A stretch of DNA of 64,000 bases from Ruania alkalisoli (lineage in GTDB: Bacteria; Actinomycetota; Actinomycetes; Actinomycetales; Beutenbergiaceae), in the NCBI RefSeq assembly GCF_014960965.1, contig NZ_CP063169.1, positions 1,397,581 through 1,461,580 on the forward strand, read 5' to 3'. The first letter of the stretch is position 1, and the number at the start of each line of letters is the position of its first letter. A model generated the notes under the pieces. The model searched no databases and had not been told where the DNA came from. It saw only the letters and a program-made list of their open reading frames with translations. The position numbers were made by a program, and so were the translations under genes. Shown piece after piece: positions 1 to 64,000 of this stretch.

Positions 1-989
1 GGACGATGGATGTCGATTGGGAAGAAGCTGTAGCTGATCGCGTCCTCCCAGAGCCGGCCGTTGATGTAGTCGGCTCCGGTGATCCGCTCCTGTCCGACGA
101 TCGTTGTGGTCTCGCGGATGCCTGTCTCCAAGGCAGCCCACTCGATCGAGACGTCTTCGAGCCCCGGCTGGGCTCTCAGAAAGGTCAGAATCCGGACGAG
201 CGTGCGCCGACCCGCCACCTCGGCTGCGGTGCGCTCTGCGCTGGTCTGAGCCCTGATCCCGGTGACGTGAATGGCGTTCTGTCCCCGGTTGCGCAGGAAG
301 CCGCGAAGCGGCGCGCGTGCGGTGTTGAAGTCCCGAGGGTCCAGCCGATGCTCGGCGACTGCCTCGTCATAGGCCAGGTCGAGTGCGTCGAGATCGAGAT
401 CGTCGAAGTGATAGCCGCCCAGGCGCACCATGAGAGTCCCCGGCTGCAGATCCGAGCTCTCCTGGCGAGGGAGGCCGAGCTGGCCCACGACGTTTGCATC
501 ACCCGTGGCGTCGACGACTGTGCGGGCATGCACAGTGCGCAGCCCTTCCTTGCTGCAGACCGTGACGCGCACACCGTCCTCGTCCTCCTGCACTCCGGCG
601 AGCATCGCATGCAGAAGCAGCTCGACCCCGGCCTCGATCACCATCTCATCGAGCACGGCGGCGTAGATGACCGGCACCACCCGCACAGACAGCTCCCAGT
701 GCGGCCGCTGCCACTGCGTGAAGTCCGGTAGTTGCGCACCAGCACGTTCGACCGCTCGGCTCACCGCGTCCCAGCCGATGCCGGTGATGATCTGCTCACC
801 CCAGGCGTGGAACAGGCCCGGCATGTAGACCCCCGCGACGGTCGTGGTCCCACCCAGCGCCCCGTTCTTCTCGACCAGCAACGTCCGTGCGCCCATCCGC
901 GCAGCCTGCACCGCAGCCGGATAGCCCGCCGGCCCGCCCCCGACGACCACGACGTCGTACTGGTCACCATCCCGGAGCTTTCCCATCAT
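1..989 (-). CDS. FAD-dependent oxidoreductase, partial (C-terminus outside window)
   Basis: The minus-strand frame is open from an ATG at 989 to the window edge, giving the first ~329 residues. The N-terminus carries a Rossmann dinucleotide-binding motif (VVVVGGGPAGYPAA, about residues 14-27) followed by an acidic/basic end of strand two (LLVEKNGALGGTTT), as in the FAD_oxidored family (PF12831). A second FAD-contacting segment, VVDATGDANVVGQLG, lies in the middle. Tandem ATGs at 989 and 986 follow an AGGAAG-type ribosome site. It is probably co-transcribed with the dehydratase gene upstream of it on this strand, 141 bp away. In sugar-acid clusters such proteins are usually uncharacterised oxidoreductases; the substrate is unknown. 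Confidence 0.8.
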   Translation of the reverse strand, partial: MMGKLRDGDQYDVVVVGGGPAGYPAAVQAARMGARTLLVEKNGALGGTTTVAGVYMPGLFHAWGEQIITGIGWDAVSRAVERAGAQLPDFTQWQRPHWELSVRVVPVIYAAVLDEMVIEAGVELLLHAMLAGVQEDEDGVRVTVCSKEGLRTVHARTVVDATGDANVVGQLGLPRQESSDLQPGTLMVRLGGYHFDDLDLDALDLAYDEAVAEHRLDPRDFNTARAPLRGFLRNRGQNAIHVTGIRAQTSAERTAAEVAGRRTLVRILTFLRAQPGLEDVSIEWAALETGIRETTTIVGQERITGADYINGRLWEDAISYSFFPIDIHR

Positions 990-1130
990 GTGTCCCTACT
1001 TCCTTGCCGTTGGACGGAGCAGTCCTCGCGTGGTTTGCCGGGAGAGCGCCGCGGACGCCGTCGGAGCGGCAACGGCGGTGGAACCGGCGTGATCGCTGTG
1101 TTTGCGGGGCAGGACGCTTGGTGATCGTCG

Positions 1131-2408
1131 TCAGGGTGCCAGCAGCGCGCCGTCGGGGCTGCGGACGCCAAGTGCCCACCTGTCGTGACTCGAATCTGTG
1201 GGCGGGAAGCGCGCCGCTAGCTCCTCGTCGAGATCGATGCCCCAGCCCGGGGTCTCGTGAGGTGCGAGGTGGCCTCGGGTGGGTGTGAGAGTGCCGGGGA
1301 ACACGTCGTGCACGGCCTGCGGGTAGACGTAGCACTCGAGGATCCCGAACGCAGGGCTGGTGACGTCGAGTGCGACGTTCGCAGCCACACCAACGGGTGA
1401 CACGTCGGGCGGCGAGTGCCATGCGGTCCGGATGCTGTGCAACTCGGCAAGCGCGACCAGCTTGCGCGCCTGACTCAACCCTCCGATCGCGCTGATGTGG
1501 CACCGCAGGTAGTCGACCGAGAGCGTGGTGACCAGGCGTGCGGCCTCGGTCAGGGACGTGCACAGCTCGCCTGCGGCGATCGGGATCGGGGCGGCCGTGC
1601 GTACTTCGTCCAGCCGTCCGAAGTGCTCGGGCGCGAGGACATCCTCCAGGTAGAGGAGGTGGTACGGCTCGAGGCGCCGGGCGAGCAGAATGGCCTCCTT
1701 CGGGTCGAGTCGCGAGTGCGCATCATGCAGAAGCTGTACCTGGTCGCCGAGAGTGTCCCGGGCCTGTTCGAAGAGCCGGGGGGTCGCATCGAGATACTGC
1801 CGGACATCCCAGCCGTCCGGATTGGGTGCATCTGGATAGCCGCCACCGACTCCTGGGTAGCCGTAGGATCCGAGCCCTGGCTGCGCTGACTGCAGTCGCA
1901 CGTGCTGCCAGCCAGCAGTGATGATCTCGGCCGCACGTTCAAGCGTCTCCTCCACGGTGGCGCCTGAGGCGTGCGTGTAGGTCGGCACCTGGGCGCGGAC
2001 TCGACCTCCGAGGAGGGCATACACCGGCACGCCGAGTGACTTGCCGAGCAGGTCCCACAGCGCCATGTCGACGCCCGAGAGCGCGTTGTTGCTGATCGGG
2101 CCCCCACGCCAATAGGGGCCGTACTGGATCGCGCGGCTGATGTCTTCGATGTCACCCGGATGGCGGCCGACGACCAGCCGGCTCACGTGTTCCTCGACGG
2201 TCGTCACTACCGAGCGCCATCGTTGGGTGAAGGTCGCACACCCGAGCCCGTATAGCCCTGGTTCGTTCGTGTCCACGCGCACGACCACGAGTGGCGTGCC
2301 TCCTGGAGCCGTGACGATAGCCCGCACCGCAGTGATTCGCAGCCCATCGCGGGCTGGCCACGGTGGCAGTGCTGTCGCGAAGGCAGGCTCGGGTGGACTA
2401 ACGATCAT
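1131..2408 (-). CDS. RspA/ManD-like sugar-acid dehydratase (enolase superfamily)
   Basis: A 425-residue enolase-superfamily protein close to RspA/mannonate dehydratases. Visible family landmarks are YWRGGP and ALSGVDMALWDLLGK in the N-terminal capping half, and barrel metal-ligand segments LLHDAHSRL, YLEDVLAPEH and IAAGELCTS. The barrel also has the HSPPDVSPV loop and a C-terminal PGWGIDLDEELAARFP typical of RspA. The start at 2408 is preferred over upstream codons because GGGGGAG lies 3-5 bases before it and the capping domain begins just after. It likely dehydrates an aldonate to its 2-keto-3-deoxy acid; many RspA-like members have weak or unknown activity, so the substrate is open. It is divergent from an IclR gene with a strong palindrome between them. 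Confidence 0.85.
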   Translation of the reverse strand: MIVSPPEPAFATALPPWPARDGLRITAVRAIVTAPGGTPLVVVRVDTNEPGLYGLGCATFTQRWRSVVTTVEEHVSRLVVGRHPGDIEDISRAIQYGPYWRGGPISNNALSGVDMALWDLLGKSLGVPVYALLGGRVRAQVPTYTHASGATVEETLERAAEIITAGWQHVRLQSAQPGLGSYGYPGVGGGYPDAPNPDGWDVRQYLDATPRLFEQARDTLGDQVQLLHDAHSRLDPKEAILLARRLEPYHLLYLEDVLAPEHFGRLDEVRTAAPIPIAAGELCTSLTEAARLVTTLSVDYLRCHISAIGGLSQARKLVALAELHSIRTAWHSPPDVSPVGVAANVALDVTSPAFGILECYVYPQAVHDVFPGTLTPTRGHLAPHETPGWGIDLDEELAARFPPTDSSHDRWALGVRSPDGALLAP

Positions 2409-2515
2409 GTCTCCCCCATGGTCGTCACGTGGACGTGAGTCCCCAGGTGCTCTCCTCGGTAAAGCAAGCGCTTGCGCAGCATGGCAATCATTCAAGCCCA
2501 ATGGCCTGGTGCTGT

Positions 2516-2549
2516 CAATGAGTAACCTCGCGCAATAGGTTGCTCATTG
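2516..2549. promoter_or_regulatory. Large inverted repeat, probable IclR operator
   Basis: Arms CAATGAGTAACCT (2516-2528) and AGGTTGCTCATTG (2537-2549) are complementary at 12 of 13 positions around an 8-base spacer. The site lies between the divergent RspA-like gene (start 2408) and the IclR gene (start about 2646), where autoregulated IclR proteins usually bind. The assignment to this IclR protein is an inference from position. Confidence 0.65.
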
Positions 2550-2615
2550 AGGCCGGTCGATGCCTGAGGTACTCAACACTGCGCTGTTTCGGCGGCACCT
2601 CACGGCGTGTTGCGT

Positions 2616-2639
2616 ACTGTGCAACGGATCGGGCACAGT
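2616..2639. promoter_or_regulatory. Second, weaker inverted repeat before the IclR gene
   Basis: ACTGTGC (2616-2622) and GCACAGT (2633-2639) form 7-bp arms around 10 bases. It overlaps GTTGCGTA (2609-2616), which recurs at 4921 before the next divergent gene pair. It could be an operator or chance symmetry just upstream of the ATG at 2646. Confidence 0.3.
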
Positions 2640-2645
2640 CGTGCA

Positions 2646-3443
2646 ATGTCCTCGACCGCTGCCGTGCCACGCGAGCCCTCTGGTCGTACTGGGGTGCGCG
2701 CGCTTGCGCGTGGATTGGCCGTTCTCGATGCCGTCGGCGCAGCGGATGACGGCATCGGCGTGACGGAGGTCTCCCGCGCCGTCGGGATCGACAAGGCGAC
2801 CGGCTCTCGATTGCTCGCCACCCTGCGTGATGCCGGGTATGTCCGGCAGCGCGAGGATCGGAGGTTCGAGCTCGGTTCCCGGGCTGGCTGGCTCGCCCAG
2901 CGGTATGTCAGAAGGGTCGACGAACTCTGCCAAGTGGCCGGTCCGCATCTGGCGAAGCTCCGGGATGAGACCCAGGAGACCGTGCACCTCGCGATTCAGG
3001 AGAACACCGACGTGGTCTACCTCGCCCAGGAGGTGCCCGAACGCAGCGTTCGAGTGCACTCGGCGATCGGGACCCGACTTCCGATGTATCGAACCGCGAT
3101 GGGCCGGGCCATCATCGCCGAGCTTCCGGAGCCTGAACGAGAACGGTTGATCGGCGCGCTCCTGCGCGAAGCCGATCGCAGCGGCGATGAGATCGACCCG
3201 GCGGTGATCGAGGCCGATGTGGAATCCGCTCGGCGACGGGGGTGGGCAGCCATTGATCGGCACGACGACGTGACCCGGCTCGCGGCTGCCATTGGTGGCC
3301 CGGAGGGCGCTGTTGTCGGGGCGATCGCCTTGAGTGGTCCGAGCTACCGGATGGAGGATCGGATCACTGAACGCGCGGCTCAGGTCCGTTCCTGTGCGCG
3401 CAGGATCGCAGCCTCCCTCGTCGAGCGAGCGAGCGCGGTCTGA
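2646..3443 (+). CDS. IclR-family transcriptional regulator
   Basis: About 265 residues from the ATG at 2646. An N-terminal winged helix-turn-helix (residues 24-70, VTEVSRAVGIDKATGSRLL) is followed by an IclR effector domain with the characteristic VRVHSAIGTRLPMYRTAMGRAI segment split over residues ~135-160. GTG/TTG codons at 2607-2619 are in frame, but none has a clear ribosome site; ATG 2646 keeps the usual short arm before the HTH. The gene diverges from the RspA-like dehydratase and probably controls it together with nearby sugar-acid genes. IclR effectors are often the pathway's sugar acid; the ligand here is unknown. Confidence 0.88.
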   Translation: MSSTAAVPREPSGRTGVRALARGLAVLDAVGAADDGIGVTEVSRAVGIDKATGSRLLATLRDAGYVRQREDRRFELGSRAGWLAQRYVRRVDELCQVAGPHLAKLRDETQETVHLAIQENTDVVYLAQEVPERSVRVHSAIGTRLPMYRTAMGRAIIAELPEPERERLIGALLREADRSGDEIDPAVIEADVESARRRGWAAIDRHDDVTRLAAAIGGPEGAVVGAIALSGPSYRMEDRITERAAQVRSCARRIAASLVERASAV

Positions 3444-3458
3444 GGCGCACGTCACCTG

Positions 3459-4169
3459 TCACAGCGACATGCCGCCGTCGACGACGATCTGTTGGCCGGT
3501 GATGTAGGCGCTCGATTCCGAGCACAACAGCAGCGTCGCGGCCACACAGTCCTCGGGCGTGCCGAGGCGGCCCGCAGGGATCTGCGCGATGACGTCGCGT
3601 TGGTAGTCGGGATCGGCCAGGGCGTGCTCGTTGCGAGGTGTGGCGATAGTTCCCGGAACGACCGTATTCACGGTGACGCCTGCGGACGCAACCTCGCGAG
3701 CCAAGCCCGAGACAAGGGTCTGCTGCGCAGCCTTCGTGGCTGCGTAGGCGAGCATTGCCGCATGAGGGCGGTGCTGCTGGATGCTCCCCATCAGCACCAC
3801 CCGGCCGTATCCCCGCGTGACCATCGGACGAAGCGCACCTCGCACCAGTGCGTAGCTCTCGATCAGGTTGGCTCGGACCTGGCGCTCGACTTCAGCGTCT
3901 GTTGTGGCCGACCAGTCGGTGCGGATCTGCACGGACGCACAGTGCACGAGGATCTCGACCGGGCCCGCCGCGCGGGCGAGTGCGTCGCCTGAACCTGTCT
4001 GCGTGAGGTCATGAGTGAGGTCACCGATCAGGTCTTCATTCAGTCCATGCCGCAGGACTGTGGCGCCTCTCTCTTCGAGCGTTCGCGCCACTGCCAGCCC
4101 GATCCCGCTGCTCGCACCGGTGACCAAGGCGGTCCGTCCGGCGATACCAGCGGTGAGGTAGGTGTCCAT
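3459..4169 (-). CDS. SDR-family oxidoreductase
   Basis: A 236-residue classical short-chain dehydrogenase. The cofactor loop TGASSGIG is at residues 17-24, the catalytic serine at 129 (MGSI), and the YxxxK pair at Tyr142/Lys146 (YAATK). The end, ITGQQIVVDGGMSL, is typical. The ATG at 4169 is chosen because the Rossmann strand starts 12 residues later; the frame stays open far upstream through the preceding gene. It follows the RraA-like gene by 5 bp on the same strand, so the two are one operon. Likely role: oxidation of a sugar acid or its 2-keto-3-deoxy derivative with NAD(P). Confidence 0.88.
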   Translation of the reverse strand: MDTYLTAGIAGRTALVTGASSGIGLAVARTLEERGATVLRHGLNEDLIGDLTHDLTQTGSGDALARAAGPVEILVHCASVQIRTDWSATTDAEVERQVRANLIESYALVRGALRPMVTRGYGRVVLMGSIQQHRPHAAMLAYAATKAAQQTLVSGLAREVASAGVTVNTVVPGTIATPRNEHALADPDYQRDVIAQIPAGRLGTPEDCVAATLLLCSESSAYITGQQIVVDGGMSL

Positions 4170-4174
4170 CGCCG

Positions 4175-4894
4175 TCAGAGTCGTCCGTGCCGTCGATACA
4201 CGGCCACCGGATCCTCGCCGGAGCGGAACTCCGCGCGACTGATTTTCTCCTGAGCGATCAGGGCCTCGGTGCGCTCGAGCACGTCCACCACAACGGTTCG
4301 CGGGATGACCACGACGCCGTCGACGTCTCCCATGATGAAGTCCCCTGGAGAGACCGACACGGTGGCAGTGATCGCCCCGCGCAGCGCCACCGTTCGTTGC
4401 CAGTCGTAGTAGCTCCAGCGTCCTACGGCCTCGACGGGGGTGAGGTAGCGACAGAAGACCGGAAAGTCGCGGTCGAGCAGGAACCTGGTGTCCCGAGAGC
4501 CGCCGTCTACGACCGCGCCGATCACGCCACATGCTTCGCCGACAGTGGCGTTCATCTCGCCGTAGTGGGCGGCTTGGGTGTCCGCGCTGCAGTCCCGGAC
4601 GTCGATGACTGGTACTCCGGCGGCTCGCATGGCGGTGAACAGCTCGATCCGGCGCGCGCGTAGGTTCTCATCCCCTGTGGGGTCCGGGATCCCCTTGACC
4701 GTGAACGCCGGTCCGGCCAGAACCCAGTGCTGCGCGACGGGTTTGACGTCGGTGGCCAATGCCTGGTGCGGGTATCCGAGCTCGTCGAGCACGTCGTACA
4801 CGGCCCCCGAGTAGGTAGCTCGGTACCGGGTGATGAGGTCAGCGACGGGGACGCCGTACTCGTACGGGCGTGGTGTAGGTGGGGACGTGGACAT
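4175..4894 (-). CDS. RraA/HMG-aldolase-family lyase
   Basis: A 239-residue member of the RraA-like family, which includes 4-hydroxy-4-methyl-2-oxoglutarate aldolase and oxaloacetate decarboxylase. Key segments are the substrate/metal region VVDGGSRDTRFL (Arg and Asp of the family G-x-x-R-D motif) and MGDVDGVVVIP near the end. These enzymes make pyruvate by retro-aldol cleavage with a divalent metal. Start ATG 4894 follows AAGGAG at good spacing; a longer frame to 4966 has no ribosome site. It precedes and is coupled to the SDR gene. In this setting it may cleave a keto-deoxy sugar acid to pyruvate; the regulator-of-RNase-E role of RraA is unlikely here. Confidence 0.82.
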   Translation of the reverse strand: MSTSPPTPRPYEYGVPVADLITRYRATYSGAVYDVLDELGYPHQALATDVKPVAQHWVLAGPAFTVKGIPDPTGDENLRARRIELFTAMRAAGVPVIDVRDCSADTQAAHYGEMNATVGEACGVIGAVVDGGSRDTRFLLDRDFPVFCRYLTPVEAVGRWSYYDWQRTVALRGAITATVSVSPGDFIMGDVDGVVVIPRTVVVDVLERTEALIAQEKISRAEFRSGEDPVAVYRRHGRL

Positions 4895-4920
4895 CAACGC
4901 TCCTTGCCGGTCGATCATCT

Positions 4921-4939
4921 GTTGCGTAGAGTGATACGC
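4921..4939. promoter_or_regulatory. Inverted repeat in divergent promoter region
   Basis: GCGTA (4924-4928) and TACGC (4935-4939) lie in the ~95-bp gap between the divergent RraA-like and glucarate-dehydratase-like genes. The left part, GTTGCGTA, is identical to bases 2609-2616 before the IclR gene, and over 17 bases the two stretches agree at 13 positions. It may be a common regulator site. Confidence 0.3.
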
Positions 4940-4989
4940 GGTGTTGCGACGAACAGTACAGCACACTCGAGGCGAAGAGGATGCGAGCG

Positions 4990-6180
4990 ATGAAGATCGT
5001 CGATGTACGGGCCCGCACGGTGGCGGTGCCCACGACTGGCATGCTGCGACACAGCAGCGGTGTCCACCCGGGCTATCTGATGCGCACCATCATCGAAGTG
5101 ATCACCGATGAGGGAATCGTCGGCCTCGGTGAGGTCGGGGGTGGCGACCAGCGTGGAGCGATCGAGAAGCTCAAGCCCCGGGTGATCGGACGGGACCCGT
5201 TCCACCTGGAGATGATCAAGACAGCCGTCTTGCGTTCGGTGTACTACCTCTCGAACGCGCGGCTCTACGCCGCGCTCGAGATCGCTTGCCTGGATATCCA
5301 GGGCAAGGCGCTCGGCAGGCCGGTCAGCGATCTGCTCGGCGGACGAGTGCGCGACGAACTCCCGTTCATCGCCTACGTGTTCTGGCGCTACGACCGCCCG
5401 CAGGGGGGCGACGACACCCGGGCGGAGGATCTCGCCGACGAGTGTGAACGCTTGACCGAGGAGCTGGGTGTGCGCGCGATGAAGCTCAAGGCGGGTGTGC
5501 TTGCGCCGGAGGAGGAGGTCCGGGTGCTCGAGCTATGTCGAGAGCGACTGGGGTCGGATTATCGGCTCCGGATCGATCCCAACGGTGTCTGGTCGGTCCC
5601 GACCGCGATCCGGATGGGACGGCGTCTCGAATGCCTCGACCTGGAGTACTACGAGGACCCCGCCTGGGGGCTCACCGGCAACGCCGCTGTTCGCGACCAG
5701 GTGCGGATACCGATCGCCACGAACATGTTCCCCGCGCGGTTCGACGATCTTGCACCGGCGATCCGTCTTGCCGCCGTCGATGTCGTCCTCACCGACCTCC
5801 ACTACTGGGAGGGCCCTCGCGGCGTGCGAGACCTGGCTGCCATCTGCCGAACCTTCGGTCTCGGAGTGGCGATGCACTCCGGGACGGAACTCGGGATCGA
5901 GCTCGCCGCAATGCTCCATACCGGCAGCACCATCAACGAGATGATCACCGCCGGCGATGCCCACTATCACCACCTCGTCGACGACGTGATCGCCGGCGGA
6001 AAGCTGCCCTACGTCAACGGGGCGATCGCCGTCCCCACCGGTCCCGGCCTCGGTGTGGAGCTGGACCCGGAGAAGATGGACAAGTACGAGCGCTACTTCG
6101 AGCAGGTCGGTGACTACTACGCCCGATTCCATCGCGACGAGCGCCGGCCTGACTGGATGCCCACTATCGGTGGACTGTGA
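4990..6180 (+). CDS. Glucarate-dehydratase-like enolase-superfamily enzyme
   Basis: About 396 residues with the enolase-superfamily layout: an N-terminal capping domain and a C-terminal (beta/alpha) barrel. Active-site landmarks resemble the glucarate dehydratase branch: AMKLKAG (K-x-K base), LRIDPNGVW (metal Asp, Asn), YYEDPAWG (metal Glu), IATNMF (third ligand strand) and AMHSGTELGIE (His base region). ATG 4990 is preferred over ATG 4981 because AAGAGG directly abuts 4981 but is 9 bases from 4990. It likely dehydrates an aldarate or aldonate. It is the third structurally distinct dehydratase in this 14-kb stretch when the IlvD-type gene is counted. Confidence 0.82.
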   Translation: MKIVDVRARTVAVPTTGMLRHSSGVHPGYLMRTIIEVITDEGIVGLGEVGGGDQRGAIEKLKPRVIGRDPFHLEMIKTAVLRSVYYLSNARLYAALEIACLDIQGKALGRPVSDLLGGRVRDELPFIAYVFWRYDRPQGGDDTRAEDLADECERLTEELGVRAMKLKAGVLAPEEEVRVLELCRERLGSDYRLRIDPNGVWSVPTAIRMGRRLECLDLEYYEDPAWGLTGNAAVRDQVRIPIATNMFPARFDDLAPAIRLAAVDVVLTDLHYWEGPRGVRDLAAICRTFGLGVAMHSGTELGIELAAMLHTGSTINEMITAGDAHYHHLVDDVIAGGKLPYVNGAIAVPTGPGLGVELDPEKMDKYERYFEQVGDYYARFHRDERRPDWMPTIGGL

Positions 6181-6191
6181 TCGAACTGTCG

Positions 6192-6620
6192 TCAGGGCCG
6201 TTCGGATTCGGCCAAGTGCACCCCGTGCGGTAGGCCCGCGGCCAAGGTGCGGCCCACCGTGCATGCCTGCTCGGCTGCACGGGAGATCACCCGGACGAGG
6301 GCTTCTTTCTCCCGCTCGCTCAGTGACTCGGTGTCCAGGAGTACGTCCACCTCTGCGGAGGTGTACCGGTTCTGTTGCTCGTCCTTCTCCGTGCTCACCA
6401 CGGCGCCGCCCGTGAAGTCCTCGCCAAGGCGCCGCCCGATGGGCAAGTCCGCGCTCATCATCGTGCAGGCAGCGAGGGCTAGAGCCATCAGCTCACCGGG
6501 GTTGAATACCCCATCGATCTCTCGAGGGCCGATCGCCACCTCGCCGCCGCGGTCGTTCCGGGCGACGTACTGGCGGGTGCCGGTGCGTTCGATGCGAAGT
6601 CCTGAGGTGGGCAGTTCCAT
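6192..6620 (-). CDS. OsmC-family peroxiredoxin-like protein
   Basis: A 142-residue OsmC/Ohr-fold protein. The two family cysteines are Cys52 (ALAACTMM, in the central helix) and Cys120 (EQACTVGRTL). Such proteins reduce organic hydroperoxides through this thiol pair. The gene converges on the dehydratase (11-bp gap) and diverges from the FAH-family hydrolase. A detoxifying role for reactive carbonyl or peroxide by-products is possible but not shown. Confidence 0.85.
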   Translation of the reverse strand: MELPTSGLRIERTGTRQYVARNDRGGEVAIGPREIDGVFNPGELMALALAACTMMSADLPIGRRLGEDFTGGAVVSTEKDEQQNRYTSAEVDVLLDTESLSEREKEALVRVISRAAEQACTVGRTLAAGLPHGVHLAESERP

Positions 6621-6742
6621 TCCCCGATCATCGCACCGGTTCGGGCTGCGGATCCATGTCGTCCCGGGTGACCAGATGTCGATAATTGGAAATTGCGTCT
6701 AGTAGTTGGAACAGTGCTCTACAGTGTGATCCGAGGCTCAGT

Positions 6743-6795
6743 CGATCGGGTGCCGGCTGCCTGCGCTCCATCTGCGGCACGGGGCTGCCCGATCG
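6743..6795 (+). other. Structured leader before the FAH-family gene
   Basis: CGATCGGG (6743-6750) pairs with CCCGATCG (6788-6795), and directly inside it TGCCG (6751-6755) pairs with CGGCA (6775-6779) with an 8-base bulge on the right side. A TACAGT -10-like box lies at 6720-6725. This could be a folded 5' leader or a regulator site. No known riboswitch was recognised. Confidence 0.35.
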
Positions 6796-6867
6796 GCGTC
6801 CGTTCCACTGCCTTGCCCAACCGTGCCGGCACGGGCCGTCGTGTCCACGAGCTGAAACGAGGACGAA

Positions 6868-7728
6868 GTGAAACTGCTACGCATCGGACCGGCGGGCCAC
6901 GAGGTGCCGGCCGCATACGTGACGGACGAGACCTACGTGGACCTCTCGGACGTCGTCGGGGACTTCAATGAGGCCTTCTTCGCCTCCGGAGGAATTGAGC
7001 GCATTCGCGACGTCGTTGAGATGCGGACCGTGCGAGGTGACGTGCATCCCGTCCGCGGGCAACGTCTCGGACCTCCGATCGCACGACCGCACCAGATCCT
7101 GTGCATCGGTCTGAACTACAGCGACCACGCGGCCGAGACCGGACAGGATGTTCCTGCCGAACCCATCGTGTTCACCAAGTCCCCGAACACCCTCATCGGT
7201 CCGAACGATCAGGTCCGCATCCCACGGGGTGCCACCAAGACGGACTGGGAGGTGGAGCTTGGCATCGTGATCGGCCGGCGCACCAGCTACCTCGACTCGC
7301 CGGAGCAGGCGCGTGATGCCATCGCCGGGTGGGTCGTGGTCAACGATGTGAGTGAACGCGCATTCCAGATGGAACGTGGCGGGCAGTGGGCCAAGGGAAA
7401 GTCGGCCGAGACGTTCAATCCCGCCGGCCCCTGGCTGGTGACCACCGATGAGGTCGAGGACGTGCTCGCTCTCGACATGTGGCTTGACGTCAACGGGGTG
7501 CGCAGGCAGTCCGGTTCCACCGCGACGATGGTCTTCGACCCGTACACGATCGTGCACTATCTGAGCCAGTTCTTCGTGCTCGAGCCAGGGGACCTGATCA
7601 ACACCGGAACGCCACCTGGTGTGGGCATGGGGTATCAGCCGCCCATCTGGCTGGCTCCTGGTGATGTCATGGAACTCGGCATCGGTGGCCTGGGTCGGCA
7701 ACGCCAGGAGGTGATTGCTCCGCGGTGA
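6868..7728 (+). CDS. Fumarylacetoacetate-hydrolase-family protein
   Basis: 286 residues from a GTG at 6868, preceded by GAGGACGAA. The FAH catalytic domain covers about residues 75-280: ILCIGLNYSDHA, IVFTKSPNTLIGPND, the metal-binding TDWEVELGIVIG strand, VVNDVSERAFQ and the GTPPGVG loop. The family includes 2,4-diketo-3-deoxy-L-fuconate/L-rhamnonate hydrolases and acylpyruvases. Beside dehydratases and SDRs, the diketo-acid hydrolase role, giving pyruvate plus a hydroxy acid, is the best guess. A simple 5-oxopent-3-ene-1,2,5-tricarboxylate decarboxylase or acylpyruvase activity cannot be excluded. Confidence 0.85.
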   Translation: MKLLRIGPAGHEVPAAYVTDETYVDLSDVVGDFNEAFFASGGIERIRDVVEMRTVRGDVHPVRGQRLGPPIARPHQILCIGLNYSDHAAETGQDVPAEPIVFTKSPNTLIGPNDQVRIPRGATKTDWEVELGIVIGRRTSYLDSPEQARDAIAGWVVVNDVSERAFQMERGGQWAKGKSAETFNPAGPWLVTTDEVEDVLALDMWLDVNGVRRQSGSTATMVFDPYTIVHYLSQFFVLEPGDLINTGTPPGVGMGYQPPIWLAPGDVMELGIGGLGRQRQEVIAPR

Positions 7729-7855
7729 GTGGCGCCGCGAAGCTACCGCTCGATGTGCCCCGTCCGCTCACGGGCGGGATGATCGCAGACAGCGATCTCC
7801 TTCCGTAGTCGCAACCAGCCCTGCCGCACCGACGCCGCAGAGAAGTGGAGTGCTC

Positions 7856-10561
7856 ATGTCCAGGTATGTGTACCCGTTCGACCAGGGGGATAAGGATCAG
7901 AAGGATCTGCTTGGTGGCAAGGGGGCGAATCTTGCGGAGATGACGAAGATCGGTCTACCGGTGCCGCCGGGATTCACGATTACGACGCAGGCGTGCCGGG
8001 CCTACATGAAGGATGGTCATGTTCCGCCCGAGTTGCGCGTCGAGGTGACGATGGCGATCCGGGAGATCGAGGACCGGATGGGGCGCAGGCTCGGCGACTT
8101 CCATGACCCGCTGTTGGTCTCGGTGCGCTCGGGTGCGAAGTTCTCCATGCCCGGCATGATGGAGACGGTGCTCAATGTGGGGCTCAACGATGCGTCGGTG
8201 AAGGGGCTGGCGGAGTTCTCCGGTGATGAGCGTTTCGCGTGGGACTCCTACCGTCGGTTGATCCAGATGTTCGGGAGGACGGTGCTGGGGATCGATGGTG
8301 ATCTGTTCGCTGAGGCGCTCGAGGAGGCCAAGCGGGCCAGCGGTGCTATTACGGATGTGGATCTGAGTGCCGCCGACCTGAAGGGACTGGTCGAGCGGTT
8401 CAAGCAGATCGTCCGCGAGCAGCGGGGGCGGGACTTTCCGCAGCATCCGCGCGAGCAGCTCGATATGGCGATCGAGGCGGTGTTCGATTCCTGGAACACC
8501 GAACGGGCGCGGTTGTACCGGCGCCGGGAGCGGATCCCGCACGATCTGGGCACCGCAGTGAACGTGGTGACGATGGTGTTCGGCAACTTGGGGGAGAGTT
8601 CGGGAACAGGTGTGTGCTTCACCCGGGATCCCTCGACGGGACACTCCGGCGTCTATGGTGACTACCTGGCGAATGCGCAGGGGGAGGACGTGGTCGCGGG
8701 GATCCGTAATACCCTGCCGCTGGCTGAGCTTGAGTCCTTGGACAAGACATCGTACGGCGAGCTGCTGCAGGCGATGCGGCGCCTGGAGACTCACTACCGG
8801 GACCTGTGTGATATCGAGTTCACCATCGAACGCGGCACGTTGTGGCTGCTGCAGACCCGGGTCGGCAAGCGCACTGCTGCGGCCGCGTTCCGGGTGGCAA
8901 CCCAGCTGGTCGATGAGCATCTCATTACCATGGATGAGGCCATCGCCCGGTGCACAGGGGCGCAGCTGTCCCAGCTGTTGTTCCCGCAGTTCGACGCGAC
9001 CGCGGAACGGGAGCTGCTGACCAAGGCGATGCCGGCGTCCCCGGGTGCGGCAGTGGGCGAGATCGTTTTCGACAACGCCCAAGCCCTGGAGCGTACTGGC
9101 GAGGGCGTGAGCGTGATCCTGGTGCGTCGGGAGACGAATCCGGACGATCTGCAAGGGATGATCGTGGCCAGCGGTGTGCTCACCTCCCGCGGTGGGAAGA
9201 CCTCACATGCCGCCGTGGTCGCCCGGGGTATGGGTAAGTGTGCCGTGGTCGGTGCCGAGGAGATCGACGTCGATCCAGCGGCGCAGGAGATGCGAGTGGC
9301 TGGCCGGGTGCTGACGGCGGGGGAGACGATCGCCATTGACGGCTCCACGGGCGAGGTCTTCCTCGGCGACGTTCCCGTGGAGGACTCACCTGTGATGGTC
9401 TACATCGCCGCCGGGCTCGAGGCGGGTCTGGCCGCGGCCGAGGACGAAGCAACCGCAGAACTGATCCACGCCGTCGACAGGGTGATGAATCACGCCGACG
9501 CGAAACGACGCATGCAGGTGCGGGCGAACGCCGATACCGCCGAGGACGCCAGGCGGGCACGTGTGCGTGGCGCCCAGGGGATTGGACTGTGTCGAACCGA
9601 GCACCAGTTCCTGGGTGATCGACGCCGAGATATCGAGCGTGTGGTCCTGGCCGAGGCCGACGACGAGCGTGAGGCAGCGCTCGCGGAACTCCTGCCGGTG
9701 CAGCGTCAGGACTTCATCGAGCTGCTCGAAGCGATGGACGGCCTGCCGGCCACGATCCGGCTGATCGACCCGCCCCTGCACGAGTTCCTCCCGGATCTGA
9801 CGGACCTTGCGGTCAAGGTCGCCCGAGCCGAAGACGAGGGCACCGTGGACGAGCGTGACGTGGCACTGCTGGCCGCCGTACGGCGAATGCACGAAGCCAA
9901 TCCGATGCTCGGCCTACGTGGGGTACGGCTCGGCCTGAAGCTGCCCGGGCTGTTCGCCCTGCAGATCCGGGCCATCGCCGAAGCCACCGTGCAGCTGCGC
10001 AAATCCGGCAAGGACCCCCGCCCAGAGATCATGGTGCCGCTGGTCGGATCGGTCCGCGAACTGCACCTGGTGCGCGAGCAGGCCGAGGCGATCCTCGCCG
10101 AGGTCGGCGCAGCCCACGACATCCGGCTCGACCTACCGATCGGGTGCATGATCGAACTTCCGCGTGCCGCACTGACCGCCCATCGGATCGCGGAGGAAGC
10201 GGACTTCTTCTCCTTCGGCACCAATGACCTCACCCAGACCGCCTGGGGCTTCTCCCGCGACGACGTCGAGGGAGCCTTCTTCGCTGACTACCTGGAGAAC
10301 GGCGTCCTGACCATCTCCCCGTTCGAGACCATCGACAGCGACGGAGCAGGGGCACTCGTGCTCACCGGTGTGGCCGGCGGCCGGTCCACCGTTCCAGGCC
10401 TGCATATCGGCGTCTGCGGAGAGCACGGCGGCGATCCCGAGTCGATCCACTTCTTCCACGATGCCGGCCTCGACTACGTCTCCTGCTCACCCTTCCGCGT
10501 CCCGATCGCCCGCCTCGAAGCAGGACGCGCCGCCGTCGCAGCACAAGACGCCACCGTGTGA
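7856..10561 (+). CDS. ppdK: Pyruvate, phosphate dikinase
   Basis: A 901-residue enzyme interconverting pyruvate + ATP + phosphate and PEP + AMP + pyrophosphate. In order: N-terminal ATP-grasp domain (GGKGANLAEMTKIGLPVPPGF near residue 20, split as GGKGANLAEM and GLPVPPGF), swivelling phosphohistidine domain with TSRGGKTSHAAVVARG (catalytic His451), and C-terminal PEP/pyruvate barrel with GTNDLTQTAWGFSRDD and GVCGEHGGDP (acid Cys854). ATG 7856 is preceded by GTGGAG; the frame extends upstream without a ribosome site. Next to pathways yielding pyruvate, it probably feeds gluconeogenesis. No PPDK regulatory protein gene is seen nearby. Confidence 0.96.
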   Translation: MSRYVYPFDQGDKDQKDLLGGKGANLAEMTKIGLPVPPGFTITTQACRAYMKDGHVPPELRVEVTMAIREIEDRMGRRLGDFHDPLLVSVRSGAKFSMPGMMETVLNVGLNDASVKGLAEFSGDERFAWDSYRRLIQMFGRTVLGIDGDLFAEALEEAKRASGAITDVDLSAADLKGLVERFKQIVREQRGRDFPQHPREQLDMAIEAVFDSWNTERARLYRRRERIPHDLGTAVNVVTMVFGNLGESSGTGVCFTRDPSTGHSGVYGDYLANAQGEDVVAGIRNTLPLAELESLDKTSYGELLQAMRRLETHYRDLCDIEFTIERGTLWLLQTRVGKRTAAAAFRVATQLVDEHLITMDEAIARCTGAQLSQLLFPQFDATAERELLTKAMPASPGAAVGEIVFDNAQALERTGEGVSVILVRRETNPDDLQGMIVASGVLTSRGGKTSHAAVVARGMGKCAVVGAEEIDVDPAAQEMRVAGRVLTAGETIAIDGSTGEVFLGDVPVEDSPVMVYIAAGLEAGLAAAEDEATAELIHAVDRVMNHADAKRRMQVRANADTAEDARRARVRGAQGIGLCRTEHQFLGDRRRDIERVVLAEADDEREAALAELLPVQRQDFIELLEAMDGLPATIRLIDPPLHEFLPDLTDLAVKVARAEDEGTVDERDVALLAAVRRMHEANPMLGLRGVRLGLKLPGLFALQIRAIAEATVQLRKSGKDPRPEIMVPLVGSVRELHLVREQAEAILAEVGAAHDIRLDLPIGCMIELPRAALTAHRIAEEADFFSFGTNDLTQTAWGFSRDDVEGAFFADYLENGVLTISPFETIDSDGAGALVLTGVAGGRSTVPGLHIGVCGEHGGDPESIHFFHDAGLDYVSCSPFRVPIARLEAGRAAVAAQDATV

Positions 10562-10572
10562 TCAGACCAGAC

Positions 10573-11589
10573 TCAGCGCCAACGTGGATCGACCTGGAGC
10601 TTCGGCCCGGGCCCAGCCCCGGCCGGCGGTGTTCCGTCGAACGCCTTGGCCAGGCCGTCGAGTCCAATGGTCGCCTGGACCAGCGGGCGAGGGTCGACCG
10701 ATCCGTCCGCATAAGCGGCGATCGTTTCGGCTAGGCCCGCCGAGGCGCCGAGGATCCCGACGGCGGTCACATCCTTCAGGACGAGCGCGCGGCTGTCGAT
10801 CGAGCTGGGGCGCCCGGCCACCCCGATATAGACAACGCGCTTGCCCGGTTCCACGTGGTCGAGCGCCATCGCCGGGAGGTGGGTGGCGTTGGTAGCGTCG
10901 ATGACCGCGTCCCAGGCAAGCTCGGGTAGGTCCGTCGCACTCCAGACCCCATCGAAACCGAACGATGCGGCAAACGCGAGGGACGCCGTCGTGGTTCCCA
11001 GCAGGTGTACCTCGGCTCCGGCAGACCGCGCGAACAGTGCGGCCAGCAGTCCGATCGTTCCGGGCCCGGCGATCAGCACACGATCGCCGGGTGCCAGCCC
11101 AGCAGCCTTCACGGCACGCAGCGCGTTGCCGCCAGGTTCCACCAAGGCGCCGGCGGTGTCGTCCACCGTTTCTGGAAGCAGGTGTAGCGCCGACGCCGGC
11201 ACCAGGAGTTGTTCAGCGAGCGCACCGGGCCAGCCGTGCCGGACGCCGATCTCGGAGCGGGAGTCGCACACATGATGCCGCCCGGAGTTGCACCGGTAGC
11301 AGGTGCCGCAGCCCAGCATGGTGTCACCGGTGGTGCGCCGGCCCAGGAGGCCCGGGTCGACTCCGTCCCCGACGGCGCTGATGGTGCCGCACCACTCGTG
11401 GCCGAGTCGGAGTGGATAGTGGGCGAAACCGTCGGTGAGGTAGGCCATCTCGCCGGTGTAGAACTCCTGGTCGGTTCCGCAGACACCGACGCGGGCGATA
11501 TCGACCACCACGTGGCCCGGACCCGCGGTGGGTGCTTCGACATCGAGAACTGCGGCGGTGTACGGCGCCGTCAGCACGAATGCCCGCAT
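10573..11589 (-). CDS. Zinc-dependent alcohol dehydrogenase (MDR family)
   Basis: 338 residues with a medium-chain dehydrogenase layout. Catalytic zinc ligands are Cys37 and His64-Glu65 (GVCGTDQEF, RLGHEWCGT). A complete structural zinc lobe, Cys94/97/100/108 (GCGTCYRCNSGRHHVC), is present. The nucleotide fold has IAGPGTIGLLAA. Its ATG overlaps the stop of the upstream IclR gene by one base (TGATG), so the two are translationally coupled. Probable substrate: a sugar or polyol/aldonate. It resembles threonine/L-idonate dehydrogenase-like MDRs, without a decisive substrate marker. Confidence 0.9.
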   Translation of the reverse strand: MRAFVLTAPYTAAVLDVEAPTAGPGHVVVDIARVGVCGTDQEFYTGEMAYLTDGFAHYPLRLGHEWCGTISAVGDGVDPGLLGRRTTGDTMLGCGTCYRCNSGRHHVCDSRSEIGVRHGWPGALAEQLLVPASALHLLPETVDDTAGALVEPGGNALRAVKAAGLAPGDRVLIAGPGTIGLLAALFARSAGAEVHLLGTTTASLAFAASFGFDGVWSATDLPELAWDAVIDATNATHLPAMALDHVEPGKRVVYIGVAGRPSSIDSRALVLKDVTAVGILGASAGLAETIAAYADGSVDPRPLVQATIGLDGLAKAFDGTPPAGAGPGPKLQVDPRWR

Positions 11590-12362
11590 CAGTCCTCCTC
11601 CTCCGGGCGATCGCTACCGCGGGCGACGATGGCCCGGATGGTCTCGACATCCGCGATCAGCGTGCTCAGCGGTGTGCGGTGCGCGAGCGCACTGATGCTG
11701 ATCGCTCCCCGGTACCTGGACGGCGACGAGCTGGCGGGCACAGCCAGGCAGGCGATGCCGGGCTCATTCTCCTGGTCGTCCACCGCGAACCCCTGGGCGC
11801 GGATCTGTTCGAATTCAGCGTGCAGGTCTGCGGGTGTGGTCAGGGTGTGATCGGTAGGCCGGGCCAGCGGGACATCTCCGATCCAGTCGACGATTTCGCT
11901 CATGCTGGTCAGCCTTTCGGCGAGAAGGAGCTTGCCTACTCCAGTGGCATGCGCTGGATTGCGGCCACCGATCACCGAACTGATCCGCATCGCCCCGGTC
12001 GGAGGGTCCACCTTGGCGCGATAGACCACGTCTCGGCCGTCCAGGACGGCGTAGTGCACGGTTTCTGCGAACCGGCGGCACAGCTCATCCAGGGCAGGGG
12101 CGATGCGTACGTGCTCGGGGCGCTGCTCATGATGGGCGAACGCCAGGCGGAGGAACTCGTCCCCGAGCAGGTATCGACCGTGGCCATCCTGGATGGCCAG
12201 GCGCTGGCGGCGCAGTGCTGCGAGCGCTCGGTGCACGGTGGGCTTGGCGCTGTCGACTCGCCGGGACAACTCGTCGAGCGTGACGCCGTGCGGGTGCTCG
12301 GCCAGCTCGATCAGCACTGCCAGCACGCGGTCTGTGCCGACCAGTCGCGTCTCCTGAGTCAT
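11589..12362 (-). CDS. IclR-family transcriptional regulator
   Basis: About 257 residues from the ATG at 12362, preceded by GAGGA. The N-terminal winged HTH (VTLDELSRRVDSAKPTVHRALAAL region, residues ~25-60) leads into an IclR ligand domain (ISSVIGGRNPAHATGVGKLLLA; QGFAVDDQENEPGIACLAVP). It is upstream of and coupled to the zinc dehydrogenase, and divergent from the IlvD/Edd-type dehydratase. By analogy it controls both sides of the 12.36-12.45 kb intergenic region. It is distinct in sequence from the IclR gene at 2.6 kb, so the island has two separately controlled modules. Confidence 0.9.
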   Translation of the reverse strand: MTQETRLVGTDRVLAVLIELAEHPHGVTLDELSRRVDSAKPTVHRALAALRRQRLAIQDGHGRYLLGDEFLRLAFAHHEQRPEHVRIAPALDELCRRFAETVHYAVLDGRDVVYRAKVDPPTGAMRISSVIGGRNPAHATGVGKLLLAERLTSMSEIVDWIGDVPLARPTDHTLTTPADLHAEFEQIRAQGFAVDDQENEPGIACLAVPASSSPSRYRGAISISALAHRTPLSTLIADVETIRAIVARGSDRPEEED

Positions 12363-12445
12363 CTCTGCCGTCCTCGAGTTGGTGATTCGTCCCACGTGTT
12401 GTTCAATATGCTAGAGCGCAGATCCACTAAATGGAAAGTGACGCG

Positions 12446-14167
12446 ATGAGTCAAGAAGCGCCCCGCAGTGCACAGTGGTACGCGGGTCAGGACCGCAACA
12501 GTTATATCCACCGTGCCTGGATGCGACGCGGAGCGCCCGCGGACTCCTTCGACGGCAAACCACAGATTGCGATCGCCAACACCGCCTCGGACCTGACGCC
12601 GTGCAACGCTCATCTGGACGAGGTGGCACAGCACGTGAAGATGGGAGTCTGGGAGGCGGGCGGCGTGCCGCTGAATCTTCCCGTGGTCTCGCTCGGAGAG
12701 ACCCAGATGCGCCCGACGGCCATGCTGTGGCGGAACATGGCCGCGATGGCCGCCGAGGAGATGTTCCGGGCCAACCCGGTGGACGGGGTCGTGCTCCTCG
12801 GCGGGTGCGACAAGACGATCCCGGCTCTCCTGATGGCCGCGGCTTCAGTCGATATCCCGGCGATCGTCGTCCCGGGCGGTCCGATGGCCACCGGGACGTT
12901 TCGCGGTCGCCCACTCGGGTGTGGGACCGACGTCTGGCGGCTCAGTGAGGCCTCTCGCGGTGGCGAGCTCAGTTCTGAGGACTTCCTGACGTCGGAGTCC
13001 TCGATGATCCGTAGCCGCGGGCACTGCAACACGATGGGCACTGCGTCCACGATGGCGCTGGTCGCCGAGGCACTCGGCGTGGTGCTGCCCGGGCTGGCCG
13101 GTACCCCTGCGGTGGACAGCAACCTGCTCGCCGGGGCACACGAGACCGGCCGGTTGATCCTGGAGATGGTGCGTGCGGACCGGCGCCCCAGCACCATGAT
13201 CACGCGCGCGTCGTTCCACAACGCGATCGTCGCGCTCGCGGCGATCGGCGGCTCCACCAACGCCGTGGTGCACCTGCTTGCGATCGCCGGCCGGCTCGGC
13301 GTCGAGTTGACCCTGGACGACTTCGACCGGACCGGTGCCGAGGTGCCGCTCCTGGTCAACTTGCAACCGTCCGGAACGTTCCTGATGGACGACTTTCACC
13401 GTGCTGGTGGATTCCGCTCAGTGCTGCGCGAGGTGCGTGACCTCCTCGACCCCGAGGCGATCACCATCACTGGTCGCCCACTCGTGGATGGTCTGGACAG
13501 CGCGAGGATCTGGGACGAGGAGGTGATCCGGAGCCGGGCCGAACCGCTCCAACGGGACGCCGGTATCGCCGTTCTGCGGGGCAATCTGGCACCGGGCGGT
13601 GCCGTGATCAAGCCCTCGGCTGCCTCGGCGCACCTGATGCAACACAGCGGTCCGGCGGTCGTCTTCGAGAGCATCGAGGATCTCCGCGCCCGCATCGACG
13701 ACCCCGACCTGGACGTGGACGAGAACTCGGTCTTCGTACTCCGCGGGTGTGGCCCGAAGGGGTACCCGGGCATGCCGGAGGTCTCGAACATGCCCCTGCC
13801 GCGAAAGCTGCTGGAACGCGGAGTGCGTGACGTGGTGCGCATCTGCGACGGGCGGATGAGCGGGACGGCGTACGGCACCGTGGTGCTGCATGTGGCGCCG
13901 GAAGCCGCCGCCGGCGGGCCGTTGGCGTTGGTGCGCACCGGTGACACCATTCGCCTCGACGTTGGTGCCCGCACCATCGACGTCATGCTCACGCCGGAGC
14001 AGCTCGCGGCGCGTACACCTGATCCGCGCAGCGTCGCCGGCTATGCGCAGCCGACGCGCGGGTGGGAGCGGCTGTATGTCGACCATGTGTTACAGGCCGA
14101 CACTGGCGTCGACTTGGACTTCCTGGTCGGCTCGTCCGGTTCGCAGGTGCGGCGTGAATCGCACTAG
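12446..14167 (+). CDS. IlvD/Edd-family sugar-acid dehydratase
   Basis: 573 residues. Iron-sulfur cluster ligands are seen in VLLGGCDKTIP and in SRGHCNTMGTASTMA; the CNTMGTAST form is typical of L-arabonate/D-xylonate dehydratases rather than of dihydroxy-acid dehydratase in branched-chain synthesis. A third region, GCGPKGYPGMPE followed by ICDGRMSGTAYGTVVLH, matches the C-terminal domain that binds the Mg carbamylated-lysine site. ATG 12446 lies just after GGAAAG; an ATG at 12431 is also in frame. Likely reaction: aldonate to 2-keto-3-deoxy-aldonate. The adjacent downstream SDR could oxidise the product. Confidence 0.88.
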   Translation: MSQEAPRSAQWYAGQDRNSYIHRAWMRRGAPADSFDGKPQIAIANTASDLTPCNAHLDEVAQHVKMGVWEAGGVPLNLPVVSLGETQMRPTAMLWRNMAAMAAEEMFRANPVDGVVLLGGCDKTIPALLMAAASVDIPAIVVPGGPMATGTFRGRPLGCGTDVWRLSEASRGGELSSEDFLTSESSMIRSRGHCNTMGTASTMALVAEALGVVLPGLAGTPAVDSNLLAGAHETGRLILEMVRADRRPSTMITRASFHNAIVALAAIGGSTNAVVHLLAIAGRLGVELTLDDFDRTGAEVPLLVNLQPSGTFLMDDFHRAGGFRSVLREVRDLLDPEAITITGRPLVDGLDSARIWDEEVIRSRAEPLQRDAGIAVLRGNLAPGGAVIKPSAASAHLMQHSGPAVVFESIEDLRARIDDPDLDVDENSVFVLRGCGPKGYPGMPEVSNMPLPRKLLERGVRDVVRICDGRMSGTAYGTVVLHVAPEAAAGGPLALVRTGDTIRLDVGARTIDVMLTPEQLAARTPDPRSVAGYAQPTRGWERLYVDHVLQADTGVDLDFLVGSSGSQVRRESH

Positions 14168-14245
14168 CACTCACTCAGTCCATCGCGGCCGCCGGCTGGT
14201 GTCCGAACCGATCTCGCAGCACGATCGAGCGTAAGGAGCAAGAAC

Positions 14246-14923
14246 ATGACCCGAAGAGCAGTGGTCACCGGCGGGGTCAGCGGCCTCGGCGCGGCAACAG
14301 TCGAGCGACTGGCCGCCGACGGCGTGCAGACCATCACTGTCGATGTCGCTGACGGCGCCGATGTCATTCTCGACATCTCTGACGCGGCAGCGGTACGCGC
14401 GGCCGCAGCGGAGATTGGCCCGGTCGACATCGTGATCAACAGTGCGGGGATCGTCGGTCCGAATAGGCCCTTCTGGGATGTCGACGAGGAGGAGTGGAAG
14501 CGCACGTTCGCCGTCAACGTGGATGGGACCTTCAACGTGTGCCGAGCGTTCGCGCCCGCCATGATCCGGTCTGGATGGGGGCGGATCGTGAACTTCGCCA
14601 GCATGGCCGGAAAGGACGGCAACCCGAACATGGTGGCTTATTCGGCTACCAAGGCCGCCGTGATCGGCATGACGAAAACCATGGGCAAAGACCTCGCGGA
14701 GTATGGCGTGCTGGTGAATGCGATCGCCCCCGCAGTGGTCTCGACACCGATGAATGCCTCGACGGCGCCCGACGTGCTCGCCCACATCACCAGCCTCATC
14801 CCGATGAAGCGGGTAGGACGTGCCGATGAGGTGGCCGAACTTGTCGCCTGGCTCGCCTCGGACAAATGCTCGTTCTCCACCGGTGCCGTCTACGACATCT
14901 CCGGCGGGCGCGCCACCTACTGA
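14246..14923 (+). CDS. SDR-family oxidoreductase
   Basis: 225 residues, classical SDR: TGGVSGLG cofactor loop (8-15), Ser119 (FASM), Tyr132 and Lys136 (YSATK), and a C-terminal FSTGAVYDISGGRATY. AAGGAG precedes the ATG by 7 bases. It lies 78 bp after the IlvD/Edd-type dehydratase on the same strand and is probably in one operon with it. Likely a sugar or 2-keto-3-deoxy-acid dehydrogenase, comparable to the 2-keto-3-deoxy-L-fuconate dehydrogenases of the diketo-hydrolase route; this is an inference from context. Confidence 0.9.
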   Translation: MTRRAVVTGGVSGLGAATVERLAADGVQTITVDVADGADVILDISDAAAVRAAAAEIGPVDIVINSAGIVGPNRPFWDVDEEEWKRTFAVNVDGTFNVCRAFAPAMIRSGWGRIVNFASMAGKDGNPNMVAYSATKAAVIGMTKTMGKDLAEYGVLVNAIAPAVVSTPMNASTAPDVLAHITSLIPMKRVGRADEVAELVAWLASDKCSFSTGAVYDISGGRATY

Positions 14924-14933
14924 CGATCGCGCC

Positions 14934-14958
14934 GGACCGGGGCGAGGTGCTCCGGTCC
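14934..14958 (+). terminator. Possible terminator hairpin after the SDR gene
   Basis: GGACCGG (14934-14940) and CCGGTCC (14952-14958) form a 7-bp stem with an 11-base loop, 11 bases after the SDR stop codon. No T-tract follows, as is common in high-GC actinobacteria. Confidence 0.45.
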
Positions 14959-15081
14959 AGTGAGGTAGGGCACACCGCCGGCGCCCGTCCAACGCAGACC
15001 CGTCCGACAGTGGAAGATGGGTAGGGACGTACATGGCGATTCGGGGAGACGATCAGGGGCGTGGGGACGCAAGATGGATCA

Positions 15082-18000
15082 ATGACCGTGGCCGACCTGA
15101 CCTCAGCCGTCGATCCCGCCGTGGCGTTGGCCCACCGGTGGGCGGGCGCGACGTCCGCGGGATCGACCTCGGCCGAGAGTCGTACTTCGGCACGCCTGGC
15201 AAGGTTGGTCGCGGACCCGGCGGGTCTCGACCTGGCGGTGCGTTTCGTCGACCGGGTCGCCCGGCCCGAGGATCTCACTGTTGCTGCTCGGGAGCTGGGA
15301 CGCCTGTCGACTGAGGCTGCCAGCGGATTCCTCTCTGCACCTGACCGGGCGATGCTCGGCCTCGGATCAGCGGTCGCGCGTCTTGCCCCGTCGGTCGTCG
15401 TGCCGTTGGCTCGCCTGCGTCTGCGCCAGCTTGTGGGCCATCTCGTCGTGGATGCGTCCGACCCCGCGCTTGGTCACCATCTGGCACAAGCCCGTGCCCA
15501 TGGGCGCCGCTCGAACGTCAATCTCCTCGGTGAGGCGGTGCTGGGGGAGCAGGAGGCCGCAGCCCGCGCGGCGCGCACCCGTCTGCTGCTTGAGCGCGAC
15601 GACATCGACTATGTCTCGATCAAGGTCTCCGCGCTCGTCTCCCAGCTCAGCACCTGGGATACCGAGGCGATGGTGCCGCGTGTGGTCGACCGGCTCCGGC
15701 CCCTGTACCGCACCGCAGCACGGAAGAGCCCGACGGCGTTCGTCAACTTGGACATGGAGTCCTACCGCGACCTCGATCTCACCGTGAGCGTCTTCGAGGC
15801 CATCTGCTCCGAGCCCGAGTTCACCGGGCTGGAGATGGGTCTCGCGCTGCAGGCCTACCTGCCGGACTCCTACCTGGCGATGCAGCGGCTGGTCGACTTC
15901 GCGCTCCGCCGCCGCGCTGCGGGCGGGGCTCCGATCAAGATCCGCCTGGTCAAGGGGGCGAACCTCGCGATCGAGCGGGTCGAGGCCGAGCTGCACGGGT
16001 GGGCGCAGGCGCCCTATGCCACGAAGGCAGAGGTCGACGCGAACTACGTGCGCATGCTCGACACCTTGCTGCGCCCGGAGGTAGCCGCTGCCGTCCGCAC
16101 AGGGGTCGCCTCACACAACCTGTTCGACCTCGCCCTGGCGCACCAGCTGGCGACTGCGCGGGGGGTGAGTGACGCCGTCGATGTGGAGATGCTGCAGGGG
16201 ATGGCGCCGGCGCAGGCGAGGGCGGTGGCGCGGGACGTCGGATCTGACCGCCCCTTGATCCTGTACACCCCGGTGGTGGCCCCCCAGGACTTCGACGTCG
16301 CGGTCTCCTACCTCGTGCGGCGCTTGGAGGAGAACGCGGCACCGGAGAACTTCATCCATGCCGTCTTCGCACCGCACGCCGGGGACGCGCCGGACCACTC
16401 CCCGATGCTCGAACAGGAGGAACGCTTCCGCGCCTCGGTGCAGGACTCCGGCAGTGTCTCGGCAACCCCGCGCCGTAGCCGCGCGCGCCCGCCGGCCGGA
16501 GCGTTCTTCGCCAACACCACCGACTCCGACCCTGCACTGCCGGAGGTCCGGTGGGCGGCGCAGGAATGGGTCACCCAGCCAGCCAGGGAACTGACCTCCC
16601 CGGAGCTCGTCTCGATCGGGGCCGTCGACGAGGTCGTCGAACGGGGCCGGCTCGCGCAGCCGGGCTGGGCCGAACGGAGCTCGGCCGAGCGTGCGGCGGT
16701 GCTGCGCACGATCGCAGACGAGCTCGAGCGCCGTCGTGGGGAGATGGTCACCGCGGCCGCACACGAGGGTGGCAAGACCGTCGCCGAGTCGGATCCCGAG
16801 GTCTCCGAGGCGATCGACTTCGCCCGCTATTACGCCGACCGTGCCGAAGAGCTCGACGAGATCGCCGACGCCGAGGGGCTGAGCTTCACCCCTGACACGC
16901 TCGTGCTGATCACCCCGCCATGGAACTTCCCGATCGCGATCCCCGCAGGCGGGGTACTTGCGTCCTTGGCCGCCGGGTCGGCTGTGGTCCTCAAACCGGC
17001 TCCGCAGGTGCCCGGTGTTGCGGAAGTGGTCGTGGAGGCGATCCACGCTGCCTTCGCCGCGCACCGGGCCCCGGAAGAGTTGGTCCAGATCGTACGCACC
17101 GACGAGGGCGAGATCGGCCGGCATCTGGTGGCCCATCCCGGAGTGGACACGGTCATCCTGACCGGTGCCTACGAGACGGCTCGGATGTTCGAGCGGTGGC
17201 GTAGCGATCGCCCGGCCGGGGCCCGGGTACTCGCCGAGACAAGCGGGAAGAACGCGCTCGTCGTCACCCCGAGCGCCGACATCGACCTGGCCGTCGCCGA
17301 CGTGATCCGCTCGGCGTTCGGCCACGCCGGGCAGAAGTGCTCGGCGGCTTCGCTGCTGATCCTCGTCGGGCCGATGGCACGTTCGGAACGGTTCCGGAGT
17401 CAACTGGTGGACGCGGCCGGATCGTTGCGGGTGGGATGGCCCCAGGACCTCGGCACAGCGATGGGGCCGCTCATCGGCCCGGCCGAGGGGAAGCTGGCGC
17501 GAGCATTGACCACACTGGAGCCAGGCGAGTCCTGGCTGATCGAACCACGGCAGCGCGACGATGAGGGCAAACTGTGGTCACCGGGGATCAAGACCGGAGT
17601 CCAGCCCGGATCGCCGTTCCATCTCACCGAGTACTTCGGCCCTGTGCTCGGCATCATGGCCGCCGACTCGCTGGAGCAGGCAATCGAGTGGCAGAACGCG
17701 ACTGGCTACGGTCTCACCGGAGGATTGCACAGCCTAGACGAGGACGAGATCCGGCACTGGCTCGCCCACGTGGAGGTGGGCAATGCCTACGTCAACCGCC
17801 ACATCACCGGGGCGATCGTGCAGCGGCAGCCCTTCGGAGGGTGGAAGCACTCCTCGATCGGCCCGGGTGCCAAGGCCGGTGGGCCGAACTACGTCGCTCA
17901 GCTCGGCACCTGGTCCACGGTGCAGCGCCCCGTGGGCGAGGGTGCTGTGGGGCGTCGCGTGCGTGCACAGCTGGAAGCGATTCTGCGGCTGAGCGACGAT

Positions 18001-18573
18001 CCGGCCGAGCAGGAGTGGTTGTGGGTCTCGGCGCTGAGCGATGCGTGGGCGCGGGATCAGGTTTTCCAGCGCGAGACCGACCGCACCGGCCTCGCGGCCG
18101 AGGCGAACGTGTTCCGGTACCGCCCCGTGCCGATGGTGACGGTGCGGGCGAGTGCGTCCGCCGTCCCGGTGGAGGTTGGGCGGATGGCCCTCGCTGCCGC
18201 CTGCGCAGGAGTCCCGGTGGAAGTCTCGATGCATCCCGATGTCGGGCAGGTCGTCGACGCCCGCCTCGGGCTCGATGCCGTCGGCTGGGGATGGCAGACC
18301 GAGACCGACGAGGCGTTCGAGGCCCGTGTCTCACGAGGGGAGGTCGCCGGGCGCATCCGCGTGATCGGCTACCAGGAGAACCTCGTGCGGGCCGCCTGCA
18401 CCGAGACCGCCGACGCCACGCTGCTCCACGGTGAGGTCCTTGCCTCCGGCCGACGCGAACTGCTTTCGGTCCTGCGGGAACAGGCTGTTAGCCGCACCAT
18501 GCATCGACTCGGACATGTCGCAGCGGAGACGAACTCACCGACCGGGACGGCCGTCGGCGTGGATGGTCGCTGA
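15082..18573 (+). CDS. putA: Bifunctional proline dehydrogenase / P5C dehydrogenase
   Basis: About 1163 residues. The N-terminal half is the FAD proline dehydrogenase barrel (VNLDMESYRDLDLT; IKIRLVKGANL; SHNLFDLALAH; EMLQGMAP). The C-terminal half is an aldehyde dehydrogenase oxidising glutamate semialdehyde with NAD (ITPPWNFPIAIP; GHAGQKCSAAS with catalytic Cys753; RQPFGGWKHSSIGPGAKAGG), followed by a ~200-residue PutA tail. Fusion length matches actinobacterial PutA proteins lacking the DNA-binding ribbon-helix-helix of enterobacterial PutA. ATG 15082 and GTG 15061 are both possible starts; neither has a strong ribosome site at ideal spacing. Confidence 0.95.
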   Translation: MTVADLTSAVDPAVALAHRWAGATSAGSTSAESRTSARLARLVADPAGLDLAVRFVDRVARPEDLTVAARELGRLSTEAASGFLSAPDRAMLGLGSAVARLAPSVVVPLARLRLRQLVGHLVVDASDPALGHHLAQARAHGRRSNVNLLGEAVLGEQEAAARAARTRLLLERDDIDYVSIKVSALVSQLSTWDTEAMVPRVVDRLRPLYRTAARKSPTAFVNLDMESYRDLDLTVSVFEAICSEPEFTGLEMGLALQAYLPDSYLAMQRLVDFALRRRAAGGAPIKIRLVKGANLAIERVEAELHGWAQAPYATKAEVDANYVRMLDTLLRPEVAAAVRTGVASHNLFDLALAHQLATARGVSDAVDVEMLQGMAPAQARAVARDVGSDRPLILYTPVVAPQDFDVAVSYLVRRLEENAAPENFIHAVFAPHAGDAPDHSPMLEQEERFRASVQDSGSVSATPRRSRARPPAGAFFANTTDSDPALPEVRWAAQEWVTQPARELTSPELVSIGAVDEVVERGRLAQPGWAERSSAERAAVLRTIADELERRRGEMVTAAAHEGGKTVAESDPEVSEAIDFARYYADRAEELDEIADAEGLSFTPDTLVLITPPWNFPIAIPAGGVLASLAAGSAVVLKPAPQVPGVAEVVVEAIHAAFAAHRAPEELVQIVRTDEGEIGRHLVAHPGVDTVILTGAYETARMFERWRSDRPAGARVLAETSGKNALVVTPSADIDLAVADVIRSAFGHAGQKCSAASLLILVGPMARSERFRSQLVDAAGSLRVGWPQDLGTAMGPLIGPAEGKLARALTTLEPGESWLIEPRQRDDEGKLWSPGIKTGVQPGSPFHLTEYFGPVLGIMAADSLEQAIEWQNATGYGLTGGLHSLDEDEIRHWLAHVEVGNAYVNRHITGAIVQRQPFGGWKHSSIGPGAKAGGPNYVAQLGTWSTVQRPVGEGAVGRRVRAQLEAILRLSDDPAEQEWLWVSALSDAWARDQVFQRETDRTGLAAEANVFRYRPVPMVTVRASASAVPVEVGRMALAAACAGVPVEVSMHPDVGQVVDARLGLDAVGWGWQTETDEAFEARVSRGEVAGRIRVIGYQENLVRAACTETADATLLHGEVLASGRRELLSVLREQAVSRTMHRLGHVAAETNSPTGTAVGVDGR

Positions 18574-18633
18574 CCCCGGGCCAGGCTGCGCCAGTCGTCG
18601 ATCGAGGCGTGCCGTGATGTGACCGGGAGGGCA

Positions 18634-19323
18634 TCATTCGCGTAGCTGGGCGCCGCGAGCCTCGTCCCACGTCATGAGGTGCTCTGCTGCCCGGTCCCAC
18701 GGGCGGGTCCACCCGAGCTCGGTGAACAGATGGTCGAGCAGGTTGCCGGTGAACCCCCACACCCAGCCGCTCGGCACCCGGAAGCCGGCGGAACGGTGAC
18801 CCGCGAGCAGGACGTTCGCCCGCGCCGTCGGGGAGAGCAGCCGTGCCACCGGAACCCGCAGGGTGTGCAACACCTCGCCGTCGGTGCTCGGCGTCGTCGG
18901 AGGCACCGTGTCTGCCCATCCCAGGACCGGGGTGACCGCGAAGGAGCTGACCGGAACGAGCACCTGGGGGAGGGCGCCGAGCAGCTGCACGTGGTGCCGG
19001 GCGATACCGGTCTCCTCCTCGGTCTCCCGGAGGGCGGCACCGGTCGGTCCGTCGTCGGAGGCCTCGATGCGACCACCAGGGAGCGCGATCTGACCGGGAT
19101 GCTGGCGCAGCGCCGGAGAGCGTTGGACGAGGAAGAGATCCACGGCCGGTGGTTCCGTGTCGCCTTCGGTCTGGCCCGGGGTGAACAGGGCGAGGACGGC
19201 GGCACGACGGAACGTGGCGGCGAGCTGGGCGTCATCAGCGTGCGGTCCTGCGAGAGGCACGAAGCGTCCTTCGTGCACCCGCGCCAGGAGCCCGAGCAGG
19301 TCGGTCAGCGCGGCATGCGGCAC
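18634..19323 (-). CDS. Nudix hydrolase, CoA pyrophosphatase type
   Basis: 229 residues. The Nudix box is GGRIEASDDG…AALRETEEETGI (residues ~82-106), preceded by the UPF0035/NudL-like LRQHPGQIALPGG, which marks coenzyme A diphosphatases. The C-terminal part has VWGFTGNLLDHL, also typical. Likely hydrolyses CoA or acyl-CoA to phosphopantetheine derivatives. It converges on putA (60-bp gap) and diverges from the ABC exporter genes. Confidence 0.88.
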   Translation of the reverse strand: MPHAALTDLLGLLARVHEGRFVPLAGPHADDAQLAATFRRAAVLALFTPGQTEGDTEPPAVDLFLVQRSPALRQHPGQIALPGGRIEASDDGPTGAALRETEEETGIARHHVQLLGALPQVLVPVSSFAVTPVLGWADTVPPTTPSTDGEVLHTLRVPVARLLSPTARANVLLAGHRSAGFRVPSGWVWGFTGNLLDHLFTELGWTRPWDRAAEHLMTWDEARGAQLRE

Positions 19324-19456
19324 ACAGGCATCCTAGTGGCGCGTGTCGGACGCTTCTTGCACACACCACGAGAGGTTCCGCCAGTAGGGAAGGGGATTCT
19401 GGGGAGGGCGTGCGTGTGCCAGGATGAGTCCGAGGGGACGACCGAACGGGGAATCG

Positions 19457-20461
19457 ATGGTGGATGATCGGGTGCGCGAGGAACCAGGAACCGCGACGTC
19501 GGGTCCGGCGGCGGCCACTCCGAGCAAGCAGGACGTGCTGGTCGTCACCAGCGTCGAACGCCGCTTCGGTGACCTGAAGGCCGTTGACGGGGTCTCACTG
19601 AGCATCCGCCCCGGTGAGACCTTCGGGTTGCTCGGACCGAACGGGGCCGGTAAGACCACCACCATCACGATGATCGCCGGGCTGCTCGCCCCGGACCGCG
19701 GCACGATCGAGGTCGCGGGGGAGCGGATGCTCCCCTCCGCTGTGGCTGTGAAGCGCCACATCGGACTGGTCCCACAGGACCTGGCGCTCTACCCAGATCT
19801 CAAGGGCCGGGAGAACCTGCGCTACTTCGCCCGTTTGCAGGGCCTGCGCGGGGCAGACCTGAAGCATCGCGTGGACGAGGTGCTGGAGGTGGTAGGCCTC
19901 GCCGACCGGGCCAAGGACCCGGTGAAGGAATACTCCGGCGGGATGAAACGGCGGCTGAACATCGCCGTCGGACTGCTGCACCGGCCCAGCCTGCTCATCC
20001 TGGACGAACCCACGGTGGGGGTGGACCCGCAGTCACGCAACGCCATCCTGGAATCGGTGGAGGCCCTCGCCGGCGAGGGCATGGCGGTGCTCTACACGAC
20101 GCACTACATGGAAGAGGCTGAACGGCTCTGCGACCGGATCGCCATCATCGACACCGGACGGATCCAGGCTGCGGGGACCCGCAGCGAGTTGATCCGGATC
20201 CTCGGCTCCTCTGACCAGGTGCGCCTGAGCGGTACCGGTGACCTGCGCGCCGCCTCCTCCGCCGTGGCTCAGGTGCGTGGGGTGGAACGCGCCGACGTGA
20301 CCGACGGTGAGGTGCTGGTGACCGCGGCCGACGCACCCGCTGCGCTCGCGGCCATCGTGACCGCGGCGAGCGCCCACCTCGAGCTCGCCGACGTCGAGAT
20401 CACCCGCCCGGACCTCGAGCAGGTCTTCCTGCACCTGACCGGCAAAGCGCTGCGGGACTGA
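19457..20461 (+). CDS. ABC exporter ATP-binding protein (DrrA type)
   Basis: 334 residues. Walker A is LLGPNGAGKTTT, the signature is YSGGMKRRL, and Walker B with the D-loop is LLILDEPTVGVDP; the H-loop is TTHYMEEAERL. The C-terminal ~90 residues form the DUF4162-like extension of daunorubicin-resistance ATPases. ATG 19457 follows GGGGAA; ATG 19424 is in frame but less well placed. It heads a three-gene operon with two ABC-2 permeases; the pump may export a hydrophobic compound or drug. Confidence 0.93.
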   Translation: MVDDRVREEPGTATSGPAAATPSKQDVLVVTSVERRFGDLKAVDGVSLSIRPGETFGLLGPNGAGKTTTITMIAGLLAPDRGTIEVAGERMLPSAVAVKRHIGLVPQDLALYPDLKGRENLRYFARLQGLRGADLKHRVDEVLEVVGLADRAKDPVKEYSGGMKRRLNIAVGLLHRPSLLILDEPTVGVDPQSRNAILESVEALAGEGMAVLYTTHYMEEAERLCDRIAIIDTGRIQAAGTRSELIRILGSSDQVRLSGTGDLRAASSAVAQVRGVERADVTDGEVLVTAADAPAALAAIVTAASAHLELADVEITRPDLEQVFLHLTGKALRD

Positions 20462-20462
20462 G

Positions 20463-21626
20463 ATGGGTGCCGTGTGGACGATCGTCACCAAGGACCTGCA
20501 GCAGCGGTTGCGTGACAAGTCGGTGCTGATCTTCTCCATCGCCGTACCGCTGGCGCTGATGACCGTGCTCAACCTGGTGATCCCCACCGGCGCCGACGAC
20601 GTGGAGCTGGAACCGGTGACGGTGGCCGCCTCGATCGACGCCGATGACGAGCTCGCCGATGTGGTGGTCTCCAGCCTGGCCGGCCTGAGCGTCTTCCAGG
20701 TGACGGTGGCCGACAGCGAAGATCCTCGGGCCGCGGTGGATGCTGGTGATGCGGATCTCGGTCTGATCATCCCGCCGGGCCTGACCGAAGACTTGCGCTC
20801 GGGTACCGAGCACTCCGTGCAGATGGTGATCGGTGACAGCGCCGGCCTGTCCGCGAACATCCTGATCGCCGTCACCGATGGGCTGCTCAGCGAGATGCGC
20901 GCGCGCAGCGTCTCCGCCGCCGCGGCGATCGAGGCGGGCCTCGGCCCCGAGGTCGCCGCCCAGTTGGCACAGCAGGAGGTGGATGCGGCAAGTGCGATCA
21001 CCGCCGAGGCAGGAGCGGCCTCCGATGAGCAGCTCAGTGCTGGCGGGGCGCTGATCGCCGGTCAAGCGGGCCTGTTCCTGATGTTCACCGTCGGCTTCGG
21101 GGTGCTCTCCATGGTGGCCGAGCGAGAGAGCGGTACTCTCGCGCGGCTGCGGTCGATGCCCATCCGGCCCGGTTCGATCGTGCTCGCCAAGGCACTCGGT
21201 GCGTTCGTTCTCGGGGTCCTGGCCACCTCGGTGCTGCTGACCGCAGGATCACTGCTGTTCGGGGTCACCTTCGGCAATGTGGGCGCCGTGGGTGTGCTGG
21301 TGCTGTGCGCGGTGGCCGCCGCGACCTCGCTGACCTTCATCGTGGTCCGCCTGGCACGCACTGCGGAACAGGCGAACATCGTGCAGACCATCCTCGCCCT
21401 GGTCCTGGGCATGTCCGGCGGCGCATTCTTCCCGATCGCTGCGAGCGGCGCGCTCGGGGCGGTGCTCGATGTGAACCCGATCGCCGCATTCACCCGCGGG
21501 TTGGGCATCACCGCCGGAGGCGGCGGGCTCAGCGACCTGACGGGGCCAGTGCTCACCTTGCTCGCCTTCGCCGCGGTATGCCTGCTGGTCTCCCGCGTGA
21601 TCCCGGACCGGGGGGAGACCCGATGA
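20463..21626 (+). CDS. ABC-2 type permease (exporter subunit 1)
   Basis: 387 residues. One N-terminal membrane segment (VLIFSIAVPLALMTVLNLVI) is followed by a ~170-residue extracytoplasmic domain and a C-terminal block of about five membrane segments beginning LFLMFTVGFGVLSMV. The ESGTLARLRSMPI cytosolic loop before the second block is typical of ABC-2 permeases. It starts one base after the ATPase stop and overlaps the second permease by ATGA. Confidence 0.92.
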   Translation: MGAVWTIVTKDLQQRLRDKSVLIFSIAVPLALMTVLNLVIPTGADDVELEPVTVAASIDADDELADVVVSSLAGLSVFQVTVADSEDPRAAVDAGDADLGLIIPPGLTEDLRSGTEHSVQMVIGDSAGLSANILIAVTDGLLSEMRARSVSAAAAIEAGLGPEVAAQLAQQEVDAASAITAEAGAASDEQLSAGGALIAGQAGLFLMFTVGFGVLSMVAERESGTLARLRSMPIRPGSIVLAKALGAFVLGVLATSVLLTAGSLLFGVTFGNVGAVGVLVLCAVAAATSLTFIVVRLARTAEQANIVQTILALVLGMSGGAFFPIAASGALGAVLDVNPIAAFTRGLGITAGGGGLSDLTGPVLTLLAFAAVCLLVSRVIPDRGETR

Positions 21627-22786
21627 GAGCCGTGGGCGCGATCGCCGGAGTCGAGCTGCGCCGGTTCCTGCGGGACCGGTCCAACATCTTCTTCACCTTC
21701 ATCTTCCCGCTGCTGCTCGTGGTGGTGATCGGTGCCCAGTTCGGCGGTGGAGCGAGCAACGGCCGGGTACTGCTCACCGAGGCACAGTCGAGTCTTGGGG
21801 AGGATCTCCAGGCCACGCTCACCGCGGCCGATGTGACCGTGGACGCCTCGACGGCCGATGCCGCCGCCGAGTCCCTCGCCCGGGGCCGGGCTGATGTGGC
21901 CATCGTGATCACCGCCGAGGACGCAGCCGCTTACGATGCCGGGGAACCGGTGCGGGTGGAGGTGATCCAGGCCTCCACCAACGGCGCGCAGACGGCGGCG
22001 CAGCGGGTGCAGACCGCCCTGAGCGAGCTGGCCACCACCCGCGCGCAGCTGGCTGCACTGACCGGCGCCGGCGCAGCGCCGGATGTTGCGACTCAGGCAC
22101 TCGAGGCCGCTGAGGAGGAAGTGCCACCGCTGCAGGTCGACGTGGTGGACGTGAACGAGATCAGTCAGGCGTTCGCCGGGGTGACCGGTTTCGACGTCGG
22201 GGCCGCCTCGCAGGTGCTGCTCTTCGTGTTCATGGCGGCGCTGGCCGGGTCCGGCACGTTGATCGACGCACGCCGCAACGGGGTGATCGCGCGCACCCTC
22301 GCCGCACCGGTCGGCACCGGGAGTGTCGTGGCCGGCCAGGCGCTGGGCCGATGGACGATCGCGATCTTCCAAGGGGCGTACGTGATGGCCGGGACGTCGC
22401 TGCTGTTCGGCGTCACCTGGGGCAACCTGCCGGTTGCGTTGCTGGTGCTCGCTGTGTTCGCCGCTGTAGCGGCAGGGTTCGCCATGGTGATCGGTTCGCT
22501 GCTGGACAACGAGGGCGCCGCCACCGGTCTCGGTGTCGGGCTCTCCCTGGTGCTCGCCGCGCTCGGCGGGTGCATGTTCCCGCAGGAGCTCTTCCCCGAT
22601 GCGCTGCGAACTGTCAGTTCCTTCACCCCGCACGGGTGGGGGTACCGGGCGTTCGCCGAGGTGCAGCGCCACGATGCCGGGGTGGCGGAGATCCTCCCGC
22701 ACCTGGGGGTGCTCGCCGCCTTTGCGCTCGGCGCACTGCTGCTGGGGTCGCTGCTGCTACGGCGCAGCCTGGGCCGCGCGATCTGA
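21623..22786 (+). CDS. ABC-2 type permease (exporter subunit 2)
   Basis: 387 residues, the same topology as its upstream partner: N-terminal segment NIFFTFIFPLLLVVVIG, a long extracytoplasmic region rich in Ala/Thr, then five membrane segments (VLLFVFMAALAG to FALGALLLGSLLL) with the RRNGVIARTLAAP loop. The ATGA overlap with the first permease means coupled translation and, probably, a heterodimeric pump. The paralogues are clearly diverged rather than a recent duplication. Confidence 0.92.
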   Translation: MRAVGAIAGVELRRFLRDRSNIFFTFIFPLLLVVVIGAQFGGGASNGRVLLTEAQSSLGEDLQATLTAADVTVDASTADAAAESLARGRADVAIVITAEDAAAYDAGEPVRVEVIQASTNGAQTAAQRVQTALSELATTRAQLAALTGAGAAPDVATQALEAAEEEVPPLQVDVVDVNEISQAFAGVTGFDVGAASQVLLFVFMAALAGSGTLIDARRNGVIARTLAAPVGTGSVVAGQALGRWTIAIFQGAYVMAGTSLLFGVTWGNLPVALLVLAVFAAVAAGFAMVIGSLLDNEGAATGLGVGLSLVLAALGGCMFPQELFPDALRTVSSFTPHGWGYRAFAEVQRHDAGVAEILPHLGVLAAFALGALLLGSLLLRRSLGRAI

Positions 22787-22788
22787 GG

Positions 22789-23964
22789 TCAGGCGAAGCC
22801 GTCGAAGGTCACGCCCCGCAAGTCCGCCAGCGCGGTGGCCTGCTCGGCCACGGCGCCGCGGTCCGCCCGGGTGAGCGGCACCCATTCCGTCAGGCGTAGG
22901 CGAAGGTGCCCCTTCGCCGTCGTGGGCCGCCACAGGGCAAGGATCCGTCCGTCTCGCACGACGGCGCCCGGTCGCCCCAGCACGGGAAACAGTGCCTTCC
23001 GTTCGGTCGCCGAGGCGGCCAGGAGGTGGCGGTCCTTGGCCTGCAGGAACGGATCGTAGGGGCCGAGGATGCGCACGACCCCGGACTCCTCGTCGCCCGT
23101 GAGCGCTGGCAGATTCCCGGCCAGAGCGAACGTGGCGGTCTCATTGACCGTCACTGGCACGGCGTCCTCGGGCCAGTGGGCACGCACTTCTGCGACAGGA
23201 GCGTCCAGGTAGGCCGCGACCTCCTGCATCGTCCCGGTACCGAAGAGCGAGAGGTATGCCCGGATCGGCTGCAGGTGCGTGGGTGCGGAACTGGCGCCGT
23301 CGGGCTCCCGCATGGGCCCGGGCACGTCGCTGCTGGGCCAGTCCGCGATCGGGCGGAGTACCGGCGGTGAGGTACCGGGAACCAGCTCCAGGCCGGCAAA
23401 CAGAGCCGCGAGGCGGAAGGGTTGCTCGTAGGTATGGATCGCTTGGCAGGGGCGGCACTCGCGCAGGTACGGCTCCGGGAGCCGCCGGGTGAGCTCGGCC
23501 GACATCTCTCCCTTGACGATCTCAGCGGTGGCAATGTCATGCATCTCGCTGGCGACCCGGTCGAGGGCATCGAGCACGGCAATCCCGGCCCGGCGCAGCG
23601 GTGCGGCGGCGTCGAAGATGCGCTTGCCCGCGTCTGCTTCGGAGAACGGGGAGACGGCGCGCCGCACCTGCCCGAGTTCGTCCCTGCGGTAGGCGTGCGG
23701 GGCGCCGCGCAACGTCCACGCCAGGGCGAACGGGCAGCGCGGATCGTCGGTGAGGCTCGCGTCGAGGCCGCGTACCCGCAGTGCCCAGGCTGCGCCGTCG
23801 GGTCCGGTGTCCTGCACACCGAGGTTGAGGATCGGTGCATCGCCGGGGTCGGTGACCGTGCCAGGAGCGGCTGTCAGGCCGTGGCGGGCCATGCGGAACC
23901 GCAGCACTTGATCGGCGGTGAGGCCGGCAGCCGGTGCCGGGGAGGAAGGGGACGTGCGGGCCAT
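22789..23964 (-). CDS. AlkZ/YcaQ-like winged-helix DNA glycosylase family protein
   Basis: 391 residues of the HTH_42 (PF06224) family. Visible features are the N-terminal ADQVLRFRMARHGL, a NLGVQDT strand corresponding to the family's Q-x-(Q/D) catalytic region, and a C-terminal ILGPYDPFLQAKDRHLL … GRPGAVVRDGRILALWRP block that is strongly conserved. Members such as AlkZ and E. coli YcaQ unhook interstrand crosslinks or excise bulky alkyl adducts. Actinobacterial paralogues are numerous and mostly uncharacterised, so the lesion is unknown. It ends 2 bp from the convergent ABC permease and diverges from metQ. Confidence 0.8.
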   Translation of the reverse strand: MARTSPSSPAPAAGLTADQVLRFRMARHGLTAAPGTVTDPGDAPILNLGVQDTGPDGAAWALRVRGLDASLTDDPRCPFALAWTLRGAPHAYRRDELGQVRRAVSPFSEADAGKRIFDAAAPLRRAGIAVLDALDRVASEMHDIATAEIVKGEMSAELTRRLPEPYLRECRPCQAIHTYEQPFRLAALFAGLELVPGTSPPVLRPIADWPSSDVPGPMREPDGASSAPTHLQPIRAYLSLFGTGTMQEVAAYLDAPVAEVRAHWPEDAVPVTVNETATFALAGNLPALTGDEESGVVRILGPYDPFLQAKDRHLLAASATERKALFPVLGRPGAVVRDGRILALWRPTTAKGHLRLRLTEWVPLTRADRGAVAEQATALADLRGVTFDGFA

Positions 23965-24250
23965 GACAGGACGTTACCGCTGGCGCCGCTCCGTGACCCG
24001 CAGCAGCGGCATGTCCGATCGGCACCACGCCGCACCACCACGATGTCCGGATGCTGGACGCGACCGGAGTGAATTGGTCGGCCTCGGTTGCGGTCGTTCA
24101 TGATGGCGGCATGACCGCGATCCCACCCGCCTCGGAGCGAATGCGCGACTGATCTGTTCGCGTGTGGGACCACCTGCGCCGTCGGCCGTGCCGACGTCCC
24201 TGCCAACACCCGGCACACCCCTGCCCCTCTCCTCATCGAAAGGACCACCC
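23965..24250 (+). other. 286-bp divergent intergenic region before metQ
   Basis: This gap holds the promoters of the AlkZ-like gene and metQ. Two small hairpins can be drawn: GCGGTC (24090-24095) with GACCGC (24113-24118), and a 7-bp stem CGTCGGC/GCCGACG (24180-24196). No SAM riboswitch core was recognised by eye. A 13-codon ORF at 24111-24152 has no methionine-rich content. Confidence 0.4.
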
Positions 24251-25144
24251 ATGTCCAGCCTGTCCCGTCGCCATGTCGGCGTCGCCGTTCTCGCCACGAC
24301 CGCCGCTCTCACCCTCGCCTCGTGTGGAGGTTCCGCCGACGGCGCAGCTTCCGGTTCCGAGGACGATCCCATTCGTATCGGTGTCGTGAACTCCTCCGAA
24401 CCGCAGTGGGAGGTGTTCGAGACGGCCGCGGAGGCCGAGGGGATCGCCGTGCAGATGGTGAACTTCTCCGACTACCAGCTGCCGAACCAGGGACTGAGCG
24501 ACGGCGACCTGGACCTCAACCAGTTCCAGCACCTGCAGTTCCTGGCCAAGTACAACGTCAACACCGGTAGCGACCTCACCCCGATCGGCGCCACGGCCGT
24601 CTACCCGCTGAGCCTGTTCTCGCTGGACTACGCGAGCGTGGAGGAGATCCCGGAAGGCGGCGAGATCGCCATCCCGAACGACGAGACGAACCAGGCCCGC
24701 GCCCTGCTGGTGCTGCAGGAGGCCGGTCTGCTCACCCTCGAGGGTGGTGGTAGTGCGTTCTCCACCCCGGCTGACGTGATCGCCGAGGAGTCCCGGGTGA
24801 GCGTGACTCCGGTGGACGCCGCACAGACGGCGCTCGCCCTGCAGGATGTGGCCGCCTCGATCATCAACAACGACTTCGTGGCCGATGCGGGTCTGGTGGC
24901 TGAGGACGCGATCTTCTCCGACGATCCCGCTTCGGACGCTGCGGCTCCGTACATCAACATCTGGGTCGCCAGCGCGCAGGAGGCGGACAACGAGACGTTC
25001 GCCCAGCTCGTGGAGCTGTACCACTCACCCGAGGTGGAGGAGGCGGCGTTCGAGTCCTCTGGTGGGAGCGCGGTGTTCGTGAACAACCCGGCCGACGAGC
25101 TGCAGGAGATTCTCGCTCAGATCGAGAGCGACTTCTCGCAGTAG
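24251..25144 (+). CDS. metQ: Methionine ABC importer substrate-binding lipoprotein
   Basis: 297 residues. A lipoprotein signal ends in the lipobox LASC with lipidated Cys25. The mature part is NlpA-like: RIGVVNSSEPQWEVFE, the aromatic/Asn pocket strand MVNFSDYQLPNQGL, DLDLNQFQHLQFLAKYN, IAIPNDETNQARALLVLQ and INIWVASAQE. AAGGA lies 8 bases before ATG 24251. First gene of metQ-metN-metI. Binds methionine or a related amino acid outside the membrane. Confidence 0.94.
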   Translation: MSSLSRRHVGVAVLATTAALTLASCGGSADGAASGSEDDPIRIGVVNSSEPQWEVFETAAEAEGIAVQMVNFSDYQLPNQGLSDGDLDLNQFQHLQFLAKYNVNTGSDLTPIGATAVYPLSLFSLDYASVEEIPEGGEIAIPNDETNQARALLVLQEAGLLTLEGGGSAFSTPADVIAEESRVSVTPVDAAQTALALQDVAASIINNDFVADAGLVAEDAIFSDDPASDAAAPYINIWVASAQEADNETFAQLVELYHSPEVEEAAFESSGGSAVFVNNPADELQEILAQIESDFSQ

Positions 25145-25216
25145 TGACGTCCTGGCACACTGCTCCCCGGGTGAGCGCGCTCGCCCGGGGAAGCAGGACG
25201 TGCGTGGAGGAGACCC

Positions 25217-26299
25217 ATGACTGAACCGATCATCGCCTTCCGGGAGGCGAGCAAGGTGTTCACCGCCCGCAACGGTGACGTCCGCGCGGTCGACGGAGTG
25301 TCCTTCGACATCACCCCCGGGGAGATCTTCGGCGTGATCGGGTACTCCGGCGCCGGGAAGAGCACCTTGGTGCGACTCATCAACGCCCTCGAGCCGGCGA
25401 CCTCCGGTTCAGTGGTGGTGGACGGTCTGGACCTGACCACGTTGCCGGAGTCCCGACTGCGCCAGGTGCGCGCCGGGATCGGGATGATCTTTCAGCAGTT
25501 CAACCTGCTCGGCTCGCGCACCGTCGCGGCGAATGTGGCCTACCCGCTGGAGGTGGCCGGCTGGCCCAGAGCCAGGCGGGACGCGCGGGTGGCCGAGCTG
25601 CTGGAGTTCGTCGGGATCACGGATAAGGCCGGGGTCTACCCGGCCAAGCTGTCCGGTGGGCAGAAGCAGCGGGTGGGCATTGCCCGCGCGTTGGCCACCA
25701 ATCCGCGCATCCTGCTGGCCGACGAGTGCACCTCGGCGCTGGACCCCGAGACCACCGCCGACGTGCTCGCCCTGCTGCGGCGGGTGAACACCGAGTTCGG
25801 GATCACCGTGGTGGTGATCACGCACGAGATGGACGTGGTGCGCTCCCTGTGCGACAGGGTGGCTGTGATGGAGCATGGCCGGGTGGTCGAGCTGGACGAC
25901 ACCTACCGGGTGTTCTCCGCCCCGCAGCACCCGGTGAGTCGCCGGTTCGTGGCGTCGGCACTCAAAGATCGCCCGACGGCGGACGTGCTGGAGCGGTTGC
26001 GTGTTCGCCATCCTGGGCGGCTGGTGACGGTCGGTGTGGACGATGCCGGCCATTCCACCTCCCGGCTGAACGAGGTGCTGCGAGATGCCGGAGTCGACTC
26101 CACCGTCGTCTATGGAGGGATCACCGAGGTCGCCCAGCGCCCGTACGGCTCGCTCACCCTGGAGCTCACCGGGAAGCCGGCCAACATCCAGCAGGGGGTG
26201 ACGGCGTTGCGCGCCTTCTCCGACGTGGTGGACCTGGGGACGGCGAGTACGCCGCTTGAGGACCCGACGATGGCACCGATCGTGGAGGGTGGTCGCTGA
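25217..26299 (+). CDS. metN: Methionine ABC importer ATP-binding protein
   Basis: 360 residues. Walker A GYSGAGKST, Q-loop IFQQFNLL, signature LSGGQKQR, Walker B ILLADECTSALDP, H-loop ITHEMD. After the ATPase core, residues ~270-345 form the NIL regulatory domain (VTVGVDDAGHSTS … VVYGGITEVAQRPYGSLTLELTG split across the domain) that in MetN gives feedback inhibition by internal methionine. Its stop overlaps the metI start by one base. Confidence 0.95.
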   Translation: MTEPIIAFREASKVFTARNGDVRAVDGVSFDITPGEIFGVIGYSGAGKSTLVRLINALEPATSGSVVVDGLDLTTLPESRLRQVRAGIGMIFQQFNLLGSRTVAANVAYPLEVAGWPRARRDARVAELLEFVGITDKAGVYPAKLSGGQKQRVGIARALATNPRILLADECTSALDPETTADVLALLRRVNTEFGITVVVITHEMDVVRSLCDRVAVMEHGRVVELDDTYRVFSAPQHPVSRRFVASALKDRPTADVLERLRVRHPGRLVTVGVDDAGHSTSRLNEVLRDAGVDSTVVYGGITEVAQRPYGSLTLELTGKPANIQQGVTALRAFSDVVDLGTASTPLEDPTMAPIVEGGR

Positions 26300-26955
26300 T
26301 GGACTGGGAGCGACTCGTCCCGTTGCTGATCACCGCGGCCGGTGAAACGGCGTTCATCGTGCTCATTGCGATGGCCGTGGGCGGCCTGTGCGGGCTGGTG
26401 ATCGGTCTGGGTCTGTATCTGTTCCGGCCCGGGAACCTGTTGGCGAACAGGTTCGCCTTCGGAGTGCTGAACGTGGCCGTGAACATCGTGCGGCCCATCC
26501 CGTTCATCATCTTCCTGGTGGCGATCGGACCGCTGAACAGACTCGTCACCGGGAGCACGATCGGGATCGAGCCGTTCACGTTCGCGCTCTCGTTTATGGC
26601 CACGTTCGTGTTCGCCCGCCTGGTGGAGCAGAACTTGCTCGGTATCGACCCGGGCGTGGTGGAGGCTGCGCGAGCGATGGGCGCGGGTCCGGTGCGGATC
26701 ATCGGGAGCGTGTTGATCCCGGAAGCGCTCGCCCCGCTGATCCTCGGGTTCACGTTCCTGTTCGTCGCCGTCCTGGACGCCTCGGCGATCGCCGGGTACC
26801 TCGGAGCCGGCGGCCTCGGGGACTTCGCGATCGTGCACGGGTACCGCCAGTTCGACTGGGGCGTCACCGCAATGGTGGTGCTCGTGATCATCGTGATCGT
26901 GCACGCTGTGCAGTGGCTGGGCAACACCCTGGCGCGCAAGGCGCTGCGGCGCTGA
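26299..26955 (+). CDS. metI: Methionine ABC importer permease
   Basis: 218 residues with five membrane segments. The EAA-like coupling loop is DPGVVEAARAMGAGPVRI, followed by VLIPEALAPLILG. RPIPFIIFLVAIGPL and YLGAGGLGDFAI are diagnostic for MetI. TGATG overlap with metN. Completes a full importer MetQNI. Confidence 0.95.
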   Translation: MDWERLVPLLITAAGETAFIVLIAMAVGGLCGLVIGLGLYLFRPGNLLANRFAFGVLNVAVNIVRPIPFIIFLVAIGPLNRLVTGSTIGIEPFTFALSFMATFVFARLVEQNLLGIDPGVVEAARAMGAGPVRIIGSVLIPEALAPLILGFTFLFVAVLDASAIAGYLGAGGLGDFAIVHGYRQFDWGVTAMVVLVIIVIVHAVQWLGNTLARKALRR

Positions 26956-27003
26956 TCGGCCAGGGGTCGCGGGCCCGTGTGCTGGCTGATCCCGTGACGG
27001 CCG

Positions 27004-27009
27004 TAAAGT
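27004..27009 (+). promoter_or_regulatory. -10 box, leaderless start of pdtaS
   Basis: TAAAGT ends 7 bases before the GTG at 27017. At that distance transcription would begin at or next to the start codon. The AGTGGA overlap could also act as a weak ribosome site, so this is not certain. Confidence 0.45.
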
Positions 27010-27016
27010 GGAACCC

Positions 27017-28480
27017 GTGTCCACGATGGGTGATCTGATCGACCAGCACAGCGACCTGGCAACACAGGACGCGGAGTGGCTCCATCTCCTCGTCGGCGAC
27101 TGGCAGGTGATCTCCGACCTCGCGTTTGCCGACCTGGTGCTGTGGCTGCCGACCACCGAAGACGACTTCGTTGCGGTCGCGCACGCCCGACCCTCCACCG
27201 GCGCCACCGTGCACCACGACGACGTCGTGGGCCAGCGCGCTCCAGCCGGGTTGCGGGAGACGCTACGGCAGGCGCGCGGTGCGCAGGCCGTGAACCGGGC
27301 CCGGGAGGCGCGCTGGAACGGCACGTTCGCGATCCGGGAGGAGACCATTCCCGTCGTGCGAGCCGGACGCACCTTGGCCGTGATCGCGCGGGAGACCTAC
27401 CTGGGGGCGAGCCGTACCCCGAGCCGGCTCGAACTCAACTACGTCGAGTCCGCGGACGAACTGTGCGGCATGATCGCCCGGGGCGAGTTCCCGCTGGCGA
27501 ACGCAGCGACAGGCCCACGGCGCGGTGCTCCGCGGGTGGGCGACGGTCTGGTCCGGCTCAATAGCGAAGGAGAGGTGCTCTACGGCAGCCCGAACGCGCT
27601 GAGTGCCTTCCACCGGTTGGGGGTCACTGACGAGATCGTCGGCCGCACCCTCGCGGAGGTGGTCACGCCACTGGTGGAGGTCAACTCGCCGGTGGACGAG
27701 TCGTTGCCGCTGGTGGTGATGGGGCGCGCGGCCTGGCGCACCGAGATGGAGGCTCGCGGGGTGAGCCTGTCGCTGCGGGCGCTGCCGGTCACCGAGTACG
27801 GGCAGCGAGTCGGCGCGGTGCTCCTGGTGCGCGACGTCTCGGAGTTGCGGCGCCGTGAACGCGAGCTGCTCACCAAGGACGCCACCATCCGGGAGATCCA
27901 CCACCGGGTCAAGAACAACCTGCAGACGGTGGCGGCGCTGCTGCGGCTGCAGGCCAGACGCACCGATTCCACCGATGCCCGGTCGGCGCTGGAGGAGGCG
28001 ATGCGACGCGTGGCCACGATCGCCACTGTGCATGAGGCGCTCTCGCAGACCATCGACGAGGTCGTCGACTTCGACGAGGTGTTCGGCCGCACGCTGCGCC
28101 TGGCAGCCGACGTCGCCTCGGGGGAGACGCACGTCAAGACTGTCCGCAACGGCACCTTCGGACGGGTGCCCGCTACTGATGCGACCGCGCTCGCGGTGGT
28201 GCTCACGGAGTTGGTGACCAACGCCGTCGAGCATGGACTCGCGGGCATCGGGGGCACGGTGACGATCGACGCCGACCGGTCCGGTCACCACCTCGAGGTA
28301 CGGGTGGCCGACGACGGCCGGGGGATGGAGTCCGAGATCGCGATGAACGGTCTCGGCACACAGATCGTTCGCACCCTGGTGGCGACCGAGCTCGACGGCA
28401 CCATCACCTGGGAGCCGGTACCGACCGGGGGGACCGCCGTGATCCTCAAGGCGAGGCTGGGGGAGACGCGGGAGAGCTGA
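27017..28480 (+). CDS. pdtaS: Sensor histidine kinase PdtaS
   Basis: 487 residues that align through their whole length with mycobacterial PdtaS (Rv3220c): an N-terminal GAF-like domain starting VSTMGDLIDQH, a PAS domain (VRLNSEGEVLYGSPNALSAFHR), then a HisKA_2/HWE kinase with ATIREIHHRVKNNLQTVAALL (phosphoacceptor His295 or 296) and HATPase (TELVTNAVEHGL; VADDGRGM; LGTQIVRTL). The GTG at 27017 matches the start of the mycobacterial protein. PdtaS phosphorylates PdtaR, an RNA-binding ANTAR antiterminator; pdtaR is not in this window. It is convergent with whiB1, the same neighbourhood as in Mycobacterium tuberculosis. Confidence 0.93.
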   Translation: MSTMGDLIDQHSDLATQDAEWLHLLVGDWQVISDLAFADLVLWLPTTEDDFVAVAHARPSTGATVHHDDVVGQRAPAGLRETLRQARGAQAVNRAREARWNGTFAIREETIPVVRAGRTLAVIARETYLGASRTPSRLELNYVESADELCGMIARGEFPLANAATGPRRGAPRVGDGLVRLNSEGEVLYGSPNALSAFHRLGVTDEIVGRTLAEVVTPLVEVNSPVDESLPLVVMGRAAWRTEMEARGVSLSLRALPVTEYGQRVGAVLLVRDVSELRRRERELLTKDATIREIHHRVKNNLQTVAALLRLQARRTDSTDARSALEEAMRRVATIATVHEALSQTIDEVVDFDEVFGRTLRLAADVASGETHVKTVRNGTFGRVPATDATALAVVLTELVTNAVEHGLAGIGGTVTIDADRSGHHLEVRVADDGRGMESEIAMNGLGTQIVRTLVATELDGTITWEPVPTGGTAVILKARLGETRES

Positions 28481-28504
28481 CCATCAGCGCGGTCGAAGCA
28501 TGCC

Positions 28505-28538
28505 GACGGCCGGCCACCCGTTCGGGTGACCGGCCGTC
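28505..28538. terminator. Bidirectional terminator between pdtaS and whiB1
   Basis: GACGGCCGG (28505-28513) pairs with CCGGCCGTC (28530-28538); after one C-A mismatch the stem continues CACCC/GGGTG (28515-28519 / 28524-28528) to a 4-base loop. It lies midway in the 84-bp gap between two convergent genes. Confidence 0.8.
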
Positions 28539-28564
28539 AGAGCCTCGATCGTGGGGCTGTCGCG

Positions 28565-28813
28565 TCAGCTGGCGCGGCGGGCGCGGGCGGTGCGGCGCTT
28601 GAGCGCGCGGCGCTCGTCCTCGGACATCCCGCCCCAGACACCAGCATCCTGGCCGGACTCGATGGCCCACTTCAGGCAGGTGTCCACGACGGTGCAACGA
28701 CGGCACACGGCCTTCGCCTCGTCGATCTGCTGCAGAGCAGGGCCAGTGTTGCCGATGGGGAAGAACAGTTCCGGGTCCTCGGTCAGACACGCGGCTTCGT
28801 GACGCCAATCCAT
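28565..28813 (-). CDS. whiB1: WhiB1-type iron-sulfur regulator
   Basis: 82 residues, close to WhiB1/WblE along the whole length: MDWRHEAACLTEDPELFFP at the start, cluster ligands Cys9, Cys37, Cys40, Cys46 (CxxCx5C), the GVWGGMSEDERRALKRR turn and basic tail. ATG 28813 follows GAAGGAG. WhiB1 holds an NO-sensitive [4Fe-4S] cluster and binds the principal sigma factor to alter promoter choice; it is essential in mycobacteria. The upstream region carries a 15-bp palindrome. Confidence 0.95.
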   Translation of the reverse strand: MDWRHEAACLTEDPELFFPIGNTGPALQQIDEAKAVCRRCTVVDTCLKWAIESGQDAGVWGGMSEDERRALKRRTARARRAS

Positions 28814-28905
28814 GCGTATACTCCTTCGCCAGGCGTGCGGGCGCGCTAGAACCGGATTCACTCCGTGCAGGGGTGGGGTGGTCCGCGCCGTACGCGCTCT
28901 TTCAC

Positions 28906-28920
28906 TGAGAACAACTCTCA
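28906..28920. promoter_or_regulatory. Palindrome in the whiB1 upstream region
   Basis: TGAGA (28906-28910) and TCTCA (28916-28920) flank ACAAC. The site is ~95 bp upstream of whiB1 and ~90 bp upstream of the divergent membrane-protein gene. The protein binding it is unknown. Confidence 0.35.
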
Positions 28921-28996
28921 CACGAGCCCCCAAATGTGCACAAGGGGTTACGTCACAGTTTCGTGTTGGTAGCGCTGAGAGATCTGTCACAGCACG

Positions 28997-29002
28997 TACC
29001 CT
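28997..29002 (+). promoter_or_regulatory. -10 box, leaderless start of small membrane protein gene
   Basis: TACCCT ends 6 bases before the GTG at 29009. There is no purine-rich ribosome site between them, so a leaderless mRNA is likely. Confidence 0.45.
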
Positions 29003-29008
29003 GATCGT

Positions 29009-29422
29009 GTGCCCGACACGACCTCTGAGCCTCACAATGTCCCGCTGCGGGTCGCCCTGCTGCTCGCCGTTCTCGAAGCTGCCGTGCTGATCCTCGTCGG
29101 TGTGATGGGGGTTGTCTCCTCCGCCCTCGCTGGTGGTGCGATGCTCGCCATCAACGTTGGTGTGCTGGTGGTGCTGGTGCTTTTCGCGCTGCTCCTCGCA
29201 GCGGCGGTGCGTGCGTTGCACGAGGGACGCCGCTGGGGGCGCGGCCCGGTCATCACCTGGCAGCTGCTCCAGGTCGCGGTGCTCGTCTCCTCGTTCGCGC
29301 AGTTGCCCTGGTGGCTGACCATTCCCGGGATCGCGGCCGCGATCGCGGTGACTGTGTGTCTGCTGCTACCGACCTCACTGGCTGCCACCTCCGGCTCGGG
29401 CAACCCCGACGCCGTCCTCTGA
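29009..29422 (+). CDS. Small integral membrane protein of unknown function
   Basis: 137 residues with four predicted membrane segments (VALLLAVLEAAVLILVGVMG; AMLAINVGVLVVLVLFALLL; ITWQLLQVAVLVSSFAQL; IPGIAAAIAVTVCLLLP). The short loop ALHEGRRWGRGP is typical of actinobacterial small membrane proteins found near whiB genes. No function is known. Its last 48 bp overlap the 3' end of the convergent FHA-FtsK gene, so the two transcripts are antisense at their ends. Confidence 0.78.
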   Translation: MPDTTSEPHNVPLRVALLLAVLEAAVLILVGVMGVVSSALAGGAMLAINVGVLVVLVLFALLLAAAVRALHEGRRWGRGPVITWQLLQVAVLVSSFAQLPWWLTIPGIAAAIAVTVCLLLPTSLAATSGSGNPDAVL

Positions 29423-32400
29423 CTCTCCTGGGCCGGCTGCCGCCACCATGGCGACCTGGAGCGGTGTCGCGCGTCCGCGATGCAGCAGTACCGCGCGTCC
29501 GGGCGGGCTTTCTGGCTCCTGGTGTGGCCGTAGCAATGCCGGTGGCAGGTGCCCGAGCGGCACCCCGGCGAGGGCGATCGTCACGTCGGCCTCCCGGAGC
29601 CGAGCGCCCAGCGGATGCGCCGCGGTGAGTGCGCCGTCGGGCCGTGTTGCCGCGATCAGCAGGGTCTGTGGATCATCGGCCCCGTCCGGTAGCCGGCCGC
29701 TGGTGAGCCGGTCGGCATCGTCGATCACGACGGCGGCCCCCACCCCATCCGTGGCTGTGGTCGTGGCCATGGGTTGCGACACGGTCCGTGGCTCCCCAGC
29801 GATCTGCCAGCCCAGCGCTCGTAGCTGGGTGATGAGAGTGAGCACGGTGGTGGTGCGGCCGGAGCCGGGCGGGCCGGCCACCAGCCAGGTCTGCCCCGGA
29901 CGTGGGTGGAGACGCAGGAGTCCGGCGTCATCGCCGCCTCGTCCGAGGATCAGGCTGTGGTCCGCGGCGTCATGCTCGCCCTGATCCGGGCCGGAGGGGA
30001 GGGCCACCATGTCGGGCAGGGGACGGATTCGCCAGGGTGGGCTGGGCGGGTGGCCCCAGGCGCCGGCGTCAGGTTCTGTCACCGCGATCTGCATCGTCAC
30101 TGCTCCACCTCGCTCGACCAGCACTCCGCGGCCCGGTGGCCACCCGGTGCCGACGAGCTCTCGCGGCACCCCTGCCATCACAGCGTCGGCCTGGTCGCGT
30201 GGGCACAGCACGAGGTGGCGGTCCACCACGCCCGCCCAACGATGGGCTGGTGCCGGTGCGGTGAGCAGCAGGTCCAGCCCGATGCGGCGGCTGCGCCGCA
30301 GCAGGTTGCCGAGCAGCTCTGCACCTTCCCCGGGAGCTCCGGTCTCCTCCAGGGCCGCCAGGACGGTGTCGATGTCGTCGATCGCCAGCAACGCCGGCCC
30401 TTCGCCGCGGCCGAGGCCGACCAGCATCCGGCGTACGCGGCGCACATCCTCCGGGTCGCACCAGGTCCCGGCCGCGGGTGCCGACGCACTGTCCCAGCTG
30501 CCCGCTCCCTCTGCGATCACGTGCGTCGCCGTGCCTACGCGCAGCGACGCCTCAACCACGGTTTGCAGCACGGTGGTGCGTCCCGTTCCTGCCGGCCCGG
30601 ACACCAGCAGGGTGCCACCGGGCCAGTACCAAGTCCCCAAGCGCTGCTCCTCGGGTACGTCGGTCCGAGCGATCGGCATCGGGAACCGGGCACCAGCCGG
30701 TGCCGATCCGGCGTGGCCTGCGAGTTCCGCGGGCGTGCAGCGTTCTGGCAACGGCGGTGCCCACGGCGATCGGCGCGCCCGACGCCACGGTTGCCGCTGT
30801 TCGAGCGCATCGGCGGCCGCGTTCAACTGCGAGATCCGCTCGGTCAACCAGCCCGTCTGCGCCGGTCCGCACCACGCGGCCTGGAGCACCTGCCGGCCCT
30901 CGGTGCGCAGCACCGCGCGCCCGGGAATCCGGGGGAGTCGAGCAGGCGTCGACTCTCCGATCGCGTCCTGGGCGTCGGACTCCTCGAGCACCCGCAAGCA
31001 CAACCGGGTGGTGAGGTTGGCGCGCATGTCCGCGGTGATCGCGCCCCCCGGCCGCTGCGTGGCCAGGACGAGGTGGATCCCGAGCGAACGTCCCTGAGCG
31101 GCCAAGCGAACCAGTGCATCGAGCTGGTCAGGGTGGGCATCGGCCATCGCCCGGAACTCGTCCACGACCACCACCAGACGGCCGAGCGCCTCGGATCCGT
31201 CCGGCCGGAGCCGCTCGTAGCCCGTCAGGTCGTTTGCGCCGACCGCGGCGAGCAGTCGCTCACGGTGGTGCAGCTCAGCCCGCAAGCTGGCCAGCGCCCG
31301 TGCGGTCGCTGCCGCATCCAGGTCGGTGACGAGACCGACGACGTGGCGCAGCGTCCAGAGCGGGCCGAAGGTGGCGCCGCCCTTGTAGTCGATGAGCACG
31401 AACGAGACATCCTGGGGCGATCGCGCGTGCGCGATCGCGAGAATCCACGCGACGAGTAGCTCGGACTTGCCGGAACCGGTGGTACCCGCGACGAGTGCGT
31501 GCGGTCCGTCCTGGGCAAGGTCGAGTTCGACCGGGCCTTGCTGACCGGCCCCGACGATCCCCGGCAGTCCTGGCAGGTTCTGGGACCAGATGTCCAGCAG
31601 CTGCGTGTGCTCCGCTGGGCCGAGGAGCGCGCCCAGATGGATCTGGGCCGGCAGCCTCCCGGCGTCCGGCCGGTGTGCGGCGAGCGCGGTCACGAACTCC
31701 TCCGCCCACTGCTCGCTCACCAGCCGGTCGTGAACTGGGCGCACCGCGATCACGGTGGTGCACCACGGCGGCACGTCAGCCACGCGTGCCGCCAGCACGA
31801 GATGAGCGGCGTCGGGGTCGTATGTCGGTGAGGGCTCGGTGCTGGTGAGGTCGTGCACCCGCAGCGAGGGGTCGCCGTCGGGAGTGCGCTCGGCGAGCGG
31901 GGCTGCCCACCCCCAGTCCTCGGGTGCGAGGACGGCGCAGGCGCGGGTGGCAGCGGTACGCGCCACCACCCATCGTCCGAGGCCGCGCACGGCTGCCGGT
32001 TCGCCCACGAGCGCGATGCCCTCACCGGCTGCCGGCGGTTGACAGTGCCGCAGGGCCTCGGCCAGGCGGAGATGCCGAGGTGAGAGCACACGGCCTGGCC
32101 GGGTGGGGCGCGGTGCGCGTTCGTCGGCGTTGCCGAGCTCCCAGCCCTGCTCGTCGGGCCCGGGGGCTGCGCCTGGCCACGCGAGTGCTTCGGCGGGATC
32201 GGCGAACGTCACCCGAGGAGGGGGGACGGGATCTGGACCGGGTCGCCGGAGCCTGCGGCGTGCCCGCTCGCGCAGCACCGGCCAGAGCACGGCCCCCACG
32301 ATGGCCAGCGGCATCGCGAGCATGAGCAGGATCCGCCAGCCACCACCTCCACCGGAGAGCAGTAGCGGGATCATGGTCAGCGAGATCAGCACGGGGAGCA

Positions 32401-32839
32401 GCAACCGTCCCAGCAGACCGTCGGAGACGGGCTGCTCAGGTTCCGGCAGGTCGCGCAGCGCGGGATGGGCCCGTACCTGCAACACGGTCGATCCGCTGAT
32501 CACTAGGCTCCCGACCGGGGCGGACTGCCATCGGTGACCCAGGCGCCGCTTGCGCGCCAACCGTGTTGACCCGGTCGACCCAGCTGACTCGGCTGACCCG
32601 TGCGAGGATCTGCGCGCGGCCCGCAAGACCGTGCCGTTGGCCGAGCCGAGGTCACGTACGCGGACCCGACCTCCTCGATCGCGGGCGCCCAGGTGCTCCC
32701 GCGAGAGCAGGGGGTCCGGCACAGACAGGTCCACATGCTCGGCCCGCCCCACGGTGGCCTGTTCGGCGCCCAGCGGAACCACCCAGCCCAGACCAGGACC
32801 GGAGACGACGGCGAGGTGATGGCGTTCAAGAGCGGGCAC
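29375..32839 (-). CDS. FHA-domain FtsK/SpoIIIE (EccC-like) ATPase
   Basis: 1154 residues from a GTG at 32839. Order: an N-terminal FHA-like domain (VGRAEHVDL … DPLLSREHL … DLGSANGT, residues ~10-75), two membrane segments near 145-190, then three P-loop domains. The first is a full FtsK/EccC ATPase (Walker A AGTTGSGKSE, Lys458; VVVVDEF; LATQRPGGAITADMRAN). The second and third have Walker A loops with Arg instead of Lys (GPAGTGRTT near 750; GPPGSGRTT near 993), so may be inactive or regulatory. EccC drives type VII secretion of WXG100 proteins, but no WXG100, EccB/D/E or mycosin gene is in the window. Confidence 0.88.
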   Translation of the reverse strand: MPALERHHLAVVSGPGLGWVVPLGAEQATVGRAEHVDLSVPDPLLSREHLGARDRGGRVRVRDLGSANGTVLRAARRSSHGSAESAGSTGSTRLARKRRLGHRWQSAPVGSLVISGSTVLQVRAHPALRDLPEPEQPVSDGLLGRLLLPVLISLTMIPLLLSGGGGGWRILLMLAMPLAIVGAVLWPVLRERARRRLRRPGPDPVPPPRVTFADPAEALAWPGAAPGPDEQGWELGNADERAPRPTRPGRVLSPRHLRLAEALRHCQPPAAGEGIALVGEPAAVRGLGRWVVARTAATRACAVLAPEDWGWAAPLAERTPDGDPSLRVHDLTSTEPSPTYDPDAAHLVLAARVADVPPWCTTVIAVRPVHDRLVSEQWAEEFVTALAAHRPDAGRLPAQIHLGALLGPAEHTQLLDIWSQNLPGLPGIVGAGQQGPVELDLAQDGPHALVAGTTGSGKSELLVAWILAIAHARSPQDVSFVLIDYKGGATFGPLWTLRHVVGLVTDLDAAATARALASLRAELHHRERLLAAVGANDLTGYERLRPDGSEALGRLVVVVDEFRAMADAHPDQLDALVRLAAQGRSLGIHLVLATQRPGGAITADMRANLTTRLCLRVLEESDAQDAIGESTPARLPRIPGRAVLRTEGRQVLQAAWCGPAQTGWLTERISQLNAAADALEQRQPWRRARRSPWAPPLPERCTPAELAGHAGSAPAGARFPMPIARTDVPEEQRLGTWYWPGGTLLVSGPAGTGRTTVLQTVVEASLRVGTATHVIAEGAGSWDSASAPAAGTWCDPEDVRRVRRMLVGLGRGEGPALLAIDDIDTVLAALEETGAPGEGAELLGNLLRRSRRIGLDLLLTAPAPAHRWAGVVDRHLVLCPRDQADAVMAGVPRELVGTGWPPGRGVLVERGGAVTMQIAVTEPDAGAWGHPPSPPWRIRPLPDMVALPSGPDQGEHDAADHSLILGRGGDDAGLLRLHPRPGQTWLVAGPPGSGRTTTVLTLITQLRALGWQIAGEPRTVSQPMATTTATDGVGAAVVIDDADRLTSGRLPDGADDPQTLLIAATRPDGALTAAHPLGARLREADVTIALAGVPLGHLPPALLRPHQEPESPPGRAVLLHRGRATPLQVAMVAAAGPGESEDGVGVARAGGGSQ

Positions 32840-32930
32840 GCATCACACGATGCGCGTAGTCCAGGGCATCCGCCCAAAGGTGCGCACCGGGGTTGTGGAT
32901 GGCGCAACATCGACCTCGCGCGATCCGGGC

Positions 32931-33200
32931 TCAGTGGTCGCGAAGCAGGTCGATCAGTTCGTCCTTCGTCATGTCGGAGTAGCCCGATAGCCCGAGCTCC
33001 TTGGCGCGGTCCTGAAGTTCGGGAACGGTGCGGTCCTGGTAGTCGGTGGCCTCGCCACCGCGGCGCCCGACCTCCGACTCGCCCTCTTGGGCAGCGGCGT
33101 TGGAGATCCGTGCAGCCTTCTCCTTGGAGGCCCCGTCCTCCCGGAGTTCCTCGTACATCTCGGGATTCTTGATCGATGAAGGTACATCGCGTTCGGGCAT
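32931..33200 (-). CDS. Small Rho_N/SAP-like domain protein
   Basis: 89 residues. The first half is charged (SSIKNPEMYEELREDGASKEKAARISNA, split) with a GRRGGEATDY linker, and the C-terminal 35 residues form a Rho termination factor N-terminal-like fold (TVPELQDRAKELGLSGYS; MTKDELIDLLRDH). AGGAG precedes ATG 33200 by 5 bases. Similar small proteins are common beside stress genes in actinobacteria; no function is proved. It lies 35 bp after the start-side neighbour's stop, on the same strand as the general-stress SDR, and may be cotranscribed. Confidence 0.8.
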   Translation of the reverse strand: MPERDVPSSIKNPEMYEELREDGASKEKAARISNAAAQEGESEVGRRGGEATDYQDRTVPELQDRAKELGLSGYSDMTKDELIDLLRDH

Positions 33201-33235
33201 GTCACTCCTATCCTCGTGGTCCTGCTGCTCTCGTG

Positions 33236-34108
33236 CTACAGCGACTTGCCGCCGGTGACGGCGAGGATGCAGCCGCTGGTGTAGGAGGCTTCGTCGGAGG
33301 CCAGGTAGACGTAGGCGCCGGCGAGTTCGGCCGGCTGCCCGGCGCGGCCTAGTGGGGTGTCCTGGCCGAAGGACGCCACATGGTCTTCCGACCATCCGGT
33401 GCTGGGGATCAACGGCGTCCAGATCGGCCCAGGGGCGACTGCGTTCACGCGGATCCCGCGTTCACCAAGCGACTGGGCCAGAGCCTTCACCAGGGCGGCC
33501 TGGGCCGCCTTGGTCATCGCGTAGTCAACCAGGCCAGGGCTGGGGTCGCACGCTTGGATCGATGTCGTGATGATGATGCACGAGCCCGGGCCCAGATGCT
33601 CGGCCGCCGCGCGGATCGTGATCAGCGGTGCCATGAAGTTCGTCTCGACCACCCGGCGTATCTCAGAGGTCTCCAAAGCGGTGATGTCGGAGATGTCGTG
33701 CTGGTACCCGGCGTTGAGAACCAGGACATCCAGCCCGCCGAGGGCATCGAGCGACTGGGCCACCACCTCGGTGTTGGCGCTCTCGTCACGGAGATCGGCG
33801 GGAAGCTGCACGACTGGTGGCCCTGCTGAGCCGATCAGGTGGACCGTCTGGGCTGTGTCGTCGGACTCCTCGGGGAGGTAGTTGAGCGCGAGGGCGCTAC
33901 CTTCGCGGGCGAACGCGATCGCCACGGCTCGTCCGATCCCCGAGTCGGCCCCGGTGATCAGGGTGCGGCGGCCGGCAAGGCGCCCGTGCCCGACGTAAGT
34001 TTCAGCACCACTGTCGGGTACGGGATTCATCGCCTCGTGGCTGCCCGGCGAGTCCTGTCGCTGCCCGGGGAACTCCCCGGAGTGGTAGGCCGTTCTCGGG
34101 TCGTGCAT
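33236..34108 (-). CDS. General-stress SDR oxidoreductase (YghA-like)
   Basis: 290 residues. A ~40-residue N-terminal arm (FPGQRQDSPGSHEAMNPVPD, in part) precedes the Rossmann domain, as in YghA/YdaD-type general stress dehydrogenases. Motifs: TGADSGIGRAVAIAFAREG, LNAGYQ, ITTSIQ (catalytic Ser), YAMTK (Tyr-x-x-x-Lys), and YTSGCILAVTGGKSL at the end. ATG 34108 has GGGAG 8 bases upstream; ATG 34123 is in frame but unsupported. Probably an NADPH-dependent aldehyde reductase used under stress. Confidence 0.88.
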   Translation of the reverse strand: MHDPRTAYHSGEFPGQRQDSPGSHEAMNPVPDSGAETYVGHGRLAGRRTLITGADSGIGRAVAIAFAREGSALALNYLPEESDDTAQTVHLIGSAGPPVVQLPADLRDESANTEVVAQSLDALGGLDVLVLNAGYQHDISDITALETSEIRRVVETNFMAPLITIRAAAEHLGPGSCIIITTSIQACDPSPGLVDYAMTKAAQAALVKALAQSLGERGIRVNAVAPGPIWTPLIPSTGWSEDHVASFGQDTPLGRAGQPAELAGAYVYLASDEASYTSGCILAVTGGKSL

Positions 34109-34198
34109 CCCGTCCACTCCCATCGGCGCTGCTCGAGCGCGGTTGGTCAGTGCATGCCCTGCCCACGCTAGCCAGACCCGTCAGATCTCGCACGAGGA

Positions 34199-34212
34199 CT
34201 GGACGCGTCCAG
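34199..34212. promoter_or_regulatory. Perfect 14-bp palindrome in divergent promoter region
   Basis: CTGGACGCGTCCAG is fully self-complementary and lies in the 210-bp gap between the general-stress SDR and the aldo/keto reductase gene. It is unlike the LacI-type site 60 bp further on. A regulator of the SDR is the simplest guess. Confidence 0.4.
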
Positions 34213-34272
34213 AGAGTCCCCTGTGCGCTCCCGGCGATACCCCTCTCGCGTTCCCTGCCCCGCCGCGCGTGG

Positions 34273-34287
34273 ACGTTACCGGTCACA
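34273..34287 (-). promoter_or_regulatory. Probable LacI operator before the aldo/keto reductase gene
   Basis: The minus strand here reads TGTGACCGGTAACGT, identical over 15 bases to the plus strand at 36449-36463. The core GTTACCGGTCAC is palindromic except for one symmetric pair. The site covers the -35 position of the promoter whose -10 is at 34306, so binding should block transcription. Confidence 0.7.
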
Positions 34288-34305
34288 ATGCGGTCGAGGA
34301 CCGCG

Positions 34306-34311
34306 TAGATT
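34306..34311 (+). promoter_or_regulatory. -10 box, leaderless start of aldo/keto reductase gene
   Basis: TAGATT ends 7 bases before ATG 34319, with no ribosome site between. A leaderless transcript is likely. Confidence 0.5.
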
Positions 34312-34318
34312 GGCCGAC

Positions 34319-35299
34319 ATGGACTATCGCTCACTTGGCCGATCGGGGCTCGTCGTCTCGCCGCTGTGTCTCGGCACCATGAACTTCGGCCCCCGTACGA
34401 ACGAACAGGAATCCCACGCGATCCTGGATGCTGCGCTAGAGATGGGAATCAACTTCGTCGATACTGCGAACGGCTACGGCGAGCACGCGGGACAGACCGA
34501 GGAGATCGTCGGGCGCTGGATCGCTGGGGGTGGCAGTAGACGGGAGCGCACCGTGCTCGCGACCAAACTCCACCATCCGATGACCGAGTGGCCGAACGAT
34601 CGGGGTCTTTCGGCGCGGAACATCCGGCGGGCGTGCGATGCCTCCTTGCTGAGGCTGCAGACCGACTACATCGATCTTTATCAGATGCATCACATCGACC
34701 GCAGCACCCCGTGGGAAGAGATCTGGGAGGCGATGTCAGTACTGCGGCAACAGGGGAAGATCCTCTACGTGGGTTCGTCGAACTTTGCCGGCTGGCACCT
34801 TGCGACGGCGCAGGGGGTGGCCTCAGAGCTCGGTCTGCTTGGGCTCGTCAGCGAGCAGTCTCTGTACAACCTGCTGAGCCGATGGGTCGAACTCGAGGTG
34901 CTGCCTGCGGCAGAGCACTTCGGCATTGGCATCGTCCCCTGGTCACCCGTCGCGGGCGGTCTCCTGGCCGGAGTGCTGGCCAAGCAGCGCGAGAATGTGG
35001 CCGGCCGCGGCAGTGCCAACGAAGCGGGCATCGCACGGCACCGGGAGCAACTCCAGGCCTACGAGGTGCTCTGCGCTGAACTGGGGGAGTGGCCGGCCGA
35101 TGTTGCGCTCGCATGGTTGCTCACACGTCCCGCGGTGACCGCCCCGATCATCGGCCCGCGCACATGCGACCAGCTGCAGGGTGCTGTGCGTGCGCTCGAG
35201 GTGACGTTGGAGAGGCCGACCTTGGAGCGCCTCGACGAGTTGTTCCCCGCACCCTTCCCCCATGGCGGCAAGCCGGCCCCGGAGGCCTACGCGTGGTAG
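34319..35299 (+). CDS. Aldo/keto reductase
   Basis: 326 residues, AKR barrel. Catalytic tetrad positions are seen: Asp in INFVDTANGYG, Tyr in the same loop, Lys in LATKLHHPM and His in DLYQMHHID. The cofactor end has LLTRPAVTAPIIGPRTCDQL. Close in layout to YhdN/YajO-type reductases. It shares a 15-bp operator with the sugar-importer operon 2 kb downstream and lies just upstream of the LacI gene, so it likely reduces or oxidises a sugar brought in by that importer. Confidence 0.9.
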   Translation: MDYRSLGRSGLVVSPLCLGTMNFGPRTNEQESHAILDAALEMGINFVDTANGYGEHAGQTEEIVGRWIAGGGSRRERTVLATKLHHPMTEWPNDRGLSARNIRRACDASLLRLQTDYIDLYQMHHIDRSTPWEEIWEAMSVLRQQGKILYVGSSNFAGWHLATAQGVASELGLLGLVSEQSLYNLLSRWVELEVLPAAEHFGIGIVPWSPVAGGLLAGVLAKQRENVAGRGSANEAGIARHREQLQAYEVLCAELGEWPADVALAWLLTRPAVTAPIIGPRTCDQLQGAVRALEVTLERPTLERLDELFPAPFPHGGKPAPEAYAW

Positions 35300-35357
35300 G
35301 AACTGCATCACGGGCGGCCCACTGGTGGCGTCCACCGACTGAGGGTGAGGAGACGCG

Positions 35358-36347
35358 ATGAGCCCGGGGGGTGCGAAGAGATCTGCGACGATCTATGACG
35401 TGGCCAAGCGCGCTGGCGTCAGCCACCAGACGGTCGCGCGGTTCCTCAACGGGGATGGCGGCATCCGCCCGTACAACCGCGTCAAGGTCGAGGCGGCGCT
35501 CGAAGAGCTCCAGTATCGGCCCAATATGGTTGCCCGATTGCTCGCCACCAACCGCACCTACCGGCTGGGTGCGCTCGGGTTCGAAATCGCTGGGCACAAT
35601 CCGGGATTGGTCCTGCAAGGAGCCAGCGATGCCGCACGCGAACTCGGATACATCGTCGAGGTGATGGGGCTCGATCCGCTGGACCCCGGGATGCTCGCGG
35701 GCGGAGTCGAGGAACTGGTCCGCAAGGGTGCGGAGGGATTGCTCATCACCTCACCGACCGTGGGTACCGCCGCGGCCCTCGCCGAGCTCGACATCGAGGT
35801 GCCGATCGTGATCGTCGGTGGCGACGGCGCCGCCGCCAGTGAGCGCCGCGGCGCTCGGCTCGTACTCGATCACCTCACCGACCTCGGGCACACCCAGGTC
35901 GCGCATCTGGCCGGCCCGCCGGAATGGACGGCGGCGCAATTCCGGTTGACCGAATACGAGCGCTGGGCGGGTGAGGTCGGCACAGTTCCGGTGGTCTGGC
36001 CGGGCGACTGGGACTTCGAGTCGGGCTATCGCCGTGCCGAGATGCTGCCGGGTAGCGGCGTCACGGCGGTCTTCGCGGCCAACGACCGGATCGCCATGGG
36101 GGCGTTGTTGCGGATGCACGAGCTGGGGATCCGGGTGCCCGAGGACGTGAGTGTGGTCGGCTTTGACGATCTGTCGATGTCCGGATACACCTATCCGCCA
36201 CTGACCACGGTGCGGATGGAGTTCGAGCGCAGTGGCCGGGTGAGCGTGGCGCGGCTGATCGCCGCAATCGAGGGCCGAGAGCACGCCGGCGACTACCCCG
36301 AGCACCGGCTCGTGGTGCGCCGTTCCAGTGGGCCCGTGCGCGCCTGA
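35358..36347 (+). CDS. LacI-family transcriptional regulator
   Basis: 329 residues. LacI HTH at residues ~11-35 (TIYDVAKRAGVSHQTVARFLNG) with hinge YRPNMVARLLATNRTY, then the periplasmic-binding-protein-like sugar domain (LVLDHLTDLGHTQVAHLAGP; AVFAANDRIAMGALLRMHELGIRVPEDVSVVGFDD, split over the C-terminal half). GAGGAG precedes the ATG. It sits between the aldo/keto reductase gene and the importer operon, each of which has the same 15-bp near-palindrome with a central CG, the expected shape for a LacI-family operator. Confidence 0.92.
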   Translation: MSPGGAKRSATIYDVAKRAGVSHQTVARFLNGDGGIRPYNRVKVEAALEELQYRPNMVARLLATNRTYRLGALGFEIAGHNPGLVLQGASDAARELGYIVEVMGLDPLDPGMLAGGVEELVRKGAEGLLITSPTVGTAAALAELDIEVPIVIVGGDGAAASERRGARLVLDHLTDLGHTQVAHLAGPPEWTAAQFRLTEYERWAGEVGTVPVVWPGDWDFESGYRRAEMLPGSGVTAVFAANDRIAMGALLRMHELGIRVPEDVSVVGFDDLSMSGYTYPPLTTVRMEFERSGRVSVARLIAAIEGREHAGDYPEHRLVVRRSSGPVRA

Positions 36348-36406
36348 TCCACGCGCGTCCGGTCGGTGCGGGCATCGCATCGGAAGTCCGCTTCGGTGCT
36401 GAGGCG

Positions 36407-36436
36407 TTGCGCTCGCGTGATTCGTGCGTCTAGACT
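36407..36436 (+). promoter_or_regulatory. Promoter of the sugar-importer operon
   Basis: TTGCGC (36407-36412) and TAGACT (36431-36436) are spaced by 18 bases. The predicted start near 36443 falls just before the operator at 36449-36463. Confidence 0.45.
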
Positions 36437-36448
36437 CGCAGCACGAAA

Positions 36449-36463
36449 TGTGACCGGTAACGT
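36449..36463 (+). promoter_or_regulatory. Probable LacI operator before the sugar-importer operon
   Basis: TGTGACCGGTAACGT, the same 15 bases as found inverted at 34273-34287. It lies immediately downstream of a predicted promoter and 25 bases before the ATG 36489, where a repressor would block elongation or initiation. Confidence 0.72.
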
Positions 36464-36488
36464 TTTGAAGCCACGAAGGAGTGTCTCC

Positions 36489-37796
36489 ATGTCCCGAACA
36501 GCCTCCCGGCGCCACATATCAGCGGCCCTGTGCCTCGCTGGCACGGCGGCCTTGTCCCTGGCCGCATGCACGACGGGAACCGCGGATCCGGCGCCTGATC
36601 CCGAGTCACCCGTTGTCCTGGAGTACTGGTCATGGGCTCCGAACATCGAGGAGGTGGTCTCGATCTGGAACGAGGCCAATCCCGATATCCAGGTGGAGGT
36701 CAACAACTCAGCCGGTGGTGGCGAGATCACCGCAAAGCTCCTGGCGGCGGCGGAGGGCGGCAACCTGCCAGACCTGTCCAACATCACCTACGACAACCTG
36801 CCGACGCTGGTGGTGAACGAGATCGCCGACGACGTCTCGGACGCCATGGGGGACCGGGAAGCCGACACCGCAGTGCCCGCATGGAATCTCACCACCTTCG
36901 GTGGTGTGAACTACGCTGTCCCGCAGGGAACATCACCGCAGATGCTCTTCTACCGCACCGACGTCTTCGCCGAACTCGGACTGGAACCACCAACTACGTG
37001 GGACGAGTACGCGCAAGCAGCCCGCGTGATCCGTGAGAACGACCCGGATACCTACCTCGCGACCTTCCCCTCCAATGATGCCTCGCTCTTCGCTGCACTC
37101 GCCCAGCAGGCAGGCGGTCAATGGTGGTCCAACGACGGCGAGCAGTGGAGCGTCGACATCGACGGTGACGCGAGTGTTCGCGTCGCGGACTATTGGCAAG
37201 GTCTGGTCGATGAAGGCGTCGTGGCAACGATGAACACCTACACCCCGGAATGGCAGGCCGCAGTCGCCGATGGCACGCTCGTCAGCTGGCTCGGTGCGGT
37301 CTGGTCACCCCCGCTCATCGAGCAGAACGCCCCCGACACCGCCGGACTGTGGCGCGCCGTGGAGATTCCCCAGTGGGATCCGGAACCGGCAGCCGGCGTG
37401 ATGGGCGGCTCGGGAACAGTGGTCACCACGCAGACCGAGCACCCCGAGCAGGCGCGTGAATTCGCGCTCTGGCTGAACACCTCCCCGGAGGCGATCGAGG
37501 CATACATCGAGCACGCGAGCATCTGGCCCTCGGCGCTCGAAGGGCGCGAGATCGACGCGCTGCAGTCCCCGCCGGACTTCATGTCCGAGCAGAGTGACTA
37601 CTACGAGCTTGCAGCCAGGATCGATGAGTACACGGTGCCGGTGACCTGGGGCCCGAACGTTGCCTTCGGCTTCGACTCCTTCAGCAACGCCGTGAGTGAA
37701 GCCCTGTCAACCGGCACGAGCTTCGCCGACGCACTCACCGTCGTCCAGCAGAGCGTCGTCGAGGAGATGGCGTCACTGGGCTATCCGGTCGAGTGA
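36489..37796 (+). CDS. Sugar ABC importer substrate-binding lipoprotein
   Basis: 435 residues, family 1 solute-binding protein. Lipoprotein signal with lipobox LAAC (Cys27). The mature part opens VVLEYWSWAPNIEEVVSIWNE, then ITAKLLAAAEGGNLPDL and the pocket segment SPQMLFYRTDVFAELGLEPPTTWDEY (split here for length). Aromatic-rich stretches (GGQWWSNDGEQW; GAVWSPPLIE) fit sugar stacking. AAGGAG precedes ATG 36489. First gene of a CUT1 importer with two permeases; the sugar is unknown. Confidence 0.93.
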   Translation: MSRTASRRHISAALCLAGTAALSLAACTTGTADPAPDPESPVVLEYWSWAPNIEEVVSIWNEANPDIQVEVNNSAGGGEITAKLLAAAEGGNLPDLSNITYDNLPTLVVNEIADDVSDAMGDREADTAVPAWNLTTFGGVNYAVPQGTSPQMLFYRTDVFAELGLEPPTTWDEYAQAARVIRENDPDTYLATFPSNDASLFAALAQQAGGQWWSNDGEQWSVDIDGDASVRVADYWQGLVDEGVVATMNTYTPEWQAAVADGTLVSWLGAVWSPPLIEQNAPDTAGLWRAVEIPQWDPEPAAGVMGGSGTVVTTQTEHPEQAREFALWLNTSPEAIEAYIEHASIWPSALEGREIDALQSPPDFMSEQSDYYELAARIDEYTVPVTWGPNVAFGFDSFSNAVSEALSTGTSFADALTVVQQSVVEEMASLGYPVE

Positions 37797-37810
37797 GGCG
37801 GAGCGAGACT

Positions 37811-38755
37811 GTGTCAGCGATGTTGGTGCCAGCGGCTTCAGCACGATCTCGACGGCGGCGCATCACCGGGCGTGCTGTGGCGCCCTGGGTGTTCCTCACG
37901 CCGGCACTGGCGATGATCACCGGTGTTCTCACGATTCCCCTGGGGTACGCGCTGTGGGTGAGTCTGCATCGGCAGCGCATCTCCGGGGGCGGCCTCGGGG
38001 TGGCGGAGGAGGTGTTCGTCGGGCTCGAGAACTATGTGCGTGTGTTGGCGCGTCCAGACCTGCTTCCATCGGTGGGGCGGATGCTGATGTTTGCGCTGAT
38101 CTTCGTGCCGATCACGCTGACGCTGGCATGGGTCTTCGCGCTCATGCTGGACAACGAGAGCACCAGGCTCCGACGCGTCACCCGCATCGGCATCTTCATC
38201 CCTTATGCCGTCCCCGGCGTCATCGCGGCGCTCATGTGGGGCTTTCTCTACCTGCCAGGAGTCAGCCCGTTTCACGATTTCGCTGCAGCCGTGGGTACGC
38301 CGCCGCCTGACTTCCTGGGTGCGGGGTCGATCGTGGCCTCGATCGCGAATATCGCGATCTGGGGTGCGGTCGGATTCAATACCGTCATTCTCTACACGGC
38401 GCTGCGGGGCGTGCCCGGTGAACTGTATGACGCCGCCAAGATAGACGGGTGCAATGCAATCCAGTTGGCGCTGAGGATCAAGACACCACTGATCGTCCCC
38501 GGCCTCGTGCTCACCGGGATGTTCACCATCATTGGCTCGCTGCAGGTCTTCAGTGAACCCAACACGATGGTGCTGCTCTCGGCTGCGATCGGTTCGGACT
38601 GGGTGCCGATGATGGTGGTCTACCGGGACGCCTTCATCACCAACGACCTCTACGGCGCATCGGCGTTGTCCATGCTCATGACGGCAGCGACCGTTCTTGC
38701 CTCCCTGCTGGTATTTGCGATCACGCGCTGGCGTGCCACCCGAGGAGGTGCCTGA
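37811..38755 (+). CDS. Sugar ABC importer permease (MalF-like)
   Basis: 314 residues from GTG 37811, which has GGAG 8 bases upstream; GTG 37793 overlaps the preceding stop but lacks a ribosome site. Six membrane segments (AVAPWVFLTPALAMITGVLT to LASLLVFAITRW). The EAA coupling loop is GELYDAAKIDGCNAIQLALRI followed by PLIVPGL, i.e. E-x7-G with a Cys after the Gly. No ATPase gene is in this operon. Confidence 0.92.
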   Translation: MSAMLVPAASARSRRRRITGRAVAPWVFLTPALAMITGVLTIPLGYALWVSLHRQRISGGGLGVAEEVFVGLENYVRVLARPDLLPSVGRMLMFALIFVPITLTLAWVFALMLDNESTRLRRVTRIGIFIPYAVPGVIAALMWGFLYLPGVSPFHDFAAAVGTPPPDFLGAGSIVASIANIAIWGAVGFNTVILYTALRGVPGELYDAAKIDGCNAIQLALRIKTPLIVPGLVLTGMFTIIGSLQVFSEPNTMVLLSAAIGSDWVPMMVVYRDAFITNDLYGASALSMLMTAATVLASLLVFAITRWRATRGGA

Positions 38756-39591
38756 TGCGCACTCGTGGACTGATCCCAACTACCGTGCTGGTGCTCGGTG
38801 CTGTGTACTGCCTGTTCCCGGTGTACTGGCTGGTGGCCGCTGCTACCAAACGATCTTCGGAACTGTTCTCCACGCCGTCCGTCGTGCCGAGTTTCACCGG
38901 CGGCTTCGCGGAGAACATTCAAGGACTTCTCCAGTTCGCCGGGGGCGCGTTCTGGGGTTGGAGTCTCAACAGCGTGATCTATGCCGGAGGTGGAGCGCTC
39001 GGCGCCACCGCGATTGCCGCGATGGCGGGATTCGCGCTGGGGAAGTATGAGTTCCGTGGCAAGCGAATCGTCCTGGGCTACGTACTGCTCGGGGTGCTGG
39101 TGCCGGGAATCATCCTCGCGATCCCGCAGTACCTGCTGATGTCGACCATTGGCCTGGCGGGGACGCACTGGTCGATCCTGCTGCCGGTGATGATCAGCCC
39201 GTTCAGCATCTACCTGGCTTGGATCTTTAGCATGTCGGCTATTCCGGACGAGATGTTGGAGTCAGGGCGCCTGGACGGCGCGGGGGAGCTCCGCCTGTTT
39301 CGTAGCATCGGGCTCCCGATGCTGACGCCCGGACTGATCACGGTGTTCCTACTGCAGTTCGTTGGGATCTGGAACAACTTTCTGCTGCCGTTCATCATGG
39401 TCACGCAGCGGGATCTGATGCCACTGACTGTTGGTTTCTACTCAATGATGAACCAGGGGACGGACCAGACGAATGTCTACAATTTCGTCATTATGGGTTG
39501 CCTCTTGGCTGTCGCGCCGCTTATCGCACTCTTCCTCTTCTTGCAGCGCTACTGGAATCTCGATCTGGTGACCGGATCCCTCAAGGGCTGA
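38755..39591 (+). CDS. Sugar ABC importer permease (MalG-like)
   Basis: 278 residues, six membrane segments, start overlapping the previous stop (TGATG). The EAA loop is IPDEMLESGRLDGAGELRLF followed by IGLPMLTPGL. The C-terminal RYWNLDLVTGSLKG is the usual end of MalG-type permeases (…Q-x-x-x-x-G-x-x-x-G-x-x-K-G). Pairs with the preceding permease. Confidence 0.93.
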   Translation: MRTRGLIPTTVLVLGAVYCLFPVYWLVAAATKRSSELFSTPSVVPSFTGGFAENIQGLLQFAGGAFWGWSLNSVIYAGGGALGATAIAAMAGFALGKYEFRGKRIVLGYVLLGVLVPGIILAIPQYLLMSTIGLAGTHWSILLPVMISPFSIYLAWIFSMSAIPDEMLESGRLDGAGELRLFRSIGLPMLTPGLITVFLLQFVGIWNNFLLPFIMVTQRDLMPLTVGFYSMMNQGTDQTNVYNFVIMGCLLAVAPLIALFLFLQRYWNLDLVTGSLKG

Positions 39592-39619
39592 AGCCCCCAA
39601 CCTTTCAAAGGACGTGAAT

Positions 39620-40546
39620 GTGGATTTCCTTCCTAACGGCGCCTGGCCGGTCATGCTCACCCCGTTCCGGGACGATCACGCGATCGACTGGGATGCGGTG
39701 GAGGCTTACACCGACTGGCTGATCAGGACCGGCGCTGCCGGGATCTTTGCTGTCGCGCTCTCCAGCGAGATGTATGACCTGACGCCCGCCGAACGTGTCG
39801 CGCTGACGCGTCGGGTCTCGGACGTGGCTGACGGGCGGGTACCGGTGATCTCCTCCGCGCTCGGTGGCGAACCTGCGCAGATCGCTGCCGCGGCGGCGGC
39901 TCAGGTGGAGGCCGGTGCCGCAGCGGTGGTGCTCATCGCCTCAACGCTCGCCACTGCGGAGGAGTCCGATGACGTGCTCTTCACTCGGGTTCAGACGGTG
40001 CTGGAGGATGTACCCGATGTCCCGTTCGGGATCTATGAATGCCCGGTGCCCTACAAGCGGCTCCTGACCCTGGAGACCGTCAGGGCTCTCGCGAGTACTG
40101 GACGATTCGTGTTCTACAAGGACACAAGCCACCGCATGGACACCATGACGGCCCGTATCGGGGCCAGTCGGGGCACCCCGCTGAAGCATTACAACGCGGA
40201 GATTTCCTCCCTGGTCAGCACGCAGCGTGCGGGTGGTCACGGGTTCTGTGGGTATGCAGCGAACATCTATCCGGACCTGGTGGCCTGGCTGTGTGCGAAC
40301 TACGAGTCGGAAGCGGTCGCCGAGGTCGAACGGGTGCAGCGCCTGCTCAGCATCGCCGAGCACGGTATCAATAGCCGCTACCCCAGCAGCGCGAAGTACT
40401 TGCTGGCCCACCGTTCCGGTCTGCAGGTGCTTCCCGTGAGCAGGTGGAAGCCGGAGCCGATCGGACCACATGAGGGACAGCCGTTGATCGACCTCGTCGA
40501 CTACATCGACTCACTCGACCTCCCTGGACTACGCACCTGCCAGTAG
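39620..40546 (+). CDS. DHDPS/NAL-family aldolase (DapA superfamily)
   Basis: About 308 residues from GTG 39620 (AAAGGAC 8 bases upstream; GTG 39614 is too close). Class I aldolase barrel: start GAWPVMLTPFRDDHAIDWDA, conserved Tyr139 in FGIYECPVPYKRL and Schiff-base Lys167 in RFVFYKDTS. Ser/Glu in ALSSEMYDLTPAERV replaces the usual GTTGE loop of DapA, which argues against lysine biosynthesis. It is cotranscribed with the sugar importer, so likely cleaves a keto-acid sugar derivative (sialic-acid-like or 2-keto-3-deoxy acid). Substrate unproved. Confidence 0.86.
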   Translation: MDFLPNGAWPVMLTPFRDDHAIDWDAVEAYTDWLIRTGAAGIFAVALSSEMYDLTPAERVALTRRVSDVADGRVPVISSALGGEPAQIAAAAAAQVEAGAAAVVLIASTLATAEESDDVLFTRVQTVLEDVPDVPFGIYECPVPYKRLLTLETVRALASTGRFVFYKDTSHRMDTMTARIGASRGTPLKHYNAEISSLVSTQRAGGHGFCGYAANIYPDLVAWLCANYESEAVAEVERVQRLLSIAEHGINSRYPSSAKYLLAHRSGLQVLPVSRWKPEPIGPHEGQPLIDLVDYIDSLDLPGLRTCQ

Positions 40547-40563
40547 GGATTGACAGGGTGCCT

Positions 40564-40600
40564 GCCACCGGCTCGACGTTGTGATGGTCGGGCCGGTGGC
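40564..40600. terminator. Bidirectional terminator hairpin
   Basis: GCCACCGGC (40564-40572) pairs exactly with GCCGGTGGC (40592-40600), a 9-bp stem with a 19-base loop. It sits in the 81-bp gap between the convergent DapA-family and ABC permease genes. Confidence 0.7.
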
Positions 40601-40627
40601 GTCCGGCGCCCCGTCAGCTCGCCGGCC

Positions 40628-43216
40628 TCACTCGACCCCGAGCGCCGCCACCGGGGAGGTGCGCACCGCCGACCGGGCCGGCAGAGCCGAGGCGAGCAGC
40701 CCGGCCACCAGTGCTACAGCAGCCACCAGGGCCAGGTCGCGCCAGGGGACCATGAGCGGGACCTCAGCCACGGAACTGAGCATCACGGTCGAGCCCGCCC
40801 AGCCGTACAGCAGTCCGGCGATCGCACCGATCAACGCTCCGGCGCCGGCGATCAGTACTCCCTCCAGGGCCAGCATGCCCCGCAGCTGAGCCTTCGTCAG
40901 ACCAAGGGCGCGCAACATGGCCGACTCCCGCCGGCGTTCGATCACCGACAGCGACAGCGTGTTGGCCACGCCCACCAGGGCGATCACGACGGACACTCCG
41001 AGCAGTCCGACGACCACCGCGAGAAGGGTGTCCACGACCTGCCCGTAGGCGGCGCGCTCGACCGCGGCACCGCTGATCTCCGGTGCCTGCAGCCCGTCCA
41101 CGGTTTCCGAGAGGTCGGTGAGCGTGGACTGCACGCTGCGGACGGCGTCACGTTCGTTCGCATCGTCGGCCAGTCGTGCCCACAGCATCGAGGCGGGAGC
41201 CACCTCGCCGAGCTCGGCGAAGGTCGCCGGGTCCAGCAGCGCGACCATCCCGTCCAGCCCCGTCACCCGAGCAGTGACCGTGACCTCGGCCGATCCTGCC
41301 TCGGGACCGGACCCGCTCAGTGTGAGTCGATCCCCATCCTTGATGCCCTGCCAACTGGCCATCTCACTGGGTACCACGACGATCCCGGGCTCCGGCTGTG
41401 CCGCGGCAGGATCGCGCAGCACGTTCTGCAGTTCGCCCTCCTCGACTGCCGCGACGGTCAGCCATGTGCTGGTGCCGTCCTCGTTCGCAGCGTCCACATC
41501 CCTCCGGCTCAGCAGTACCGATTCGGTGACTCCGTCCACCTTCTCGACGGCGCTGATCTGCACGTCGGAGAGGGAATCTCCCGTGGCCACGCTCAGGTCG
41601 ACGGGGAACCGTGCGTCGAGTTCGTTGGTGAGGGTCTCGCGCGCGGACATCGCACCGGTGCTCATCATCGTCACGAGTGCCACCCCGATCAGCAGGGCGC
41701 TCGCGGTCGACGCGGTCCGCTTCGGATTGCGTACGGAGTTCGCGATCGCGATCTTCCCGGTGACGCCCCGTCCGGCGAGCCGCCCGACGAGCCGGATCAG
41801 GCGAGGCACGACGAACACGCTCCCCACGAGCAGGCCGACGAGGGAGACGATCCCGCCGAGCAGGCCGACCCCCAGCGCCAGCAGGATCGTGTCCTCGGAG
41901 TCCGACCCGGACGAGCGGACCGCGACCATGGCCAGGGCGAGCAGACCGAAACCGCCGACGAGGAGTGCAGTGCTGAGCACTGCCCGCGCCCGCCCGGCCC
42001 TGGGGGCGTCCCGGCCTTCCATCGGGTGCAGCGCGGCGAGTGGAGCCACACGGGTGGCCATGCGGGCGGGGACCAGCGCGGCGGCCGTCGTTACGAGGAC
42101 GCCGGTGATCAGCGGTGCGAGGATCACGGCCGGGGTGAGGGTCAGCCCGGCGTCGATGGGTACCTCCAGCTCGAGAGTGGAGAGCACTGCGAGCCCAGCG
42201 GCCACCAGGCCGCTACCGAGCGCAATCCCGGCGATCGAGGCGAGAGTGCCGAGGATCGCGGCTTCCAGCAGGACCGAGCGACGCACCTGCGCCTTCGCCG
42301 CTCCCACACATCGCAGCAGCGCCAGGGTGCGCGTGCGCTGGGCGACGAGCACCTGGAAGGTGTTCGTGATCACCAGGGCCGCCACCGCGAGGGCGACGGT
42401 CGCGAACGCGAGCAACAGCACGGTCATGATCTGGTCGTTGCCGGTGAGCTGGGCGGTCGTGACCTTTGCCTGTTCCTCGACTGTGCGCACGTGGACACCC
42501 GGGTCGACCAGGCCGCCGACGGCGTCTCGCACGTCCTCCAGATCGGCACCGCCGGCCAGAGCGAGGGTCAGCTCGTAGTGTGCGGGATCTCCGTCCCAGA
42601 CCAGGGTGAGCAACTCGCTCAGTTGTTCGGGCTCGATGAGAGCGGAGGCGCGGTTGAACAGGAACGCATCGGGTTCGTCCAGCAGGCCGACCACGGTCAA
42701 GGTGGCGGTCTGCGACTGGTTCGTTCCGCCGTCGGGGGAATCCGGATCGGCTTCCCAGTACTCCACGGAGGAAGAGATCTCGTCCCCGATACCCACCTGC
42801 AGGCGTTCGGCCACGGCGGTGGTCAGCGCCACCTGACCAGGCGCCGTCGGGAGTTCTCCCTCGGCCAGATCAGCCGATTCGAGGGAACTGTCGGGGGCTG
42901 CTCCGCCGAGGGTGACGTACTCGGTGCGGCTGGGACCGCTCGCCTCGGCTCCCAGCAGTGCCATCGTGTGCACGGCGTCGACGTCCTCGACCGCAGCGAT
43001 CGAGGCGAGGTCGTCGTCGGTGAGACCGCCGGATGCGACGACCACGAGATCGGCACCGGAATAGGACGAACTGACCGAGTTGTAGGTGGTGCGTTCGATC
43101 GTGGCCGTCGCAAGCAGGCTGGCCGCTACGAAGGCCGTCCCGAGCATGATCGCGATCCCCGCAGCGACCAACCGGCCGGCCGAGGCGCGCATCTGGTGCA
43201 GGGTGAGCCTGAGCAT
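40628..43216 (-). CDS. FtsX/MacB-type ABC exporter permease
   Basis: 862 residues with two FtsX units: N-terminal segment (LVAAGIAIMLGTAFVAASLLA), ~230-residue extracytoplasmic domain, three membrane segments (IMTVLLLAFATVALAVAALVI…), a central pair, a second extracytoplasmic domain, and three last segments (VVVGLLGVSVVIALVGVANTL…). VLVAQRTRTLALLRCVGAAKAQVRR and SVIERRRESAMLRALGLTKAQLRG are the paired cytosolic coupling loops. Translationally coupled to the ATPase (TGATG at 43214-43218). Such exporters next to two-component systems often respond to cell-envelope antibiotics or antimicrobial peptides. Confidence 0.92.
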   Translation of the reverse strand: MLRLTLHQMRASAGRLVAAGIAIMLGTAFVAASLLATATIERTTYNSVSSSYSGADLVVVASGGLTDDDLASIAAVEDVDAVHTMALLGAEASGPSRTEYVTLGGAAPDSSLESADLAEGELPTAPGQVALTTAVAERLQVGIGDEISSSVEYWEADPDSPDGGTNQSQTATLTVVGLLDEPDAFLFNRASALIEPEQLSELLTLVWDGDPAHYELTLALAGGADLEDVRDAVGGLVDPGVHVRTVEEQAKVTTAQLTGNDQIMTVLLLAFATVALAVAALVITNTFQVLVAQRTRTLALLRCVGAAKAQVRRSVLLEAAILGTLASIAGIALGSGLVAAGLAVLSTLELEVPIDAGLTLTPAVILAPLITGVLVTTAAALVPARMATRVAPLAALHPMEGRDAPRAGRARAVLSTALLVGGFGLLALAMVAVRSSGSDSEDTILLALGVGLLGGIVSLVGLLVGSVFVVPRLIRLVGRLAGRGVTGKIAIANSVRNPKRTASTASALLIGVALVTMMSTGAMSARETLTNELDARFPVDLSVATGDSLSDVQISAVEKVDGVTESVLLSRRDVDAANEDGTSTWLTVAAVEEGELQNVLRDPAAAQPEPGIVVVPSEMASWQGIKDGDRLTLSGSGPEAGSAEVTVTARVTGLDGMVALLDPATFAELGEVAPASMLWARLADDANERDAVRSVQSTLTDLSETVDGLQAPEISGAAVERAAYGQVVDTLLAVVVGLLGVSVVIALVGVANTLSLSVIERRRESAMLRALGLTKAQLRGMLALEGVLIAGAGALIGAIAGLLYGWAGSTVMLSSVAEVPLMVPWRDLALVAAVALVAGLLASALPARSAVRTSPVAALGVE

Positions 43217-44010
43217 CAGCCGGCCACCGCCGTCTGATCGATCGTGCGCAGTGCGTCCAGCCCTGACATGACCGACTCCGGCGTCGGGGACTCGATGGTT
43301 CCGGCGATCTGCCCGTCGGCGAGCAGCACCACCTGGTCGGCGTAGGCCGCGGCGGTCGGGTCGTGGGTGACCATGACGATGGTCTGCCCGAGCTCGCGGA
43401 CGCTGCGGCGCAGGAATGAGAGCACTTCCGCGCCCGAGCGGGAGTCGAGGTTGCCGGTGGGTTCGTCGGCGAAGATCACGTCCGGCCGGGTGCTTAGGGC
43501 TCGCGCGATCGCGACCCGCTGCTGCTGCCCGCCGGAGAGCTGGTGCGGTTTGTGCGTGAGCCTGTCCCGCATGCCGAAGGTGTCGATCAGGGTGTCCAGC
43601 CAGCTCTGGTCCGGGCTTGTCCCGGCCAGCTCGGAGGGCAGCGTGATGTTCTGGTAGGCGGTGAACATGGGCAGCAGGTTGAACGACTGGAAGACGAAGC
43701 CGATGCGCTCACGGCGCAACTTCGTGAGCTCGTTGTCTCCGAGCGCGGTCAGCTCAGTCTCCCCGAGAAGCACCTGCCCGGAGGTGGCCGAGTCCAGGCC
43801 CGCGAGCAGGTGCATGAGGGTGGACTTCCCGGAGCCAGAGGGGCCCATGATGGCCGTGAACTGGCCGGACTCGAACTGGATGGAGACGTCGTTCAGAGCG
43901 GTCACGGCGATGTCTCCGCTGCCGTAGACCTTGGTGAGGTGGCGGGCACTCACGGCACTGACAGCACTGACGGCGGCGCCCCGGGTACCGGGCGGTGGTG
44001 TTGTGGTCAT
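43216..44010 (-). CDS. ABC exporter ATP-binding protein (LolD/MacB type)
   Basis: 264 residues. Walker [15 protein letters not shown]-loop VFQSFNLLP, signature LSGGQQQR, Walker [15 protein letters not shown]-loop VTHDP. ATG 44010 is 6 bases after a TATGGT box (44017-44022 on this strand), so the operon may start leaderless. Forms one unit with the FtsX permease; the TCS genes upstream are separated by a strong hairpin. Confidence 0.92.
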
Positions 44011-44114
44011 ATCTCGACCATAGGAGCCGGTCCGGTGCGGGCGCGTCTGGCCGTGGGTGGGTTCTCGGGTCATCCTGTGGGTTGACCTCTCGCGAGCCCG
44101 CGTCAGACCGCGAG

Positions 44115-44162
44115 GGCGGCCTGACTGTCGAAAGTCGTGCCGAGATCGACACTCAGGCCGCC
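44115..44162 (-). terminator. Long hairpin between TCS and ABC operons
   Basis: GGCGGCCTGA (44115-44124) pairs with TCAGGCCGCC (44153-44162); after a symmetric C/C mismatch TGTCGA (44126-44131) pairs with TCGACA (44146-44151) around a 14-base loop. It is 36 bases after the response-regulator stop on the minus strand and ~105 bases before the ABC ATPase start, fitting a terminator for the TCS operon. Confidence 0.7.
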
Positions 44163-44197
44163 GTCGCGGACTGGGCCGGATGGGGCCGGATTGGCGA

Positions 44198-44896
44198 TCA
44201 GGTGCCGGGGCTGACCAGACCTGTTTCGTAGGCGGTGACGACGGCCTGGACCCGGTCGCGCGCGTCGAGCTTGGCCAGCACACGCCCGACGTGCGTCTTC
44301 ACGGTCGCCTCCGCGACGAACAGGTCGGAAGCGATCTCGGTGTTGGAGCGTCCGCGGGCCATGAGCATCAGGACCTCCCGCTCCCGGTCGGTGAGGGAGT
44401 CCAGGACGGCGGCCGATGCCTTCTGCTCATCCGGCAGCACGGTCGCGAGGTGCTCGATCAGACGACGCGTGCTCGAGGGTGCGATCACCGCCTCGCCGTG
44501 ATGCACGGTGCGGATGGCGGCCAGCATCTCCTCCGGCGGGGTGTCTTTGAGCAGGAAGCCGCTGGCACCGGCCTTGATGGCGCGCAGGACGTACTCGTCC
44601 AGGTCGAAGGTGGTGAGGATGACGACCTTCGGTGCGCTTCCCACGCGGGTGGCGGCCGGGTCGGTGAGCGCGGCGGTGGCAGCCAGGCCGTCCATCTGCG
44701 GCATCCGGACGTCCATGAGCACCACGTCCACCTCGTGGCTTGTCAGCAGTCGTACAGCCTGCGCACCGTCTCCGGCCTCGATGACGACCTCCATGTCCGG
44801 CTGGGAGTTGATGACGAGGGCGAACCCGGCGCGGACGAGTTGCTGGTCGTCCACTAGCGCCACCCGGATCGGTGCGGGGGGTGGTACGTCGGTCAT
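44198..44896 (-). CDS. NarL/LuxR-family response regulator
   Basis: 232 residues. Receiver domain with acidic pair Asp16-Asp17 (LVDDQQLVR), phosphoacceptor Asp62 (LMDVRMPQMDG), Thr in LTTFD, Lys in FLLKDTPPEE; C-terminal LuxR HTH (LTDREREVLMLMARGRSNTE, then ATVKTHVGRVLAKL). ATG 44896 overlaps the kinase stop by ATGA. Likely regulates the adjacent ABC exporter. Confidence 0.94.
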   Translation of the reverse strand: MTDVPPPAPIRVALVDDQQLVRAGFALVINSQPDMEVVIEAGDGAQAVRLLTSHEVDVVLMDVRMPQMDGLAATAALTDPAATRVGSAPKVVILTTFDLDEYVLRAIKAGASGFLLKDTPPEEMLAAIRTVHHGEAVIAPSSTRRLIEHLATVLPDEQKASAAVLDSLTDREREVLMLMARGRSNTEIASDLFVAEATVKTHVGRVLAKLDARDRVQAVVTAYETGLVSPGT

Positions 44897-46245
44897 GGAC
44901 GGTTGTCCTCTCGGTACTGATCCATCTGCTGGTTGTTCTGGGGCGTGGGGCGCTGCTCGGGCGGTCCGGTTTGGGCGCTGCCGTCGTGGCCGATCGGTAC
45001 CTGCTGTGCAGGAGTGTGCCAGGTCTGAGGGTGGGCGGCCGGGACGGGGATCTCGGCCCGGACACGGAAGCCGCCGCCGGGGCGCGGCCCGGCGCTGAGG
45101 GTGCCTCCGAGCATCCCCGCGCGTTCGCGCATCCCGAGCAACCCTTGCCCGGCGCCGTCGGAGCCTGCGGCCGCACCGCGACCGTCGTCGTCGATCTGGA
45201 GCACGAGGTTGGCGTGCTGCCACTGGACGAGAACGGTCGCATGGGCGTCCGGCCCGGCGTGCTTGAGGATGTTGGTCAGCGATTCCTGCACGATCCGGTA
45301 GACCGTCAGTCCCGCTCCCGGTGGCAGCGGGCGGGACTGACCCATCCGGACCAGGGATACCGCGAGCCCGGCATCGCGTACCTGCTCCACCAGCGACTCC
45401 AGGTCCTGGGACTCCGGCTGTGGTGTGAGCGGACCGTCGGCCTGGTCGCTGCGCAGCACGCCAAGGATCTTGCGCATGTCCGCCAGCGCGGCGCGGCCGG
45501 TCTCGGAGATCGTGGTGAGGGCCTTCGTTGCCGCCTCGGGGTCATGGGCGGCGGCGTAGCGGCCACCGTCGGCCTGGGCGATCACCACGGACAGTGAATG
45601 GGCGACGATGTCGTGCATCTCCCGGGCGATCCGGGCGCGTTCGGCCTGGGTGGCGATCTGCGCCTGCTGGTCCCGCTCGATCTCCAGGCGTGCGGCGCGT
45701 TCGGCGAGGGTCTCGCGCTGCTGCACTCGGGTACGCCGGACCAGGCCGAGGGCCCAGGAGCTGAGCACCATCGCCGCGAGGAGGCCGAAGACCGTGGTGC
45801 TGCTGAAGACTGCCGCCTCCAGGCTGGAGGGGCCGTTGTAGGTGGTGAACCAGACGGTGACGATCGCGCATCCGAAGAGTGCGCTGTAGAGGGCTGTGCG
45901 GCGCGCCCAGCGTGGACCGTAGACGGTGACGGCGTACAGCGCGGCGAAGATTGTCAGGTCGGAGGCGGTGAGGATCACACCGCTGAGCACGTGCACCAGG
46001 GCCATCGCGTAGACCGCGACGACGGAGGCCACCGGCCGGGTGCGCCGCCATGCCAGTGCCATCGGCATTCCGATGCTGGTGAGCACGCTGACGACGGCGC
46101 CCAGCGACGAGAGACTGGTCGACACCCCGATGGCGAGGGAGAGCATGCCCAGGGTCCCGGTCAGCACGAATGCTGCCACCAGATCGACGGCGAAAGGTGA
46201 GTACCGCCGTACGGGCAGGCTTGGGGGTGGGTCGACAGGCGTCAT
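44893..46245 (-). CDS. Sensor histidine kinase (NarL-system, HisKA_3)
   Basis: 450 residues. About five to six membrane segments in residues 18-170 without a large extracytoplasmic sensor, a coiled linker (QQRETLAERAARLEIERDQQ), HisKA_3 with REMHDIVAHSLSVVIAQADGG (His211), and HATPase (VYRIVQESLTNILKHAG; LQIDDDGRGA; GLLGMRERAGMLGG). A Gln/Pro-rich tail follows. This intramembrane-sensing layout is usual for cell-envelope stress systems paired with ABC exporters, which fits the neighbouring FtsX/MacB genes. Start ATG 46245 lies 9 bases after a TACGCT box and has no ribosome site. Confidence 0.9.
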   Translation of the reverse strand: MTPVDPPPSLPVRRYSPFAVDLVAAFVLTGTLGMLSLAIGVSTSLSSLGAVVSVLTSIGMPMALAWRRTRPVASVVAVYAMALVHVLSGVILTASDLTIFAALYAVTVYGPRWARRTALYSALFGCAIVTVWFTTYNGPSSLEAAVFSSTTVFGLLAAMVLSSWALGLVRRTRVQQRETLAERAARLEIERDQQAQIATQAERARIAREMHDIVAHSLSVVIAQADGGRYAAAHDPEAATKALTTISETGRAALADMRKILGVLRSDQADGPLTPQPESQDLESLVEQVRDAGLAVSLVRMGQSRPLPPGAGLTVYRIVQESLTNILKHAGPDAHATVLVQWQHANLVLQIDDDGRGAAAGSDGAGQGLLGMRERAGMLGGTLSAGPRPGGGFRVRAEIPVPAAHPQTWHTPAQQVPIGHDGSAQTGPPEQRPTPQNNQQMDQYREDNRP

Positions 46246-46395
46246 GATCTTGTCAGCGTAGGCGTGCCCGGCATGGGCCGTCGTCCGACCACGGGCGGAC
46301 GTAGGCACTCGTGAGTAGGTCCACGGGTGCAGCCGTGTCCACAACCCCCCGATGGTCGGCAGCGAGGGTGGTGGAGGTCGCTCGATGCTGGGCCG

Positions 46396-46863
46396 ATGAA
46401 CGAGGAGATACCAGAACCCACTGATCCGACTGACCTCACCCGCCCTGCGGACCTCGGTGTGGGACCTGCGCAGCGGTTGTTGACCGAAGTCGACCTCGCG
46501 CGATGGGCGAGCTTCATCCACCAAGGAGAGTCGTCTCGTACCACGTTGTGGCTGCTGTTGCTCGATGGCGCCGGACGGTCACTGCCGGAACTGATCGCGA
46601 TCGACGATGTCGAGCCGGGCCCGCATCCGGTCTTCATCGCGAATCTTCTGGAGCTGGTGGAGATGACGCTCGCCACTATCGCTCCGGGCGGGTCGATGGT
46701 GGCCATGCTGGAGCGGCCGGGCACGCCCCACCGCACGCCCGCGGATCGTGAGTGGAACGAGGCGGTGCGATGGGAGGCCCGGCAGCGTGGCATCCCGGTG
46801 CAGGCGTTCTTCGTGGCCTGTGCCGGCAGGATCCTGCCGATGACGTTGGACGATGCGGCGTGA
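46396..46863 (+). CDS. Conserved actinobacterial hypothetical protein
   Basis: 155 residues. Core segments are TTLWLLLLDGAGRSLPELIAID, VEMTLATIAPGGSMVAMLERPG and TPADREWNEAVRWEARQRGIPVQAFFVACAGRILPM, which alternate strands and helices like a small alpha/beta domain. No signal peptide or membrane segment. Similar proteins of unknown role occur in many high-GC actinobacteria. It is divergent from the sensor kinase gene; start ATG 46396 is followed by a Pro/Thr-rich arm. Confidence 0.72.
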   Translation: MNEEIPEPTDPTDLTRPADLGVGPAQRLLTEVDLARWASFIHQGESSRTTLWLLLLDGAGRSLPELIAIDDVEPGPHPVFIANLLELVEMTLATIAPGGSMVAMLERPGTPHRTPADREWNEAVRWEARQRGIPVQAFFVACAGRILPMTLDDAA

Positions 46864-47023
46864 GCACCGGTGCAACTCGGGTGTGCTGACCGCAGAAGTC
46901 GGTGACGCGTGTGAGCGAGGCGATGCCTGCACACGATCAACAACTGACCTTCCAGACGCGGTCATGGTTCGACGCAGCCGGGCCCGGCCTCAGGCGTCAG
47001 ACGTAGCCCGGGCGGCGGTCGCG

Positions 47024-50000
47024 TCAAGATAACTGGCGCTGGTGCCGTTGCTGCCGGAGGGCCAGCAGCGCCGCGCCGAGGACCAGGAGGGTTGCGCTGG
47101 CGGCTAGTGCGAGGAGCACATTCGCGCCCGTGTCTGGCATCTCCTGGCCAGGATCGGTATCGGTCGGTTCGCTGGTGGGCGGGTTGGTCGGTTCGCTGGT
47201 GGGCGGGTTGGTCGGTTCGCTGGTGGGCGGGTTGGTCGGTTCGCTGGTGGGCGGGTTGGTCGGCTCGGTGGGGGGATCGGTCGGTGCAGGTGCCACGCTA
47301 AGGGTGAACTCCGCGGTAATGGGATCGCCCACGAACACGGTGAACGTCACATCGCCGGCGGCCTCGGGAGTACCTGAGATCTCGCCCGTCTCGGTGTCGA
47401 GGTCGAGTCCTGCCGGAAGGTCGCCCTCGAACATGCCCCAGGTGTACGGGCCGCCGTTGCCGCCGTCCGCCTCCAGCGTGACCGAGTACTCCTCGCCGAC
47501 TGTCCCGTCCGGGAGGGAGTCCGTCACAATCACCAGCGGGTCGAGCAAGGTCAGGGTGCCGTTCACGTATTCGAAGGTGTAGGAGTCGTCCGCTCCGTCG
47601 CTGCAGAACGTGGTGGCGGCATCCATGTCATAGCCGCAGGTCGGCAGGGTGTCCAGGTCGTCGATCGTGTCGTCGTCCCAGAAGCCGGTGTAGCTGGCCG
47701 TCACCTCCGGCTCGAACGCACCCTCGTAGGTCGTGGCGTCGCCTGCCGTGACCGTGATGACCCCGCCGGAACGTTCCACCGCGCCGGCATCACACGCGCT
47801 GGCCACCAGCCGCGGGTAGCCGTCGCCGCGCTGATCGACGCCACCGGGGCACAACTCGATCGTCTCCTCGCTCCACGGCGCCGTGGAGCCGGTGGGCACC
47901 AGGTTCACGGCCGGGCTCGTCGACCCGGGAAGCACTGTGCGGCTGGGACCGCCGTTGTCACCGAGCGGTTCGAGCAACGGGTCCGCGACAACGCTCGTGT
48001 CGGCATCCAGTTCGCAGGTGTCATCCGAGGCGACGTTGAAGCCGCCGTCGGTCAGGTTGGACAGGTCGCCCTCGCAGGCCGGCGCGCCATCGGGGGAGTG
48101 CACGATCGAAGCGATCGCAGTCGCTGTGGTGTCCTCGCTCAACACGAGGCCGCCCTCAGCATTGTCCGCGACAGTGCTGCCCGCGAGCAGCAGTGGTGCC
48201 GCGGGGATGTCGCCGAACTCGTCACCGATCGCCTCCGTACTGATGCCGAAGCCGCCGTTCCCGGCGATGGTGCTCGAGAGGACGAGGCCGCTGGAGACGG
48301 TGCTGATCCGCAGGCCGGAACGCGCATTGGTCGACACCTCGGTCCGCACCAACTCGATATCGCCGGGCCAGTCGGAGCCCGTCGGGCCAACAATGGCGCC
48401 GTAGCCGGTGATCGGCACACCGAAGAGATCGTCGAGGTCGGTGCGCACGTTGTCGCTGATGATGCTGTCCGTCAGTGACAGGCTGCCGCCCTGCACCATC
48501 GCGCCCCCGGCGTTGCCGGTGATCGTGAGGTCGTGTCCGGTGACTGTTGCAGAGAACCGGAGGGCGATGCCACCGAAGCCGAAGGCGGACCCCAGGTGCG
48601 GGTCGAGGCCGTTACCGGTGATCTGGGTGCCGGTCAAGTCGATCGTGGTCCGCCGTTGCGAATGCGGCTCCTCGACGGCGAAAACACCTGCCCATTCGTT
48701 GTCAGCCACGACGCCACCGGTCATCGTGACATCGGCATAGCCCGCGAACAGGCCCAGGATGTTGCGGCTGAGTTCGGTGTCGGTCACGACCGCATCGACG
48801 GGACCGTCCAGGTACAGGCCAGCGCCTGGTATCCCGTCATCGGTAGCTCCGCCGTCGTTGTCCGTCACGGCGCTGTTCGTGAGCTCCAGGCTGGATTCGG
48901 CGAGCGAGGCGATGGCCTGCACCCCGGTCTCGTTGTTCGCGATGGTGCTGTCGCTGATCTGCGTCTGGCCGTGCTCGACGTTGACCCCGAAGGCATGGCC
49001 CGTGATCTCGGTGCCGGTGATCGAGACGGTGAGCGGAATGGATTCACCCTCCGTCGTGTCAGTCCGTCCCCAGATGCCAGCACTCTGGCTTGCGCCGGTG
49101 TTGTCGGACACGGTGCTGTTGATCAGCGTGACATCGCCACCGTCGGGCAGCATCATGCCGTTGTCGTTGCCCGAGATCGTGACGTCCTCTCCGGTGAACG
49201 TGCCACCGTCGTAGATCACCACCCCACCGCGGAACGTCCCGCCCGAGGGGTCGCCGCTGTCGATGATCGAGGTCCCGGTCACGTTGAATGCCGCATCGGA
49301 GGAGTAGCCGAAGAGTCCGCCACCGATTCTGCCCGATACCGTTCCGCCCGTGATCGTCGCCACACCCCTCGTCACTGCAACGCCGGTGAGCTCGGCGGCG
49401 ATGGTGGACGAGTTGATCGTGACCATCGCCGGTGCGGGGTCTACCAGTGCAATGTCACCCACTGCGACGCCGGTGCCGACTCCCGTGATCGTCGCGCCGT
49501 CGATGGTGACGGTGCTGCCGGCGTCCGCAACGACGCCTGCGCCTGCGGGTGCTAGCTCGTCGCCGGTGATGCTGATTCCCGAGAGCATCGCGGTGCTGTC
49601 GGCGGCAATCCGGATCGCCGGCTCTGAGCTGGGCATGGCGTTGTCGTCCGTGAAGCCGATGTCGGCGATCGTCACCGCGCCGGCGGCCGCATCGATGAGC
49701 ACCGCGGGCATGCTGTCGGGGGCGAGGTTGGTCAGTGTCACCTCGTCTGCCCCCGCACCCTGCAACGTCACCGGGGTGGCGATCGTCAGAGCCTCGTCGT
49801 AGTCGCCGGCCGCGATCGACACGATGTCATCGGGAGGGGCCAACGTCAGTGCCGCGCCGATCGTGGCGCACGCATCCGTGCCCGGGGCTTCGCCACAGTC
49901 CGGCCCGTCGGTTCCGGCGGTGGCATCGACGTACCAGGTGCCGTCGGCAGCGGTTGCTGGTGGGGCGCCCCCCGCCAGGATCAGGGCGGTCGTGGCGACG

Positions 50001-50095
50001 ACGGCCGAGCCGAACGCAAGCAGGCGGTGGCCGTGGACTCGATGGTCGTCCATCCCGGACGTCGTGCGTGGCAGGCTGGCCCCGGAGGCGTGCAT
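47024..50095 (-). CDS. Surface-anchored right-handed beta-helix protein
   Basis: 1023 residues. Signal peptide to about residue 50 (LLAFGSAVVATTALILAGG, cut after ATAA). Residues ~55-770 are repeating short strands with Asn/Ser/Thr and Asp turns (ITGNGL, VSDNTG, IANNET, LSRNIL, ISDNVR), a parallel beta-helix like polymorphic outer-surface proteins. Then an MBG-like domain (ITVTAGDATTYEG…), a He_PIG Ig-like domain (DLPAGLDLDTETGEISGTPE), a Pro/Thr repeat stalk and a sorting signal MPDTG + hydrophobic span + basic tail. MPDTG deviates from LPxTG. ATG 50095 follows GGGGA. Likely an adhesin or glycan-binding wall protein. Confidence 0.88.
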   Translation of the reverse strand: MHASGASLPRTTSGMDDHRVHGHRLLAFGSAVVATTALILAGGAPPATAADGTWYVDATAGTDGPDCGEAPGTDACATIGAALTLAPPDDIVSIAAGDYDEALTIATPVTLQGAGADEVTLTNLAPDSMPAVLIDAAAGAVTIADIGFTDDNAMPSSEPAIRIAADSTAMLSGISITGDELAPAGAGVVADAGSTVTIDGATITGVGTGVAVGDIALVDPAPAMVTINSSTIAAELTGVAVTRGVATITGGTVSGRIGGGLFGYSSDAAFNVTGTSIIDSGDPSGGTFRGGVVIYDGGTFTGEDVTISGNDNGMMLPDGGDVTLINSTVSDNTGASQSAGIWGRTDTTEGESIPLTVSITGTEITGHAFGVNVEHGQTQISDSTIANNETGVQAIASLAESSLELTNSAVTDNDGGATDDGIPGAGLYLDGPVDAVVTDTELSRNILGLFAGYADVTMTGGVVADNEWAGVFAVEEPHSQRRTTIDLTGTQITGNGLDPHLGSAFGFGGIALRFSATVTGHDLTITGNAGGAMVQGGSLSLTDSIISDNVRTDLDDLFGVPITGYGAIVGPTGSDWPGDIELVRTEVSTNARSGLRISTVSSGLVLSSTIAGNGGFGISTEAIGDEFGDIPAAPLLLAGSTVADNAEGGLVLSEDTTATAIASIVHSPDGAPACEGDLSNLTDGGFNVASDDTCELDADTSVVADPLLEPLGDNGGPSRTVLPGSTSPAVNLVPTGSTAPWSEETIELCPGGVDQRGDGYPRLVASACDAGAVERSGGVITVTAGDATTYEGAFEPEVTASYTGFWDDDTIDDLDTLPTCGYDMDAATTFCSDGADDSYTFEYVNGTLTLLDPLVIVTDSLPDGTVGEEYSVTLEADGGNGGPYTWGMFEGDLPAGLDLDTETGEISGTPEAAGDVTFTVFVGDPITAEFTLSVAPAPTDPPTEPTNPPTSEPTNPPTSEPTNPPTSEPTNPPTSEPTDTDPGQEMPDTGANVLLALAASATLLVLGAALLALRQQRHQRQLS
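47164..47259 (-). repeat. Four exact 24-bp tandem repeats in the stalk
   Basis: Units at 47164-47187, 47188-47211, 47212-47235 and 47236-47259 are identical and encode four copies of the octapeptide PTNPPTSE. Because the unit is a multiple of three, copy-number change would lengthen or shorten the stalk in frame. Confidence 0.95.
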
Positions 50096-50243
50096 CGCTG
50101 GTCCCCATTGTATTTGGTTGAACGCGTGTCCGTGAGACAGTACCGCCCATTGGGCGATACCGGAAGTCCCGCAGATCGGAACCTGCGCCTGACTTCGATG
50201 ATGGGGCCCGCGCCGGGGCATGAACCTATTGTGGGGCCTGGCT

Positions 50244-51008
50244 TCATACCGGATCGGTGAGGCTCGCGTCGTTGTTCTGCACCGACCCCACTCGTGAGTC
50301 CACTTCGTACCAGCTCAGTGGGGGAGTGGGCAGCGTCAAGGCGGCGAGTGCTTCGTCCGGCGTGGTGATGGCTGGGTCGAGCCAGGGCCCGATCGCCTCA
50401 TGGGACAGGACAACCGGCTCCCGGTCATGGATCGCTTCCAGGCCACCGCGTGCATCCTCGGTGACGATCGTGGTCGAGAGCACCCACCGGTCTGGGTCAT
50501 CGCGGCTCTTGGCCGGGTCTGGCCACCAGGCGTACAGACCGGCGAACGCCAACGGCTCGTCGTCGCTGCGGTGGATGTAGAAGGGAGTGCGCTTCGGCTT
50601 GGACTGCCCAGGCACGTCTTCCTTCAACCACTCGTAGTAGCCGTCGGCCACCACCACGCAGCGTCGGCCGCGCAAGGACTTCGCGAACGCTGACTTGGTC
50701 GCGAGACTGTCGCTGCGGGCGTTGAACATCCGCGCGCCCACGCTGAGGTCCTTCGCCCACCCGGGCACCAGTCCCCACCGGGCCACGTGCAGCTCTCGTC
50801 GTGGAGGAGGGGCCGGCTGGCGGGCTTGAGCGTCGTCGGGAGCCTCGGATGCCGGCTTGGGCACGCGATCGACCACGATGCGCGCGCCGTCGGTGGGTGC
50901 GACGTTGTAGCTCGCCGGCAACTGCGCGGCGCGCTCGGTGATCTCTTCCACGTCGAACGCATCCGCCAACGCCTGCGCCTCCCGGAACGAGGCATATCGA
51001 CCGCACAT
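50244..51008 (-). CDS. SOS response-associated peptidase (SRAP, YedK/HMCES)
   Basis: 254 residues. Catalytic Cys2 follows the start Met (MCGRYAS), which must be exposed by Met removal. Other SRAP marks are YNVAPTDGARIVV, HVARWGLVPGWAKD, FNARSDSLATKSAF, RCVVVADGYYEWLK, PFYIHRSDDEPLAFAGLY and WYEVDSRVGSVQNNDA. The protein forms a thiazolidine crosslink with abasic sites in single-stranded DNA and protects them. No lexA-type box was recognised upstream. Confidence 0.95.
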   Translation of the reverse strand: MCGRYASFREAQALADAFDVEEITERAAQLPASYNVAPTDGARIVVDRVPKPASEAPDDAQARQPAPPPRRELHVARWGLVPGWAKDLSVGARMFNARSDSLATKSAFAKSLRGRRCVVVADGYYEWLKEDVPGQSKPKRTPFYIHRSDDEPLAFAGLYAWWPDPAKSRDDPDRWVLSTTIVTEDARGGLEAIHDREPVVLSHEAIGPWLDPAITTPDEALAALTLPTPPLSWYEVDSRVGSVQNNDASLTDPV

Positions 51009-51160
51009 GGCTTCAGAATCGCACGAGTTGAGGGGCATTCGCCCTGTCAGGGCAGACGGAGCGCTCGGACGAGCCGCGATGGCAATGCTGGCTGAGATCG
51101 TATTCATCGCGGTCGTGCGTCAGCATGGTTCACAGGTGTGAATCCTGACAGGAGGTACCG

Positions 51161-51619
51161 ATGCCGCGGTTCGTCACCACCTGGCACGTCGATGCACCAC
51201 CCGAGTCGGTGTGGCCGGTGCTCAGTGACGTCGAATCGTGGCCGCGATGGTGGCACTGCTTCCGCCGCGTCGTGCTGGTGCGATCCGGGGACGAGGCCGG
51301 CGAAGGCATGCGCGTGCAGCTGACTCTCGACGTGGGCTACCGGCTGGTGTTCGGCACCGAGATCACCTCCTCCGTCCCGGGACGGTCGGCCCGTGCTCGT
51401 GTGGTCGGTGACCTCAGCGGTATCGGTTCCTGGTCAGCACGCAGCGACGGCGACGCCACTGCGATGACCATCGTCTGGGACGTTCAGGTGCAGCGCGCGT
51501 GGATGCGCCACGCACAGCCTCTGGTCGCACCGTTCTTCGCGTGGTCACATGCCCGGGTGATGGCTGCGGGCGAGCGCGGCCTACGCCAGGTGCTGGCGAC
51601 CGGGGAACTGGCCGGGTAG
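51161..51619 (+). CDS. SRPBCC (START/polyketide-cyclase-like) protein
   Basis: 152 residues. Helix-grip start FVTTWHVDAPPESVWPVLSDVESWPRWW, followed by VVLVRSG and a C-terminal long helix (PFFAWSHARVMAAGERGLRQVL). AGGAGG with 5-base spacing to the ATG. Family members bind hydrophobic ligands; no catalytic residues can be claimed. Followed 17 bp later by a GNAT gene. Confidence 0.85.
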   Translation: MPRFVTTWHVDAPPESVWPVLSDVESWPRWWHCFRRVVLVRSGDEAGEGMRVQLTLDVGYRLVFGTEITSSVPGRSARARVVGDLSGIGSWSARSDGDATAMTIVWDVQVQRAWMRHAQPLVAPFFAWSHARVMAAGERGLRQVLATGELAG

Positions 51620-51622
51620 GGA

Positions 51623-51628
51623 TAGCCT
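51623..51628 (+). promoter_or_regulatory. -10 box, leaderless start of GNAT gene
   Basis: TAGCCT ends 8 bases before ATG 51637 and overlaps the end of the SRPBCC gene region. No ribosome site lies between, so a leaderless mRNA is likely. Confidence 0.45.
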
Positions 51629-51636
51629 CGGCGAGT

Positions 51637-52053
51637 ATGGAGATCAGTGCGGGCGAGGTGACCACCCTGGGCCGTGAGGAGCTGGTGGAGCTGTACTCCG
51701 CCGTCGGGTGGAGCGCCTACACCCGTGATCCTGACGCCCTGCTGCGTGCGGTGCGCGGCTCCCACCGGGTGTGTGTGGCTCGGGATCGGCAGACACTGGT
51801 GGGGCTGGCACGGACGATCTCCGACGGCGTCACGGTGGTCTACCTGCAGGACGTGCTTGTACGCCCCTCGCACCAGCGCACCGGCCTCGGCCGCGAGTTG
51901 CTCACCCGGCTGCTCGGAACCTACGGCGACATCCGCCAGCAGGTGCTGCTCACCGACGACCGCCCGGAGCAACGGGCCTTCTACTCCTCGCTCGGGTTCG
52001 TCGAGACGCACGACCACGAGCCGCCACTGCGCTCGTTCGTGAGACTGCGCTGA
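51637..52053 (+). CDS. GNAT-family N-acetyltransferase
   Basis: 138 residues. Acetyl-CoA binding region: VVYLQDVLVRPSHQRTGLGRELL (Q/R-x-x-G-x-G/A pattern RTGLGR), with AFYSSLGFVETHD at the end. Short single-domain type. ATG 51637 has no ribosome site but a TAGCCT box just upstream. Substrate unknown. Confidence 0.88.
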   Translation: MEISAGEVTTLGREELVELYSAVGWSAYTRDPDALLRAVRGSHRVCVARDRQTLVGLARTISDGVTVVYLQDVLVRPSHQRTGLGRELLTRLLGTYGDIRQQVLLTDDRPEQRAFYSSLGFVETHDHEPPLRSFVRLR

Positions 52054-52073
52054 GATGGTCCAGACGCGCATCG

Positions 52074-52079
52074 TAGGAT
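52074..52079 (+). promoter_or_regulatory. -10 box, leaderless start of FGE gene
   Basis: TAGGAT ends 8 bases before ATG 52088 with no ribosome site between. A longer frame from 52055 exists but would be upstream of this promoter. Confidence 0.5.
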
Positions 52080-52087
52080 CGCAACCG

Positions 52088-53062
52088 ATGAGCGAGGACA
52101 ATGTGGACCAGCCGAAGACCTGTTGCGCACCGGCGCGGGAGGCGCCAGGAGCGCCCGTGGAGGGCCAGCGCAGGGAGGTGGCGCCCGGGGCCGGTCGCGA
52201 CCAGCACACGGTCGAGCAGTGTCCAGTGCCCGCGCAGACCTTCCACATGGGCGACGCTGATGGCGTCGGCTACCACGCCGACGGCGAGACGCCCGTGCAC
52301 CCAGTGACCCTGGACGCCTTCTCGATCGACGCCACCTCGGTGACGAATGCTGACTTCGCACGCTTCGTCGAAGCGACCGGATATGCCACCGAGGCCGAGA
52401 CGTTCGGGTTCTCCGCGGTCTTCCATCTGGCGCTCGCGGCGCCGCAGGAAGCGATCATGGGCCAGGCCGCGGGTACCCCGTGGTGGCTCGGGGTCAAGGG
52501 CGCCGACTGGGCGCACCCGGACGGGCCGGACTCCACCTGGGAGGGGCGCGAGGATCACCCGGCCGTGCACATCTCCTGGAACGACGCCCAGGCGTACTGC
52601 CAATGGGCCGGCCGGGCGCTGCCGACCGAGGCCCAGTGGGAGGCCGCCTCCCGCGGTGGCCTGGACGGCAAGCGGTACCCGTGGGGGAGCAGGTTCCCGG
52701 GGGAGAAGAAGCAGTGGCGCGCGAACATCTGGCAGGGGCGCTTCCCTGTCGACAACACGGTGGAGGACGGTTTCCTCACGACCGCGCCGGTGCGCACCTT
52801 CGAACCGAACGCGTACGGGCTGTGGCAGACGGTGGGCAATGTGTGGGAGTGGTGCGCGGACTGGTTCGACCCGCGCTACTACGCCCAGTCGCCGGCCGCG
52901 AACCCGGCCGGTCCCGAGCAGGGGCAGGCACGCGTCATGCGCGGCGGGTCGTTCCTGTGCCACGACTCCTACTGCAACAGGTACCGCAACGCCGCCCGCA
53001 GTTCCAACACTCCCGACTCGTCGATGTCGAACGCGGGGTTCCGGACGGTCGGGACTGCCTGA
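52088..53062 (+). CDS. Formylglycine-generating enzyme (sulfatase-modifying factor)
   Basis: 324 residues. SUMF1 fold: FHMGDADGVGYHADGETPVH, PVTLDAFSIDATSVTNADFARFV, VHISWNDAQAYCQWAGRALP, TEAQWEAASRGG, PNAYGLWQTVGNVWEWCADW, and the active segment RGGSFLCHDSYCNRYRNAAR with Cys291 and Cys296. These two cysteines align with the copper-binding, catalytic pair of human and Streptomyces FGE; the following NTPDSSMSNAGFR is also conserved. So this is a true FGE converting sulfatase Cys-x-Pro-x-Arg cysteine to formylglycine, not merely an EgtB-like relative. No sulfatase gene lies in the window. An N-terminal Cys-Cys at residues 12-13 is additional. Confidence 0.93.
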   Translation: MSEDNVDQPKTCCAPAREAPGAPVEGQRREVAPGAGRDQHTVEQCPVPAQTFHMGDADGVGYHADGETPVHPVTLDAFSIDATSVTNADFARFVEATGYATEAETFGFSAVFHLALAAPQEAIMGQAAGTPWWLGVKGADWAHPDGPDSTWEGREDHPAVHISWNDAQAYCQWAGRALPTEAQWEAASRGGLDGKRYPWGSRFPGEKKQWRANIWQGRFPVDNTVEDGFLTTAPVRTFEPNAYGLWQTVGNVWEWCADWFDPRYYAQSPAANPAGPEQGQARVMRGGSFLCHDSYCNRYRNAARSSNTPDSSMSNAGFRTVGTA

Positions 53063-53174
53063 TCGGCTGACTGGCCGCCAGGCCCACCGAGCGCGTCGAA
53101 CTCACGGAGCGAGTCGAAACACCGAGCCGGCCCTCCGCTCACCGCTCACCGCCCTCTGCCCACCGGCCCTCCAC

Positions 53175-53346
53175 AGGGCCGAATGATTGACCCCTTCTCG
53201 GGTTTACCCCTGAGTTTCGGGCCCGGGGACGCAGCTGACTGCGCGTGAACGGCCCTAGGTCGACGTGTGGCGATTGCCGGGTCCGCAAGGGGCCGAAATT
53301 TCGGCCCTTTCTCGACATCAACCCCGAGTTTCAGGCCCCTGGAGAC
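53175..53346. repeat. Two diverged ~57-bp repeats with an 18-bp perfect palindrome
   Basis: Copy A (53175-53230) and copy B (53289-53346) agree at about 36 of the first 50 positions; both begin GGGCCGAA, contain TTCTCG and GAGTTTC, and end in GGCCC…GAC. Copy B includes GGGCCGAAATTTCGGCCC (53290-53307), fully self-complementary. The 285-bp gap 53063-53347 also has GAGCGCGTCGAA / GAGCGAGTCGAA near its start. It appears non-coding and may be a dispersed intergenic repeat. Confidence 0.6.
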
Positions 53347-53347
53347 A

Positions 53348-53545
53348 TCAACTCTCGATGGTCGCGCTGATCCCCGACGGCGCCGGCTCGCCCGGTCCTT
53401 GCAGGTCCACCCGACGCGCGCCACAGCTACAGCGCACGTAGAGCACGGTGCCCATCGTGGTGCCGTGGCGGGACTCGACATGCCAGCCGTGCTCGTGCTG
53501 AGTGAGTGGCTGATTGATCTGGATCATGGCTGGTGTGGTGGTCAT
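53348..53545 (-). CDS. Small conserved protein with CxC/Cys-Gly-Ala-Arg-Arg motif
   Basis: 65 residues. The recognisable part is HEHGWHVESRHGTTMGTVLYVRCSCGARRVDLQG; such proteins of unknown function are frequent in Micrococcales. The C-S-C pair could bind metal only with partners. ATG 53545 diverges from the CGNR gene at 53571 with just 25 bp between the start codons. Confidence 0.68.
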   Translation of the reverse strand: MTTTPAMIQINQPLTQHEHGWHVESRHGTTMGTVLYVRCSCGARRVDLQGPGEPAPSGISATIES

Positions 53546-53570
53546 GGAGCAATCCTGATGTAATGCCCTT

Positions 53571-54104
53571 ATGCATCTCAACCCTTACGGCGAGTATGCG
53601 GTGGTGTTGGCTGCTTCTCTCGCCAATGACTGGCCTGCAGACCGCGCCGGTATCGAGGCCCGGACGCGGGAGTTCGGCATGACCCAGCCGTTCCCGGAAG
53701 CCCCGGACGACCACGCCCGGACCCGGCTCGTGATCGATGAGTGGCTGGAGGTCGTGGACGCTCCGGACGAGGACAGCCGCGCCTCCACCCTGAATGCTCA
53801 GATGGCCGCTGTGACCGCCTACCCTCGCCTGACCGACCACGACGACGAGGGGTGGCATCTGCACTACCGCGACGACGGCAACTCCTTGCCGCATGTGCTG
53901 GCGGCCGTGATCAGCGTGGGCACCGCCCTGCACCTGACCACCCGCGGCATGCATCGTTTGCGCCGATGCGCGGCGGGGGAGGGCCCGGGAGACCCGTGCT
54001 CCGCCGTCGTGGTGGACGTGACGCGCAACGGCAGACAACGCTACTGCTCGGTACGGTGCGCGAACCGCGCCGCGGTGCGACGGCACCGGGCGCGACTCGC
54101 CTGA
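53571..54104 (+). CDS. CGNR-zinc-finger (ABATE-type) putative regulator
   Basis: 177 residues. N-terminal ~120 residues form an alpha-helical ABATE-like domain (YAVVLAASLANDWP; LPHVLAAVISVGTALHL). The C-terminal zinc finger has MHRLRRCA…DPCSAVVVDVTRNGRQRYCSVRCANRAAVRRHR, i.e. C-x-n-C … C-x3-C with CANR in place of CGNR. Members are likely stress-induced transcription regulators. The gene is divergent from the small Cys protein. Confidence 0.85.
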   Translation: MHLNPYGEYAVVLAASLANDWPADRAGIEARTREFGMTQPFPEAPDDHARTRLVIDEWLEVVDAPDEDSRASTLNAQMAAVTAYPRLTDHDDEGWHLHYRDDGNSLPHVLAAVISVGTALHLTTRGMHRLRRCAAGEGPGDPCSAVVVDVTRNGRQRYCSVRCANRAAVRRHRARLA

Positions 54105-54242
54105 GGTGATTCGGCCCGCCCGGGGACCTGGAGCGACGGCGGCATCCCGGCTGGGTCGAGACTGTGGTGAGCCCGGAGATGACGGTCGTGCTCGGTGGCC
54201 CGTCGTTGGATCACACCTGTGCGTGCGCGATTCAGCGGTGCC

Positions 54243-55193
54243 CTACCAGGCAGCGAGTACCAGGGCACCGGTGAGGAGCAGGTAGATGCCGAGCCAGACC
54301 GCTGTCGATGGCTGCGGCCGCCGGTAGTAGGCGACGGCGCGTTCTTTGAGCGGCGAGTGGTAGCGCGTTCTCGCCACCCACCAGAGCAGCAGGTGCCAGA
54401 TCAGCGCGGCGCAGATCGGCTGACCGATCCCGATGACGACCGCGGCGACCGTCCGCCACGACTCGTCCGGGACGATCCGGGAGATCCCGAAGGCGATGGC
54501 GGCCAGCGGTGCGAAGCCGAGGACGAAGCCGAGGAACCCGGGAAGGAGTTGACTGCCGACGAAGCCGGCCCGGGTGAACCGGCGCAGGGTGTAGTCGAAG
54601 ACAGGCATGGGCCCCGCGCCCGACCAGGTGCTGCCCCGGCGGACCGAGGCCGTCGCTTCGTCCTCCATGGGCATCCCCGAGGCCTCGAACACTTTGATGA
54701 CATGCTCGACCGGATCGGCATCGGCCAGACCCCGGCGAGTGGCTCGGATGCTCAGCAGCAGGGGGAGCCCACCGATCGCGATGGCCGCCACCATGGCCGC
54801 CGCCCAGGGAAGGGGGACGTTCGCACCGATCTCGCCCAGGTAGATCCCGTTCAGGGTGAGCAGCGCGAGCACCAGTACCACGATCCACACGGTCCGCAGC
54901 GTCCGCGCCCAGCGCGGGATGCCGTGGAAGTCGTGCCGGACCGGCCCGTAGGTGAGCGACTTCGGAGTCGGTGGCATCTCGAAGACACGCAGCCGTGCCC
55001 TCTGGTCGCCGCCGCGCTGGAGGATCTCCCCCTCACCCGCGACGGTGGTGATCGTGCCGTGTGCGCCGGTCACCTCCACCGCACCTGGACCGCCGCGGAC
55101 CGTGACGACTTCCCGCTTGAAGCGGCCGGCACTCACATAGGCTCGCGCCGTCTGCTCGCGATACTCGTGGACCTGATAGGGCTGGTTCGTCAT
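54243..55193 (-). CDS. Hypothetical membrane protein
   Basis: 316 residues. A ~95-residue soluble N-terminal part (VRGGPGAVEVTGAHGTITTV) is followed by two membrane segments (TVWIVVLVLALLTLNGIYL; WAAAMVAAIAIGGLPLLL), a cytosolic or external loop of ~60 residues and three further segments (LPGFLGFVLGFAPLAAIAFG; VAAVVIGIGQPICAALIWHL; WLGIYLLLTGALVLA). No family was recognised. It converges with the CGNR gene. Confidence 0.7.
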   Translation of the reverse strand: MTNQPYQVHEYREQTARAYVSAGRFKREVVTVRGGPGAVEVTGAHGTITTVAGEGEILQRGGDQRARLRVFEMPPTPKSLTYGPVRHDFHGIPRWARTLRTVWIVVLVLALLTLNGIYLGEIGANVPLPWAAAMVAAIAIGGLPLLLSIRATRRGLADADPVEHVIKVFEASGMPMEDEATASVRRGSTWSGAGPMPVFDYTLRRFTRAGFVGSQLLPGFLGFVLGFAPLAAIAFGISRIVPDESWRTVAAVVIGIGQPICAALIWHLLLWWVARTRYHSPLKERAVAYYRRPQPSTAVWLGIYLLLTGALVLAAW

Positions 55194-55327
55194 CGCACGT
55201 TCCGGGTCGGGTAGTTCCGACGGTATCCGAGTTCTGATGGTGGCGGGCCATATCGTCCCCGGGCGACGGGGTGATAGCCGAGGTCTCCCTTCCGGTGCTG
55301 GAGCGACGACACCGGGCGCAGCCGGGC

Positions 55328-55729
55328 TCAGGGCAGGGGAGCGGCAGGGCGAAGGTCAGTACGGGAGAAGTCGTCGCCCTTGAACAGGAGGGGTTCACCG
55401 GTACGCGCGGCGAGGGCGTAGCTGAAACAGTCGCCGAAGTTCAACCGAGCTGGATGCCCTGAACCACGCCCGTAGTCGCGGGCCGCCTGGCGTGCCGTCT
55501 TGGCGTCCTCCGCCGTGACGTCCACGACAGTGATGTCGAGCGTGTCGAGCACTTCATCGAGCCTGCGCCCAAGGACGGGATCACCGATCCGGTCGGTGAC
55601 GATGGCGAGTTCGAGGTAGTTCGCGGCCGAAAGGTAGGCGTGCTCGGCCGCTACAAGGGCTTCCCGGAAGGCAGATTCTTCCTCCTCGCCTTGCAGGATC
55701 GCGACGATCGCTGAGGTGTCGACGATCAT
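55328..55729 (-). CDS. vapC: VapC-type PIN-domain ribonuclease toxin
   Basis: 133 residues. PIN acidic residues Asp4 (MIVDTSAIVAI), Glu40 (AANYLELAIV) and Asp100 (LNFGDCFSYALA) are present, followed by LLFKGDDFSRTDL near the end, the usual VapC layout. Its ATG overlaps the antitoxin stop (ATGA, 55726-55729). VapC cleaves tRNA or rRNA at specific loops; the target here is unknown. Confidence 0.93.
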   Translation of the reverse strand: MIVDTSAIVAILQGEEEESAFREALVAAEHAYLSAANYLELAIVTDRIGDPVLGRRLDEVLDTLDITVVDVTAEDAKTARQAARDYGRGSGHPARLNFGDCFSYALAARTGEPLLFKGDDFSRTDLRPAAPLP

Positions 55730-55977
55730 CGGGGAAGCCCCTGATCGTCGTAGAGATCGTCAGTCGAGAGGGAGGCGCCCGCCGCGTGCAGGCGGGTGCG
55801 CACGTCGTGGAGCAGGAAGTCCAGATCTGCGGATCTCGCCGCTGCCGTTGTCGCGTCGAAGCTGCTGAGGTACTGCTCCAGGGCGGCCTCGATCGCGCTT
55901 GTCTGGCTCGTGCCAGCCCGCCGTGCTGCCTCGCGTGCTAGTTCATGCACCCGTTCATTCTTGATGTTCAGGCTCAT
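55726..55977 (-). CDS. vapB: VapB-type antitoxin
   Basis: 83 residues. N-terminal ribbon-helix-helix-like stretch (MSLNIKNERVHELAREAARRAG, of the PSK/Rv0623 type) binds DNA, and the C-terminal tail (DLDFLLHDVRTRL … YDDQGLPR) would wrap the toxin. First gene of the pair, coupled to vapC by ATGA overlap. The promoter carries two spaced palindromic sites. Confidence 0.92.
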   Translation of the reverse strand: MSLNIKNERVHELAREAARRAGTSQTSAIEAALEQYLSSFDATTAAARSADLDFLLHDVRTRLHAAGASLSTDDLYDDQGLPR

Positions 55978-55987
55978 CGGTCACCCC

Positions 55988-56024
55988 TTCTACCATGGTA
56001 GAAAACCATTCCACAATGGTAGAA
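55988..56024. promoter_or_regulatory. vapBC autoregulatory operator
   Basis: TTCTACCATGGTAGAA (55988-56003) is a perfect 16-bp palindrome. TTCCACAATGGTAGAA (56009-56024) is an imperfect second copy, with centres 21 bp (two turns) apart. It lies 11 bases upstream of the vapB start, over the expected ribosome-site/promoter region, where VapB-VapC would bind and repress. Confidence 0.78.
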
Positions 56025-56041
56025 CGGGTCGTGCCTCTCGT

Positions 56042-58297
56042 CTACACAGGCCGCTCGGCAGCTGGCGCCGAGAACACTTCATCTATCCCCTCCCACGCGG
56101 CCTCCCGCACGAACACCGGCACCCTGTCGCGCCGGGTGACGTCGGCATCCACCGTCGCTGCGCCGTCGTGGGCTTGCCCGGACCACACGTCCACCCACGC
56201 CCCCTCCGGCAGGTATACCGGCCAGGTGCGCGCACCCGGCTCCAACACCGGTGCTACCAGCAGGTCGTCCCCGAGCAGCCACTGCACCGGGTGCTCCCAC
56301 ACGTTCCGGTCGCCCGGGTGGTCGAAGTACAGCGGTCGCATCAGCGGCCGAGACGTCGCCACCGTCTGTCGCGCTGAGGCGGCCAGGTAAGGCACCAGCC
56401 GCTCCCGCAGCTCCACCAGTGCCCGCACCTCGGAGATCACACGGGAGTCCCCGGTGCGCTCGGCGATGTTCCAGGGGGTGCGGTCCACCGACGGGGTGCG
56501 GTGGTGATTGAACTCGGAGTGGTATTGCATGATCGGCACGAACACGCTCGCTGCCATCGCCCGCACGTACAGCTCCGGTTCCGGGATCGGCCCGGAGAAC
56601 CCGGCGATGTCCCAGCCCCAGTAGACGATCCCGCACGCCGCGGCGCTCAGCCCGGCCAGCATCGACCACCGGAACGCCTCCCAAGTGGAGTTCTCGTCTC
56701 CCGCCCAGAACGCGCCGTGGGCCTGCGAGCCGGTGAATCCGGCCCGGCTGAATGTCACCGGCGCCTTCCCGCACGATTCGAGCAGCCGTCCATAGGCGGC
56801 CGCGTACCCGGTCGCGAAGGTGTTGTTCCCCTCGTCCCCGCGGCGGCCGTCCAGGTACACGAGATCCGACCCCCAGGCGTGCTCACCGCCGTCGGTCTTG
56901 AACCCGTCGATCCCCACCTCCTCCACCAGGTACCGGCGCTTGGCCGTCCACCAGTCGGCGGCCCGCTCGTCGGTGAGGTCCGGCATCAGCCCGAGCGGGA
57001 ACCACCAGCCACGGTTGCGATACGGCCGCAGGGTCCCGTCCGGCGCTTCCTCCTGGACCAGGACATCCGCCTCGATCGCCGCCCGGGCGTCCGCCTTCGC
57101 CTGACCGACCGGGTGCGGGCGCATCTTGATCAGCGGGATCTGCCACAGGTGCACCCGCACGTCTTGGGCGTGCAGGGAGTCGACCATGCCCTTCGGGTCC
57201 GGCCAGGCGCCGTCCGCTGGGAAGGTGAAGTCGACCAGACGCATCGGCCTGCCGTCCTCGTGCACCTCGTACTCGGCATCCCGGAAGGCGGTGAACGTCT
57301 GCTCGTCGCTCCATGCCTCGATCACCACGTTGCCCACCGGGATCCGGTGCTCGCGATGCAACGCCAGTTGCCGCTCAACCTCAGCCTGAGTGTTCCACTC
57401 GTTGCCGCTGGCCCACAGCCTGAACACCCAGTCCGGCAGTTCGGTCGGGCGTCCCACCTCGGTCAGGAAGGCATCCAGGACGGCGGCCGGCTCGCCCGCG
57501 TAGGTCGCCACACCCAGCAACGGCGTGGTCCTCGACGGCGCATCCACCTCCGCAGTGATAGTGAGCCGGTCCGGGCTCGCCTCACCGATGTCGAACCACA
57601 CCCGGCGTGAGGTCTGCACATGAAAACCCCAGCCCGCACCGCCTACGACGTGCGCGAACGGCATCGGCAGGTAGGTGCGCCGGTGCGCGCCCTGGCTCTT
57701 GTACTGCTCGAACACCACCGAATCCAACGACGCGCCACGGTGGTCGAGGGCGTCGTAGCGCTCCCCGAACCCGGTCACGTGCTCGCCGGGTGCGAGCGGC
57801 AGGGCGAAGCGCACCTGGTGCACCCGTTCGCCGTCGTCGAGCACCTGGGTACCGGGGAGGCTCCCGACGGCGGCCCCCGCCAGGTCCAGCACGTCGCCCG
57901 CGGTGTCGCGCCAGGTGGCCACCCGGCACGTGTAGTGCCGGGTTCTCTGATCCTCGCCCGCGGTGTGCCCGACGAAGCGGTAACGCAGTGTGCTTCCGGC
58001 GGCCGGTGCGGTGATCTCGGTCTGCCACCCGCCCGCCTGGCGGGCCTGGCGTGCCTGCGCGGAGGCGAGGTGGCCGCCGTCGGTGGACTGCCCACGAGAG
58101 GACCGGGTCACCGGTGCCAGCGCCACCGTGGTGACCGGTCCGTCGTCGATCTGGCACTCCAGGTCCACGGCGGTGACCTCGGCGGAGGTACGCACGCCCA
58201 GACGCAGTGACTCCCCAGCCACCGGCTGCACGGGCGAGCGTTGTTCGGTGTCGTGAGCGTAGGGGTGCCCGGAGCCGAGTGGCCGGTGCCGGATCAT
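56042..58297 (-). CDS. GH31 alpha-glucosidase/alpha-xylosidase family enzyme
   Basis: 751 residues. N-terminal beta-sandwich then the GH31 barrel: VIEAWSDEQTFTAF, WQIPLIKMRPHP, GFKTDGGEH (nucleophile Asp469), AFWAGDENSTWEAFRW (acid/base Asp534), YWGWDIAGFSGP and MQYHSEFNHH. GFGERYDALDHRG precedes the barrel as in family members acting on short alpha-linked oligosaccharides. ATG 58297 has GGAGGAG before it and overlaps the GH15-like stop by ATGA. No signal peptide, so it acts in the cytosol on imported sugars. Confidence 0.93.
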   Translation of the reverse strand: MIRHRPLGSGHPYAHDTEQRSPVQPVAGESLRLGVRTSAEVTAVDLECQIDDGPVTTVALAPVTRSSRGQSTDGGHLASAQARQARQAGGWQTEITAPAAGSTLRYRFVGHTAGEDQRTRHYTCRVATWRDTAGDVLDLAGAAVGSLPGTQVLDDGERVHQVRFALPLAPGEHVTGFGERYDALDHRGASLDSVVFEQYKSQGAHRRTYLPMPFAHVVGGAGWGFHVQTSRRVWFDIGEASPDRLTITAEVDAPSRTTPLLGVATYAGEPAAVLDAFLTEVGRPTELPDWVFRLWASGNEWNTQAEVERQLALHREHRIPVGNVVIEAWSDEQTFTAFRDAEYEVHEDGRPMRLVDFTFPADGAWPDPKGMVDSLHAQDVRVHLWQIPLIKMRPHPVGQAKADARAAIEADVLVQEEAPDGTLRPYRNRGWWFPLGLMPDLTDERAADWWTAKRRYLVEEVGIDGFKTDGGEHAWGSDLVYLDGRRGDEGNNTFATGYAAAYGRLLESCGKAPVTFSRAGFTGSQAHGAFWAGDENSTWEAFRWSMLAGLSAAACGIVYWGWDIAGFSGPIPEPELYVRAMAASVFVPIMQYHSEFNHHRTPSVDRTPWNIAERTGDSRVISEVRALVELRERLVPYLAASARQTVATSRPLMRPLYFDHPGDRNVWEHPVQWLLGDDLLVAPVLEPGARTWPVYLPEGAWVDVWSGQAHDGAATVDADVTRRDRVPVFVREAAWEGIDEVFSAPAAERPV

Positions 58298-59397
58298 GTG
58301 TTCTCCTCCTTCAGCTCCGCCGCCAGGCGAAGCACCATCGCGTGGGACCACAGCAGCGGTGTTGCCACCGGTCCCCAGCGGTCGATCCATTCGGTGCGGT
58401 AGTGCGGTGCGAGCAGGTGCCCGTCCACCTGCTCGGGTAACAGGCCGTCCGTTGTCGCGGTGCCGGCCGCCCAGTCGAGCAGCTCGCCAGCCCGTGCGGT
58501 GTTCCCGGCGCGTGCGTGCGCGAGGCCGAGGAAGCAGGACAGCAACGGCCACCGGCCGCCGCCGTAAAAGGTGTCGGCCCGGAAGCGGTACACACCGCCG
58601 TCGGTGCACAGCTGCTCCTCGATCGCGGCGATCGTGGCCGCGGCGAGCTCGGACTCCGGCTCGATCACCCCGAGCGGACCGATCAGCGCTGCCAGACTGG
58701 CGTCCACGGCGTCGGTGCCGAGCCACTTGGTCAGGTGCCCGTGGGCGACCCCGCGGCTGGTGATCACGTCCATGGCCGCCTTCGCCCCATCGCGAGCAGC
58801 ATCAGCCCGTGTGCCAGTCACCAGGCCCGAGTCGGCAGCCGCGCGCAGGCCGGCCACGATGCACCCCAGGGTGGAGACGTGCACCTGCTCGGCGTGCTCC
58901 TCCCACCAGTCGTAGCAGGGCCGCTGCCACGAGCTGAGTAGGTAGTCCACGGTGAGTTCGGCAGCCGACCGCCACCGCGTGACGTCGAGTCCGTGCCGTG
59001 CGGCGTGCTCGGCGGCGGCCCACAGCCAGGTGCCGTACCCGTCGAGCTGGAAGTCCCACCATTCGTCTGCCCCGGGGGTGCCGGCCATCGTGAAGCGCGT
59101 CGGCAGCATCTGCTCCTGCGGCACCGGCTCACCGGCCGCGTCGGCCGCGACCACCCGCTCGATCGGCGTGCGATGGGCCTTGACCACCCGGGCGCACCAG
59201 TCCAGGAACGCCGAAGGTGAGGCGACCTCCCCGGTGGAAGAGACGCCGTCGGCGATGAACGCTCCGTCCCGGAACCAGCAGTACCCGCGGTAGGCGGAGA
59301 ACGTGGGGCTTGCCGGGTAGGCGCCGCTCGGTTCCTGCAGGGAGGTGATGAGGTCGCGGGACGTCTCCAGCAGCGGGGCATGGGCAGTGGTGGTCAT
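58294..59397 (-). CDS. GH15-like (glucoamylase-fold) glycoside hydrolase
   Basis: 367 residues, alpha/alpha-toroid. Glucoamylase-type landmarks: FSAYRGYCWFRDGAFIADG, EWWDFQLDGYGTWLWAAAEH, WWEEHAEQVHVSTLG (a candidate catalytic Glu) and DGLLPEQVDG near the end (second Glu). Length is short for GH15, fitting the single-domain bacterial subfamily. ATG 59397 has GGAG 8 bases upstream. No signal peptide, so a cytosolic alpha-glucosidase or trehalase-like role in the oligosaccharide operon is expected. Confidence 0.82.
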   Translation of the reverse strand: MTTTAHAPLLETSRDLITSLQEPSGAYPASPTFSAYRGYCWFRDGAFIADGVSSTGEVASPSAFLDWCARVVKAHRTPIERVVAADAAGEPVPQEQMLPTRFTMAGTPGADEWWDFQLDGYGTWLWAAAEHAARHGLDVTRWRSAAELTVDYLLSSWQRPCYDWWEEHAEQVHVSTLGCIVAGLRAAADSGLVTGTRADAARDGAKAAMDVITSRGVAHGHLTKWLGTDAVDASLAALIGPLGVIEPESELAAATIAAIEEQLCTDGGVYRFRADTFYGGGRWPLLSCFLGLAHARAGNTARAGELLDWAAGTATTDGLLPEQVDGHLLAPHYRTEWIDRWGPVATPLLWSHAMVLRLAAELKEENT

Positions 59398-59416
59398 CAG
59401 CATGTCTCCACGGGGT

Positions 59417-59453
59417 CGCCGGGTGCCCTCGCGGGAGTGGAGGGCACCCGGCG
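59417..59453 (-). other. 14-bp perfect hairpin between binding-protein and hydrolase genes
   Basis: CGCCGGGTGCCCTC (59417-59430) pairs exactly with GAGGGCACCCGGCG (59440-59453) around a 9-base loop. It lies within an operon, just after the binding-protein stop. Such hairpins often stabilise the upstream message or partly terminate, raising binding protein over downstream enzymes. Confidence 0.8.
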
Positions 59454-59473
59454 TCGGGTCGGTACGGGCGGGA

Positions 59474-60751
59474 TCAGCCGAGGAGGGCGTTCACGCGTTC
59501 CTCGGCCGAGGCGAGCGCCTCCTCGACGCTCTTACGCCCGGCTGCGGCCTCGGTGAGCTCTTCGGTGACGATGTCCTGCATCTCGGCCTGCCCGTCGCCG
59601 ATGGAGGGGGCGAGTGCCACCTGCTCGAGGGAGTCGAACACGGCCTGCCGGTTCGCCGGGTTGTCCTGCTGGAGGTAGGTGTCCAGCTGGGCCTGATCGG
59701 CGATCGGGGGCAGCTCCCAGCCGGACTCCAGGCGCACGTCCACGGTGGTCGGTGAGCTGGTGAGGAACTGGGCGAACTCCGCGGCAGCGGCCTGGTTCTC
59801 GGACGAGGCCGAGACGCCCACGGCGTTCGAGAACAGGGCACTCGCCTGCTGGGCGTCACCCGGCTCGACGGCGATATCCCAGGCGAAGTCGGCTTCGGCG
59901 AGGGCGCCGAACATCCAGATGCCCGTGTGCCACATCGCCAGCTCGCCGCCCGCGAACAGCCCGCTGTCGAAGTCGGGTGTGCCAGCGCCCTGCTCCGCCG
60001 TGGGCATCGTGGTGCCGGACTTGTTCACGAGCCACTCGGCCGCCGCGATTCCTTCGGGCGAGTTGAAGGCGACCGCGGTGCCGTCCTCAGTCAAGAACTG
60101 CCCACCGGCCTGCGCCACGGTCTTGTAGTACTCGTGGTAGCTGATCGGCTGGTAGTCGCCCCACACCCCGGCATCGGCGTCGGTGAGCGCCTCGGCGGCC
60201 GCTCGTTCGTCCTCCCACGTCCAGTCCGCGGTGGGGTACTCCAGGCCGGCGGCGTCGAACAGGTCCTTGTTGTAGAACAGCACCACGTTCGAGAACGAGC
60301 TCGGCAGGGCGTACTGCGTGCCGTCGGTGGCGTATGCCTCGGCGAGGGAGGTCTGATAGACGCTCGTGTCGACGTCCTCCAGCGGGGCGAGCACCCCGCT
60401 GGCCTGGTAGGAGGCGTAGTTCGCGAACTCGATATCGAACACGTCGGCCACGGTGCCGCCGGCCAGGTCGGTCTGCAGCGCCGTGAAGTAGTCCGCGTAG
60501 GGGAGTGTGGTCACCTCGACCGTGATGTTCTCGTGCTCGGCCTGGAACGCTTCGACGATGGTGTCGAGGTTCTCCTCGTTGCCGCCGGCGGAGATGAAGT
60601 TGGTGTAGGTGATGGTGACCGGGCCGGCGTCGGTGGCCGGCTCGGTCGTGGCGTCATCCGGATCGCCGGTGCTGCCTGAAACGCAGGCGGTCAGGGTCAG
60701 GCCGAGCGCGGCAGCGATGCCGGCGCCAGCCATCCAGCGGGTGCGGGTCAT
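59474..60751 (-). CDS. Sugar ABC importer substrate-binding lipoprotein
   Basis: 425 residues, family 1 solute-binding protein. Lipobox TAC (Cys23) after an AAALGLTLTAC signal. Mature part ITYTNFISAGGNEENLDTIV, FQAEHENITVEV, VVLFYNKDLFDAAGLEYPTA, MPTAEQGAGT, AMWHTGIWMFGALAE. GGAGAT precedes the ATG. Third importer gene in the minus-strand alpha-glucoside operon after two permeases; its likely ligands are malto- or isomalto-oligosaccharides, from the neighbouring GH31/GH15 enzymes. Confidence 0.92.
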   Translation of the reverse strand: MTRTRWMAGAGIAAALGLTLTACVSGSTGDPDDATTEPATDAGPVTITYTNFISAGGNEENLDTIVEAFQAEHENITVEVTTLPYADYFTALQTDLAGGTVADVFDIEFANYASYQASGVLAPLEDVDTSVYQTSLAEAYATDGTQYALPSSFSNVVLFYNKDLFDAAGLEYPTADWTWEDERAAAEALTDADAGVWGDYQPISYHEYYKTVAQAGGQFLTEDGTAVAFNSPEGIAAAEWLVNKSGTTMPTAEQGAGTPDFDSGLFAGGELAMWHTGIWMFGALAEADFAWDIAVEPGDAQQASALFSNAVGVSASSENQAAAAEFAQFLTSSPTTVDVRLESGWELPPIADQAQLDTYLQQDNPANRQAVFDSLEQVALAPSIGDGQAEMQDIVTEELTEAAAGRKSVEEALASAEERVNALLG

Positions 60752-60795
60752 GAGGATCTCCTTCGATTCTTCTGGGTGAGTCAGGGTTCGGGATG

Positions 60796-61611
60796 TCACT
60801 TCAGTCCGGTGCCCGCGACGCCTTGGATGACGTACTTCTGAGCGAACAGGTAGAGGGCGAGCATGGGGAGGACGCTGACGACGGAGCCGGCCATCATCAC
60901 GTCCCACTGGGTGGTGTACTGCCCCTGCAGGCCGGCGAGGGCCAGCGGCAAGGTTTGTAGGTGCTCCGAGCGAAGGATGATCAGCGGCCACAGGAAGCCG
61001 TTCCAGCTGCTCATGAACGCGAAGACCGCCAGGCTCGCCAGGGCGGGCCCCACGAGGGGGAGGATGAGGCGGGCGAAGATACGGAAGTGTCCGGCGCCGT
61101 CGATGGTGGCGGCCTCGTCGAGCTCACGGGGCACCGAGTTCATCGCCTGGCGCAGCAAGAACACCCCGAACGCACTGGCCACCCCGGGCAGCAGCACGCC
61201 GAGGTAGGTGTCCACCAGGCCGAGGCTGCGCATCTGCACGAACAACGGCACGATCAGCACCTGGATCGGGATCATCATCGTGGCCAGGTACAGCCCGAAG
61301 ACCACGCCCCGCCCCGGGAAGGCCAGCCTGCTGAAGGCGTAGCCAGCCAGGGAGCTCGTGACCAGCTGAAGGGTCGTCGTCGTGATGGCCAGACCGAGGG
61401 AGTTGGCGATCACGCGGGCGAACGGGGTGTTCGCGAACAGCTCGCGGTAGGCCGCCAGGGTCGGGTCGTCCGGGATGAGCTGCGGGGTGGCGTCCAGTCC
61501 GGCACCGGACGAGAGCGAGGTACTGACCGTCCATGCGAACGGGAAGAACATCACCAGTGCGCCGAGGGCCACCACGGCGGTCAGCAGGATGCGGCGGATG
61601 CGCTCAGGCAT
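60796..61611 (-). CDS. Sugar ABC importer permease (MalG-like)
   Basis: 271 residues, six membrane segments. EAA loop SVPRELDEAATIDGAGHFRIF followed by LILPLVGPAL; C-terminal YLFAQKYVIQGVAGTGLK is the typical MalG end. Overlaps the preceding permease by 8 bp (61604-61611). It precedes the binding-protein gene. Confidence 0.92.
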   Translation of the reverse strand: MPERIRRILLTAVVALGALVMFFPFAWTVSTSLSSGAGLDATPQLIPDDPTLAAYRELFANTPFARVIANSLGLAITTTTLQLVTSSLAGYAFSRLAFPGRGVVFGLYLATMMIPIQVLIVPLFVQMRSLGLVDTYLGVLLPGVASAFGVFLLRQAMNSVPRELDEAATIDGAGHFRIFARLILPLVGPALASLAVFAFMSSWNGFLWPLIILRSEHLQTLPLALAGLQGQYTTQWDVMMAGSVVSVLPMLALYLFAQKYVIQGVAGTGLK

Positions 61612-62548
61612 AGGTCACCCACCTGCGCTGTCCGATCAGCTGGATCACCGTTACGGCGAGCACCAGCAGGAACAGCAGCCAGGACAGCGCCGAGGCCTCT
61701 CCGGCCGAGCTGTACCGGAACGTCAGGTCGTAGATCTGCTGCACCACCACGGTGCTGGAGCCGGCCGGCCCGCCCCCGGTCATCGCATAGACCTGGTCGA
61801 ACACCTGGAAGCCGTTGATCAGCGAGATGACCACGACGAAGAAAGTGGAGGGGGATAGCAGCGGCAGGGTGATGTTCAGCAGCCGCCGGAATCGCCCGGC
61901 GCCGTCGATCATGGCCGCTTCCTGCACATCGGTGGGGATCGCCTGCAGCCCCGCGAGCAGGATGATCATGACGAACCCGAGGTCCTTCCACGCCGAGGCG
62001 AGGATGATCGAGGGCATCGCCCAATACGGGTCGGTCCACCAGCCGGGCCCATCGATCCCCAGCCCGCCGAGCATCGCGTTCACCACGCCCACCGACGGGT
62101 TCAGCAGCCACCGCCACACCAGCGCCACCACGATCCAGCTGGTCACCACCGGCAGGAAGTAGATCCCGCGGAGCAGGTTCCGGGCCGGGATGAGACTGTT
62201 CAGGGCCAGCGCCAGGGCGAGCCCGCCGATGTAGACCAGCGGCAGATATCCGACGACGTAGTACAGCGTGTTCGCGAACACTCGGCGGGTGGCGTCATCA
62301 GTGAGCAGGGTGGCGTAGTTCTCCAGTCCGACCCACTCCATCACCCCGATCAGGTTCCACGAGTGCAGGCTTGTCCAGAAGGCGCCGATCATCGGGTAGA
62401 TCGTGAATGCCAGCAGCGGCAGGGCGCTGGGCAGCAGGAACGCCAGCACGGTCAGGGTGTAGCGCAGCCGGCTGCCGCGCCTGGTGCGCCGAGGCGGCGG
62501 GAGTGGGCGCGTGGTGCGCGAGATCCCGACGGCGGAGGGTGCAGTCAT
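61604..62548 (-). CDS. Sugar ABC importer permease (MalF-like)
   Basis: 314 residues, six membrane segments after a Pro/Arg-rich N-terminal cytosolic arm (TTRPLPPPRRTRRGSRLRY). EAA loop IPTDVQEAAMIDGAGRFRRL followed by ITLPLLSPSTF. ATG 62548 has GGAG 9 bases before; it lies only 4 bp after the ROK gene stop, so the regulator is cotranscribed. Confidence 0.92.
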   Translation of the reverse strand: MTAPSAVGISRTTRPLPPPRRTRRGSRLRYTLTVLAFLLPSALPLLAFTIYPMIGAFWTSLHSWNLIGVMEWVGLENYATLLTDDATRRVFANTLYYVVGYLPLVYIGGLALALALNSLIPARNLLRGIYFLPVVTSWIVVALVWRWLLNPSVGVVNAMLGGLGIDGPGWWTDPYWAMPSIILASAWKDLGFVMIILLAGLQAIPTDVQEAAMIDGAGRFRRLLNITLPLLSPSTFFVVVISLINGFQVFDQVYAMTGGGPAGSSTVVVQQIYDLTFRYSSAGEASALSWLLFLLVLAVTVIQLIGQRRWVTYA

Positions 62549-62552
62549 CGCC

Positions 62553-63797
62553 TCACGCTCCGTTCCCGGCGGGGCTGGCTGTGCTTGTTGCGCCGGCAGG
62601 TGTCTCGCCGATGGCGAGGCGCTCGCGGACGAGGCGACCCTGCTCACCGGAACGGCCGACGGCGTCGAATGGGGTGGACAGCACCAGGGCTGCGGCACCC
62701 TGGGCCCACCGGTCGTCCTGCCACGTCTCGACCGTGACGGGCACGTGCCGGGTGTGCGGGATGAGCGCGGCGCGGAAGGCGGGTTCGAATCCGGCCTGCC
62801 AATGAGTCCAGGCGGTGACGCCTTCGCCGAGCACGATCACGGCCTCCGGGTCGAGCAGGTTGACGACCCCGGCGAGGGTGCGGCCGAGGTGGGTTCCGGC
62901 GCTGCGGTAGATGTCCACGGCGATCGGGTCGCCGGAGTCGGCGCTGGCGCGCAGGGCATCGATCTCGGCGCCCGCGGGCAGCAGCCCGGCGGTGGCGGCC
63001 TGGCGCAGCAGGGCGCGTTCGCTGATCAGGGTCTCCAGGCAGCCGGTGCTCCCGCACACGCATGCAGGCCCGTCGGTCAGGACGGGCATGTGGCCCAGTT
63101 CGCCGGCACCTCCGCGCCAGCCGCGCAGCACGTCGCCGTCGGTGATGAGGCCGGCACCGATGCCGGTGCCGATGGTGACCACGAGGGCATGCCCCAGCCC
63201 GCGGCCGCTGCCGTAGAGCGCCTCGGCCATGGCGAGGGCGTTGACGTTGTTCTCCACCAGGACGGGAAGATCCACCGCGCGGCGAAGCGTCTCTCCGACC
63301 GGTACGCGCATCCAGCCGAGCTGGGTGGAGTCCACGGTGCCCGCGTCCTGCTCGTCGACGGTGCCGGGTACGCCGACGCCGATGCCGAGCAGCGGGCCGG
63401 GGGCGCACTCGGCGATGAACGACACGGTGATGCCGGCCAGGTCGCTGAGCGCCGTTCCGGCCGCTGCGTCATAGGGGCGCGTGGCGGACCGGTGGACGGT
63501 GCCGTCGATACCGACTTCGACGAGGGTGATGTGGTCGGCCACGACCTTGATCCCGATCGCGCGCCCGCTCTCGGCCGCCAGCCCGAGCAGCCGGGCCGGG
63601 CGTCCGCCCTGGGAGGGGGAGTGGTCCAGCTCGGTGAGCAGACCGTCGGTGATGAGCCGCTTGGTCGCTCCGGTGATGAGCGCGGGGGAGACGCTCAGTG
63701 CGCGGGCCAGTTCAGCACGGGACGTGGGTCCGTGTGCGCCAATGTGTGCGAGCACCGCTGAGCGGGTCACATCGGTGCGTGCCGCCGTCCGAGCCAA
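62553..63797 (-). CDS. ROK-family transcriptional repressor
   Basis: 414 residues from a TTG start at 63797 preceded by AAAGGAG at 7 bases. N-terminal winged HTH (SRAELARALSVSPALITGATKRLI) is fused to a ROK sugar-kinase-like domain: IGIGVGVPGTVDEQ, VENNVNALAMAEA, TIGTGIGAGLI and the zinc site GHMPVLTDGPACVCGSTGCLE (His, CxCGxxGCxE). This makes it a NagC/XylR-type repressor rather than a kinase. It heads the operon it probably controls, with an inverted repeat in the ribosome-site region. Confidence 0.93.
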   Translation of the reverse strand: MARTAARTDVTRSAVLAHIGAHGPTSRAELARALSVSPALITGATKRLITDGLLTELDHSPSQGGRPARLLGLAAESGRAIGIKVVADHITLVEVGIDGTVHRSATRPYDAAAGTALSDLAGITVSFIAECAPGPLLGIGVGVPGTVDEQDAGTVDSTQLGWMRVPVGETLRRAVDLPVLVENNVNALAMAEALYGSGRGLGHALVVTIGTGIGAGLITDGDVLRGWRGGAGELGHMPVLTDGPACVCGSTGCLETLISERALLRQAATAGLLPAGAEIDALRASADSGDPIAVDIYRSAGTHLGRTLAGVVNLLDPEAVIVLGEGVTAWTHWQAGFEPAFRAALIPHTRHVPVTVETWQDDRWAQGAAALVLSTPFDAVGRSGEQGRLVRERLAIGETPAGATSTASPAGNGA

Positions 63798-63798
63798 T

Positions 63799-63824
63799 CT
63801 TCACTCCTTTGTTAAGTGGTGAAG
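63799..63824. promoter_or_regulatory. Inverted repeat over the ROK gene leader
   Basis: CTTCAC (63799-63804) and GTGAAG (63819-63824) flank 14 A/T-richer bases and overlap the AAAGGAG ribosome site of the ROK gene. A plausible autorepressor site. Confidence 0.4.
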
Positions 63825-63939
63825 AAAGAGTAGACAGATGTCTGCGGTGTGGTCAAGCGGTGGGGGTGGTGGACGGGCGAGGGCTCGTCGATCAGAGTTT
63901 CAGAGCGCCCAGGTCCGAGCCGGTGCTGGGCTCAGGGGC

Positions 63940-64000
63940 TCAGGCGTCCGCGGACCCCTCGCGATAGATCTTTGCGCGGGCGATCCGGCCGTCCCGCAGG
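63940..64000 (-). CDS. 3' end of a probable SnoaL/NTF2-like gene (partial)
   Basis: The minus strand ends in the stop TGA (63942-63940) preceded by 19 open codons reading LRDGRIARAKIYREGSADA. The pattern L-R-D-G-R/K-I-x-R-x-x-x-Y is the last strand of SnoaL-like (nuclear transport factor 2 fold) proteins. Only this fragment is inside the window, so family assignment is tentative. Confidence 0.5.
   Translation of the reverse strand, partial: LRDGRIARAKIYREGSADA

Follow-up and report, generated by a model that had tools for sequence, protein, structure and literature searches.

A conserved candidate operator and a probable local LacI-family regulon at an importer–lyase gene cluster in Ruania alkalisoli

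Gene organization of the locus and its two operator copies

The window, i.e. the whole 64000-nt stretch of Ruania alkalisoli DNA that we analysed, contains a run of genes that are all on the plus strand, in the order AKR (aldo/keto reductase), lacI, SBP (solute-binding protein), permease, permease and lyase, together with two copies of a candidate operator (Table 1).

Table 1 Genes and operator copies at the locus, with positions in the window
Feature	Position	Strand	Remarks
Operator copy 2, imperfect 20-bp palindrome CATTGTGACCGGTAACGTCC (minus reading)	34271..34290	-	Centre 34280.5, upstream of AKR–lacI
AKR	34319..35299	+	Nearest solved relative AKRtyl (AKR12D)
LacI-family repressor	35358..36347	+	329 aa; recognition helix SHQTVAR, hinge LLA
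Operator copy 1, 20 bp, AAATGTGACCGGTAACGTTT	36446..36465	+	Centre 36455.5, upstream of importer operon
Extracellular SBP (SBP_bac_1)	36489..37796	+	Lipoprotein by eye
ABC permease 1	37817..38755	+	Start set at 37817 within a longer open frame
ABC permease 2	38755..39591	+	
DHDPS/NAL-superfamily pyruvate lyase	39614..40546	+	Lys169 and Tyr141 kept, DHDPS Arg position lost

The LacI protein scored above the cut-offs for both PF00356 and PF13377, giving an N-terminal helix–turn–helix and a periplasmic-binding-like ligand domain, and its recognition helix, with the Arg, and intercalating hinge Leu are those of a LacI-family member. The AKR contains a PF00248 domain and is matched over its full length by the AKRtyl chains (E 1e-118). 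The importer consists of one PF01547 (SBP_bac_1) protein and two permeases, each with PF00528, the arrangement of a CUT1-type sugar importer. No ATPase was found among the cluster genes scanned, and the importer presumably borrows one encoded elsewhere, which the two OB_MalK matches present elsewhere in the genome could supply.

The gap between the AKR and lacI genes measures 58 nt, with unremarkable RNA structure (z 0.48), so the left site is most simply read as the operator of an AKR–lacI unit, the two genes presumably being co-transcribed. It follows that lacI is probably autoregulated through this site, which the earlier note on this DNA had omitted; a separate lacI promoter could lie within the gap. 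Measured from gene starts that were picked by hand, the SBP ATG is 33.5 bp downstream of the centre of its site and the AKR ATG 38.5 bp downstream of its own. A consensus (sigma-70) scan found no promoter, and for this reason the elements that we picked out by eye, i.e. TTGCGC (36407) and TAGACT (36431) with 18 nt between them ahead of the SBP site, and TAGATT (34306) 7 nt before the AKR start, are given as suggestions only. They make an overlap of the operators with promoters plausible, and the earlier statement that both copies sit on promoter elements was to that extent too firm. An SDR-family gene on the minus strand (33236–34123) diverges from the AKR gene across a 195-bp stretch that includes the left operator, and could also respond to the repressor.

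Rarity and symmetry of the operator

Searching the window confirmed that the 15-mer TGTGACCGGTAACGT, reported in the earlier note as flanking lacI, is present in exactly two copies, at 36449–36463 (plus) and 34273–34287 (minus), with lacI between them. The genome-wide count which that note had proposed showed that exact copies are not scattered, as the 4.45-Mb genome holds these two only, both flanking lacI. No copy with one mismatch was found in the 4.45-Mb genome, and there are seven with two mismatches (one at 3449–3463 of the window) compared with five for the reversed-pattern control. Perfect matches to the degenerate core GTKACCGGTMAC number three in the genome, the two operator sites and position 350795, the last of which is located within a 535-aa open frame and was rejected as an operator. 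With one mismatch it is not specific, being found at 52 places compared with 37 for the reversed control.

The site is centred between C and G and its half-sites are imperfect (GTGACC and GTTACC), in agreement with the nearly palindromic core and central CG described previously. The length of 15 bp had to be revised, however: the corresponding palindrome in Occultella is perfect over 20 bp, so the operator is, on this comparison of sequences, a palindrome of approximately 20 bp rather than a 15-mer, and the window sites are imperfect versions of it. Operator copy 2 is the weaker of the two, matching the core at 11 of 12 positions and the Occultella palindrome at 14 of 20.

The exact match of 15 bases had been thought very unlikely to arise by chance, which proved to be wrong. 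The window contains 105 repeated 15-mers, of which a single tandem array accounts for 24, whereas the mean over 40 simulations with a third-order Markov model was 40 and the highest value 56. As such repeats are common in this GC-rich window, the evidence must come from position, symmetry and conservation. At 47162–47262 a 24-bp unit is repeated head to tail approximately four times and shows up as repeated 15-mers.

Conservation of the operator beside lacI orthologues

Among 24 genomes of the family, orthologues of both LacI (65–67% identity) and the lyase (63–65%) were found in three Occultella genomes, and in all three the locus has the order lacI–SBP–permease–permease–lyase, as in the window, and the lacI–SBP gap contains a palindrome that is perfect over 20 bp, AAACGTTACCGGTAACGTTT. 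Its 16-bp core, ACGTTACCGGTAACGT, is likewise found as an exact match in only these three of the 24 genomes. When up to two mismatches are allowed, it is matched in nine of the 24 genomes and its reversed control in four, so little weight can be put on loose matches. G011, the fourth genome from this genus, lacks an exact site, a lyase orthologue and a close lacI (best 38%). In both Occultella and the window, a single, unpaired site precedes SBP.

We also scanned genome contigs with the lyase alignment, which gave nine loci, from the three Occultella genomes, Actinotalea sp. K2, Microbacterium yannicii, Microbacterium ureisolvens, Devosia geojensis, a Rhizobiales isolate and a partial MAG; locus L126 was excluded, its match being partial and at 29%. 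An order-wide scan of 396 genomes at a match level of 1e-60 returned six, namely the window's own genome, the three Occultella genomes, G101, which has a full cluster, and G386, which was rejected as a cluster, with a lyase of only 36% identity, LacI matches of 27–29% and no site of at least 10 matches in 14 kb. In Actinotalea and both Microbacterium genomes the run of genes is lacI, SBP, permease, permease, lyase, second lyase and AKR, and G101 has the same run except that its lyase stretch is single and interrupted by an internal stop.

Sites were counted at the eight loci with a lacI relative (59.7 kb in hand-picked stretches, at a threshold of at least 10 of 12 core matches); the Devosia (L123) and Rhizobiales (L124) loci, where no LacI relative was found and the best match to the 20-mer is 12, were kept outside this count. 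The 14 core sites all precede lacI, SBP or AKR at a distance of 14–140 bp, compared with an expectation of 0.53 sites (maximum 3) from 30 second-order Markov simulations and none for the reversed motif. The number of matches alone is not unique, as 59 permuted palindromes gave a mean of 2.59 and one reached 21, and it is therefore the placement that persuades more than the count. The site is present at all eight LacI-plus-importer loci examined, so the conservation on which the earlier note had staked its proposal holds, and an even palindrome with a central CG, conserved beside lacI orthologues, is the form of a LacI-type operator. In both Microbacterium genomes and G101, lacI has its own upstream site. 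Paired sites precede SBP in Actinotalea (L121, 4643 and 4664, 21 bp apart) and G101 (L148, 11496 and 11516, 20 bp apart), and this spacing of 20–21 bp corresponds to about two helical turns. In Devosia (L123, 3770–10033), the same importer–lyase set is preceded by an AraC/MelR-like regulator, and a search for a LacI relative found none, on which grounds the regulator has probably been exchanged.

Membership of the AKR in the regulon

The AKR gene is present at five of the eight lacI loci (the window, Actinotalea, the two Microbacterium and G101) and absent from all three Occultella loci. Elsewhere in the family there are nine homologues of the AKR (62–77% identity), among which are those from Occultella and, as the nearest, those from G012–G014, and none has the operator upstream, the best match being eight of 12 core positions. 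Just 2% of bootstrap trees placed the cluster AKRs together as a single group, and no supported joining of the window AKR to those of the other clusters was found in the AKR tree, so the window AKR appears from its sequence to have been moved or recruited separately, which we regard as probable.

These results bear on whether the AKR is part of the regulon at all, as the earlier note had it, or a passenger caught between the left operator and lacI and without a part in the pathway, in which case nothing beyond the importer site and the autoregulation of lacI would matter. The Occultella loci, the nine siteless homologues and the lacI-proximal sites in the two Microbacterium genomes and G101 would all suit a passenger. 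Against this, a related AKR closes the same gene run in four other genomes (Actinotalea, both Microbacterium and G101), and in Devosia the lyase is directly followed by an AKR of a different subfamily, pointing to repeated lyase–AKR pairing. This second AKR is nearest to the L-glyceraldehyde-3-phosphate reductase subfamily (389 bits, below the cut-off of 448), and the Rhizobiales locus has one similar to it approximately 1.2 kb from the lyase. We therefore consider a passenger AKR unlikely and favour its membership in the regulon, a claim which the recurrent gene run supports and which the Occultella loci and siteless homologues weaken.

A LacI clade with an apparently changed operator core

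We built a tree from 34 LacI proteins, in which those of the eight clusters group with the proteins of G006 and G021 (support 100/99), and the operator core is co-inherited with this clade. A core with at least 11 of 12 matches to GTTACCGGTAAC (ACCGGT) was found at all ten clade loci and at one of the 24 outside it (L039), in searched stretches of uneven length (1.8–4.0 kb), whereas the AGCGCT version reaches 11 matches at six of the 24 outside and one of the ten inside. The SHQTV helix is found in all ten proteins within the clade and in 19 of the 24 outside, so that the clade appears to have changed its operator core while sharing these helix residues with most of its relatives. The two clade members that do not belong to lyase clusters show overlapping or close pairs of ACCGG-type sites within approximately 170 bp of their lacI matches, at approximately 1331–1354 in L016 (G021) and 1346–1371 in L014 (G006), 12 and 14 bp apart respectively.

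With LacI residues numbered after PMC2978694, these cores can be compared with the published LacI code (Camas 2010), which associates Arg at AA-20 with G at NT-6, AA-15/16 with NT-5/4 and AA-55 with NT-2. The window site fits the first of these rules (Arg and G), and this pairing and the central CG agree with the LacI rules in PMC2978694 and PMC4052901. Both Microbacterium LacI proteins and that of G101 have Lys at AA-20, and NT-6 is A or T in some of the half-sites at these loci. At hinge position AA-55, the clade has Ala in nine of ten proteins and Thr in one, compared with Val in 20 of the 24 outside (L016 and L022 being read from the printed stretch), and Ala at this position may explain the C at NT-2. 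Among the three outside members with Ala at AA-55, the CCGG core of L039 fits this suggestion and the AGCGCT core of L019 does not; in the stretch searched for L015, no site of either core type was found.

E. coli Lac repressor is the best natural match among the solved relatives of the window LacI, an ancestral reconstruction scoring slightly higher, and the window half-site GTGA.C resembles the lac half-site. The systems differ in the core, which is ACCGGT here and AGCGCT there, and in the lack of a β-galactosidase in the window cluster; on the NCBIfam LacI subfamily model, the window protein scores 209, below the cut-off of 340.

The genome contains 65 LacI-type matches, window lacI included, and with an SHQTV helix so widely shared the sites might instead be bound by another LacI-family protein, or by several with overlapping specificity. 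Yet the core type tracks the LacI clade (ten of ten compared with one of 24), the exact palindrome co-occurs with the lacI orthologue across the family and the nearest paralogue in the genome is only 39% identical, so we hold this to be very improbable. That the two 15-mers are a chance repeat, of a kind common in the window, is virtually inconceivable and already contradicted by conservation, as both copies are palindromic, upstream of genes, with a central CG and unique in the genome, and the SBP promoters at seven other loci have matching sites.

Regulon model and proposed pathway

We conclude that this is a system of an ordinary kind, i.e. a real, conserved, local two-operator LacI regulon. 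Conservation and site placement support the shared operator and local regulon of the earlier note, and it is very likely that the LacI encoded between the sites locally represses AKR–lacI and SBP–permease–permease–lyase through both operators. In the absence of ligand, a LacI dimer would occupy each palindrome of approximately 20 bp, with consensus half-sites AAACGTTACC and GGTAACGTTT, over or next to the promoters, and repress both units, its own gene included; accumulation of the imported compound or its product would release LacI from both sites. Local LacI-family sugar regulons described in Ravcheev 2014 (PMC4052901) are alike in their even palindromes with a central CG, in the upstream distance of the sites, which here is close to the usual range, in having the repressor next to the genes it controls and in probable autoregulation; the words dihydrodipicolinate, aldo-keto and lyase are absent from its main text.

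The substrate, which would enter through the importer with an ATPase encoded elsewhere, is suggested to be a sugar only by the families to which the importer and LacI belong. Among solved relatives, the SBP is best matched by one named as a galacto-N-biose/lacto-N-biose I binding protein (E 1e-38), a match that does not fix the ligand. In class I lyases of the DHDPS/NAL superfamily, a Lys forms the Schiff base and a Tyr is catalytic, and Lys169 and Tyr141 of the window lyase are invariant in 11 aligned rows, the profile aligning both with the Lys and Tyr of a solved DHDPS, which places the enzyme in this superfamily. True DHDPS has the motif YNxPxR, whose Arg binds a carboxylate. All 11 lyase rows have YECPxP, with the Arg position lost, and the DapA model gives 65 bits against a cut-off of 206, so a role as true DHDPS in lysine synthesis was rejected. 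Judging by these residues, the lyase is probably a pyruvate-releasing aldolase, which would split a 2-keto-3-deoxy type acid into pyruvate and an aldehyde. Three plasmid records carry lyase relatives (38–41% identity), which indicate no single common substrate, each being in a different context: a sodium:solute symporter; GH78 with Gfo/Idh; and an exo-α-sialidase with a tripartite tricarboxylate transporter.

The earlier proposal of import, redox and then aldol cleavage survives in its components (importer, reductase and lyase), but not necessarily in its order. The AKR could act on the substrate before cleavage, although cleavage followed by reduction of the lyase's aldehyde is at least as likely. 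This is a reasonable order because the D-galacturonate route of Aspergillus niger (PMC5488244) has one enzyme giving pyruvate and L-glyceraldehyde, after which GaaD makes glycerol. The fungal GaaC/GaaD pair resembles the proposed pathway in yielding pyruvate and an aldehyde that is then reduced, by analogy only; neither a dehydratase nor a uronate reductase was seen in the window cluster. Aldehydes of many kinds are substrates for reduction by AKRtyl, glyceraldehyde 3-phosphate and erythrose 4-phosphate among them (PMC10923870); the window AKR, which is like it in sequence, would differ in belonging to an import regulon.

A search for published work on this gene combination found none, and, by title, none of the papers listed for the genera was on this subject. 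As a tentative proposal, which we would not yet back over its alternatives, the cluster may represent an undescribed non-phosphorylating route in which a sugar-acid-like compound is imported, split by the YECP-type lyase and its aldehyde reduced by an AKR that had been recruited, the whole being controlled by a LacI clade with ACCGGT as its operator core, with a distribution over scattered actinobacteria and, with another regulator, alphaproteobacteria. Importer, lyase and reductase are joined by the proposed regulon into one testable pathway, and the exact operator could serve as a reporter in the search for its substrate.
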